Assembly: GCA_002731945.1 (NCBI GenBank)
Contig: PCCF01000024.1
Coordinates: forward strand, 1 to 42,609
Source: Rhodobiaceae bacterium
GTDB lineage: Bacteria; Pseudomonadota; Alphaproteobacteria; MED-G09
DNA: 42,609 bases
Direction: 5' to 3'
Position 1 is the stretch's first letter. Each line of letters starts with the position of its first letter. A program made the translations under genes and the position numbers. A model generated the notes under the pieces. It worked only from the letters and a program-made list of their open reading frames with translations. It did not search any database and had not been told where the DNA came from. Positions 1-42,609 of the stretch are shown here, piece after piece.

Positions 1-258
1 TAAATTTTTTCTATATGGACCCAAGACGAAATAGGCTATTCTTTTTACGGAAAGATTAGCTGTAAAGATTTTTGATATTTGATCAATTTTTTCTATTGAA
101 GCATAGTCTTCTCTTTTCAAGATACCTAAAGTTCTATCTCCAATAAATTGAATATATTCTTCCGGTGAATCAAGATTCTGATCGGCATAAGTAACTTCAC
201 AGAAAAAAACAAAAGCCAAAATATATAAAAAGAAAGCTAATGATTTAAATATCTTCAT
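1..258 (-). CDS. mlaC: MlaC-like phospholipid-binding protein, N-terminal part
   Basis: This is the N-terminal 86 residues of a gene that runs off the left edge. The protein starts with a basic, hydrophobic signal peptide (MKIFKSLAFFLYILAFVFF, cleaved near TYA-DQ). A helical segment with LKREDYASIEKIDQISKIFTANLS follows and then IAYFVLGPYR, which fits the start of the MlaC/Ttg2D family. MlaC carries phospholipids through the periplasm between the outer-membrane MlaA-porin complex and the inner-membrane MlaFEDB transporter. The call rests partly on the neighbour: mlaA ends only 2 bp upstream of this ATG on the same strand, so the two are almost surely co-transcribed. The rest of the protein is not visible. 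Confidence 0.72.
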   Translation of the reverse strand, partial: MKIFKSLAFFLYILAFVFFCEVTYADQNLDSPEEYIQFIGDRTLGILKREDYASIEKIDQISKIFTANLSVKRIAYFVLGPYRKNL

Positions 259-260
259 CT

Positions 261-1004
261 TTAGTTATCAATTTCATTAAATGAATCAAAAAAATCTCCC
301 ATTTCATTAATATCATCATCCGCAATAATACTAAAAGACTTTCTGTTTTGAGTGTAGATAGATTTAAGGGAACTATAATAATCTATCGAAGTTTCCCTAA
401 GATTGTCTATAGTATCCATATTTGATGATCGAGATGATAAGGCGTACAAGAGTGTTGGAGAGGATCTAACAACTATATATTCGTCTTGTAGATAGTAGTT
501 AAGTGGATTTGTTATAAGATCTAAAACGTTTCCAACCAGATGTCTTGTAGTTCTCGGTCCAATAAAAGGTAGAACTAGAAAGTCTCCTTCTGGAACTCCC
601 CAAATCTCTAGAGTATATCCAAAGTCAGTATAATTTTTTTTTAATCCCATCTTATCTGCAACATCAAAAAGACCAAAGAGACCAATTGTAGAGTTAATTA
701 CAAATCTTCCCAAAGTATTCAAAGAAGACTCGATGTCACCTTGAAAAATGTAATTAGTAAAATTAATTGGTTCCCCAATATTCCGCAGGGCATTGGATAT
801 ACCTCTTTCTAGGGGGTTAGGTAAATAGCCATAACTTACAGAAACAGGTCTGAGGATAAACTGATCAACTTTGTCATTGAATTCATGCACAGCGCGATTT
901 GTTTGTTCAAATGGATCTTGAGTTTCTGCATTACTATGAAAATTAGCAGAAAGAAATAATAACAGTAGGAAGAATTTTACGAAGCTGTATTTATTTCTTT
1001 TCAA
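261..1004 (-). CDS. mlaA: MlaA/VacJ family outer-membrane lipid-asymmetry protein
   Basis: MlaA removes misplaced phospholipids from the outer leaflet of the outer membrane and hands them to MlaC. The protein has 247 residues, normal for the family. The family hallmarks are DPFEQTNRAVHEFND (about residues 30-44), then FINSTIGLFGLFDVADKMGL, DFGYTLEIWGVPEGDFLVLPFIGPR and DLITNPLNYYL. The start codon is TTG (1004-1002); no in-frame ATG precedes the signal peptide. The signal peptide ends near SNA-ETQ (residue 26) and has no lipobox cysteine, so this MlaA seems to be exported by signal peptidase I and not lipidated, unlike the E. coli lipoprotein. It lies directly upstream of mlaC. Confidence 0.93.
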   Translation of the reverse strand: MKRNKYSFVKFFLLLLFLSANFHSNAETQDPFEQTNRAVHEFNDKVDQFILRPVSVSYGYLPNPLERGISNALRNIGEPINFTNYIFQGDIESSLNTLGRFVINSTIGLFGLFDVADKMGLKKNYTDFGYTLEIWGVPEGDFLVLPFIGPRTTRHLVGNVLDLITNPLNYYLQDEYIVVRSSPTLLYALSSRSSNMDTIDNLRETSIDYYSSLKSIYTQNRKSFSIIADDDINEMGDFFDSFNEIDN

Positions 1005-1030
1005 TTAATTATCCAAATCATTAATAGTCA

Positions 1031-1825
1031 TTACAACGGTAGGTCTTTAACCCTTTCAATAATTTTAAGATGAATATCTTTACATCCCCCAACCACCGAT
1101 TTTTTTTGAATTTCTTTTTTATTATAAGTAATTTTTTCTCCCAGGTGATTGGTAACTTCTCCTCCAGCCTCAGTCACTAAAAGATCACCTGCAGCAATAT
1201 CCCAATCATTTTTAGGGTTAAGAGCCATCATAACATCAAACTTACCCATAGCTACAAGAGCCATCCGATAAGCTATAGAATTTTTATTTTTTATTACCAT
1301 TTTAGGCCAAGGTTCTTTCCAAGCGGGGTGGCTAAACATAGGTTTAAAAGCACACATTCTCGCACCTTCCAAATTTTTATTATTTGAAACTCTTATTCTG
1401 GTAGAGTTCATCCAAGATCCTTTATTTAATTCAGCTTCAAACAATTCGTTATAAACTGGGTTTAAAATTAAGGCGGAAATTGGTCTTCCTTTTTCAATTA
1501 GAGCAACAGAGATAGAAAAATCTTCCTTACCTTCTAAAAAAGACTTAGTTCCATCTATAGGGTCAATTAAAAACACCTTACTAAATTTTAATCTAGAATA
1601 ATCATCATGATTCTCCTCTGACAGCCACCCAATTTTTCTTAATTTCTTGTTAATTTTTTCTGACAAATAATTGTTAATTTCAATATCAGCTTCTGAGACT
1701 TGTGTTCCATCATCCTTAGTCCAATATTTTGGATTATTTTGGAACCATTTGAGAGCAATTTCCCCGGCTCCCATTATTGCTTTTTTTGCAATGAAGTGTT
1801 CTTTAGAGGGTCTAAATTCCTGCAA
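1031..1825 (-). CDS. Inositol monophosphatase-family phosphatase, CysQ-like
   Basis: This is a Mg-dependent, Li-sensitive-type phosphatase of the inositol monophosphatase superfamily. The metal-binding motifs are intact: EE at 70-71, DPIDGT at 88-93 and WDIAAGD at 208-214. The alphaproteobacterial members are usually annotated as 3'(2'),5'-bisphosphate nucleotidase (CysQ), which clears PAP made in sulfate assimilation, but inositol-phosphate or histidinol-phosphate activity cannot be excluded from sequence. The length of 264 is normal. The start is TTG, with GAGG nine bases upstream; the overlapping ATG belongs to the pmbA frame. The gene overlaps the end of pmbA by 14 bp, so translation is probably coupled. 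Confidence 0.85.
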   Translation of the reverse strand: MQEFRPSKEHFIAKKAIMGAGEIALKWFQNNPKYWTKDDGTQVSEADIEINNYLSEKINKKLRKIGWLSEENHDDYSRLKFSKVFLIDPIDGTKSFLEGKEDFSISVALIEKGRPISALILNPVYNELFEAELNKGSWMNSTRIRVSNNKNLEGARMCAFKPMFSHPAWKEPWPKMVIKNKNSIAYRMALVAMGKFDVMMALNPKNDWDIAAGDLLVTEAGGEVTNHLGEKITYNKKEIQKKSVVGGCKDIHLKIIERVKDLPL

Positions 1826-3146
1826 CAGTCATATCCTCAATTAGTAAAGTCGGTGAATTAATACCGAAATTGAAAGACAAATCATTTGCGGGAGTCATTT
1901 TCTTAAACATATTTAGTAAATTATCTGCGATTGTTATTTCATTTACAGGAAATGTTATTTCTCCATTTTCAATCTTGAATCCGACTGCTCCGCGACTATA
2001 GTCACCGTTCACCATATTAACACCCTGACCAACTAAATCAGTTATATAAAAGCCTTCATTTACATCTTTTATTAAGTCTAGTGGACTTAAAGGTCCTTTA
2101 TCTAAATATAGATTAGTTGGGCTTGGGCTTGGAGGGCTTGATACAGACCTACTTGCGCGTCCATTTGTTTTCATGTTTAATTGTTTTGCTGTTGAATTAT
2201 CTAGAAGCCAAGATAAAATTACACCGTCTTTTACTAGATCTATTTCTTTTCCTATAACTCCCTCGGCATCGAACGGTCTTGATGATAATCCCCTAATCAA
2301 TAACGGGTTATCAATTATTCTGATATTATTTTTCATTATTTTATTCTCAAATTCATTAATGAGAAAGCTAGATTTTCTTGCTATTGCAGATCCGGAAATA
2401 GCAGAAGAAAAATGAGAAATGATAGATCTAGCTATTCTTGGTTCAAAAATTATATTGGCTTTGCAGGTCTTAATTTTTTTGGGATTACATTTATCAAGAA
2501 CTCTTTTTGCACAGGATTTTCCAATTTCTTTACTATCGGATAGATCTTTGTAATGTAACTTAGTATCAAAATCATAGTCAGTCTCCATTTTCCCATTCTT
2601 TTCTGCAATAACTGAACAAGAAATAGAGAAGTTACTTTTCTTATAAAAACCGCAAAATCCCTTAGAATTAGCAATGTAATAATTAGATTTTGATTGTGAA
2701 GCAGAAGCTCCGTTTGAATTTTTTATACCCGCGCACGCTAGGGCAGAATTTTCAGCTTCTTTGGCTTTATCTTCAAGCTCTTGGGCTGACAATTCATAAT
2801 CATCGTACAGATCTAGATTAGTTATGGATTCATCGTTTTCTTTTTCTTCAATGAAAGAATAAGGGTCATCTGGAGCCAATTCGGCCATTTGAACCACCTG
2901 TTCAACTGAATTGTTTATCGAAGACTCTGAAAAATCACTTGTTGATATGATAGCATTTTTATTACCAACAAAGGCTCTTATACCCAGAATTTTAGATTCT
3001 GATTGCTCTATTTCTTCAAGTTCTCCAAGTCGACAGCTAGAATATGATGTAAAGTTTTTAATAATTATAATATCTGCATTATCTGCATTCTTGTTTTTAC
3101 ATTTTTCGAGGACCTTCTGACCCGTTTTGCTATACTGATTAGTCAT
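1812..3146 (-). CDS. pmbA: PmbA/TldE metalloprotease-family subunit
   Basis: The 444-residue protein belongs to the TldD/TldE (PmbA) family, which processes small peptides such as microcin precursors and helps degrade CcdA-type antitoxins. TldD carries the HExxxH zinc motif. I see none here: the corresponding segment reads EPRIARSIISHFSSAISGSAI, so this is the PmbA/TldE partner. The C-terminal half has the family's PSPSPTNLYLDKG loop and GFYITDLVGQGVNMVNGDYSRGAVGF. No tldD lies in the window. The stop of mutY overlaps this ATG by 4 bp (ATGA), and the CysQ-like gene overlaps the 3' end, so mutY, pmbA and the phosphatase probably form one operon. Confidence 0.9.
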   Translation of the reverse strand: MTNQYSKTGQKVLEKCKNKNADNADIIIIKNFTSYSSCRLGELEEIEQSESKILGIRAFVGNKNAIISTSDFSESSINNSVEQVVQMAELAPDDPYSFIEEKENDESITNLDLYDDYELSAQELEDKAKEAENSALACAGIKNSNGASASQSKSNYYIANSKGFCGFYKKSNFSISCSVIAEKNGKMETDYDFDTKLHYKDLSDSKEIGKSCAKRVLDKCNPKKIKTCKANIIFEPRIARSIISHFSSAISGSAIARKSSFLINEFENKIMKNNIRIIDNPLLIRGLSSRPFDAEGVIGKEIDLVKDGVILSWLLDNSTAKQLNMKTNGRASRSVSSPPSPSPTNLYLDKGPLSPLDLIKDVNEGFYITDLVGQGVNMVNGDYSRGAVGFKIENGEITFPVNEITIADNLLNMFKKMTPANDLSFNFGINSPTLLIEDMTVAGI

Positions 3147-4207
3147 ATTTTGCTCTTTTCCACACTTAGAGCATGTAAGTATATTTTTTTCATTAGTGTT
3201 GGCAAACCAATCTTTTCAATTTTTGACTTTTGTTTCCACTCTCCTTTGAGTTTCATTTCATCAAAACCATATTTTGCATAAATCTTAAGCTGTAAATCGA
3301 AGTGAGAAAACGAATGATTTATTTTCCCCGACATTTTATCCCACTTGTTTATTCCTGGAAATTCTTTTTCTTTTGCAGTTAATCTTTCTTCTGACCATTT
3401 TGTAGAAGGAAAACCTAATGTACCAGGTAAAATGCCATTATCTGGTCGTCTTCTGAGGTACACGTTATTATTTTTTGATGTAATCCAAAAGACAATCCCC
3501 TTCTTGAGCTTTTTAATTATTTTTTTTTGTTTTAAAGGAATTTCATTGGTTAATCCTTTTTTATATGCCAAGCAAAGAAAATTTATAGGGCAGTTTATGC
3601 AGTTAGGATTTTGGCTCTTACAAATTGAAGATCCTATATCCATTAAAGCTTGAACATAATCTCCTGCTCTTTTAGAGGGAGTAAATTTTTTTGCAATTTC
3701 TTCAACTTCCTTTCTTGTTCTTTTTGGATCCTTTTTTATTGCGTTAAGCCTTAAAATAATTCTCTCGATATTGGAATCTACAACTAAAGCATCTTTATTA
3801 AATGCAATAGATAAGATTGCTCCAGCAGTATATCTACCTATTCCAGGCAAACTTACTAAATCTTGATAATTATTAGGAAAGACACCTTTAAATTTTTTAT
3901 CAATAATCTTAGAAGCGTTATGTAAATTTTTAGCTCTTGAGTAATATCCCAGACCTGACCAAAATTCCAAAATTTCATTTACATTGCTTTTGGATAGTTT
4001 TTTTACATTTGGCCATTTTTTAATAAAACTACTGTAGTATGGTATCACCGCTTTAACGGTTGTTTGCTGAAGCATGATTTCAGAAACCCAAATTTTGTAG
4101 GCATCTTTTTTTTGACTTTTAGTTTTTCTCCACGGTAAGTCTCGTTTATTATTATCATACCAATGAAGAACATTTTTATGTAAATTGTTATAATCTTTTA
4201 TAGTCAT
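3143..4207 (-). CDS. mutY: A/G-specific adenine DNA glycosylase MutY
   Basis: MutY removes adenine mispaired with 8-oxoguanine. From the ATG at 4207 the protein has 354 residues, the usual length. Visible signatures are SEIMLQQT (catalytic Glu43), the helix-hairpin-helix LPGIGRYTAGA (120-130), VDSN with catalytic Asp144, and the 4Fe-4S loop C196-x6-C203-x2-C206-x5-C212. A C-terminal NUDIX-like domain follows (IVFWITSKNNNVYLRRRP, later NHSFSHFDL), which recognises 8-oxoG. The reading frame stays open upstream to 4288, but those extra 27 residues are unlike MutY and would overlap dciA. The gene is divergent from dciA with 23 bp between start codons, and it heads the operon with pmbA. Confidence 0.95.
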   Translation of the reverse strand: MTIKDYNNLHKNVLHWYDNNKRDLPWRKTKSQKKDAYKIWVSEIMLQQTTVKAVIPYYSSFIKKWPNVKKLSKSNVNEILEFWSGLGYYSRAKNLHNASKIIDKKFKGVFPNNYQDLVSLPGIGRYTAGAILSIAFNKDALVVDSNIERIILRLNAIKKDPKRTRKEVEEIAKKFTPSKRAGDYVQALMDIGSSICKSQNPNCINCPINFLCLAYKKGLTNEIPLKQKKIIKKLKKGIVFWITSKNNNVYLRRRPDNGILPGTLGFPSTKWSEERLTAKEKEFPGINKWDKMSGKINHSFSHFDLQLKIYAKYGFDEMKLKGEWKQKSKIEKIGLPTLMKKIYLHALSVEKSKI

Positions 4208-4230
4208 GTTTTCTAAGGTTTGAATAAATA

Positions 4231-4566
4231 ATGAATAAGAATAATAAAGATTTGTCAGCACCAATGCAACTTGGATGGTTTGTTTCAAAAATTTCTAAAC
4301 CTTTTTACAATAGGCAAGGTTTTACCAAAAAATTTGTAATAGACAATTGGAATGAGATTGTTGGAGAAGAATTTTCAAAAATTTCTGTCCCTGAAAAAAT
4401 TAGAATCCAAAAAGGTGGCGGCATTTTGACTATTGCAACTGATGGAGCAACAGCCACAGAAATGGAATACATTAAAGTCGATATTATAAAAAAAATTAAT
4501 AATTATTATGGATACAAGGCTGTTAATAGATTGAGATTCAGAAATACTTATGTTGAAAATAAATAA
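4231..4566 (+). CDS. dciA: DciA-like protein (DUF721)
   Basis: This small basic 111-residue protein fits the DUF721 family, whose studied members (DciA) help load the replicative helicase DnaB in bacteria without DnaC. The pattern is typical: QLGWFVSKISKPFYNRQGF, then WNEIVGEEFSKISVPEKI, then a GGILTIATDGATATEMEY strand-helix region and a basic end. In many alphaproteobacteria a DUF721 gene lies between divergent mutY and dsbA-smc, exactly as here, which supports the call more than the weak sequence does. A poor AAGG lies 13 bases before the ATG. Confidence 0.8.
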   Translation: MNKNNKDLSAPMQLGWFVSKISKPFYNRQGFTKKFVIDNWNEIVGEEFSKISVPEKIRIQKGGGILTIATDGATATEMEYIKVDIIKKINNYYGYKAVNRLRFRNTYVENK

Positions 4567-4634
4567 AATAATAAATGTAAAAAATAAAGTTGTAATGAAT
4601 AACATAAAAGGTTTTTAATAGACTAATAATTGTT

Positions 4635-5294
4635 ATGAATAGAAAAAACATTATCGTATTGGCTGGAGTTTTCTTGGTTTTTGCCATTTTGGGAATTCTT
4701 TTTTTTAGCCCATCAGAAATTTCTTCTAATAACCTACAAAATTTAAATTCTAATGTAACTTCGTCTAGAGGAGTCTTAGCGCCCTTAGAAGGAGATCACG
4801 TTATAGAAATCAACAATCCAAAGAATGTTATAATTGAATATGCTTCCCTTACATGCCCTCACTGCGCAGCATTCCACAACGAAGTTTTTCCTAAAATTCA
4901 AGCAGAACTTATAAATACAGGAAAAGTAAAATATATCTTTCGAGATTTTCCAATAGATCGCTATGCCATGGCGGGTTCTATGATTGCGCATTGTTCTGGA
5001 GATGAAAAGTATTTTGCAGTTATAAATGTCTTATTAAAAACCCAAGATCAATGGTTGTTCGATAACGAGAATCCCTATAATGGATTATTAAAGGTTGCAC
5101 GATTGGCCAGTTTATCTGAGGAAGAAGTTGAAATGTGTTTAAAAAATAAGTCTTTGTTTTCACAAATTGAAAACAATCAAAAAATGGCAACTAACCGTTT
5201 TGGTGTAAATGGCACACCGGCAATCTTCGTGAATGAAAGTAGGCTTACTACTTTAGATTTTGAAACGATTCTTGAATATCTAGGGAACAATTAA
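4635..5294 (+). CDS. DsbA-like thiol-disulfide oxidoreductase, membrane-anchored
   Basis: The 219-residue protein has an N-terminal signal anchor (residues 7-25) and then a thioredoxin fold with an insertion. The active site is C74-P-H-C77 (SLTCPHCAAFH), the classic DsbA dipeptide PH, and the cis-proline loop is GVNGTPAIFVN near residue 195. It should act in the periplasm, introducing or exchanging disulfides. The segment VKYIFRDFPIDRYAMAGSMIAHC is typical of the alphaproteobacterial DsbA-like family next to smc. There is no signal peptidase site that I trust, so it may stay tethered. Start ATG without a strong ribosome binding site. Confidence 0.88.
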   Translation: MNRKNIIVLAGVFLVFAILGILFFSPSEISSNNLQNLNSNVTSSRGVLAPLEGDHVIEINNPKNVIIEYASLTCPHCAAFHNEVFPKIQAELINTGKVKYIFRDFPIDRYAMAGSMIAHCSGDEKYFAVINVLLKTQDQWLFDNENPYNGLLKVARLASLSEEEVEMCLKNKSLFSQIENNQKMATNRFGVNGTPAIFVNESRLTTLDFETILEYLGNN

Positions 5295-5323
5295 AATACT
5301 AAATAAAAGCCTTACGGAGGTTA

Positions 5324-8140
5324 ATGTTGGATTTTAGTAAGATTCGTTTATCCAGTTTTAAGTCTTTTGTAGATCCAGTTGAGATTGATATTGGGAAGGG
5401 ATTGACCGGTGTAGTAGGTCCAAATGGATGTGGAAAGTCTAATCTTGTAGAAGCCTTGAGATGGGTAATGGGAGAAGCTTCTTATAAATCCATGAGAGCA
5501 CCAAATATGGATGGAGTGATTTTTTCTGGAACACAAAATCGGCCAGCGAGAAATTCCGCAGAAGTAACCCTAGTAATGAACAACAAAGAAAGAAATGCTC
5601 CCCAGATATGTAATAATTCTGATACTATTGAAATTACACGAAGAATAGAAAGAGAATCTGGATCCATTTATAAGGTTAATGGAATGGATACTCGAGCAAG
5701 AGATATCCAGATGATTTTTGCCGATGCCGCGACAGGAGCAAGATCACCTTCTTTAGTAAGACAGGGACAGATTCAAGAGTTAATCGATCAAAAACCGGAA
5801 GAAAGGAGAAGAATTTTAGAAGATGCTGCTGGGATATCAGGTCTTCATGTAAGACGTCATGAAGCAGAGCTCAGAATTAATTCTGCTGAAGCGAACCTTG
5901 ATAGACTTGATGACGTTCTAAAAGAGCTTGCGTCACAAATGCGATCGTTAAATAAGCAATCTAGAGAAGCAAATAGATACAAATCGTTATCAGAAAAAAT
6001 TAGGAAAACCGAGGCAAATCTTCTTTCGTTGAGATACAAGATGGTATCGAATGAAAACAATAAAAGCTTAGAAGAGCTTAAAAAAGTTAAAGAAAATCAT
6101 GAAAATCTTGTTGGAAAAATCACCAATAAGAAAACCGAAGAATTAAAATTACAAGATCAAATTCCAAAGCTTAAAGATGAAGCAAATAACTCTTCTTCAA
6201 AACTTCAAAGATTAACAATTGAATTGGAAGGTTTACATGAAGATTTTTCTAGATCTGAAAAAAGGAAAAATGAACTTAATAACCTCATAACAACTTCAAT
6301 GTTACAATTGAAAAGAGAAGATCAGATTATTAATGACCTTGAAGGTAAAAATATTGATGAAAAAAATTCTTTATTGGAAAATCTCGATAAGAATGAACTT
6401 GAAAAGGAATTATCTAAATTAGTAGGAATTTTAAAGGAGAATGAAAAAAATTATAACTTAATTACCGAATTATTAGCGGAAAGACAGGCATTAGAAAAAC
6501 TTATAGGCGAACAATTAAACAATGATAATGCCTTAATAAATGAATTATCAGTTAATGAAGGTTATGAGGAGGCTTTGGACGCCCTACTTGGTGATGAACT
6601 CTACCATTCTATTGAAGAAAATTCCCCAATTCATTGGATTGAGATGGACAAAATTAAAGGAGAAAACTCATTACCATCTGGCATTCTACCCCTATCGAAT
6701 TTTGTTAAGGGATCAAATGTTCTTTTAAGACGTCTAGATCAAACCGGTTTAGTTGAGAAGCATATTGGTACAAAATTAATGCATAAACTAAAATATGGTC
6801 AAAGACTTGTTTCAATAGAAGGAGATCTTTGGAGGTGGGACGGACTAGTAGTTTCAGCAGGAGCCCCAGGTTCAGCAGCAGAAAGATTAGCTCAAAGAAA
6901 TAGACTCACCAATCTGCACGATGAAATAAAGATTTTTTTTAGTGATCTCGGTTCTCTAGAGAATTTAAGATTAAGAAATAATGAAATCCAACAGGAAATA
7001 TCAAGTTTAAGACTAAATATTGAAAGGTATGAGATAAATAAGAATAGCTCACTAGATGTCAAAAAGAGAATCAAAGAAGCCAAGGAACAAATAGAGAAAC
7101 AAAATGATCAAATGGTCGGATTTAGAAATGAGTTGGATAAATTCGGAAATCTTCCAGAGGAAAGTGAAGAAAAGAAAATAGAAATTATTGATAGGATAAA
7201 TAATTCTCAGAAAGAAAGTTCTTTAGCTAGTGATATTTTAGCAAAAGTTGAAAATAATTTGAGAGAAATTTCTTCAGATATAAGAAAACTATCTGAAGAC
7301 GAATCAATGTTAAGGGAATCTAAGGGAAGAATAGAATCAACCTGTGAATCAAATAATCTTCGCTTGCAAGAAATTGAGGATCAAATTTCCAAAGATTTAA
7401 AGATAAATGTAGAAGAGCTTTTGGTTGCAACCGATCTGGCGGGTGAATTTAATTTAGAAAAAGAACAAGAAATAATTACGACGTTAGACAGATACAAGAA
7501 TGAGCGTGAGGAATTGGGGGGAGTAAATCTCCTCGCAGAACAAGAGGCAAGTGAAATAAAAGAAAGAATTGATGAAATGAAAGCTGAGAAGAAAGATTTG
7601 GAGGATGCGATTAAAAAGCTCAAAGGTGGTATTCAAGACTTAAATAAAGAAGGAAGACAAAGAATGCTGAAGGCTTTTGATCAAGTTAATAAAAAATTCC
7701 AAACAGTTTTTAATAATTTCTTTGGAGGAGGTCAAGCGGAATTAAAATTTATAGATTCGGATGATCCCTTAGATGCAGGTCTTGAAGTGTTGGCTCAATT
7801 ACCAGGAAAAAAATTAATTTCTATGTCTTCCTTATCAGGTGGAGAGAAGGCTTTAACTGCTCTTTCACTTATTTTTGCAGTTTTTTTGACAAATCCTTCA
7901 CCCATTTGTGTACTTGATGAGGTCGACGCACCTTTAGATGATGCAAATGTAGAAAGATTTTGTAGTTTAATTCAAGAGATTTCCTCTACAGTTAATACTA
8001 GATTTTTAATTATTACTCATCATCCATTAACAATGGCCAAGATGGATCGTCTTTTTGGAATAACTATGCAGGAGAAAGGTGTAAGCCAATTAGTATCTGT
8101 AGATTTGAACGCTGCAGAAAAAATCAGAAAAATTGCTTAA
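5324..8140 (+). CDS. smc: Chromosome segregation ATPase SMC, short-armed
   Basis: SMC is the ATPase core of the bacterial condensin that compacts and separates chromosomes. The N-terminal head has Walker A GPNGCGKSN at 32-40 and GQIQELIDQKPEERR. The first coiled coil spans about 165-390, a hinge-like region about 400-520 (LGDELYHSIEEN to WRWDGLVV), and the second coil about 522-770. The C-terminal head has the ABC signature LSGGEK (837-842), Walker B ICVLDEVDAPLDD and the switch His in ITHHP. At 938 residues it is over 200 shorter than typical 1150-1190-residue SMCs; both heads are complete, so the loss is in the arms. GGAGG sits three bases before the ATG; TTG at 5327 would be better spaced. 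No scpA or scpB is in the window. Confidence 0.96.
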   Translation: MLDFSKIRLSSFKSFVDPVEIDIGKGLTGVVGPNGCGKSNLVEALRWVMGEASYKSMRAPNMDGVIFSGTQNRPARNSAEVTLVMNNKERNAPQICNNSDTIEITRRIERESGSIYKVNGMDTRARDIQMIFADAATGARSPSLVRQGQIQELIDQKPEERRRILEDAAGISGLHVRRHEAELRINSAEANLDRLDDVLKELASQMRSLNKQSREANRYKSLSEKIRKTEANLLSLRYKMVSNENNKSLEELKKVKENHENLVGKITNKKTEELKLQDQIPKLKDEANNSSSKLQRLTIELEGLHEDFSRSEKRKNELNNLITTSMLQLKREDQIINDLEGKNIDEKNSLLENLDKNELEKELSKLVGILKENEKNYNLITELLAERQALEKLIGEQLNNDNALINELSVNEGYEEALDALLGDELYHSIEENSPIHWIEMDKIKGENSLPSGILPLSNFVKGSNVLLRRLDQTGLVEKHIGTKLMHKLKYGQRLVSIEGDLWRWDGLVVSAGAPGSAAERLAQRNRLTNLHDEIKIFFSDLGSLENLRLRNNEIQQEISSLRLNIERYEINKNSSLDVKKRIKEAKEQIEKQNDQMVGFRNELDKFGNLPEESEEKKIEIIDRINNSQKESSLASDILAKVENNLREISSDIRKLSEDESMLRESKGRIESTCESNNLRLQEIEDQISKDLKINVEELLVATDLAGEFNLEKEQEIITTLDRYKNEREELGGVNLLAEQEASEIKERIDEMKAEKKDLEDAIKKLKGGIQDLNKEGRQRMLKAFDQVNKKFQTVFNNFFGGGQAELKFIDSDDPLDAGLEVLAQLPGKKLISMSSLSGGEKALTALSLIFAVFLTNPSPICVLDEVDAPLDDANVERFCSLIQEISSTVNTRFLIITHHPLTMAKMDRLFGITMQEKGVSQLVSVDLNAAEKIRKIA

Positions 8141-8192
8141 TTTTTTTTAAAAAAATCATTATTATTCAATAACTTAATAAAAATTAATATTC

Positions 8193-8221
8193 TTGACAGT
8201 TAGTAATGACGCTAGTAATTT
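8193..8221 (+). promoter_or_regulatory. Candidate sigma70-type promoter of the F0 ATP synthase operon
   Basis: A perfect -35 hexamer TTGACA (8193-8198) is followed after 17 bases by a weak -10 (TAATTT, 8216-8221). It lies in the 112-bp gap between smc and atpI, the only sizeable gap before the operon. Transcription would begin near 8228, just at the repeat described below. The -10 matches consensus poorly, so this is a prediction. Confidence 0.45.
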
Positions 8222-8225
8222 CACT

Positions 8226-8253
8226 TTGAGGCTACCTATTTGAGGTTGCCTAA
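8226..8253 (+). repeat. 14-bp imperfect tandem repeat forming a hairpin over the atpI ribosome binding site
   Basis: Two adjacent 14-base units, TTGAGGCTACCTAT (8226-8239) and TTGAGGTTGCCTAA (8240-8253), differ at three positions. Both carry GAGG; the second copy lies 7 bases before the ATG at 8253. GGCTACC (8230-8236) can pair with GGTTGCC (8244-8250) with one T-T mismatch and a 7-base loop, which would bury the second GAGG. A role in translation control or 5'-end stability is inference. Confidence 0.5.
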
Positions 8254-8609
8254 TGGTAAATTTTTTTGGATGTGTTTTGATAGATAAATCAGAAAAAGAA
8301 GATCAAAAAGATATGAATAGTAATTTACAAAAAACATCTGAATTATCTGAAAGAATATCTAATTTCGGAAAAGAAAATTATGACAATCATCAAAAAGAAT
8401 CTGATAACTCAAATTCTCCATCACCTATTGGACTAGCTTTTAGGTTAAGTACGGATTTGGTCGCAGGTTTGATAGTTGGCGGAGTTATGGGTTGGTCAAT
8501 AGATCGTTGGCTTGGAACCGCGCCATGGTTCTTAATTGTTTTTTTTATCCTGGGGATAACTGCCGGTATTTTTAATGTTTTAAAGACAGCAAAAAATTTG
8601 AATAAATAA
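8253..8609 (+). CDS. atpI: ATP synthase protein I (AtpI)
   Basis: AtpI is a small membrane protein encoded first in many F0 operons; it is thought to help c-ring assembly or Mg supply. The C-terminal half has two transmembrane segments (STDLVAGLIVGGVMGWSIDRW and APWFLIVFFILGITAGIFNV) joined by the typical DRWLGT loop. The N-terminal half is polar. Two starts are possible: ATG 8253 (118 residues, good GAGG spacing) or ATG 8313 (98 residues, MNSNLQ, weak site, closer to usual AtpI lengths). If the second is right, 8226-8312 is an untranslated leader. atpB starts 11 bp downstream. Confidence 0.85.
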   Translation: MVNFFGCVLIDKSEKEDQKDMNSNLQKTSELSERISNFGKENYDNHQKESDNSNSPSPIGLAFRLSTDLVAGLIVGGVMGWSIDRWLGTAPWFLIVFFILGITAGIFNVLKTAKNLNK

Positions 8610-8620
8610 GGTATTTGAAA

Positions 8621-9394
8621 ATGGCTTCAACAGAAAATCTCAATGATCATCACTCTTCAGGCTCCTTTCCTGTAGACCCTATGCATCAGTTTGAGATAAA
8701 GAAATACATTGATTTAAACTTGGGTGGAATAGATATATCTTTTACTAATTCCTCACTTTTTATGTTAATTGCGGTTACTACAATTAGTTTTTTTATGATA
8801 TTTTCGATCAGAAAAAATTCTATAATACCTTCTCGCTTACAATCTGTTGTAGAAATCTCTTATGAATTTGTATCAAACATGGTAAGGCAGAATGTCGGTT
8901 CGCAGGGTAAAACTTACTTTCCGTTTATCTTTACTATTTTTATGTTTGTTCTTTTTCTTAATATGCTGGGTATGATACCTTATGGTTTTACAGTTACAAG
9001 CCATATAGCGGTAACATTTGGATTGGCAATACTTATATTCATTGGAGTTACAATAATTGGCTTTATAAAGCATGGTATGGGTTTTCTTGGGTTCTTTGTC
9101 CCTAAAGGGGTTCCAATTTTCATGTTACCGCTTTTAGTGGTTATAGAGCTTATTTCGTATTTTACGCGTCCGGTAAGTCTATCAGTAAGGTTATTTGCCA
9201 ACATGATGGCCGGTCACACCATGCTAAAAGTTTTTTCTGGTTTTGTTATACTGATGGGTTTTTTAGGAGGTTGGTTACCTCTTGCTGTAATGGTTGCGTT
9301 TACTGGATTAGAAATTTTAATTGCTTTTTTACAAGCATATGTTTTTGCTATTTTAACATGTATCTATTTAAACGACGCATTGCATATGCATTAA
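8621..9394 (+). CDS. atpB: F0F1 ATP synthase subunit a
   Basis: Subunit a forms the proton half-channels against the c-ring in the inner membrane. From ATG 8621, with AAGG nine bases upstream, the protein has 257 residues. A TTG two codons earlier could extend it but is less likely. The essential arginine is R190 in RPVSLSVRLFANMMAGH, equivalent to E. coli Arg210. Several hydrophobic segments are evident (about 46-63, 100-120, 130-150, 165-182 and two near the C-terminus). It is second in an atpI-atpB-atpE-atpF'-atpF operon without the F1 genes, the usual alphaproteobacterial split. Confidence 0.97.
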   Translation: MASTENLNDHHSSGSFPVDPMHQFEIKKYIDLNLGGIDISFTNSSLFMLIAVTTISFFMIFSIRKNSIIPSRLQSVVEISYEFVSNMVRQNVGSQGKTYFPFIFTIFMFVLFLNMLGMIPYGFTVTSHIAVTFGLAILIFIGVTIIGFIKHGMGFLGFFVPKGVPIFMLPLLVVIELISYFTRPVSLSVRLFANMMAGHTMLKVFSGFVILMGFLGGWLPLAVMVAFTGLEILIAFLQAYVFAILTCIYLNDALHMH

Positions 9395-9423
9395 CTAATA
9401 ATTTTTTTAAAAGGAGATTTAAT

Positions 9424-9651
9424 ATGGAACCTGAAGCAGCAAAATTAATTGGAGCCGGAATAGCTTGTATAGCTTTAGCAGGCGCAGGTATAGGTATAGG
9501 AATAATATTTGGAAATTACTTGTCGGGAGCACTTAGGAATCCTAGTGCAGCTCAATCACAGTTTCCAAATTTACTCCTTGGCTTTGCTCTCGCTGAGGCG
9601 ACTGGACTTTTTGGATTAGTTGTTGCCTTGATACTTTTGTTTGTACTATAA
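9424..9651 (+). CDS. atpE: F0F1 ATP synthase subunit c
   Basis: This 75-residue hairpin forms the rotor ring. Helix 1 is glycine-rich (GAGIGIGIIFGNYLSGA), the polar loop is R38-N39-P40, and the proton-binding carboxylate is Glu58 in LLGFALAEATGLFG. The residue after Glu58 is Ala and no Gln/Ser sodium ligands are seen, so proton rather than sodium coupling is expected. The start is ATG 9424, placed by a strong AAGGAG at 9411-9416; the frame is open further upstream but that part overlaps atpB and is not this family. Confidence 0.97.
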   Translation: MEPEAAKLIGAGIACIALAGAGIGIGIIFGNYLSGALRNPSAAQSQFPNLLLGFALAEATGLFGLVVALILLFVL

Positions 9652-9663
9652 AAAAGTTTCTAT

Positions 9664-10143
9664 ATGCCACAGCTAGATTTCTCAACATTTGTTCCACAAC
9701 TATTTTGGCTTTTTCTTAGCCTTTCTTTTCTTTATTTGATTCTTTCTAGGATTGCACTTCCTAGAATTTCGGATGTGATAGAAGAGAGAAAAGATATAAT
9801 TGCGCAAGATATTGATAAAGCAAAAGCACTATCAAGTGATGCTGATCAGGCAATAGAAGAGCTGGACATAAAAATTACAGAGGCGAAATCAAAATCACTG
9901 GAATTAATCAACTCATCAAGAAAAAAAATCTTAGATATGAATGATAGAGAAAAGAAAAAATTTAATGAAGAAATTTCAAAAGAAGTAAAAAAAGCAGAAG
10001 ATGAAATTCTTAAAAACAAAGATCTTGCTATGTCTAGAATTTCAGAAATTTCTGAGGATATAACCTCTGAGATGCTCTCAAATATTCTTCCGGGAGAGGC
10101 TGATAAGAAGAGTCTTGAAAAGTTGTATAAAGATATAAATTAG
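9664..10143 (+). CDS. atpF': F0F1 ATP synthase subunit b'
   Basis: This is the first of two tandem b-type peripheral-stalk subunits. It opens with MPQLDFSTFVPQLFWLFLSLSFLYLILSRI, the typical b' (AtpG/AtpX) start with one transmembrane helix at 8-28. A long charged helix follows (about 35-140), rich in Lys, Glu and Asp, that dimerises with b. The length of 159 is normal. Paired b and b' are usual in alphaproteobacteria and in photosynthetic lineages, whereas gammaproteobacteria use a b homodimer. It follows atpE by 12 bp. Confidence 0.94.
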   Translation: MPQLDFSTFVPQLFWLFLSLSFLYLILSRIALPRISDVIEERKDIIAQDIDKAKALSSDADQAIEELDIKITEAKSKSLELINSSRKKILDMNDREKKKFNEEISKEVKKAEDEILKNKDLAMSRISEISEDITSEMLSNILPGEADKKSLEKLYKDIN

Positions 10144-10152
10144 GAAAATGTA

Positions 10153-10632
10153 ATGTTTAACGCAGAATTTTTTGTAGCAATTTCATTCATAATTTTTGTG
10201 GGGCTCATCTTATTCTTACGTTTACCTAGGAGGATATTAAGTATTCTTGATGAAAGATCCTTAAATATTCAAAAAGAACTTGAGCAGGCAAGGAATTTAA
10301 GAGAAGAGGCCCAAAAAATTCTCGCCAAAGAAAAAAAGAAACTAGAAGAGGCGGATGTCGAAATTGTTAATTTACTGAAAAATGCTGAGGAGCTTACCAA
10401 AATCTTCAAAGCCAATGCGGGAAAATTACTATCAGAAGATATTGAAAGGAAGAAAAAACAATCGGAGCTTAAGATCAAACAGGCAGAAAGCGATGCTATT
10501 AAAGAAGTAAAATTAAAAGCAACAGAGCTATCACTTGAAATTGCTAAGGCTTACATAAAACAGAACTTTGATAGTAAGATGTCTTCAGAAATTTTTGAAG
10601 AAAGTATTAAGGATTTAAAAAAGAATTTGTAA
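10153..10632 (+). CDS. atpF: F0F1 ATP synthase subunit b
   Basis: The second peripheral-stalk subunit has an N-terminal membrane helix (FFVAISFIIFVGLILFL, about residues 6-23), the family's RRILSILDERSLNIQKELEQA segment, and a long coiled coil to the C-terminus. Its 159 residues equal those of b'. It ends the F0 operon. The gene stops 7 bp before the stop of the convergent moaB gene, with no terminator hairpin between them. Confidence 0.94.
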   Translation: MFNAEFFVAISFIIFVGLILFLRLPRRILSILDERSLNIQKELEQARNLREEAQKILAKEKKKLEEADVEIVNLLKNAEELTKIFKANAGKLLSEDIERKKKQSELKIKQAESDAIKEVKLKATELSLEIAKAYIKQNFDSKMSSEIFEESIKDLKKNL

Positions 10633-10639
10633 TTAATTT

Positions 10640-11167
10640 TTATTTTTCATCCAACCTCGGAATTATTTCTACAAAATTACAAGGTTTAAATCTTCTATCT
10701 AATTGAAACTTCAAAATATTATCCCACCCATCTTTGACTGCATTTGGCGAACCAGGAAGTGCAAAAATATAAGTTGAATTTAAAATTCCAGCTGTCGTTC
10801 TCGACTGTAAGGTAGAAGTACCGATTTTTTCATATGACATCAAGTGAAAGATAGTTGAAAAACCATCTATTTTCTTCTCAAAAATTTCTTCTAGGGCTTC
10901 AGGAGTAATATCTCTTCCGGTTAACCCGGTTCCACCAGTCGTTATAATAGCATTTAAATGATCATCCGAGCTCCAATCTTTTATTATTTTTTTTATTTTC
11001 CCTTTATCGTCTTCAATTATATCCCGTTTGTATAATTTGTGACCTGAAGACTGAATTCTTTCACACAACAAATCCCCTGATTTATTATCTTCCGAAGTCC
11101 TGGTATCGGAAATTGTAAGTACAGAAATATTTATAGGGATGAATTTTTCTTCTTGGTCAATTGTCAT
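10640..11167 (-). CDS. moaB: Molybdenum cofactor biosynthesis protein MoaB
   Basis: MoaB belongs to the MoaB/Mog family of molybdopterin adenylyltransferases; it binds molybdopterin in cofactor synthesis. The key motif is ITTGGTGLTGRDITPEAL (about 92-109), with SVLTISDTRT near the N-terminus, SRTTAGILNSTYIFALPGSPNAVKDGW further on, and 175 residues in all. It overlaps the end of the uracil-DNA glycosylase gene by 11 bp, so the two are probably co-transcribed. No other moa, moe or molybdoenzyme gene is in the window. Confidence 0.93.
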   Translation of the reverse strand: MTIDQEEKFIPINISVLTISDTRTSEDNKSGDLLCERIQSSGHKLYKRDIIEDDKGKIKKIIKDWSSDDHLNAIITTGGTGLTGRDITPEALEEIFEKKIDGFSTIFHLMSYEKIGTSTLQSRTTAGILNSTYIFALPGSPNAVKDGWDNILKFQLDRRFKPCNFVEIIPRLDEK

Positions 11168-11915
11168 GAGTTATTCCTCCCTTTAGTGATTGGATCTTTT
11201 CTTTAAGAAGGAGCACATCCTTCCATGCTAAAGATTTCTGTTCCGGTCTTCTTAATAAATAAGCTGGATGAAATATTGGGAGACATGGAATGATGATATC
11301 TCCTTTCACGTACTCATGCCATTCCCCTCTAATTTTAGTTATGCCTAATTTTGTTTTTAGGATGGATTTTGAAGAAACGGATCCAACCAACACAATTATT
11401 GAAGGATTCATAATTTCAATATGTTTCTCTACTATAGGAAAACATATTTTTAATTCTTCTTCGGTTGGCGTTCTATTTCCGGGTGGTCTCCATGGTAGAA
11501 TATTTGTTATGTAAATATTTCCTCTATCCAAATTAATAAAAGATAAAATCTTATCTAATAGTTTTCCAGATTTTCCTACAAAAGGCTTTCCTTCCAAGTC
11601 TTCTTGTTGTCCAGGAGCTTCACCAATAAACATTAACTTGGATTCTGAATTCCCATCACTGAATACTGTATTTTTAGAAGTTTTTTTCAGTTCACATAGT
11701 TGAAAATTTTCAATAAATTCTTTTAAATCCACAAGGTTTGAAATCTCTTTTAGTTTCTCATAAGAATTGTTTTCATTTTTTGATAACCGTTCAATGTTTG
11801 AAGAATTTGAAGGAGAATGAAATAAGGATTCATAATTAGCATCTATAGTTTCAGTTATTCCTGATTCAGTCTGAAATTTTAGATCATCTATTTTTTTGTC
11901 AGCATTAATTATCAT
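11157..11915 (-). CDS. Family-4-type uracil-DNA glycosylase
   Basis: This enzyme should excise uracil from DNA. It has the family-4 motif A GEAPGQQEDLEGKPFVG and motif B FHPAYLLRRPEQKSLAW, plus NILPWRPPGNRTPTEEE. Family-4 enzymes bind a 4Fe-4S cluster through CxxC, a Cys before RPP, and a Cys in KIC. Here the first site reads CELK and the third reads PWRPPGNR, so only two of the four cysteines remain (LCEL and KICF). I recall the same pattern in other alphaproteobacterial members, unverified. The start is taken as ATG 11915; an upstream TTG (11942) would add nine residues. An acidic, Ser/Asn-rich N-terminal extension of about 80 residues precedes the domain. Confidence 0.88.
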   Translation of the reverse strand: MIINADKKIDDLKFQTESGITETIDANYESLFHSPSNSSNIERLSKNENNSYEKLKEISNLVDLKEFIENFQLCELKKTSKNTVFSDGNSESKLMFIGEAPGQQEDLEGKPFVGKSGKLLDKILSFINLDRGNIYITNILPWRPPGNRTPTEEELKICFPIVEKHIEIMNPSIIVLVGSVSSKSILKTKLGITKIRGEWHEYVKGDIIIPCLPIFHPAYLLRRPEQKSLAWKDVLLLKEKIQSLKGGITHDN

Positions 11916-12024
11916 TTTTACTATGAATCTAATATAAACCAATTAACGGTATAACTAAATGTTGTAATGATAGCAGTTTCACTTGGTTAATTAAATATGT
12001 TAGGTGTAATAATTAGAGATAGAA

Positions 12025-13737
12025 ATGAATGATTTACCATTAAATGAACTAAATTCTTGTCAGGGTCAAGCATTAGACCCCTCAAAAAGAGAGTCTATGG
12101 AATATGACGTTTTAATTGTAGGGGCTGGACCGGCAGGGCTATCTGCAGCAATTCATCTCAAAAAAACTGCTATAAAAGATGATATAGACTTATCGATTTG
12201 TGTTCTTGAAAAAGGAAGTGAAATTGGAGCGCATATTTTATCGGGCGCGGTTATAGAGACTTCATCATTAGACAGATTACTCCCTAATTGGAGAGAAAAC
12301 GAAACCCCAATTAAAACCAAAGTTAAAAAAGATAAGATATCTTTTTTAGGCCCCAATTGGTCGATCAGAATACCAAATTTTATTTTACCCCCGATGATGA
12401 AGAACCATGGAAATTACATCGTGAGTCTAGGCGAAGTATGTAAATGGCTCGGTGAGGTTGCAGAAGGTTTAGGTATTGAAATTTATCCTGGTTTCAGTGC
12501 GGCGGAGGTCCTATTTGATGAGAATAATCGTGTAAAGGGCGTAGCTACGGGTGATATGGGTGTTTCAAGAAATGGTACTGCAAAAGATTCCTGGGAGCCT
12601 GGTATGGAGTTACATGCAAAATACACTTTATTTTCGGAAGGTGCACGCGGATCACTTTCAAAATTCTTGATAGATAACTATCAACTATCTAATGGAAAGG
12701 ATTTCCAAAAATATGCAATCGGTATCAAAGAGTTATGGGAGATAAGTTCTGAAAATCATAATGAGGGTTTGGTAGAGCATTCAATGGGTTGGCCTCTTAG
12801 CGATGGAACATCCGGTGGTTCTTTTTTATATCATTTTGGAAAGAATTTGGTTTCTATTGGTTATGTAATTCATCTTAATTATTCTAATCCATTCGTTTCT
12901 CCTTTTGAGGAATTTCAACAATTCAAAATTCACCCATCTGTTAGAAAAATTTTAAAAGGCGGAAAAAGAATAGGCTATGGAGCTAGGGCTATTACTACTG
13001 GTGGATTTCAATCATTGCCAAAACTTAACTTCCCTGGGGGGGCCTTATTGGGATGTTCTGCAGGTTTTCTAAATTACCCTAAAATTAAAGGAACGCATAA
13101 CGCAATGGCCTCGGGAATGCTTGCCGCTGAGGCCATTGTAGAAAATTTTATTTCTGGAGACCACTCTCATGAATTAGAAAATTATCAAGAGAAATATGAA
13201 AAAAGCAGTATTGCAAAGGAATTAAAGAAAGTTAGGAATGTTAAACCCTTCCAATCAAGATACGGAGTAATTTTTGGAACAATTCTTGGTGGCATTGATA
13301 TGTGGTTGAATACCTTTGGAATATCTATGCCCGTTACATTATCTCACCTTAAACCTGACCATGAGACCCTAAGAAATTCCGAAAAATGCAAGAGGATAGA
13401 TTACCCTAAACCAGATGGAGAATATTCTTTTGACAAATTATCTTCAGTGTTCCTTTCAAACACAAACCATGAGGAGGATCAGCCTATTCACCTGACTCTA
13501 AAGGATCCGGAAGTGCCAATTAATCACAATTTACCAAAATATGATGAACCCGCTCAAAGATATTGTCCAGCTGGTGTATACGAAATCTTAGAAAATGAAA
13601 GTGGAGAAAATCCAGTCTTTCAGATAAATGCTCAAAATTGTGTTCACTGTAAAACATGTGACATTAAAGACCCCAAACAAAACATTAATTGGATAGCTCC
13701 ACAGGGAGGAGAGGGTCCGTTGTACGGTGGAATGTAG
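12025..13737 (+). CDS. Electron transfer flavoprotein-ubiquinone oxidoreductase
   Basis: ETF-QO is an inner-membrane FAD and 4Fe-4S protein that passes electrons from electron-transfer flavoprotein, reduced by acyl-CoA and other dehydrogenases, to ubiquinone. The FAD-binding Rossmann motif is DVLIVGAGPAGLSAAIHL (29-46). Characteristic stretches are GAHILSGAVIE, FSEGARGSLSK and YGARAITTGG. The cluster ligands are C514, C539, C542 and C545 (NCVHCKTCDIKDP), followed by the family end GGEGPLYGGM. At 570 residues it is full length. The two acyl-CoA dehydrogenases in this window are likely electron sources. It is divergent from the UDG gene and is followed by ispE after 15 bp. Confidence 0.96.
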   Translation: MNDLPLNELNSCQGQALDPSKRESMEYDVLIVGAGPAGLSAAIHLKKTAIKDDIDLSICVLEKGSEIGAHILSGAVIETSSLDRLLPNWRENETPIKTKVKKDKISFLGPNWSIRIPNFILPPMMKNHGNYIVSLGEVCKWLGEVAEGLGIEIYPGFSAAEVLFDENNRVKGVATGDMGVSRNGTAKDSWEPGMELHAKYTLFSEGARGSLSKFLIDNYQLSNGKDFQKYAIGIKELWEISSENHNEGLVEHSMGWPLSDGTSGGSFLYHFGKNLVSIGYVIHLNYSNPFVSPFEEFQQFKIHPSVRKILKGGKRIGYGARAITTGGFQSLPKLNFPGGALLGCSAGFLNYPKIKGTHNAMASGMLAAEAIVENFISGDHSHELENYQEKYEKSSIAKELKKVRNVKPFQSRYGVIFGTILGGIDMWLNTFGISMPVTLSHLKPDHETLRNSEKCKRIDYPKPDGEYSFDKLSSVFLSNTNHEEDQPIHLTLKDPEVPINHNLPKYDEPAQRYCPAGVYEILENESGENPVFQINAQNCVHCKTCDIKDPKQNINWIAPQGGEGPLYGGM

Positions 13738-13752
13738 ATAAGAAAAAAACTT

Positions 13753-14634
13753 ATGAATTTTTTAGAAAAAGCCCCCGCAAAACTAAATCTATCTTTGAAC
13801 CTAACAGGAGAAACAAAAGATAATTACCATTTTATAGTGAGTCTTATAGCCTTTTTGGATTTACAAGATATGCTCACTGTCGAAAGTTCAGACAGATTTA
13901 GTTACGAGATATCAGGTACTAAAAAAGATTTTGGGAAAGATGATCTAGTACTGAAAAGCTTAAAGGCGATTCTTAAAAAAAAGAAAATTGAGAAACTACC
14001 AGCAATAAAGATTATTTTGGATAAAAAAATACCTATAGGAGCAGGTCTTGGCGGAGGTTCAGCGGACGCAGCAGCGACAATTAGGTTATTGAACAGATAT
14101 ATGAGATTAAATATGTCTCTTGAGGAAATGACAAAAATAGCCTTTGAAATAGGTTCGGATGTTCCTTCATGCCTAGTATCTGAGCCACTTATATTGTCAG
14201 GTTATGGTGAAAATATTGTGAAGATTCCATATTTTCCAGATATTGAGATATTATTAATTTATCCAAATCTTAATATCGTCACCAATGAAGTTTTTGCTCA
14301 AATTGACATGAATAAAATTCAGAAAAAAAAGCCATATTATTATGAAGAACTTTTGCAAAGCCAATGTAATTTATTAGTAAAAGGAAGGCTTGAAGGATTG
14401 AATCTTTTCACAAATGATTTGCAGTCTTATTCAGTTACCTTAAATCCGAGAATCAAGGAAGCAATTAAAGTTTTAGATGATTCTGGTTCTCTTTTTTCCA
14501 GAATGACAGGTTCTGGGTCTGCCTGTTTTGGTATTTTTCCTGAAGTAAAGATAGATTTTGCAGAAAAACAAATAAAAGATTTTTATGGTGATTGGTTTGT
14601 AAGAAAATGCAAACTAATTGGAACGAACAATTGA
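13753..14634 (+). CDS. ispE: 4-diphosphocytidyl-2-C-methyl-D-erythritol kinase
   Basis: IspE is the GHMP kinase of the MEP isoprenoid pathway. The N-terminal PAKLNLSLNLTGETKDNYH carries the catalytic Lys region; the ATP-binding loop is IPIGAGLGGGSADAAATIRLLN (about 95-116). SRMTGSGSACFGIF lies near the C-terminus. It has 293 residues, normal for the family. In the usual RRxDGYH motif the DGYH portion reads DNYH, a mild variation. Its 3' end overlaps the convergent polyprenyl synthase gene by 21 bp. With dxs and ispA at 37-40 kb it shows that the MEP route is used. Confidence 0.95.
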   Translation: MNFLEKAPAKLNLSLNLTGETKDNYHFIVSLIAFLDLQDMLTVESSDRFSYEISGTKKDFGKDDLVLKSLKAILKKKKIEKLPAIKIILDKKIPIGAGLGGGSADAAATIRLLNRYMRLNMSLEEMTKIAFEIGSDVPSCLVSEPLILSGYGENIVKIPYFPDIEILLIYPNLNIVTNEVFAQIDMNKIQKKKPYYYEELLQSQCNLLVKGRLEGLNLFTNDLQSYSVTLNPRIKEAIKVLDDSGSLFSRMTGSGSACFGIFPEVKIDFAEKQIKDFYGDWFVRKCKLIGTNN

Positions 14635-15633
14635 AAAGTCTACTAACTTCATAAGAGCATTCTTAAAAGGATCATCAGGGAAGATTTCAAGCGCATCTTT
14701 AGCTATCTTTCCATGATGATTTGCCCTTTCAAGGGTATCTTCAATAGTTTCGTATTTTCTTATTATTTCTGTTGTCTTTTTTAAAGCGTTCTTATGTCTA
14801 ATTTTTTCTTCAAAAGTATTTTTTAGAAATTCTTTTTCATCCTTGTTGCCCCTTCTATAAGCAAGAATGATAGGAAGAGTGACTTTTCCCTCAAAGAAGT
14901 CATCTCCAGGATTCTTTCCCAGTTCTTCTTTTTTTCCAAAATAATCCAAAGCGTCATCCTTCAACTGGAAGGTAATACCTATATTTTTACCAAATGATAA
15001 GAGTGCTTCTATCTCCTCTTCTTTCGAATTAGATATGAGGCCTCCGACGACACAAGAGGTAGAAAAAAGCGATGCGGTTTTTGCCTCAATAATTTCCATA
15101 TATTGATCTTCAGTTGTTTTAATATTTTCTGAAGAAATTAATTGCATAACTTCTCCTTCAGCGATTTTTACTGATGCATCAGAAAGATTTCTCAGGCTTT
15201 CTAAAGATCCCGATTCAACCATAAGTTGAAAAGCTTTTCCTAACAAAAAATCTCCAACAAGAATACTTGATTTGTTATCCCAAAGAATATGAGAGGTTGT
15301 TTTCCCTCTTCTTAAATTACTTTCGTCGACTACATCGTCGTGTAATAGAGTCGCGGTATGCATCAATTCCACAGCCGCCGCTAAATTTATATGTTCATTG
15401 CCGGTATAGCCGCAAATTTTTGAACAAGTTAAAGTAAGAATTGGCCTTAAGCGTTTTCCTCCCAATTGAATAATATGATTGGCAAGATTAGGTATCCTGT
15501 CTACCTCGCTTATAATTTGTTGTTTTATTAAATTTTCTACTTTTACAAAATCATTTTCAATTAGTGATAAAAGATTTTGGATTGGTTCGTCATCTTTATA
15601 TTTTCGTTTTACTAATTTAATTACATTTCCCAT
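14614..15633 (-). CDS. ispB: Long-chain polyprenyl diphosphate synthase (ubiquinone side chain)
   Basis: This trans-prenyltransferase elongates farnesyl diphosphate, most likely to the octa-, nona- or decaprenyl tail of ubiquinone. It has both aspartate-rich motifs, LLHDDVVDESNLRRG and LKDDALDYFGK, plus GGKRLRPIL and the long-chain family's TATLLHDD. The two residues in front of the first motif are small, as expected for long products, but the exact chain length cannot be read here. It is 339 residues long, and the 5' end is divergent from the methyltransferase gene with 27 bp between starts. Confidence 0.92.
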   Translation of the reverse strand: MGNVIKLVKRKYKDDEPIQNLLSLIENDFVKVENLIKQQIISEVDRIPNLANHIIQLGGKRLRPILTLTCSKICGYTGNEHINLAAAVELMHTATLLHDDVVDESNLRRGKTTSHILWDNKSSILVGDFLLGKAFQLMVESGSLESLRNLSDASVKIAEGEVMQLISSENIKTTEDQYMEIIEAKTASLFSTSCVVGGLISNSKEEEIEALLSFGKNIGITFQLKDDALDYFGKKEELGKNPGDDFFEGKVTLPIILAYRRGNKDEKEFLKNTFEEKIRHKNALKKTTEIIRKYETIEDTLERANHHGKIAKDALEIFPDDPFKNALMKLVDFSIVRSN

Positions 15634-15660
15634 ATTTTTCTTATATTTTAGAATCTAGTT

Positions 15661-16410
15661 ATGAGCAAAGAAATTACTAAAAATAAATTTTTGGGAGGAA
15701 AGTTAAAAGTCTTCCAACAAAGGCACGGATTTAGAGCAGGTCACGATTCTGTAATTTTAGCCTCATCAATCCCTGCTGAAAAAGGAGAAAAATGCTTAGA
15801 ACTGGGTATTGGCTGTGGAGTTGTATCTCTTTGCTTATCACAAAGAGTAGAAAATCTGAAAATTGTTGGAATAGATAATGATGTTGAAGTTCTTAATCTA
15901 ACTAGAAGTAATATTTCTATGAATGATATGGACAAAAATATAACTGTAATAAAAGGCAATTTAGACAGAGGAATTGAAGATTTTTCTGAGTTAAAAAGAC
16001 AGACTTTTAATCATGTTTTTTCAAATCCTCCATATTATCTAGAAGATGAAATAGTTTTTCCTCTGCATGAAAGTAAAAAGAATGCCTATGCCGGAAACAA
16101 GAATACACTTAAAGTTTGGCTTAAGATTGCTTTAACTTTTGTTAAATCTCGAGGTTCTGTAACATTTATAAATCACATAAAGAATTTTCCTGAAATGTTA
16201 AATATTTTTGCCTCAACTATGGGTGATATAAAAATAACTCCTATATTTTCAAATAAGGAGAAACCAGCCTCAAGAGTTATAATCAGTGGAATTAGAGACT
16301 CTAAAAAGCCAATAAGATTTAATAATGGCCTGGTGCTAAATAATAAAGCTGGGAAAACTCCGAAAGAGGTTGAGAATATATTGAGAAATGGATCTGCTTT
16401 AAACTATTGA
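15661..16410 (+). CDS. TrmN6-like tRNA (adenine-N6) methyltransferase
   Basis: This SAM-dependent methyltransferase has 249 residues, with motif I ELGIGCGVVSLCLSQR and the catalytic NPPY motif (FSNPPYYLEDE), which marks N6-adenine or glutamine methylation. It begins with FLGGKLKVFQQRHGFRAGHDSVILAS, characteristic of the tRNA1(Val) A37-N6 methyltransferase (YfiC/TrmN6) family. The opening methionine follows the divergent ispB-like gene closely and no good ribosome binding site is seen. Substrate identity is by family only. Confidence 0.85.
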   Translation: MSKEITKNKFLGGKLKVFQQRHGFRAGHDSVILASSIPAEKGEKCLELGIGCGVVSLCLSQRVENLKIVGIDNDVEVLNLTRSNISMNDMDKNITVIKGNLDRGIEDFSELKRQTFNHVFSNPPYYLEDEIVFPLHESKKNAYAGNKNTLKVWLKIALTFVKSRGSVTFINHIKNFPEMLNIFASTMGDIKITPIFSNKEKPASRVIISGIRDSKKPIRFNNGLVLNNKAGKTPKEVENILRNGSALNY

Positions 16411-16466
16411 AACTTTATCACTATTTTTTAAGAAGAAATTACTATAAAAACAGAAATTAGCACCCT

Positions 16467-16479
16467 GGAGAAGTATGTG
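16467..16479 (+). promoter_or_regulatory. glyS ribosome binding site with overlapping ATG-TGA and GTG start
   Basis: GGAG (16467-16470) sits 6 bases before GTG (16477-16479). ATG at 16475-16477 overlaps the GTG and runs directly into TGA, making a one-codon start-stop element in another frame at the initiation site. The GTG choice fits spacing and the protein's N-terminus; the alternative ATG at 16492 lacks a good site. Any regulatory effect is inference. Confidence 0.55.
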
Positions 16480-17835
16480 ACCGCAAACAACATGGAAGAA
16501 TTGGTAGCTCTTTGCAAAAGGAGGGGATTTATTTTTCAAACCAATGAAATTTATGGCGGTCTTCAAGGATTGTATGATTACGGACCGCTTGGCGTGGAAC
16601 TTAAGAACAATTTAAAAACGTCTTGGTGGAGCTCGATGGTATATGAAAGGGACGATGTGGAGGGTTTGGATTCTTCTATCCTGACTCATCCTGACGTTCT
16701 TAAATATTCAGGGCACGAAGAAACTTTTACCGATCCACTAGTAGATTGTAAAGAATGTAAGTCAAGATCGCGTGCGGATCACATTGAGGATGGAAAATGC
16801 CCCTCTTGTGGTTCGAAAGACTTAACAGAACCAAGACCATTTAATCTGATGTTTAAGACTAATATTGGGCCAATAGATGATGGATCGAGTTTCGCTTATT
16901 TAAGACCAGAAACAGCCCAGCAGATTTTTACAAATCTTAAAAATGTTATTGATACGACCTCAAGAACTTTACCTTTTGGTGTTGCGCAGATCGGAAAGGC
17001 ATTCCGAAACGAGATTACCCCAAGGAACTTTATTTTTAGGGTAAGAGAATTTGAACAGATGGAGCTTGAATTTTTTGTAGAACCGGGAACTGATGAAGAG
17101 TGGCATGATCAATGGGTGAAAGACAGAGTAAATTGGTGGGAAAAACAAGGGATCAAGAAAAAGAATTTAGAACTAGTTGATATTCCGAAGGAAGATCTAT
17201 CTCATTATTCAAAGAAAACTGTTGATATCATGTATAGATTTCCACATGGACTTGAAGAGTTAGAAGGAGTTGCTAATAGAACAGATTTTGACATCGGTTC
17301 GCATACCAAAAATCAAAAAGATTTTGATATAAAAGCGAAGGTAAAGCAGAATTCTGATTCCGTTATTAAGCTGGCGGTTCAGGATAAAATCAACAATACA
17401 TGGACAATACCTTACGTGATCGAACCCTCTGCCGGAGTGGATAGAGGGTTCTTGGCCGTTCTTAATGAGGCTTACAAGACAGAGGATCTGGGTGATGGAA
17501 AACAAAGGACAGTGCTTTCCTTAAAGCCACATCTATCTCCTATTAAGGCTTCGGTTATACCTCTTAAAAGAAATAATAAAGATCTTGTTTCAACTGCCTT
17601 GAAAATTAAATCGTCCTTACAAGCCTTAGGGATGGGAAGGATATTATTTGATAATTCTGGAAATATTGGAAAGAGTTATAGGAGACATGATGAAGTGGGG
17701 ACACCAATTTGCCTCACGGTTGATTTTGAGACTCTTGAAGATCAGAAAGTCACTGCAAGAGATAGGGATACGATGGCTCAAGAACGGGTATCTATTTTAG
17801 ATCTGCCCAAATATATCAAAAAAATACTATTATAA
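16477..17835 (+). CDS. glyS: Glycyl-tRNA synthetase, homodimeric (alpha2) type
   Basis: This class II synthetase charges tRNA-Gly. Motif 2 [21 protein letters not shown] (177-197) and motif 3 [10 protein letters not shown] mark the catalytic core, and [23 protein letters not shown]-like residues near the N-terminus are specific to the alpha2 GlyRS of eukaryotes, archaea and some bacteria. A zinc-ribbon-like C91-x2-C94 and C108-x2-C111 pair follows. The anticodon domain ends the 452 residues. Many alphaproteobacteria use the unrelated alpha2beta2 GlyQ/GlyS at the ppdK locus instead. The start is GTG 16477, set by GGAG at 16467-16470; an ATG two bases earlier is followed at once by TGA. The PPDK-like gene follows after 1 bp. 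Confidence 0.95.
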
Positions 17836-17836
17836 T

Positions 17837-19522
17837 ATGAGAAGGTGGATACATTCATTCGATAAGAAAATAGAGGATGTTGTTTCTGATCGAAGATTGA
17901 TCGGAAACAAAGGTTTGAATCTTTGCTTGATGAAACAAATGGGTCTACCAGTGCCGTCTGGTTTTGTTATTACTTCTGAGGCTTTTGATTATAGGGAAAA
18001 GAACAAAGCTTTGCCCAAAGAATTTTTCGATGAACTAAAGGATAATCTCTCCAATATAGAAAAAGCACTTAATCTAAAATTTGGAGATCCAAATAATCCT
18101 CTTATTTTATCAATTCGGTCCGGTTCACAATATTCCATGCCAGGCATGTTGGATACGATATTAAATATTGGTTTAAACAAAAAAGTTGTTGATAAAATTT
18201 CACAAAACGATCAATCGATTTTCGCTTTAGATACATGGAGAAGATTTTTGCAGATGTATTCCCATGTAGTTTTTAAAATTGAACACTATTTTTTCGATGA
18301 AATTTTAGAAAGCTATCTTTTGGGGGCAGGCTTATCTTCCACTAGTCAACTTGATGCGGAAGATTTTGAGGAGATCTGTGCCCAATATTTGTCATTAATA
18401 GAAGAAAAAAATGAAAAACCCTTTTCAGAAAATGTAAATGATCAATTAGTTAATGGCATCTATGCCGTTATGGATTCTTGGAAAAACGAAAGAGCAGTAG
18501 CCTTTAGGAAATTAAACAATATTCCTGATGAAGCAGGAATTGCAGTTAATATACAAAAGATGGTTTTTGGAAACCTCAATGAGAAAAGTGCCTCAGGGGT
18601 TTTGTTTTCAAGGAATCCTGATAATGGAGAGAAAGTGGTTAAGGGTGAATATATTTTATGTTCTCAAGGAGAAGATGTAGTTTCAGGATTTTTTACCCCA
18701 CAAAGTATTAATAAAAAATACAAAAACGAGTATTCGGATTCAGATACCTTAGAAGAGAAATTCCCTTCTATTTATGAAGAGCTATTAAATATTTCTATTA
18801 AGTTAGAAAATTATTTTCGTAATGTTCAGGATATAGAATTTACTATAGAATCTGGAAATCTCTGGATTCTTCAATCAAGAAATGCCGAAACCAATCTCGA
18901 AGCTTCCCTCAATATTACAAGAGATATGGTAAAAGAAGGGTTAATCGAAAAAAAACATGCCATTGCATCCACTGATCCTGACACCATTAAGAGATCTCTT
19001 ACACCTATCTTGGATGACAGCTTTAACAACCTTATTTTATCTTCCGGTCTACCCGCATCACCTGGTGTAATATCTGGAAAAATAGCCTTTGATTCAGAGG
19101 GAATTGATAGAATACAAGGTCAAGGTGGAAAAAGTATTTTGGTTCTGGTTGCAACTAACACTAAAGATATTAAAGCTATGCATAATACTGACGGTATACT
19201 TACATCACATGGTGGATTAACAAGCCATGCGGCAGTTGTAGCTCGTGGTTTAGGTAAGACCTGTATTACAGGTGCTCGGGAAATAATTGTAGATGTTGAA
19301 GAAAGAAAAGTTATTATTAACGAAGAAATTTTCCATGAGGACGACATATTAACTATTAACGGGCATACGGGGGATATTATAAAAGGTGTAGCCAGGACTA
19401 AATCACAAGATCCTCCTGATGCTCTTAAAGATATTCTGGGTTGGTGTGAAGAAATCGTTGAAGATAAACACGATGATCCCATAACTCTCCTTGAAAAAGC
19501 TAAAGCAATAATAAAGAATTAG
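17837..19522 (+). CDS. Truncated pyruvate phosphate dikinase homologue lacking the PEP/pyruvate-binding barrel
   Basis: Full PPDK (about 880 residues) interconverts pyruvate, ATP and Pi with PEP, AMP and PPi. This 561-residue protein contains the ATP-grasp domain (about 1-350: GNKGLNLCLMKQMGLPVPSGF, IRSGSQYSMPGMLDT, and the ATP-site E334, Q346, R348 in DIEFTIESGNLWILQSRN). It also has the swivelling phosphohistidine domain (about 400-520) with catalytic H464 in GGLTSHAAVVARGLGK, close to the family's usual position near 455. It then stops: LGWCEEIVEDKHDD (534-547) resembles the first turn of the C-terminal barrel, and nothing more follows. A convergent gene begins 6 bp downstream, so no remnant remains. 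It could make phosphohistidine but not bind pyruvate. The acceptor is unknown. It is translationally close to glyS (1 bp). Confidence 0.9.
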   Translation: MRRWIHSFDKKIEDVVSDRRLIGNKGLNLCLMKQMGLPVPSGFVITSEAFDYREKNKALPKEFFDELKDNLSNIEKALNLKFGDPNNPLILSIRSGSQYSMPGMLDTILNIGLNKKVVDKISQNDQSIFALDTWRRFLQMYSHVVFKIEHYFFDEILESYLLGAGLSSTSQLDAEDFEEICAQYLSLIEEKNEKPFSENVNDQLVNGIYAVMDSWKNERAVAFRKLNNIPDEAGIAVNIQKMVFGNLNEKSASGVLFSRNPDNGEKVVKGEYILCSQGEDVVSGFFTPQSINKKYKNEYSDSDTLEEKFPSIYEELLNISIKLENYFRNVQDIEFTIESGNLWILQSRNAETNLEASLNITRDMVKEGLIEKKHAIASTDPDTIKRSLTPILDDSFNNLILSSGLPASPGVISGKIAFDSEGIDRIQGQGGKSILVLVATNTKDIKAMHNTDGILTSHGGLTSHAAVVARGLGKTCITGAREIIVDVEERKVIINEEIFHEDDILTINGHTGDIIKGVARTKSQDPPDALKDILGWCEEIVEDKHDDPITLLEKAKAIIKN

Positions 19523-19528
19523 ATATAT

Positions 19529-20329
19529 TTACTCTATTGGCATTTTCATAGGACCCGTGTTCATTAGATCATCTCTGGTATTTATTGGATCTTTTACGAC
19601 TGACATTTCAAGTTCTTCCAGATCTTCCGGGACATACCAGTGTATGCGATTTTCATAGTAGGCTCGCAAAGCCGTTTTTGCGATTTCTCCTGCTGGAATT
19701 AACCTCCACATTCCTTCCTTGGGTAAGTTTATTCTTATTTCTTCTCCAATAAGAGGTGTATCAATAACTCCGGGCAAAATATCAGAAACTCTTGTATCAA
19801 ATCGTGAAAATTCAGCCGAAAGCGATTCTGTTAGTCCTTTAACCGCGTGTTTTGAGGCCGAATATACCGATGTCATAGGTAGACCTATAACTGCTGTCGA
19901 GGAAGCGGTATTCAAACATAAAGAATTTGGTGTATTTTTTAAAAGTTGAATAGCTGAGTAAATGCCATTAATTACACCTATGAAATTAATGTTTATAACC
20001 TTTAGATGGCTTTCGTATGGTTGATCTTCAAAAAATCCTCCCTCTGCAATGCCGGCATTATTAAACAGAATATCCAGCTTTCCATCGGTACACGATGAGA
20101 AATTTGCTACACATTTTTCGAAATCATTCTTGTTAGTCACATCTAGATTCTTATAAACAATTTCATTATCCCCTAGTTCATCAGAAAGTTTTTCTAAATT
20201 TTCTTCATTGATATCGTAGCAACCTACAAACCAACCTTCTTTTTTAAACAACTTAACCGTTTCTTTACCCATGCCGCTGGCGGCACCAGTTATAAATATT
20301 GATTTTTTATCCATTTTATTTCCAGTCAT
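19529..20329 (-). CDS. Short-chain dehydrogenase/reductase
   Basis: A classical SDR of 266 residues: NAD(P)-binding TGAASGMGKE near the N-terminus, NNAG in LDILFNNAGIAEGG, catalytic Ser in NTASSTAV and YSASK (Tyr and Lys). An acidic residue after the second strand (CYDINEENL) suggests NAD preference. The C-terminal end is unusual in reading LEELEMSVVKDPINTRDD. The substrate is unknown; the neighbours are nadC and the PPDK homologue. The start may be ATG 20329 or ATG 20314 (MDKKSIFITG), the second having GGA six bases upstream and looking more like the family. Confidence 0.88.
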   Translation of the reverse strand: MTGNKMDKKSIFITGAASGMGKETVKLFKKEGWFVGCYDINEENLEKLSDELGDNEIVYKNLDVTNKNDFEKCVANFSSCTDGKLDILFNNAGIAEGGFFEDQPYESHLKVININFIGVINGIYSAIQLLKNTPNSLCLNTASSTAVIGLPMTSVYSASKHAVKGLTESLSAEFSRFDTRVSDILPGVIDTPLIGEEIRINLPKEGMWRLIPAGEIAKTALRAYYENRIHWYVPEDLEELEMSVVKDPINTRDDLMNTGPMKMPIE

Positions 20330-20332
20330 TAT

Positions 20333-21184
20333 TCATTGCTTCAAATCTAGACCAAAATCAAGAGAAGGGGAAGAATGTGTTAGCCAGCCAGAAGAAATAA
20401 AATCCACTCCAGTCATAGCGATGTCTAAGACATTTTCGATATTAACGCTTCCTGATGCCTCTAACAGAACTTTATCACTGTTGATCTCAACCGCTTTTTT
20501 TAGTTCAGATGTACTAAAATTATCTAGCAAAATTATGTCAGGATTATTCTCAAGTGCTTCTTGAAATTGATCGATGTTGTCTACCTCCACCTCAATTTTT
20601 AGAGATTTATCAGAGCTCTTTTTTGCTTTTTTAATTGCTTCTTTAATAGATCCTGACAGGGCTATATGATTATCTTTAATAAGAATTCCATCAAAAAGGC
20701 CAAAACGATGGTTTTTTCCACCACCGGAAAGAACTGCAAATTTCTCAAAAACCCTAAGGTTAGGAGTTGTTTTACGAGTACACATGATTTTTGTATTGGT
20801 ATTTTTTATTTTCTTTGCCATTAACGAGGTTGCGCTTGCTATTCCTGACATATGAGATAAAAAATTAAGGGCAGTTCTTTCAGCGGTTAGTATTGATATT
20901 GAATTGCCTTGAATTTTTGCTAAAATATCATCAATCTTAACTTCATCGCCTTCTTTTTTGAATTTTTCAAAAGCAATTTTTTTGTCTACTAGACGGAACA
21001 CTGTTTCCGCTAAATATAGACCAGAAATTACACCCTCTTGTCTTGATTTAATTTCGAACTCAGATCTATTGGAATCATCCAGAATCAAATTGCTAGTGAT
21101 ATCACCTATGATACCGATATCTTCTTTGAGAGCTTCTTTTACTGTCCGTTCAGTTAAGGTTTTGTCCGGTAATTCGAAACTCAT
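20333..21184 (-). CDS. nadC: Nicotinate-nucleotide pyrophosphorylase (carboxylating)
   Basis: NadC (quinolinate phosphoribosyltransferase) turns quinolinate and PRPP into nicotinate mononucleotide in NAD synthesis. Typical motifs are AERTALNFLSHMSGIAS, CTRKTTPNLRVFEKFAVLSGGGKNHR (cut here into family-conserved parts CTRKTTP and GGGKNHR), DGILIKDNH, and DIILLDNFS. The C-terminal SGSVNIENVLDIAMTGVDFIS closes the barrel. It has 283 residues. The start overlaps the stop of nadA by 4 bp (ATGA), so the two are translationally coupled. nadB is not between or beside them. Confidence 0.96.
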   Translation of the reverse strand: MSFELPDKTLTERTVKEALKEDIGIIGDITSNLILDDSNRSEFEIKSRQEGVISGLYLAETVFRLVDKKIAFEKFKKEGDEVKIDDILAKIQGNSISILTAERTALNFLSHMSGIASATSLMAKKIKNTNTKIMCTRKTTPNLRVFEKFAVLSGGGKNHRFGLFDGILIKDNHIALSGSIKEAIKKAKKSSDKSLKIEVEVDNIDQFQEALENNPDIILLDNFSTSELKKAVEINSDKVLLEASGSVNIENVLDIAMTGVDFISSGWLTHSSPSLDFGLDLKQ

Positions 21185-22239
21185 AGATTTATCATGTTAT
21201 TAACGGATTGTAGGGCCCTTTCAGCTGTGTCTTTGTCTATATTTATTTCATATTGTTTATTCCAAAGAGATTCTAAGATATTTTCTAAAGTAATTTGTTT
21301 CATGTGAGGGCACAAATTACATGGCCTAACGAAGTCTACATTGGGGTTTTCTATAGAAACATTATCGCTCATTGAGCATTCTGTGACCATCAAAACCTTC
21401 TCGGGCTGATTTTTTCTAACCCAATTGATCATAGTGGAAGTTGATCCAGAAAAATCTGACTCCGCTATTACGCTTGGAGAGCATTCCGGATGAGCTATTA
21501 CCTGAACGCCCGGTTCATTTATTCTAAACTCACGAATTTCCTCTGGAGTGAATTCTTCATGCACCTCACATCTTCCTTTCCAAAGAATAATCTCTTTTTT
21601 GGTTTCTTTAGCTACGTTTAAAGCTAAATATTCATCAGGGATGAAAATTATTTTTTTTGAATCAAAGGAATTGACAATATCCGCGGCATTTGAGGATGTA
21701 CAACAGATGTCCGATTCAGCTTTAACCTCTGCAGAGGTATTCACATAGGTTACAACTGGTATACCGGGATTGTCTTCTTTTAACTTTCTAACATTCTTGC
21801 CTGTAATTGAGGAGGCAAGAGAACAGCCAGCTTGAAGGCTAGGAATTAAAACCATCTTGTCCATATTTAGTAATTTTGATGTTTCAGCCATAAAATGAAC
21901 ACCGCATTGTAAAATAATATTGCTTTCAACTTTAGAAGCTTCTTTAGCTAATTGTAATGAGTCTCCTCTTACATCGCTAATACAATGGAATATTTCAGGT
22001 GTTTGATAATTATGGGCAAGAATTGCTGCATTCATTTCCTTCTTAAGTATATTTATAGCTTCTATATATGGAGCGAAGAATGGCCACTCAATTTCAGGAA
22101 CGACTCTCGATACTTTCTCGTAGAGATGCCGAGATGTGCTCTCAAGTTCTGACGACCAACTGATATTCATTTTTTCTAAGACCTGATCGGCAGTTATACT
22201 AGTAGAATTGTTGTTTAATTTTTTATCCATATTTGCCAC
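21181..22239 (-). CDS. nadA: Quinolinate synthase
   Basis: NadA condenses iminoaspartate with dihydroxyacetone phosphate to quinolinate, with a 4Fe-4S cluster. The three cluster cysteines fit C139 (LQAGCSLAS), C253 (HPECSPSV) and C310 (CNLCPHMK), counting from GTG 22239. Other motifs are AHNYQTPEI, GDSLQLAKEA and FMAETSKLLN. The start could be GTG 22239 (352 residues) or ATG 22230 (349 residues); neither has a strong ribosome binding site. The iminoaspartate source (NadB or an aspartate dehydrogenase) is not in the window. Confidence 0.95.
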   Translation of the reverse strand: MANMDKKLNNNSTSITADQVLEKMNISWSSELESTSRHLYEKVSRVVPEIEWPFFAPYIEAINILKKEMNAAILAHNYQTPEIFHCISDVRGDSLQLAKEASKVESNIILQCGVHFMAETSKLLNMDKMVLIPSLQAGCSLASSITGKNVRKLKEDNPGIPVVTYVNTSAEVKAESDICCTSSNAADIVNSFDSKKIIFIPDEYLALNVAKETKKEIILWKGRCEVHEEFTPEEIREFRINEPGVQVIAHPECSPSVIAESDFSGSTSTMINWVRKNQPEKVLMVTECSMSDNVSIENPNVDFVRPCNLCPHMKQITLENILESLWNKQYEINIDKDTAERALQSVNNMINL

Positions 22240-22284
22240 GGTAAATAAATTAACCTTCTATCTATACAAAAAATACTATCAACT

Positions 22285-23406
22285 TCATTTTTTTTTCAGG
22301 ATTATATTACCTGCTGAGTAACCCGCACCGAATGAGCATAAAATTCCAATATCGCCAGATTCCAAGTCGGAATTAAATTGTGAAAATGCTATTATTGAGC
22401 CTGCAGAAGACGTGTTCGCGTAATCTTGTAATATATTAGGCTGTTCTTTAATATCAGGCCGCCTTCCTAATACTTTCTTCCCTATAAGATCATTCATGCT
22501 TTTGTTGGCTTGATGAAGCCACAATCTTCTGATTTCTTCTACTTCAATGTCCTCATCTTTTATGTGCTCAAGAATTAGTTGACTAACCATTGGAACGACC
22601 TCTTTAAAAACTTTTCTTCCTTCCTGTACAAACAAAAGATCTCTGTCTATTGGCTTCGTCTCTTTTGCCGAATTAAGAAAACCGAAATTATTTCTTATGT
22701 TATTTGAGAACTGAGTAATACATTTAGTAGATATGATTTCAAAAACATTTTTTGATAGGTTATTTTCTTGTTTTTCAAGAATGACTGCCGTACAAACATC
22801 TCCAAAAATAAAATGACAATCCCTATCTTTAAAATTCAGGTGTCCAGAACATATTTCTGGATCAACCACTAAAATACAATCTGCACTCCCAGATTTAATC
22901 ATGTCAGATGCGGCTTGTATCCCAAAAGTCGCAGACGAACAGGCAACATTCATATCAAATGCAAAACCATTAATTCCCAGTAAATTTTGAACCTCAATTG
23001 CTATTGCTGGGTAGGCTCTTTCAAGATTAGAACATGCGGTAATTACCGCGTCGATATCATTAGGAGTTTTATTTGCTTCCTTCATGGCTATTCTTGAGGC
23101 CTTGATTGACATCTCAGCCAGTATAGAAGGTTCATCATTAGTTCTTTTTCTAATTATTGGATGCATGATGTCTGGGTCTAATATTCCTGATTTATTGACC
23201 ACATATCTTTTTTTAATTCCTGATGCATTAAAAATGAATTCTTCATTAGAAGATTCAAGGAGATTTATTTCACCTGCATCAATTCTATCTTTATTTATTT
23301 TGTTAAATTTTTTTGCGTACGCATTATATGATTTAACGAGCTCGGCGTTGGTTATAGATTCTTCTGGTGTAAACACTCCTGTTCCACTTATTACTATGTT
23401 TCCCAA
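22285..23406 (-). CDS. Ketoacyl-ACP synthase III family protein, FabH2-like
   Basis: This thiolase-fold condensing enzyme has 373 residues, longer than the roughly 320 of FabH. The triad is C156 (NVACSSATFG), H298 (WLHQANKSMN) and N331 (YANTSSAGS). The inserts and family phrases (FDMNVACSSA, RDCHFIFGD, FVQEGRKVFKEVVPM) match my memory of the Pseudomonas PA3286/FabH2-like group, reported to shunt medium-chain acyl-CoA from beta-oxidation into fatty acid synthesis. The start is TTG 23406, supported by AAGGAG (23419-23414) seven bases away. It lies between tag and nadA and has no clear partner gene. The substrate here is inferred. Confidence 0.88.
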   Translation of the reverse strand: MGNIVISGTGVFTPEESITNAELVKSYNAYAKKFNKINKDRIDAGEINLLESSNEEFIFNASGIKKRYVVNKSGILDPDIMHPIIRKRTNDEPSILAEMSIKASRIAMKEANKTPNDIDAVITACSNLERAYPAIAIEVQNLLGINGFAFDMNVACSSATFGIQAASDMIKSGSADCILVVDPEICSGHLNFKDRDCHFIFGDVCTAVILEKQENNLSKNVFEIISTKCITQFSNNIRNNFGFLNSAKETKPIDRDLLFVQEGRKVFKEVVPMVSQLILEHIKDEDIEVEEIRRLWLHQANKSMNDLIGKKVLGRRPDIKEQPNILQDYANTSSAGSIIAFSQFNSDLESGDIGILCSFGAGYSAGNIILKKK

Positions 23407-23450
23407 GATTAATCTCCTTTAAAAAAATACTAACAGAAAATTCTTTTATG

Positions 23451-24032
23451 TTAAACTTTTTGGCATTCGAAATAACGCGGACAGGTAGTGATGTGATCAT
23501 TAACAATTCCAATCGCTTGCATAAATGCATACACGATTGTTGGACCACAAAATTTAAAACCTAATCTCTTAAATTCTTTTGAAATCGTAATTGAAAGTTC
23601 AGTCTGACTTTGTATATCCGATAAACTATTAACATGATTTATGATAGGTTTTCCATCAACAAAACACCAAAGAAAGTCAGAAAAACTACCATTTTTGGAG
23701 AAAATTTCATTGTATAATTTTGAATTGTTGATTGTTGCATTAATCTTTGTTCTACTTCTGATAATTCCTTTATTTTTTAAAAGTTTTTCGATGTCCATTA
23801 AGCTATAATCTGATATTTTTTTGGGATCAAAATTATCAAAAGCTTCCCTAAAATTCTCCCTCTTATTAAGGATTGTTATCCAGCTTAGACCTGCTTGAAA
23901 TCCTTCAAGAACAAACATTTCCCACAATTTTTTATCGTTATATTCAGAAAGCCCCCATTCGTTATCATGATAGATTTGATATTCCTTACTTGAATTGGAC
24001 CAACTGCAGTAACCTTCTCTAGGGTTGCTCAT
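23451..24032 (-). CDS. tag: DNA-3-methyladenine glycosylase I
   Basis: Tag excises 3-methyladenine from alkylated DNA. The zinc ligands match the family: C9 (GYCSW), H22 (YHDNEWG), H180 and C184 (DHITTCPRY), and the essential Glu is E43 in LEGFQAGLSW. The 193-residue length is typical. The ATG at 24032 directly follows the stop of ygfZ with no gap, so the two are probably co-translated. Confidence 0.95.
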   Translation of the reverse strand: MSNPREGYCSWSNSSKEYQIYHDNEWGLSEYNDKKLWEMFVLEGFQAGLSWITILNKRENFREAFDNFDPKKISDYSLMDIEKLLKNKGIIRSRTKINATINNSKLYNEIFSKNGSFSDFLWCFVDGKPIINHVNSLSDIQSQTELSITISKEFKRLGFKFCGPTIVYAFMQAIGIVNDHITTCPRYFECQKV

Positions 24033-24842
24033 TTATGAGTAACCTTGCGGATAACAAAATTCTATTTTACAGCTATCATTCCCAATAATTATTTTTTCTG
24101 ATTGAGAAATTAAGTCTTCTATAACTTCAATTCTTATTAAGGCAATACCAATATCATCAATGGTTTTAATAACAGTTCCTACTTTTTTCTCTATAAAAAT
24201 TATATCATCTTTGTTAGTTAATATATTTTCTGTCCTAAAAGGAAAAACTCTCTTCTTTGTTTTTCCTCTGCGTTGCATTCTTGAGGTAACTTCTTGACCA
24301 ACAAAACAGCCCTTATAAAAATCAATAGAATTACAGTAGTCTAAGTTCATTTCTATAGGAAAATATTCTCCTGATTTGATATCTTTTCCCTCCTCGACAA
24401 TACCGAGTGATAGTCTTTTCTTTTCGTATTTTTTCATTTTTTCTGAGGAAATGTTTTTGATTTGACCTACTCCTCTCCATCCTAATTCTTTATTTCTAGG
24501 GTCTGGTTGAAAATCTTTATAAGGCTTTTCCAAGCTCACAAAAACTGACAACTCATTTTCTTCTTCAATTAGAACTTTCGATTTCAATTTATATATGGAC
24601 AATTTTTTTAGAAACTCTTCTGTAGAGCTTTTATGGATATCAATTAAGAATTTATGATCCTTTTTAAAGACAATAAAATTATTCATAAGCTTACCTTGTG
24701 GGCTTAATAGAGCACCAGAAAGAGAGTTCTGATCTTGAAGATCTAGATTGCAAGTTACAATCGACTTTAAAAATTCTTCAGAATCTTCTCCTTGAATAGA
24801 GATAACAGACCGGTCTTTTAAATGTATAATCTTATTTTCCAT
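24033..24842 (-). CDS. ygfZ: Folate-dependent Fe-S cluster protein YgfZ
   Basis: YgfZ belongs to the GcvT-like family and uses tetrahydrofolate in repair or assembly of some iron-sulfur enzymes. Its signature KGCFVGQEVTSRMQRRG (K-G-C-x-x-G-Q-E) is intact, preceded by GEYFPIEMNLDYCNSIDFY, and the N-terminal half has the FLKSIVTCNL and LLSPQGKLMNNF segments. From ATG 24842 it has 269 residues; an upstream TTG (24869) would add nine. The gene is divergent from the dihydroorotase-like gene and abuts tag. Confidence 0.9.
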   Translation of the reverse strand: MENKIIHLKDRSVISIQGEDSEEFLKSIVTCNLDLQDQNSLSGALLSPQGKLMNNFIVFKKDHKFLIDIHKSSTEEFLKKLSIYKLKSKVLIEEENELSVFVSLEKPYKDFQPDPRNKELGWRGVGQIKNISSEKMKKYEKKRLSLGIVEEGKDIKSGEYFPIEMNLDYCNSIDFYKGCFVGQEVTSRMQRRGKTKKRVFPFRTENILTNKDDIIFIEKKVGTVIKTIDDIGIALIRIEVIEDLISQSEKIIIGNDSCKIEFCYPQGYS

Positions 24843-24878
24843 AAGGGTTTTAACTTTTTTAAGGTACAATATGATTAA

Positions 24879-24884
24879 TATAAT
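24879..24884 (+). promoter_or_regulatory. Candidate -10 box upstream of the dihydroorotase-like gene
   Basis: A perfect TATAAT (24879-24884) lies 21 bases before the ATG at 24905, within the short divergent region with ygfZ. I see no good -35 box 16-18 bases upstream, only a T-rich run, so confidence is limited in this AT-rich DNA. Confidence 0.3.
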
Positions 24885-24904
24885 TAATAAAGGTAAGCGT
24901 TACA

Positions 24905-26218
24905 ATGTCATTTGATATTATTTTCAAGGATGCGCAGATTGTCACTCACACAAAGAGATTTAATGGTGATATAGCCGTTAAAGACGAGAAAATTGTTGAA
25001 ATTGGGGATTTAAAAGAATCTGAGGCAAAAGAAAGTATTAATTTAAAGGGATTATGTCTCATTCCAGGTGTTATAGATACACAGGTGCATTTTAGAGAAC
25101 CTGGATTAGAACATAAGGAAGATTTATACACGGGAACAAAAAGTGCAATTCTCGGAGGAGTAACAGGTGTTTTCGAGATGCCAAATACCGATCCTTCAAC
25201 TACCGATGAAGACGCTTTGATGGATAAATTTAATAGGGCTTCAAATAGAGCCTTTTGTGATTATGCTTTTTATGCAGGAGGAACCGAAGATAATGCAGAT
25301 AATCTTCCTTCTTATGAAAAAATAAGTGGTTGTTGTGGTGTTAAGGTATTTATGGGAGCAAGTACGGGCTCACTTCTTGTCGCAGAAGAAGAAGACTTAG
25401 ATAAGATTGTCTCTAAGATTAATTATCGTGCATCTTTTCATTGTGAAGATCAGTCAAGGCTATTGGAAAGGGCAAAATTTCAAGAAGAGGGCAAAGTGCA
25501 TACACATGAAATTTGGCGAGATAAGTTATCCTCACTAATTGCAACTCAAAAACTTGTTTCGATAGCAGAAAAATATAATAAAAAAGTTCATGTTTTACAT
25601 GTAACAACAGAAGAAGAGATCAATTTTTTATCGGAGCATAAGAAAAACGCATCTGTTGAAATTACTCCTCAGCATTTAACATTACATTCTCCTGATTGTT
25701 ATGATCGCCTTGGTAGTTATGCTCAAATGAATCCACCCATAAGATCAAAAAAACATCAAGACAGATTATGGGAAGCGATAAATGAAGGTATTGCCGATAT
25801 TATAGGTTCGGATCATGCTCCCCACACTAAAGAAGAAAAAAATAAAAATTATCCACTCTCACCTTCCGGTATGCCAGGAGTACAAACGCTTGTCCCAGTA
25901 ATGTTGAACCATATAACGAACGGAAAGCTTTCCCTTGAGAGGTTTATAGAATTAACAAGTTACAATCCTTCTATTCTTTTTGGTATCAAAAATAAAGGGA
26001 GAATAGAGATAGGTTTTGATGCTGATTTTACGGTTATCGACTTATCTATGAAAAAAAAGATTACCAATGATTGGATTGCAAGCAAATGTGGCTGGACTCC
26101 TTATGAAGGTATGTCTATTAAAGGATGGCCGGTAATGACCATTATAAGGGGAAATCTTGTCATGAATGAAGGAAAAATTACTGACCCCATAGGGAAGTCT
26201 ATGAGTTTTGAGAGATAA
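24905..26218 (+). CDS. pyrC: Dihydroorotase-like cyclic amidohydrolase
   Basis: Annotated by family as dihydroorotase, which makes dihydroorotate in pyrimidine synthesis, this 437-residue metal-dependent hydrolase has HFREPG (62-67), the carboxylated-lysine candidate K147 in GVKVFMGASTG, metal His H179 and H232, and the catalytic D303 in GSDHAPHT. The canonical HxH motif at the N-terminal metal site reads D58-T-Q60-V-H62, so Gln replaces the first His. I recall this QVHFREPG form in other alphaproteobacterial proteins. A hydantoinase- or allantoinase-like substrate cannot be ruled out. Confidence 0.85.
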   Translation: MSFDIIFKDAQIVTHTKRFNGDIAVKDEKIVEIGDLKESEAKESINLKGLCLIPGVIDTQVHFREPGLEHKEDLYTGTKSAILGGVTGVFEMPNTDPSTTDEDALMDKFNRASNRAFCDYAFYAGGTEDNADNLPSYEKISGCCGVKVFMGASTGSLLVAEEEDLDKIVSKINYRASFHCEDQSRLLERAKFQEEGKVHTHEIWRDKLSSLIATQKLVSIAEKYNKKVHVLHVTTEEEINFLSEHKKNASVEITPQHLTLHSPDCYDRLGSYAQMNPPIRSKKHQDRLWEAINEGIADIIGSDHAPHTKEEKNKNYPLSPSGMPGVQTLVPVMLNHITNGKLSLERFIELTSYNPSILFGIKNKGRIEIGFDADFTVIDLSMKKKITNDWIASKCGWTPYEGMSIKGWPVMTIIRGNLVMNEGKITDPIGKSMSFER

Positions 26219-26233
26219 TCCAGGGAGAAAATT

Positions 26234-27232
26234 ATGACAGATAAATTTCGCGCTCTAATGATAGATAAAGAAGAAGATGAACAAAGTGTAAATTTTGTTG
26301 AAATTTCAGAAGATGAGTTAATGGAAGGAAATGTTTTAGTCGAGGTTACTCATTCTTCTTTGAATTATAAAGATGGATTGGCTTTGACTGGTGCTCCTGG
26401 GGTAGTGAAGAGTTTTCCAATGATAGCAGGAATTGATTTTAGTGGCATAGTGAAAGATTCGGAGGATGAAAAGTTTTCTCATGGAGATAGAGTTGTTCTA
26501 AACGGTTATGGTTTGTCCGAAAATCATTTTGGAGGATATTCTGAGAGGGCAAGAGTAAAATCGGATCACTTATTAAAACTTCCTGACAATATTTCTAATA
26601 AACAGGCTATGGCCATTGGAACAGCTGGTTATACTGCAATGTTATGTGTTTTGGGTCTCGAGGATTGGGGGATAAAACCAGAGGATGGAGAAATTCTTGT
26701 AACCGGAGCATCTGGAGGAGTTGGCTCTGTTGCAGTTTCTATTCTTTCAACCTTAGGATTTCAGGTAGTAGCATCGACTGGTCGCCTAAATGAGACGGAA
26801 TATTTGACTGGTTTAGGAGCGACTTCGGTTATAGATAGATCTGAACTTTCTGAGCCTTCACGACCTTTGGGTAAGGAGATTTGGGCTGGTGCCGTTGATT
26901 CGGTAGGAAGCCAAACACTGGTTAATACTCTAGCTCAAATTAAATATGGTGGAGCAGTATCAGCTTGTGGTTTAGCTCAAGGAATGGATCTTCCAGGAAC
27001 AGTAATTCCATTTATTTTACGCGGAGTTGCTCTAATAGGAATAGATTCAGTTATGGCGCCTATGGACAAAAGGGAAAGAGCTTGGGAACGATTGAGCAAT
27101 GATCTTGATACGGCAAAACTTGAAGAGATGATTGTTGATTCGACGTTAGAGAATATACCAAATTTAGCTCATAAAATACTTGCAGGAAAAGTAAGAGGAA
27201 GAGTGGTCGTTAATATTTTGGAAAATAATTAG
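26234..27232 (+). CDS. acuI: Acryloyl-CoA reductase-like medium-chain dehydrogenase (AcuI/YhdH family)
   Basis: This zinc-free medium-chain reductase has 332 residues. Family hallmarks are SLNYKDGLALTGAPGVVKSFP, HFGGYSERARVKSDHLLKLP, the nucleotide-binding TGASGGVGSVAVSILSTLGF, AGAVDSVG and PFILRGVALIGIDSV. AcuI reduces acryloyl-CoA to propionyl-CoA with NADPH; YhdH is its E. coli homologue, and the two cannot be told apart safely here. It is preceded by GGGAG eight bases before ATG, 15 bp after the dihydroorotase-like gene, and converges on aroG with 6 bp between stops. Confidence 0.88.
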   Translation: MTDKFRALMIDKEEDEQSVNFVEISEDELMEGNVLVEVTHSSLNYKDGLALTGAPGVVKSFPMIAGIDFSGIVKDSEDEKFSHGDRVVLNGYGLSENHFGGYSERARVKSDHLLKLPDNISNKQAMAIGTAGYTAMLCVLGLEDWGIKPEDGEILVTGASGGVGSVAVSILSTLGFQVVASTGRLNETEYLTGLGATSVIDRSELSEPSRPLGKEIWAGAVDSVGSQTLVNTLAQIKYGGAVSACGLAQGMDLPGTVIPFILRGVALIGIDSVMAPMDKRERAWERLSNDLDTAKLEEMIVDSTLENIPNLAHKILAGKVRGRVVVNILENN

Positions 27233-27238
27233 TAAATA

Positions 27239-28591
27239 TTAAGTTCGAATTTCTTTGAGACGTTCAGATATTAAAAAGGCCAAATCCAATGCTTGATTAG
27301 CATTCAATCTAGGATCACAATGAGTATGGTACCTGTCGGAAAGATCTTCTTCAAATATTTCTTGAGTTCCACCTAAACATTCCGTAACGTTTTGCCCTGT
27401 CATTTCAATATGTACTCCACCTGCACATGTTCCTTCGGCTTGGTGAATATCAATAAATTCTTTAACTTCGGTAAGAATCTTATCTAGAATCCTTGTTTTG
27501 TAGCCGTTTGAAGCTTTTACCGTATTACCATGCATAGGGTCGCAGGACCAAACAACATTTTTTCCTTCAGATTTTACTGCTTGAATAAGCTTTGGAAGAT
27601 GATTAGCTACATTATTAGCGCCATATCTTGTTATTAAAGTTAATCGTCCTGCTTCGTTATCAGGATTGATTGCATCAATAAGCTTTAACAATTCTTCCGC
27701 TTCCAAAGATGGTCCACACTTTAAACCGATAGGATTCTTAATACCTCTAATAAATTCAATATGTGCTCCATCGAGTTGACGGGTTCGATCTCCTATCCAT
27801 AATAAATGAGCTGAAGTGTCGTACCATTCACCTGTTGTAGAATCTACCCTTGTAAGTGCTTCTTCATAACCCAATAAAAGTGATTCATGGCTAGTATAAA
27901 AATCTACGGATCGCAGTTCAGGTGTAGAGTTAGAATTAATCCCAACAGCATTCATAAAATTGAGAGTTTCTGATATTCTTTCCGCTAGGGCTTCATATCT
28001 CTCTCCTTGTTTACTCTCCTTTACAAAACCAAGATTCCATTGGTGAACATGATCCAGATTTGCATAACCCCCTTGAGCGAAAGCTCTAAGCAAATTAAGT
28101 GTTGATGCAGACTGACGATATGCCATAATTTGCCTTTCCGGATCTGGAATTCTTAGGGCTTCATCGAATTCAATATCATTAATGATATCCCCCCTGTAAC
28201 TCGGAAGTTCTATATCTCCTTGTTTTTCAGTAGGTTCTGAGCGTGGTTTTGCAAATTGACCTGCAATCCTTCCAATCTTAATTATTGGACAACCAGCACC
28301 AAAAGTTAGAACGACTGACATCTGTAGGATTACTCTAAAAGTGTCTCTAATGTTGTCAGGTAAATGCTCAGCAAAACTTTCTGCACAGTCACCACCTTGA
28401 AGGAGAAAAGCTTCTCCCCTAGAAGCTTTAGCTAAGTCTTCTTTTAGTCTTCGGGCTTCTCCAGCAAACACCAAAGGAGGATAAGAGGCAAGGCGACCTT
28501 CGACCTTATCAATCATTTCCTGATTATCGTAAACAGGAGCTTGTTTGATAGGTTTGCTTCTCCAACTATCTTTTTTCCAGTTCTTGGCCAC
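27239..28591 (-). CDS. aroG: 3-Deoxy-7-phosphoheptulonate synthase, class II
   Basis: DAHP synthase condenses PEP and erythrose 4-phosphate in the first step of the shikimate pathway. The 450-residue protein is the plant-like class II type, with [57 protein letters not shown] and [13 protein letters not shown]. The start is GTG 28591, supported by GGAG (28601-28598) six bases upstream; an ATG two bases earlier is in another frame. A 182-bp gap precedes it, with inverted repeats. aroC at 41 kb serves the same pathway. Confidence 0.96.
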
Positions 28592-28773
28592 ATTTATCTC
28601 CGCTAACTCGGAAAATCTATATAAATCATAAATCTAAACATTAATAGTTTTTTTATTATTTTATTGAATTCATGAAAAAGTTAAGTAATTACTTAAATGT
28701 AACAAAATCCTAAATTATTGTTGTATTTACTATTAAGTAAATTTTCTCTTCATGTGACGTGGTTTAGAACAAT
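28592..28773. other. Intergenic region upstream of aroG
   Basis: This is the longest gene-free stretch in the window. It should hold the aroG promoter (minus strand) and the transcript end of the acyl-CoA dehydrogenase gene. It is very AT-rich, has the two inverted repeats listed separately, and no tRNA, riboswitch or open reading frame that I can see. ATGTGA (28752-28757) and TCACAT (28774-28779) form a further loose dyad at the dehydrogenase stop codon. Confidence 0.6.
28681..28742. repeat. Inverted repeats with TTAAGTAA half-sites upstream of aroG
   Basis: TTAAGTAATTACTTAA (28681-28696) is a perfect 16-base palindrome. A second dyad, ATTTACT (28725-28731), loop ATTA, AGTAAAT (28736-28742), follows and includes another TTAAGTAA (28733-28740). 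The shared half-site suggests an operator, but AT-rich palindromes of this size are expected a few times by chance in 42 kb. Confidence 0.4.
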
Positions 28774-30024
28774 TCACATCCTACTTGCGTTCATTTCAGC
28801 TAAGTCTTCAAGTTCCTCACGGTATTTTTTAAATTCAATTCTAGCAACCGCTCTATTGTGAACCTCATCAGGACCATCAACTATTCTTAGTACTCTTGCG
28901 GATGCATAAGCAGAGGCCAAACCAAAATCAGTTGTAACGCCTCCCCCTCCATGCGCTTGAATAGCATCATCAAGAATACTGCATAACATTTTAGGAGCTG
29001 CAACTTTTATCATCGCAATTTCTGCACGAGCCACCTTGTTTCCAACTGTATCCATTAAGTAAGCTGCTTTCATAGTTAGAAGTCGTGAAGATTCAATTTC
29101 AATTCGAGCTCTAGCTACTCTTTCCTCCCAGACAGAATATTCCGAAATTTTCTTTCCAAATGCTTCTCTGCTTAATAACCTTTTAGCCATTTTCTCTAAA
29201 GTTCTTTCAGCAACTCCAATAGCTCTCATACAATGATGAATCCTCCCAGGTCCAAGTCTTCCTTGAGCAATTTCGAAACCTCTTCCTTCACCTAGGAAAA
29301 GATTTTCTACAGGAACTCTAACATTTTCTAATTTTATTTCGCAGTGCCCATGAGGAGCATGATCGTATCCAAAGACTGGTAGAAATCTAACAATCTCAAT
29401 TCCCGGGGTGTCAAGAGGCAGTAAAATTTGACTCTGTTGTTGATGTTTTGGGGCCTCAGGATTAGTTTTTCCCATTAATATAGAAACTTTACATCTTGGA
29501 TCCATGACGCCTGAAGACCACCATTTTCTTCCATTAATCACATATTCATCGCCATCTCTTTCAATACGAGTTGAAATATTTGTAGCGTCTGATGATGCAA
29601 CATCTGGTTCAGTCATGAGATAAGCGGATCGAATTTCACCATCAAGAAGAGGCTTTAACCACTTTTCTTTTTGTTCTTCATTCCCATAACGCTCAATGAG
29701 TTCCATATTACCGGTATCAGGAGCAGAACAGTTAAATACTTCCGAAGCAAAACCTACTCTTCCCATAATTTCACACAATGGCGCATATTCAACGTTTGTT
29801 AGATTCCCTCCCAACTCTGAATCAGGGAGAAAAAGGTTCCATAGACCTTCTTTTTTTGCAATCACTTTTAGGTCTTCCAAAATTTGAGGAACTTGCCATC
29901 TATCAGTTCCAAAAGCCTTCATTTGGTCGTCATATGTTTTTTCGTTCGGATAAATATGTTTATCCATAAATGCTCGGACGCGAGTCATTAATTCTTTGGT
30001 TTTTTCGTTATGTTCAAAAATCAT
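28774..30024 (-). CDS. Acyl-CoA dehydrogenase, ACAD10/11-like
   Basis: This FAD enzyme oxidises an acyl-CoA at the alpha-beta bond. The 416 residues match the dehydrogenase domain of the ACAD10/ACAD11 subgroup: [72 protein letters not shown] and [18 protein letters not shown]. The position of the usual catalytic Glu in YEGT reads V-D383-G-P-D, as in ACAD10/11. That subgroup acts on branched or 4-hydroxy long-chain acyl-CoAs in mammals; the bacterial substrate is unknown. The ATG has GGGAG six bases upstream. Confidence 0.9.
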
Positions 30025-30088
30025 TACTTTCTCCCAGATTTCAAGAAAAATCTTAACTATTATAATATCTGAATACTAGTAAATTTTT

Positions 30089-30553
30089 TTATCGTTTGTC
30101 TTGAAAAAAAATTTTCAGCAATTCTTCAGATTCTTTTTCGTAAAAACCACTGAAGACATTAGGTTTATGTTGGCAAGAGTTGCTTGCATATATTTTTGGT
30201 CCATTATCAACTGCCCCTTTTTTCTGGTCAAATGCTCCGTAAAAGAGATTTTTTATTCGTGCCAACGAAATAGCCATTGCACACATTGCGCACGGTTCTA
30301 AGGTTGTATAAATAGAGCAATTAATTAATTTATCTGAGTTCAATAATTTTGAGGATTCTCTCAAAACTAGTAATTCAGCATGAGCAGTTGGATCTTTCAT
30401 TTCCCTAACTCTATTTCCATTTTTCGATAGAATCTTTCCTGATTGATCTGTAAGAACTGCCCCAACTGGAACTTCATTTCTCTTTGCTGCTTTATTAGCC
30501 TCTTTTAAAGCTGCTTTCATAAATTCTAATGTTTGTGATATATTTTTATTCAA
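30089..30553 (-). CDS. tadA: tRNA-specific adenosine deaminase
   Basis: TadA converts A34 of tRNA-Arg(ACG) to inosine. The zinc site is HAE (in PTAHAELLVLRE) and PCAMC (TTLEPCAMCAMAISLARI). It has 154 residues from TTG 30553, where a GAG lies about eight bases upstream; ATG 30520 (MKAALKEANK, 143 residues) is possible but has no ribosome binding site. Other deaminases of this fold are less likely given the full TadA-type C-terminus (GFYEKESEELLKIFFQDKR). It is divergent from rluB with 46 bp between starts. Confidence 0.93.
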   Translation of the reverse strand: MNKNISQTLEFMKAALKEANKAAKRNEVPVGAVLTDQSGKILSKNGNRVREMKDPTAHAELLVLRESSKLLNSDKLINCSIYTTLEPCAMCAMAISLARIKNLFYGAFDQKKGAVDNGPKIYASNSCQHKPNVFSGFYEKESEELLKIFFQDKR

Positions 30554-30599
30554 TAATTTACTCTATGGTTTCAAAATTAAATAATTATAGTCGTATCAC

Positions 30600-31346
30600 A
30601 TGATAAAAAAAAATGAAAAAAACAAACAAAGAATAGCCAAATTTTTGGCAAGTTCTGGAGTGGCCTCCAGAAGAGAATCGGAGAAAATAATTTTAGACAA
30701 AAGAGTTGAAGTGAATGGTCATATTATTGCTTCACCTGCGTTTGATATAAAAGATGGTGACCAAGTCAAGGTAGATGGAAAACTTATAAAGAGATCAGAT
30801 AAGCTGCATGTCTGGCTTTTTAATAAACCGCAAGGCTATCTAGTCACAACCAAAGACCCCGTTGGAAGGAAGACAATTTATGATTTATTTCCTAAAAAAT
30901 TAAAAAAAACAATAACCGTAGGAAGGCTAGACTATAACAGTGAAGGTCTCATAATACTGACTAACAATGGTGATTTTTCAAGATTTTTAGAGTTGCCTTC
31001 AAATCAATTTTTAAGAACCTATAAAGTAAGAGTTCATGGAAATATTGATAAAGAAAAATTAAGCAATCTTTCAAATGGAATAACTTTGAAGGGAATAAAA
31101 TACAAATCAATAGAGATATCATTGGAAAAGACAAATAAGTCTAATACTTGGCTGTTAATGAAATTGAAAGAAGGCAAGAATAGAGAAATAAGAAAAATAT
31201 GTGAATCATTTGATTTAAAGGTAAATAGGCTTATTCGAATATCTTATGGACCATTTAACTTAGGGAAAATCAATAAGACAGAAATTATTGAGGTTTCTTA
31301 TGGTTTTCTTAGAAGAAAATTTGAAAAAACTTTTTTTAGCCATTAA
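30600..31346 (+). CDS. rluB: RsuA/RluB-family 23S rRNA pseudouridine synthase
   Basis: The protein has an N-terminal S4 RNA-binding domain (RIAKFLASSGVASRRESEKIIL, VNGHII) and a pseudouridine synthase domain with the catalytic Asp in GRLDYNSEGLIILTNNGD. LKEGKNREIRKICESF lies near the C-terminus, as in RsuA/RluB/RluE/RluF. RluB, which modifies U2605 of 23S rRNA, is the best fit by length and context, but RsuA cannot be excluded. It is followed by rsmD 12 bp downstream, so two rRNA modification genes lie together. Confidence 0.88.
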   Translation: MIKKNEKNKQRIAKFLASSGVASRRESEKIILDKRVEVNGHIIASPAFDIKDGDQVKVDGKLIKRSDKLHVWLFNKPQGYLVTTKDPVGRKTIYDLFPKKLKKTITVGRLDYNSEGLIILTNNGDFSRFLELPSNQFLRTYKVRVHGNIDKEKLSNLSNGITLKGIKYKSIEISLEKTNKSNTWLLMKLKEGKNREIRKICESFDLKVNRLIRISYGPFNLGKINKTEIIEVSYGFLRRKFEKTFFSH

Positions 31347-31358
31347 TAAGGTGGATGG

Positions 31359-31922
31359 ATGAGAGTTATATCGGGAAAATATTCTGGTAAAAGGCTTTAT
31401 TCTCCTAAAGGAAGAAAAACTCGACCTACAACCGATCGAGTTAAAGAAACATTATTTAATCTTTTAGAGAACAGTATCAAGATTAATTTTAAAGATCAGA
31501 ATATCTTAGATATTTTTGCTGGCTCAGGAGCTCTAGGTATTGAATCCTTATCAAGAGGAGCTAATTTTTGTACTTTTGTTGATAATTCTCATATTGCACA
31601 TACTAATATATTGAAGAATATAAATTCTTTAAAGATAGAAAGTAGATGTGCGTTAATTAAAACGGACATCTTGGGTATTCCAAAATTTATTAAAGACACT
31701 TCAAATAAGATTGACATCGTTTTTGCTGACCCCCCTTATAAAAAAATTAATTTAATAGTTAAGGCAATAAAGGTTTTATCTAATAAAGGTTGGCTAAAGG
31801 AAAAAGTTTATTTGGTTGTTGAATCTGCAAAAAAAGAAAAATTGCAAAATATTGAAGATTTTGATTTATTGGTTAGTAGGGAAGTTGGGGGTAGCAGTAT
31901 TTCAATTAATTTATCGCAATAA
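31359..31922 (+). CDS. rsmD: 16S rRNA (guanine966-N2)-methyltransferase
   Basis: RsmD methylates G966 of 16S rRNA. The 187-residue protein has MRVISGKYSGKRLYSPKG, the family's RPTTDRVKETLFNLL, SAM motif I DIFAGSGALGIESLSRGA and the catalytic DPPY (FADPPYKK). AAGGTGG lies a few bases before the ATG. It is in one operon with rluB, a frequent proteobacterial pairing. Confidence 0.94.
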   Translation: MRVISGKYSGKRLYSPKGRKTRPTTDRVKETLFNLLENSIKINFKDQNILDIFAGSGALGIESLSRGANFCTFVDNSHIAHTNILKNINSLKIESRCALIKTDILGIPKFIKDTSNKIDIVFADPPYKKINLIVKAIKVLSNKGWLKEKVYLVVESAKKEKLQNIEDFDLLVSREVGGSSISINLSQ

Positions 31923-31982
31923 GGTTGAACCATTTGCAATAAATTAATAAGATCTATCAAAATAATTTTTAGGAGTAATTAT

Positions 31983-33611
31983 ATGCGCGGATTGATGCAG
32001 GAATGGCCTTTGCTTGTACACACCTTTATTGACCATGCAAATATTCATCATGGAGAAAGAGAAATAGTTACTAGGAGGGTTGAAGGAGATATTCATAGGA
32101 CAAATTATTCAGAAATTTATTCTAGAGCAAAAAGATTTTCGAAGGCTTTACAAAAACTAGGAGTTATGCAGGGTGAGGTAATTGGGACGCTAGCCTGGAA
32201 TACTTATCGTCATCTTGAATCTTGGTACGGAATCACTGGAATGGGAGCTATATACCATACCTTAAACCCAAGATTATTTACGGAACAACTTGAATACATA
32301 ATCAATCATGCCGAAAACCAATATATTATCTCTGACACAACATTTGTTAAGTTACTTGAAGGTATAGAAAAAAATATTCCTAATGTTAAAGGTTTTATAT
32401 TTTTAACAGATAAAGAAAACATGCCTGATACAAAATTGAAAAACTCGCTGAGTTTTGAAGAATTAATTGATGCTGAAGACGAAGATTTTGATTGGGTTAG
32501 GGTTGATGAAAATGACGCTTGTGGACTTTGTTACACTTCAGGCACAACCGGAAATCCAAAAGGGGTATTGTATTCCCATAGATCTAATGTATTGCACACT
32601 CTAGCAGCGAATAGCGCAGATGCGATGGGTATAAGCTCTACAGATTCAGTCTTACCTGTTGTCCCTATGTTTCATGCAAACGCATGGGGTATATCATTCT
32701 CAGCCCCAATGGTGGGTTGTAAAGTAGTCATGCCAGGTATGAACATGGACGGAGAAAGTATTTATCAGTTACTTACTGATGAAAAAGTAACTTTTACTGC
32801 TGCCGTTCCTACCGTTTGGTTAATGTTGCTTCAATATTTAGAAGAAAATGATTTGAAATTACCATATCTTAATAGAGTAGCAATTGGAGGTTCAGCAGTT
32901 CCCAAAATGATGTTGGAAAAATTTGAAAAGGATTACGAGGTTTCGGTTATGCACGCATGGGGTATGACAGAAATGTCGCCTTTGGGGACAATTGGAGCGT
33001 TTAAGAGCGGTATGGAAGACTTGAGCTTTGAAGAGCAAATAAATATCAAACTTAAACAAGGGAGAGCAACCTATATGGTTGAAATGAAAATTACGAATGA
33101 TGAAGGAAATGAACTTCCTTGGAATGGTAAAGATTTTGGCCACCTCTTGGTTCGAGGACCTTTTATAGCAAGCAAATATATTAAAGGAGAAGGTGGGCAA
33201 ATACTTGATAATCAAGGTTTTTTTGATACAGGTGATGTAGCAACAATTGATGAATTGGGTTTTATGCAGATTACGGATCGTTCAAAAGATGTAATAAAAT
33301 CGGGTGGCGAGTGGATATCTTCAATTGAGTTAGAAAACGCTGCCGTTGGACATGAAGAAATATCTGAGGCTGCCGTAATTGGCATTTCTCATCCGAAATG
33401 GGATGAAAGACCTCTTTTAATTTGCGTTCCCGTGGAAGGAAAAACACCTTCTAAGGAAGATGTCCTCGAATACTTAAAGGAAAAAGTAGCTAAGTGGTGG
33501 ATGCCCGATGATGTAGTTTTCGTTGAAGAAATTCCTCATACTGCGACTGGAAAAATTCAAAAAATAACATTAAGAGAGCAATTTTCCGATTATTCTTTAC
33601 CTACTACTTGA
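31983..33611 (+). CDS. Acyl-CoA synthetase, DmdB-like (AMP-binding)
   Basis: This 542-residue adenylate-forming ligase activates a carboxylic acid to its CoA thioester through an acyl-AMP. Motifs: [12 protein letters not shown] (A3), AWGMTEMSP (A5), [10 protein letters not shown] (A7), [15 protein letters not shown] (A8) and the C-terminal Lys in [11 protein letters not shown] (A10). The N-terminus ([29 protein letters not shown]) belongs to the large fatty-acyl/medium-chain ligase clade that includes methylmercaptopropionate-CoA ligase DmdB. Specificity cannot be decided from sequence alone. AGGAG lies seven bases before the ATG. Its end overlaps the convergent sua5 gene by 15 bp. Confidence 0.9.
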
Positions 33612-34556
33612 AGATGAAGCCCGTACAATTCTATCGTTAATAGCCCTACCAATACCATTATTAGGTATGGGCGCTATAGCTATTTTCTTGCCCTTTTTTT
33701 CGTAAATTGACAAGAATGAGAAGAGGTTAGCAGCTGCTTCAACCAGATTACCTTTTTTGCTAAGATTTGGTTCTTCATAATCTGGTCCAAAACCTAATAA
33801 AATTTCATCATTTTTTTTATGTATTGCGTTTATTCTTAGTGGAACTTTCGGAGCGTAATGCTTATTCAACATTCCTGGTGATATTAAATCTTTAGAAAAT
33901 TTTGTATTTTTATTACCTTCTATAATCTTAATTTTTAAGGAGTCTTCTAATAGTTCCTTACTAATCCCTCCATGGCGTAATATTTTTATATTGTTATTTT
34001 CTTCATATACTACAGTACTTTCCAAACCGACCTTTGTTCTTCCATCATCCAAAATAATTGGAATATCTTCATTATTTTTAAATTGTTCATAAACATGTTC
34101 GGCCTTTGTTGGGCTTAGATATCCAGATTTATTTGCACTTGGAGCAGCAATAGGTTTTTTAAAATTTTTAAGCAATTTTATTGCTACAGTATTATCAGGA
34201 ATTCTAAAAGCTGTTGTCTTTAAACCAGCATTTAATAAATCACTTAAACCCGAATCTTTTTTTCTTTCTAAGATTATTGTTAGAGGGCCAGGACAAAAAG
34301 CATCTATGATTTTTTCTGATAAAGATGTAAGAATTCCCAATCGTTCTACCATTTTTTTTGAAGAAACATGGACAATTATGGGATTGAAAGAAGGTCTATT
34401 TTTAGCATTAAAGATTTTTGCCACAGCTAAATTGTTCGTAGCATCAGCGCCCAATCCGTATACTGTTTCTGTTGGGAAACATACTAGATCTCCTGCCTTT
34501 AGCACCTTTACGGCTCCAAGAATGTTTTTATCATTAATTTTTTTAATAGTGGTCAT
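33597..34556 (-). CDS. Threonylcarbamoyl-AMP synthase (Sua5/TsaC)
   Basis: This enzyme makes threonylcarbamoyl-AMP for t6A37 of ANN-decoding tRNAs. The N-terminal YrdC-like domain has GDLVCFPTETVYGLGADAT, KIFNAKNRPSFNPIIVHV and APSANKSGYLSPT. The extra C-terminal Sua5 domain (about residues 215-319) makes it the long Sua5 form rather than TsaC. From ATG 34556 it has 319 residues; GTG 34562 would add two. It is divergent from the DmdC-like gene. Confidence 0.93.
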   Translation of the reverse strand: MTTIKKINDKNILGAVKVLKAGDLVCFPTETVYGLGADATNNLAVAKIFNAKNRPSFNPIIVHVSSKKMVERLGILTSLSEKIIDAFCPGPLTIILERKKDSGLSDLLNAGLKTTAFRIPDNTVAIKLLKNFKKPIAAPSANKSGYLSPTKAEHVYEQFKNNEDIPIILDDGRTKVGLESTVVYEENNNIKILRHGGISKELLEDSLKIKIIEGNKNTKFSKDLISPGMLNKHYAPKVPLRINAIHKKNDEILLGFGPDYEEPNLSKKGNLVEAAANLFSFLSIYEKKGKKIAIAPIPNNGIGRAINDRIVRASSSSSR

Positions 34557-34588
34557 TTTCACATTTATATTTTAGTTACTATCATAGA

Positions 34589-34619
34589 TTGAAAGTAATT
34601 TTCTCTTTCATGTTAATAT
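34589..34619 (+). promoter_or_regulatory. Candidate promoter of the DmdC-like dehydrogenase operon
   Basis: TTGAAA (34589-34594) is followed after 19 bases by TAATAT (34614-34619), which has an upstream TGT making an extended -10 (TGnTAATAT). It lies in the 92-bp region between divergent sua5 and the dehydrogenase. The spacing is one or two bases longer than ideal. Confidence 0.4.
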
Positions 34620-34648
34620 GATTTAGCTTTAGTTCAATGGAGATATTT

Positions 34649-36457
34649 ATGGCATTTGTTTCGCCGGTAAATCAAATGATTTTTGCTGCAACACGTATGG
34701 CTAATTTTAAACATTTAAAAGATTCTGGCGTTTGGCCAGAATTAAATGAAGAGTTTTTGGAATCCTTGCTTAAGGAAGCTGCAAAACTTGCTGATAAAGA
34801 AATTGCTCCCCTTAATCGCATAGGAGACCAGCATGGATGCAAGCTTCAAGAGGATAATGTATTAACGGCACCCGGCTTTAAAGAAGCCTATAAAAAATTT
34901 AAAGATGCTGGTTGGAACGCTATTTCGGGCTCATTAGAAAATGGAGGACAAGGTCTACCTATTTTACTTTCCGTAATGATACAGGAATTTTGGAATGCAG
35001 CATGCATGAGTTTTTCCTTATGTCCAATGCTAAGCCAAGGCGCTATTGAAGCCATAACTCAGCACGGAACAAAAGAACAAAAATCGTTATATCTTCCTAA
35101 ATTAATTTCGGGTGAATGGACAGGAACTATGAATTTAACTGAACCCCAAGCCGGTTCAGATTTAGGCTCTTTAAGAACAAGCGCTAAAAAAAATGATGAC
35201 GGAACTTATTCCATTAAAGGTACAAAAATATATATAACATTTGGTGAGCATGATATGGCCGAAAATATTATACATTTGGTTTTAGCAAGGATAGAGGGTT
35301 CTCCAGAGGGAAATAAAGGAATTTCTCTTTTTTTGGTACCAAAATTTCTTATTAATCAGGAAAGAAATCTTGAAAAAAGAAATGATTTAAAATGCACAGG
35401 TTTGGAAAAAAAATTAGGTATCCATGCATCTCCCACATGCACAATGTCTTTTGGTGATAATGACGGAGCAATAGGGTTTATAATAGGAAAAGAAAATGAA
35501 GGTCTTACATGTATGTTTACCATGATGAATAATGCTAGGCTAAACGTGGGAATGCAAGGAGTAGGTATTTCTGAAAGATCTTTGCAACAGGCTTTAGAAT
35601 ATTCTAAAGAGAGAGTTCAGGGAAAAATTTTTAAAACTGAAAAATCTTCAGAGAATACCTCTACTGAAATAATTAACCATCCGGATGTCCAAAGGATGCT
35701 TTTGGAGATGAGATGTTTAACTGAAGCAACTCGTGCATTGTGTTACGACAATGCCATTGCAATTGATTTAGGAAGGAATCATCCGGATCATGAAATTAGA
35801 AGGCAATACAAGTCAAAGGCAGATCTCTTGACCCCTGTTTCAAAAGCATGGTCGACTGATATAGGTGTATTTGTAGCTTCATTGGGGATACAAATACATG
35901 GTGGAATGGGTTTTATTGAAGAAACCGGGGCAGCTCAACATTTTAGAGACGCAAGAATCTCTCCCATTTATGAAGGAACTAACGGCATTCAAGCAATAGA
36001 TTTAGTTACTAGAAAACTATTTTTAGAAGGAGGAAGGGCAATAGAACGGTTTCTGATGGAAATTGAAGAAACCATAGATATGTGTCAGAAGAAAAATAAT
36101 ACTGAATTATTAAAAATTGGAGAGAACCTAAAGGAATCTCTAAACGATCTGCGGAATGCTACTAATAAAATGCTAGAATGGATTGTTAATGGTGATAATA
36201 AATTAGAAATTCTTTCAAATGCATCAGATTATCTTGAGCTGTTAGGCATAGTTTCTGGAGGTCATTATCTAACTAAAGGCGCTGTTTCAATTAGTGAACA
36301 GAATCAAAAAAGTATGTTAAAAGGAAAGATTGATTTGGCATATTTTTATTGTTGTTCTTATTTATTAAAATCTAATGGATTATGTAAATCTATTTGTTCA
36401 GGAAATAAGATATTAGAAGAAGAATTCACTTCAAACGCGGGAGTTTTCAATGGATAA
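34649..36457 (+). CDS. Acyl-CoA dehydrogenase, DmdC-like
   Basis: This large FAD dehydrogenase has 602 residues with an extra C-terminal domain, as in the DmdC clade, whose best known member oxidises methylmercaptopropionyl-CoA in dimethylsulfoniopropionate breakdown. Motifs: WTGTMNLTEPQAGSDLGSLRT, GTKIYITFGEHDMAEN, GMQGVGISERSLQQALEYS, GGMGFIEETGAAQHFRDARI and catalytic-type Glu in PIYEGTNGIQ. The start is placed at ATG 34649, with GGAG (34639-34642) six bases upstream; ATG 34637 in the same frame is less well placed. The next gene overlaps its end by 8 bp. Confidence 0.91.
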   Translation: MAFVSPVNQMIFAATRMANFKHLKDSGVWPELNEEFLESLLKEAAKLADKEIAPLNRIGDQHGCKLQEDNVLTAPGFKEAYKKFKDAGWNAISGSLENGGQGLPILLSVMIQEFWNAACMSFSLCPMLSQGAIEAITQHGTKEQKSLYLPKLISGEWTGTMNLTEPQAGSDLGSLRTSAKKNDDGTYSIKGTKIYITFGEHDMAENIIHLVLARIEGSPEGNKGISLFLVPKFLINQERNLEKRNDLKCTGLEKKLGIHASPTCTMSFGDNDGAIGFIIGKENEGLTCMFTMMNNARLNVGMQGVGISERSLQQALEYSKERVQGKIFKTEKSSENTSTEIINHPDVQRMLLEMRCLTEATRALCYDNAIAIDLGRNHPDHEIRRQYKSKADLLTPVSKAWSTDIGVFVASLGIQIHGGMGFIEETGAAQHFRDARISPIYEGTNGIQAIDLVTRKLFLEGGRAIERFLMEIEETIDMCQKKNNTELLKIGENLKESLNDLRNATNKMLEWIVNGDNKLEILSNASDYLELLGIVSGGHYLTKGAVSISEQNQKSMLKGKIDLAYFYCCSYLLKSNGLCKSICSGNKILEEEFTSNAGVFNG

Positions 36458-37508
36458 ATTGGTGGAAATCAAAAATAAAGGCGCTCATAATCTAATTTAT
36501 CCTTTCGAAATCATACCTGAACCAGGGAAAATGCTTAAGATAGAAGACGGAGTATATTGGGTAAGAATGAGGCTCCCCTTTGTTCTTGATCACATTAATC
36601 TTTGGGTTTTGTCAGATGATGACGGTTGGACTGTAATTGACACAGGTGTAGCATCAGCCGAAATAAAAGAGAACTGGCGTCAATGTTTTTCGGAAGATAT
36701 GGAAGCAAAAAAAGTTAAAAAAGTAATAGTCACTCATTTACATCCCGACCATATTGGATTAGCCGGTTGGATAAATAAGAAATTTTCAGCGCCATTATTT
36801 ATGTCCAGAACCGATTATCTTATGTGCAGAGTTTTAGTATCAGATACTGGGAAAGAAGCTCCAATTGAAGGTAAAAAACTTTATCGATCAGCAGGTTTCA
36901 GCGAAGGTGATTTGGATATTTATTCGGAAAGATTTGGAGGTTTTGGAGCAGCTATTTCGAAACTTCCTGAGAGTTATAATAGGTTAAAAGATAGAGATAT
37001 TATAACTATAGGAAAATATGACTGGGAAATTGTTGTAGGAAGTGGTCATTGCCCCGAACACCTTTGTTTGTATAATAAAGAATTAAAAATTTTTATTTCT
37101 GGTGACCAAGTCTTACCTAGAATTACATCTAATGTAAGTGTTTTTCCAACCGAACCCTTATCAAACCCATTAGAAGATTGGATTGATAGCTGTAAATATA
37201 TTAAAAAAAGAGTCCCAAATGATGTTCTTGTCCTGCCGTCTCACAATGAACCATTTAGAGGTCTTCATGAAAGATTAGATCGTTTGATTGATGGTCATGA
37301 GAAAAACCTCGATAGGTTATTAGAGCTATGCAATGAACCAAAAAAAGCTGTAGAAGTTTTCTCAGTTCTTTTTAAAAGAAAAATTACTAAGGATTTACTT
37401 CTAATGGCAACTGGAGAGAGTATAGCTCATCTTAATTGCTTGCTTTCAAGAGGTTTAGTTAATAGTGAAAAAGATGAAAAAGGAATGATAATCTATACTA
37501 AGATATGA
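36450..37508 (+). CDS. MBL-fold metallohydrolase
   Basis: The protein has 352 residues and a metallo-beta-lactamase fold: THLHPDHIG (HxHxDH metal site), GSGHCPEHLCLY (third His), and ISGDQVL (Asp) before a C-terminal helical extension of about 100 residues. The substrate is unknown; related proteins include thioesterase and lactonase-like enzymes. ATG 36450 has GGGAG a few bases before and overlaps the end of the DmdC-like gene by 8 bp, so a link to acyl-CoA or thioester chemistry is likely but not shown. Confidence 0.87.
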   Translation: MDKLVEIKNKGAHNLIYPFEIIPEPGKMLKIEDGVYWVRMRLPFVLDHINLWVLSDDDGWTVIDTGVASAEIKENWRQCFSEDMEAKKVKKVIVTHLHPDHIGLAGWINKKFSAPLFMSRTDYLMCRVLVSDTGKEAPIEGKKLYRSAGFSEGDLDIYSERFGGFGAAISKLPESYNRLKDRDIITIGKYDWEIVVGSGHCPEHLCLYNKELKIFISGDQVLPRITSNVSVFPTEPLSNPLEDWIDSCKYIKKRVPNDVLVLPSHNEPFRGLHERLDRLIDGHEKNLDRLLELCNEPKKAVEVFSVLFKRKITKDLLLMATGESIAHLNCLLSRGLVNSEKDEKGMIIYTKI

Positions 37509-37521
37509 ATGAGAGAAAAAG

Positions 37522-37776
37522 ATGAATAAAAAAACAAATATTCCTGAAGATATTAAGACTCTTAAATTTGAAGAAGCGCTATCTGAGTTACAAGACATAG
37601 TAGAAAAATTGGAACAAGGCGATATAGATTTAGAAGACTCAATTTCGATTTATCAAAGAGGTGTTTTTCTTAAAGAACATTGTGAAAAAAAATTAAAGTC
37701 TGCAGAAATGGAAATTAGTAAAATTGTATCTCTTCCGGATGGTGATTTTTCTTTAGAACCTCTTGATGAAAAATAA
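37522..37776 (+). CDS. xseB: Exodeoxyribonuclease VII small subunit
   Basis: XseB pairs with XseA in the nuclease that degrades single-stranded DNA. The 84-residue protein shows the family helices FEEALSELQDIVEKLEQGDIDLEDSISIYQRG, followed by a Lys/Glu-rich tail. It heads the conserved xseB-ispA-dxs operon and its stop overlaps the ispA start by 11 bp. xseA is not in the window. Confidence 0.94.
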   Translation: MNKKTNIPEDIKTLKFEEALSELQDIVEKLEQGDIDLEDSISIYQRGVFLKEHCEKKLKSAEMEISKIVSLPDGDFSLEPLDEK

Positions 37777-38668
37777 GTCTGAAATGGACAGCTTCATTAA
37801 TGAGCTTAATTCGAGAGCTAAAGATTTAGAAAATGTATTAGAAGAAATACTCAAAATAGATAATGCACCAGATAAACTTATTGAATCTTTAAGATACGCT
37901 GTCTTAGCTGGAGGAAAAAGACTGAGATCTTTTTTACTAATTGAAGTTGCTGATTTTTATAAGGTTAATAGACAGAATAGTTTAATGGTTGCAGCAGCCA
38001 TAGAACTTATTCATGCATATTCTTTGATTCATGATGATTTACCTGCATTAGACGACGATGATTTAAGGAGAAACAAACCATCGACACATATTAAATTTGA
38101 TGAAGCTACGGCTATTTTAGCTGGTGATGCACTTCAATCTTTGGCCTTTCAAATTTTGTCTAGTTCTTTTGTTAAGTTAAATAAAAATACACAAATAGAA
38201 TTAATAAATCTTCTATCAAAACGTATTGGACCTGAGGGAATGGTTGGAGGACAAATCACAGATTTAAGTTCACGCGAAAATACTCTCTCATTTGAGAATT
38301 TAAAACAAATGCATATGATGAAAACAGCTTTCCTAATTAGTTTTTCCTGTGAAGCAGGTGCTATTATTGGTCTCGCAAAACAACAAGAAAAAAAAGCATT
38401 TCGTGAATACGGAGAATATTTAGGGATGGCTTTTCAAATCATTGATGATGTTTTGGATTTAACAGGAGATAAGAAACTTATTGGAAAAAATTTGGGAAGT
38501 GATAAAAGCAATAATTCCACATCATATTTAAAAGCAATAGGAAAAGAAAAATCCTACCAAGAGGCAGAGAAATATTGCGAAAAGGCAATTTCTTCTTTAG
38601 ATATATTTGAGAAACTACCTGAAAATTTTAAAAGCGTTTTAGGTTTTGTAAGATCAAGGAAATTTTAA
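37766..38668 (+). CDS. ispA: Farnesyl/geranyl diphosphate synthase
   Basis: IspA makes geranyl and farnesyl diphosphate from IPP and DMAPP. The 300-residue protein has AGGKRLRSFL, the first Asp motif LIHDDLPALDDDDLRRNKPSTH in short form (DDLPALDDDD), GGQITDL and the second motif QIIDDVLDLTGD. The usual short-chain signature with bulky residues before the first motif is present (YSLIHDD). The start is ATG 37766 within the xseB stop region; TTG 37763 is a poorer choice. Output would feed the polyprenyl synthase encoded at 14.6 kb. Confidence 0.94.
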   Translation: MKNKSEMDSFINELNSRAKDLENVLEEILKIDNAPDKLIESLRYAVLAGGKRLRSFLLIEVADFYKVNRQNSLMVAAAIELIHAYSLIHDDLPALDDDDLRRNKPSTHIKFDEATAILAGDALQSLAFQILSSSFVKLNKNTQIELINLLSKRIGPEGMVGGQITDLSSRENTLSFENLKQMHMMKTAFLISFSCEAGAIIGLAKQQEKKAFREYGEYLGMAFQIIDDVLDLTGDKKLIGKNLGSDKSNNSTSYLKAIGKEKSYQEAEKYCEKAISSLDIFEKLPENFKSVLGFVRSRKF

Positions 38669-38674
38669 CAGTCC

Positions 38675-40594
38675 ATGGAAGATATTAAGACTACATATTT
38701 AAATAATATAAATGATCCAAAAGATTTAAATGATCTTAATGATGATCAATTAAAAGATTTATCTAATGAACTTCGTTCTGAGGTTATTAGATCAGTTTCT
38801 AAAACCGGGGGACACCTGGGTGCGAGTCTGGGTGTGATTGAGTTAACAGTCGCTTTGCATAAAATTTTTAATGCACCTAAAGATAAGATTATATGGGACG
38901 TAGGCCATCAGAGCTACCCGCATAAGATTTTAACTGGAAGAAGAAGTAAAATGGGAACCTTAAGACAAAAAAATGGTCTATCTGGTTTCGCACGTAGAGA
39001 TGAAAGTGACTACGATGTTTTTGGAGCTGGTCACAGCTCTACTGCAGTTTCTGCGGGCGTGGGAATGTCAGTAGCAAGAGATCTTGATAAAAAAGACAAT
39101 CATGTTGTATGCGTGGTAGGCGACGGCGCTATGAGTGCAGGTCAAGCCTATGAGGCTATGAATAATGCTGGCGCTTTAAAATCTCGATTTATCGTAATTC
39201 TGAATGATAACGATATGTCTATTGCGCCCCCTACAGGTGCAATGAGCGCTTATTTAGCGAAATTAATATCTGGAGGGACTTACCTTGGCATCCGTAACTT
39301 TGCAAAGCAAATAGTTGAGAAGCTCCCAAAAACCTTAGAAAAGGGAGCAAAAAAGGCCGAAGAAATTACTAGATTGATTTCTGGAAACGGCACTTTGTTT
39401 GAGTCATTAGGTTTTTATTACGTTGGTCCCATCGATGGACATAACTTGGATCATTTAATGCCGGTTATTAGGAATGTAAAAAACGCTGAAAATGGTCCAA
39501 TTATCGTCCACGTAGTTACAAAAAAGGGAAAAGGTTATAAGCCTGCTGAAGAATCTGAAGAAAAATATCATGGCGTGTCAAAATTTAATATAGCAACAGG
39601 CAAGCAAGTAAAACCACAAATATCAAAAAAAACTTATACAAATATTTTTTCTGAATCCTTAATAAAGGAAGCAGAAAAGGATAAAAAAATAGTAGCAGTT
39701 ACAGCCGCTATGCCCTCAGGAACTGGACTCAATAAATTTAAGAATCACTATCCGGATAGGTTTTTTGATGTTGGAATCGCTGAACAACATGCTGTCACGT
39801 TCTGTGCTGGTATGGCGATTGAGGGATACAAACCTTTTGCAACAATCTATTCTACATTCCTTCAAAGAGCCTATGATCAAATAATTCACGATGTTGCGAT
39901 ACAAAATCTTCCGGTAAGGTTTGCGATAGATAGAGCTGGTTTAGTGGGTGCTGATGGACCTACACATGCTGGAAGTTTTGATATTACTTTCCTGTCTACT
40001 TTACCCAATTTTGTAATTATGGCGGCATCCGATGAAATAGAGTTAGCTAGAATGGTAAGAACTTCTGTTGAATATAATCGAGGCCCCATTTCCTTTAGAT
40101 ACCCAAGAGGGAATTGTAAAGGATTAGACATTCCTGAAAACTACGAAAGTTTAACGATAGGGAAGGGAAGAATTATTAAGGAAGGTGAAAAAATTGCCCT
40201 CCTTAGCCTAGGAGCAAGACTTTCCGAGACTAATCTAGCTGCTGAGAAATTGGATTCAAAGGGTTTAAGTTGTACGGTAGCTGACGCAAGATTTGCAAAA
40301 CCTTTGGATGAGAAAATGATTTTAGATTTGGTTAAAAATCATGAGGCTATTATCACTATTGAAGAGGGATCATCGGGGGGGTTTGGTTCCAATGTCCTTT
40401 CTTATCTATCCAATAAAGGCCTTCTTGATGACGGTTTGAAAATAAGGAATATTTATCTTCCCGATCAATTTATTTCGCATGGTAATATGGAAGAAATGTA
40501 TGAAGAAGCCGGTTTGAAAGCCGACGATATTGTTGCTACAGCGCTTAAAATGTTTAAAATAAAAGACAGCAAACTAAAAATAATTAACCCTTAA
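38675..40594 (+). CDS. dxs: 1-Deoxy-D-xylulose-5-phosphate synthase
   Basis: DXS joins pyruvate and glyceraldehyde 3-phosphate in the first MEP-pathway step, using thiamine diphosphate. In 639 residues I see the TPP motif [29 protein letters not shown], the catalytic Glu region [18 protein letters not shown], and [19 protein letters not shown]. It ends the xseB-ispA-dxs operon. Its TAA stop (40592-40594) shares the palindrome TTAA with the aroC stop on the other strand. Confidence 0.96.
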
Positions 40595-41679
40595 CCAATA
40601 TCGCTATTTTGTGCCCTATTTCTTAGAAAATGATCAGCTAAAACACACGCAACCATAGCTTCTCCCACCGGCACAGCTCTTATTCCCACACACGGGTCAT
40701 GCCTTCCTTTAGTCTGTATTTCTGTGTTTTCATTAGATTTGTTTATAGTTTTCTTCTTCTTTTTAATTGAAGAAGTAGGTTTAACGGCGAACCTCACTAC
40801 TATATCTTGACCGGAAGAAATTCCACCAAGGATACCTCCTGAATTATTTGATAAGAATTCAGTTTGTTTCCCTTTCATCCTCATTTCGTCAGCATTTTCG
40901 CTACCCAAAATAGAAGCAGCTTCAAATCCATTACCTATTTCTACTCCTTTTACTGCATTAATGCTAATAATAGCCCCTGCTAAATCGGCATCTAGTTTTC
41001 CGTAAATCGGAGCACCAAGACCAACAGGTACATTTTTTGCAGTAATTTCAATAACAGCTCCACAACTGTCACCTACTTTAATTAAAGACGCGATTTTCTT
41101 ATTCCATTCATTAACCACACTTTCGTCAGGAGACCAGAAAGGGTTTTTATCTATGTTGTCCCAGTCCCAATTATTTCGGTCAATTCTGCTTTCTCCCAAT
41201 TGTACTAAAGCGCCTTTAATTGACACTTCAGGAAGTATTTTTCTTGCAATTGCACCAGCCGCTACGCGCATAGCTGTTTCTCTTGCAGACTGTCTTCCTC
41301 CACCACTGATATCTCTAATTTTATATTTAGATAGATATGTGTAATCTGCATGACCTGGTCTAAATTTATCCTTTATTTCTTCATAATCTTTAGATTTTAG
41401 GTCTTCATTATGTACTATTAGTGATATCGGAGTACCTGTTGTTAGTTTCTTTCCATCTTCTTCTAATACTCCTGAAAGTATTTTAACTTTATCAAGCTCT
41501 TTCCTAGAACTGGTAACATTATTTCGACCTGGTCTTCTTTTATCTAGCCAAATTTGTATATCTTCCTCTGACAAAGGAATTCTCGGAGGTGTGCCGTCAA
41601 TTACACAGCCTATAGAAGGACCATGAGATTCTCCCCAGGTTGTGAATCTAAACATATGACCAAATGTATTATGCGACAT
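40591..41679 (-). CDS. aroC: Chorismate synthase
   Basis: AroC makes chorismate from EPSP with reduced FMN. The 362-residue protein has [23 protein letters not shown] (TWGESHG), [46 protein letters not shown], and [19 protein letters not shown] near the C-terminus. A lysine-rich insertion ([20 protein letters not shown]) precedes this, longer than usual. The GGAG of its ribosome binding site is within the end of fabI. It shares a stop palindrome with dxs. Confidence 0.96.
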
Positions 41680-41683
41680 TTAA

Positions 41684-42502
41684 TTAATCTCCATCCTTTG
41701 TTATATCAGGCGCATCTTCTGCTTTCATTCCAATAATATTATAACCTGAGTCTACATGATGTATTTCACCAGTCACCCCTGATGACAAATTGCTTAATAG
41801 ATAAACAGCAGAGTTTCCGACTTCTTTAATTGAGATTGTTCTTTTCAAAGGAGAATTGTATTCATTCCACTTGAGGATATATCGGAAATCACCTATTCCT
41901 GACGCCGCTAAAGTTTTAACTGGTCCTGCAGATATTGCATTTACGCGTATATTATCTTTCCCAAGATCTTTTGCTAAGTATCTTACACTAGCCTCCAAAG
42001 CTGATTTAGCAACACCCATGACGTTGTAATGAGGCATAACCTTTTCGGAACCATAGTAGGTTAGTGTAAGAATAGATCCTCCATTATCCATAAGTTTTTC
42101 CGCTCTTTGCACTACGGATGTAAAGGAATAACAGGATATATTCATCGTGTTTGTAAAATTTTCCTGAGTTGTTTCAATATATCTTCCTGTGAGTTGGTCT
42201 TTATCGGAAAAAGCTATTGCATGTACTAAAAAATCTATGCCACCCCATTCACTTTTTAATATATCAAATAAATTATCAACACTTTTAGGATCATTAACAT
42301 CACAATCAACTAAAATTTTTGATCCTAATTGTTCAGCCAAAGGAAGAATTCTTTTCTTGATCACTTCCCCTTGATAGCTAAAAGCAAGTTCAGCTCCACT
42401 ATTGTAACAAGCTGTTGCTATTCCCCATGCAATAGATCGGTTATTGGCAACACCCATAATTAACCCACGTTTTCCTGATAATAGATTTGTTTTATTTTCC
42501 AT
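41684..42502 (-). CDS. fabI: Enoyl-[acyl-carrier-protein] reductase FabI
   Basis: FabI reduces enoyl-ACP at the end of each fatty acid elongation round with NADH. The 272-residue SDR has GVANNRSIAWGIATA at the N-terminal nucleotide site, FLVHAIAFSDKDQL, and the FabI triad Y149, Y159 and K166 (SEKVMPHYNVMGVAKSALE). The end GVTGEIHHVDSGYNIIGM is typical. aroC starts 4 bp after its stop, giving an operon of two biosynthetic genes often seen in alphaproteobacteria. Confidence 0.96.
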   Translation of the reverse strand: MENKTNLLSGKRGLIMGVANNRSIAWGIATACYNSGAELAFSYQGEVIKKRILPLAEQLGSKILVDCDVNDPKSVDNLFDILKSEWGGIDFLVHAIAFSDKDQLTGRYIETTQENFTNTMNISCYSFTSVVQRAEKLMDNGGSILTLTYYGSEKVMPHYNVMGVAKSALEASVRYLAKDLGKDNIRVNAISAGPVKTLAASGIGDFRYILKWNEYNSPLKRTISIKEVGNSAVYLLSNLSSGVTGEIHHVDSGYNIIGMKAEDAPDITKDGD

Positions 42503-42562
42503 ACTTAACTTTTTTAGTTGTATAAATACAAAGTAAAGAAATACAGCTTTAAAAGAGATTTG

Positions 42563-42609
42563 TATAATTTTATTTTAAATCCTTCGAGGAAACACACTTT
42601 GAAAATAGG
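42563..42609 (+). promoter_or_regulatory. Possible promoter and start of the next plus-strand gene (cut off)
   Basis: TATAAT (42563-42568) is followed by GAGGA (42586-42590) and, eight bases on, a TTG codon (42599-42601) that stays open to the edge. Only 11 bases of any gene remain, so the product cannot be named. fabI starts in the other direction at 42502, which makes a divergent promoter region here. No good -35 box is seen. Confidence 0.35.

Follow-up and report, generated by a model that had tools for sequence, protein, structure and literature searches.

The short ppdK gene and its native locus

The window analysed here, a stretch of 42,609 nucleotides from a Rhodobiaceae bacterium (MED-G09 lineage, contig PCCF01000024.1), carries on its forward strand an open reading frame of 561 codons with no internal stop (17837-19522), which Pfam, TIGR01828, PDB matches and a structure model identify as a PPDK that lacks the PEP/pyruvate barrel (short PPDK). 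The ATP-grasp domain, delimited by the Pfam family PPDK_N (5.2e-45) and by invariant columns, takes up about residues 1-395 (17837-19021, forward strand) and is followed at about residues 396-517 (19022-19387, forward strand) by the phosphohistidine or swivel domain, where PEP-utilizers matches residues 432-512 (3.1e-17) and which matches the NMR domain 2fm4. Within the latter lie the catalytic His and an adjacent Thr, recognised from the sequence as T462-S463-H464 (19220-19228, forward strand), the Thr being the one that is phosphorylated in full PPDK by the PPDK regulatory protein, PDRP, and the protein closes with a linker helix containing W536 and a short C-terminal helix (19388-19519, forward strand), both placed by alignments and the model. 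In a Pfam scan of the 561 residues PEP-utilizers_C (PF02896) had no match. TIGR01828 aligns residues 3-540 with model positions 2-526 of 865 and gives a score of 566.5 bits, below its cut-off of 843.45, and the PDB matches to PPDK cover residues 1-540, with none beyond. Reading frame, Pfam and TIGR01828 thus bear out an earlier note on this DNA, which had described a PPDK of 561 residues cut down to its ATP-grasp and phosphohistidine domains.

The C-terminal end of the short PPDK coincides with the point at which the barrel starts in full PPDK. The earlier note had taken the last residues for the very beginning of the barrel; the linker helix that precedes it does match, the tail aligning through this helix to about residue 540, but the first barrel strand (RANAET) is missing, and residues 541-561 have no reliable match to anything. 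A derivation of this tail from the last helix of full PPDK, suggested by a global alignment, gained no support from shuffles across the clade. The AlphaFold2 model (pLDDT 91, pTM 0.87) has as its closest PDB folds 1kbl (TM 0.89) and 1dik (TM 0.87), with an rmsd of 2.3-2.5, and positions the His domain as in the crystals of full PPDK, an arrangement that may be forced, because the alignment behind the model included full PPDKs.

Upstream, at a distance of 1 bp, the gene for a single-chain glycyl-tRNA synthetase of the dimeric type ends (16477-17835, forward strand; TIGR00389/NF003211), so that the gap had been given correctly but the neighbour is not the beta subunit implied by its former name, glyS. 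Downstream, the convergent gene reported 6 bp from the stop indeed ends at 19529; it encodes an SDR-family oxidoreductase (19529-20329, reverse strand) and is followed by nadC (20333-21184, reverse strand), both assigned by profile match and synteny. Relatives with a full PPDK (L044, L047, L054, L055) have the gene order ispE-ispB-methyltransferase-glyQ-glyS-ppdK-nadC-nadB-nadA, in which the full-length ppdK is convergent to nadC and touches it, and PS1 genomes have the order ispE-ispB-methyltransferase-single-chain GlyRS-short ppdK-SDR-nadC-nadA; ispE, ispB, glyQ and nadB are presumptive names, taken from the sequences. The synteny shared with the full-PPDK relatives places the short ppdK at the native ppdK locus, and throughout the order the SDR gene occupies the place that the barrel-coding end of ppdK has in those relatives. 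Two further changes are seen at this locus in the PS1 order: glyQ-glyS, encoding an alpha2beta2 GlyRS, has been swapped in place for the single-chain enzyme, and nadB, present in the full-PPDK relatives, is missing between nadC and nadA (20333-22239 of the window).

Distribution, constraint and origin in the PS1/MED-G09 order

Our sample of the order comprised 18 genomes, all of one family, namely the window's own genome (1.37 Mb in 63 contigs) and 17 relatives from the PS1 clade, MED-G09 and marine single-cell genomes and MAGs labelled OCS116/Rhodobiaceae. The short form was found at every complete locus (13/13, the own genome and 12 others), always at the one syntenic site and with the same junction, while three further loci are cut by contig ends and no ppdK was seen in two genomes that are 55-61% complete. 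These proteins measure 555-564 aa and share 50-56% identity with the one encoded in the window; nearly all relatives outside the order have a full PPDK of 870-980 aa. The 561-residue form is therefore conserved among related genomes; with 13 assemblies in agreement it is not an assembly error, and the earlier view that the loss is complete holds.

Pairs of short ppdK genes with dS of about 0.2-1.3 gave dN/dS values of 0.07-0.20 (NG86), and a single, very close pair gave 0.38, so that values near 1, as would be expected of decay, were not seen; for the window's own gene, to which dS is saturated, constraint is inferred from conservation for that reason. In a tree built without Rv1127c (VadK, see below), the short forms make up one clade (100/100) inside the alphaproteobacterial full PPDKs and away from short paralogues, and the stem beneath this clade is long, at about 1.1 changes per site. 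Such a stem could be read as the trace of a decaying pseudogene or of an assembly artefact, but with 13 separate assemblies alike, dN/dS far below 1, intact motifs and an identical junction we regard this explanation as refuted. Because the AU test gave no rejection of a single clade comprising all short forms (p 0.18), an independent origin of the PS1 form rests on synteny; the order's short PPDK probably arose independently of VadK. We propose that, before the PS1/MED-G09 order diversified, its ancestor underwent the following events: the 3' third of ppdK, coding for the barrel, would have been lost, an SDR gene would have taken its place, and the remaining two-domain protein would have been kept and re-purposed without PEP formation.

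Barrel in trans and the active site

Of the two alternatives left by the earlier note, the first was that the barrel is encoded at another place and the second that the phosphoryl group goes to a different acceptor. In a profile search PF02896 was above its cut-off in none of the 17 relatives, an outcome for which genome incompleteness alone would have a chance of about 1e-14, and the weak matches in these genomes are to a 350-aa HpcH/CitE-like lyase. In the own genome (G000) the sole PF02896 protein is PTS enzyme I, complete and equipped with a His domain, and neither a stand-alone barrel nor a second full PPDK was found there. Two-component dikinases do exist, namely phenylphosphate synthase (PMC7500099) and HpeHI (PMC12167813), and a split PPDK that still makes PEP with a barrel encoded elsewhere would resemble them; these searches make it very improbable, and as far as the available genomes allow the first alternative can be excluded. 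The short PPDK thus has end-to-end alignment, fold and an orthologous locus in common with PPDK (EC 2.7.9.1), but differs from it in having no PEP/pyruvate barrel in cis or in trans.

Without a barrel, the short PPDK can neither synthesise nor use PEP. Nor is PPDK needed for PEP-pyruvate interconversion, given the presence of ATP-PEPCK in 15/18 genomes of the order (6/6 of the good ones) and of pyruvate kinase in 8/18, the own genome among them. The annotation of PPDK activity, and any models of PEP-pyruvate flux that use it, would be wrong for these plankton. Taken with its distribution, we regard the short PPDK as almost certainly a real, conserved protein that does not form PEP.

The residues of the ATP half-reactions have been kept. 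Across 41 aligned full and short proteins K25, R94, R136, D332, E334, Q346, R348, S463 and H464 are invariant, which agrees with the positions given earlier for E334, Q346, R348 and H464; T462, which stands two residues before the catalytic His in the motif GG.TSHAA, is nearly invariant in the whole set and invariant within the short forms. At 15 sites the short forms are fixed for a different residue from full PPDK. One of these is R437, an Arg in 26/26 of the full PPDKs aligned and a Leu in 12/12 short forms, and with this Arg gone the swivel domain may function differently from that of PPDK. Furthermore, the motif QTR.GKRT of full PPDK reads QSR.AE.N in the short form, with a slight likeness to PEPS.

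The regulator, a proposed acceptor and known precedents

New here is the retention, beside a barrel-less PPDK, of the regulator PDRP (PF03618), which is present in 15/18 genomes of the order, in 14 of them at full length and in the fifteenth as a short fragment; wherever no contig end cuts the gene, it is complete. It scores above the cut-off of NF003742 (PPDK/PEPS regulator), its motifs SDSTGET and GVSRTSKTPT are intact in the sequences read, and it is under purifying selection (dN 0.07 and dS 1.6 between G008 and G017). Going by their sequences, its neighbours are rho, maf, aroE, coaE and dnaQ. PDRP was not found in the own genome assembly, where contig C16 ends inside rho and maf is missing too; as the contig breaks at that very locus, the absence is most simply an assembly gap. 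To our knowledge, the only substrates known for PDRP are His-phosphorylated PPDK and PEPS, and the lack of PF02896 means that neither PEPS nor a full PPDK is present, which leaves the short PPDK as the only known kind of PDRP substrate. Phosphorylation of the His is a prerequisite in these substrates (PMC2817694). We consider it likely that the short PPDK is regulated by PDRP at T462, whose ADP-dependent phosphorylation would gate it. As a counterpoint, the cluster to which PDRP belongs, rho//PDRP-maf-aroE, is old, and some other role could explain its retention.

These genomes measure about 1.4 Mb, a size at which genes without a use should be strongly selected against, and the retention of PDRP in nearly all of them makes it most likely that the short PPDK has been re-purposed to pass phosphate elsewhere. 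A new acceptor is also the alternative that remains from the earlier note, where it had been put forward; purifying selection, fixation across the order, the intact active sites and PDRP all favour it, with the transfer itself being a prediction. ATP, probably together with Pi, would phosphorylate H464 by the ordinary first half-reactions of PPDK, and autophosphorylation at this residue is very probable. The swivel domain, which visits the barrel in full PPDK, would then, in the way suggested for VadK, hand the phosphoryl group to a separate acceptor or dock on it while phosphorylated; the most likely acceptor is a protein. For an acceptor in trans, probably a protein, we see roughly even chances; as a whole, the picture of an autophosphorylating His-phosphotransfer protein, gated by PDRP at T462 and acting on an acceptor in trans, is the one that we favour on the sequence evidence and hold to be reasonably probable. 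More tentatively, and with rather less than even confidence, the PDRP-gated PPDK remnant of the whole order might be an ATP-driven His-phosphotransfer regulator of some protein or pathway, i.e. a phosphorelay that senses energy charge, derives from an enzyme of glycolysis and evolved independently of VadK. Since a dedicated regulator has been kept, its target and the acceptor can be sought directly.

Against the favoured picture, no dedicated partner gene was seen beside the short ppdK at the 13 loci, the gene just before it coding for a tRNA synthetase. This also bears on the possibility of a two-subunit small-molecule kinase, in which the short PPDK would supply the ATP/His part and a non-homologous protein would bind the metabolite acceptor. 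Broadly this is how HpeHI and phenylphosphate synthase operate, and in two larger alphaproteobacteria (L119, L120) other short PPDKs have a conserved 660-aa protein as their partner, but the lack of any paired gene at the PS1 loci, together with T462 and PDRP, which suggest regulation by energy charge and not a catabolic kinase, makes it an unlikely explanation. The short PPDK might instead be a sensor or scaffold in which phosphorylation of H464 or T462 alters binding partners without transfer, PDRP and PPDK together reading ADP/ATP. The binding-based model for VadK and methylcitrate synthase (PMC13400623), the retention of PDRP and the loss of R437 all speak for this; however, residues of the ATP half-reaction that are so strictly conserved would then serve autophosphorylation alone, and we think such a role improbable. 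Replacement of PTS enzyme I, with HPr or NPr phosphorylated from ATP, might be suspected from the homologous His domains of enzyme I and PPDK and from the loss of enzyme I in 17/17 relatives, but HPr is lost in the same 17 and the own genome has both proteins; with HPr missing, this explanation is refuted for the order and overall extremely unlikely. HPr and the PTS were likewise ruled out as acceptor, HPr being absent in 17/18 genomes. As a side observation, the own genome has kept EIIA-man in addition to enzyme I and HPr (L001:1378-3153, L116:1483-2179).

Compared with known systems, a His-phosphotransfer role finds its closest precedent in VadK, which is much closer than rifampin phosphotransferase. 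Against NF004531, a model of short PPDKs of which we take Rv1127c (VadK) to be a member, the PS1 protein scores 394 bits, below the cut-off of 456. VadK (2026), long annotated as PPDK, is a barrel-less histidine kinase of an actinobacterial pathogen, Mycobacterium tuberculosis, that autophosphorylates His422 with Mg-ATP and binds methylcitrate synthase and dehydratase, both of which it is proposed to modulate (PMC13400623). The two proteins are alike in being PPDKs reduced to the ATP-grasp and phosphohistidine domains, with the catalytic His kept, in genomes without the barrel. They differ in that VadK adjoins and binds methylcitrate-cycle enzymes, whereas PrpD (PF03972) occurs in 0/18 genomes of the order, which speaks against a VadK-like methylcitrate partner, and in that the PS1 gene lies at the native alphaproteobacterial ppdK locus and PDRP has been retained. 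Our literature search found no truncated or split PPDK besides VadK, and the PS1 short PPDK is probably an independent case, one that is fixed throughout an order of small, free-living marine bacteria.

That dikinase chemistry can be directed to other acceptors is illustrated by rifampin phosphotransferase (PMC4844700) and by HpeHI (PMC12167813). The analogy drawn earlier with the former is only partial: its ATP-grasp and swivel His domains do serve an acceptor other than pyruvate (PMC4844700), but between them it carries, in the same chain, a rifampin-binding domain, and in the PS1 protein a domain for binding an acceptor is absent (NF041857 score 55.6 against 999 bits). HpeHI and phenylphosphate synthase also employ dikinase chemistry and divide its functions among chains, with dedicated paired genes (PMC12167813, PMC7500099), whereas in PS1 the ATP and His parts form one chain and there is no pair.

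Short PPDKs of other kinds were seen outside the order. Those of the two larger alphaproteobacteria mentioned above (L119:2969-6563, L120:4971-8578) measure 537-543 aa, occur in genomes that also have a full PPDK and are encoded directly behind the gene for a conserved protein of 663-665 aa whose C-terminal region resembles PhoU_div (DUF47), possibly as a two-gene phosphotransfer pair. Another, of 575 aa and above the NF004531 cut-off (L121:2781-10029), follows a 717-aa protein that could be assigned to no known family and precedes genes for a biotin carrier, a biotin carboxylase and a carboxyltransferase, a cluster that looks like one for ATP-driven substrate activation and carboxylation.
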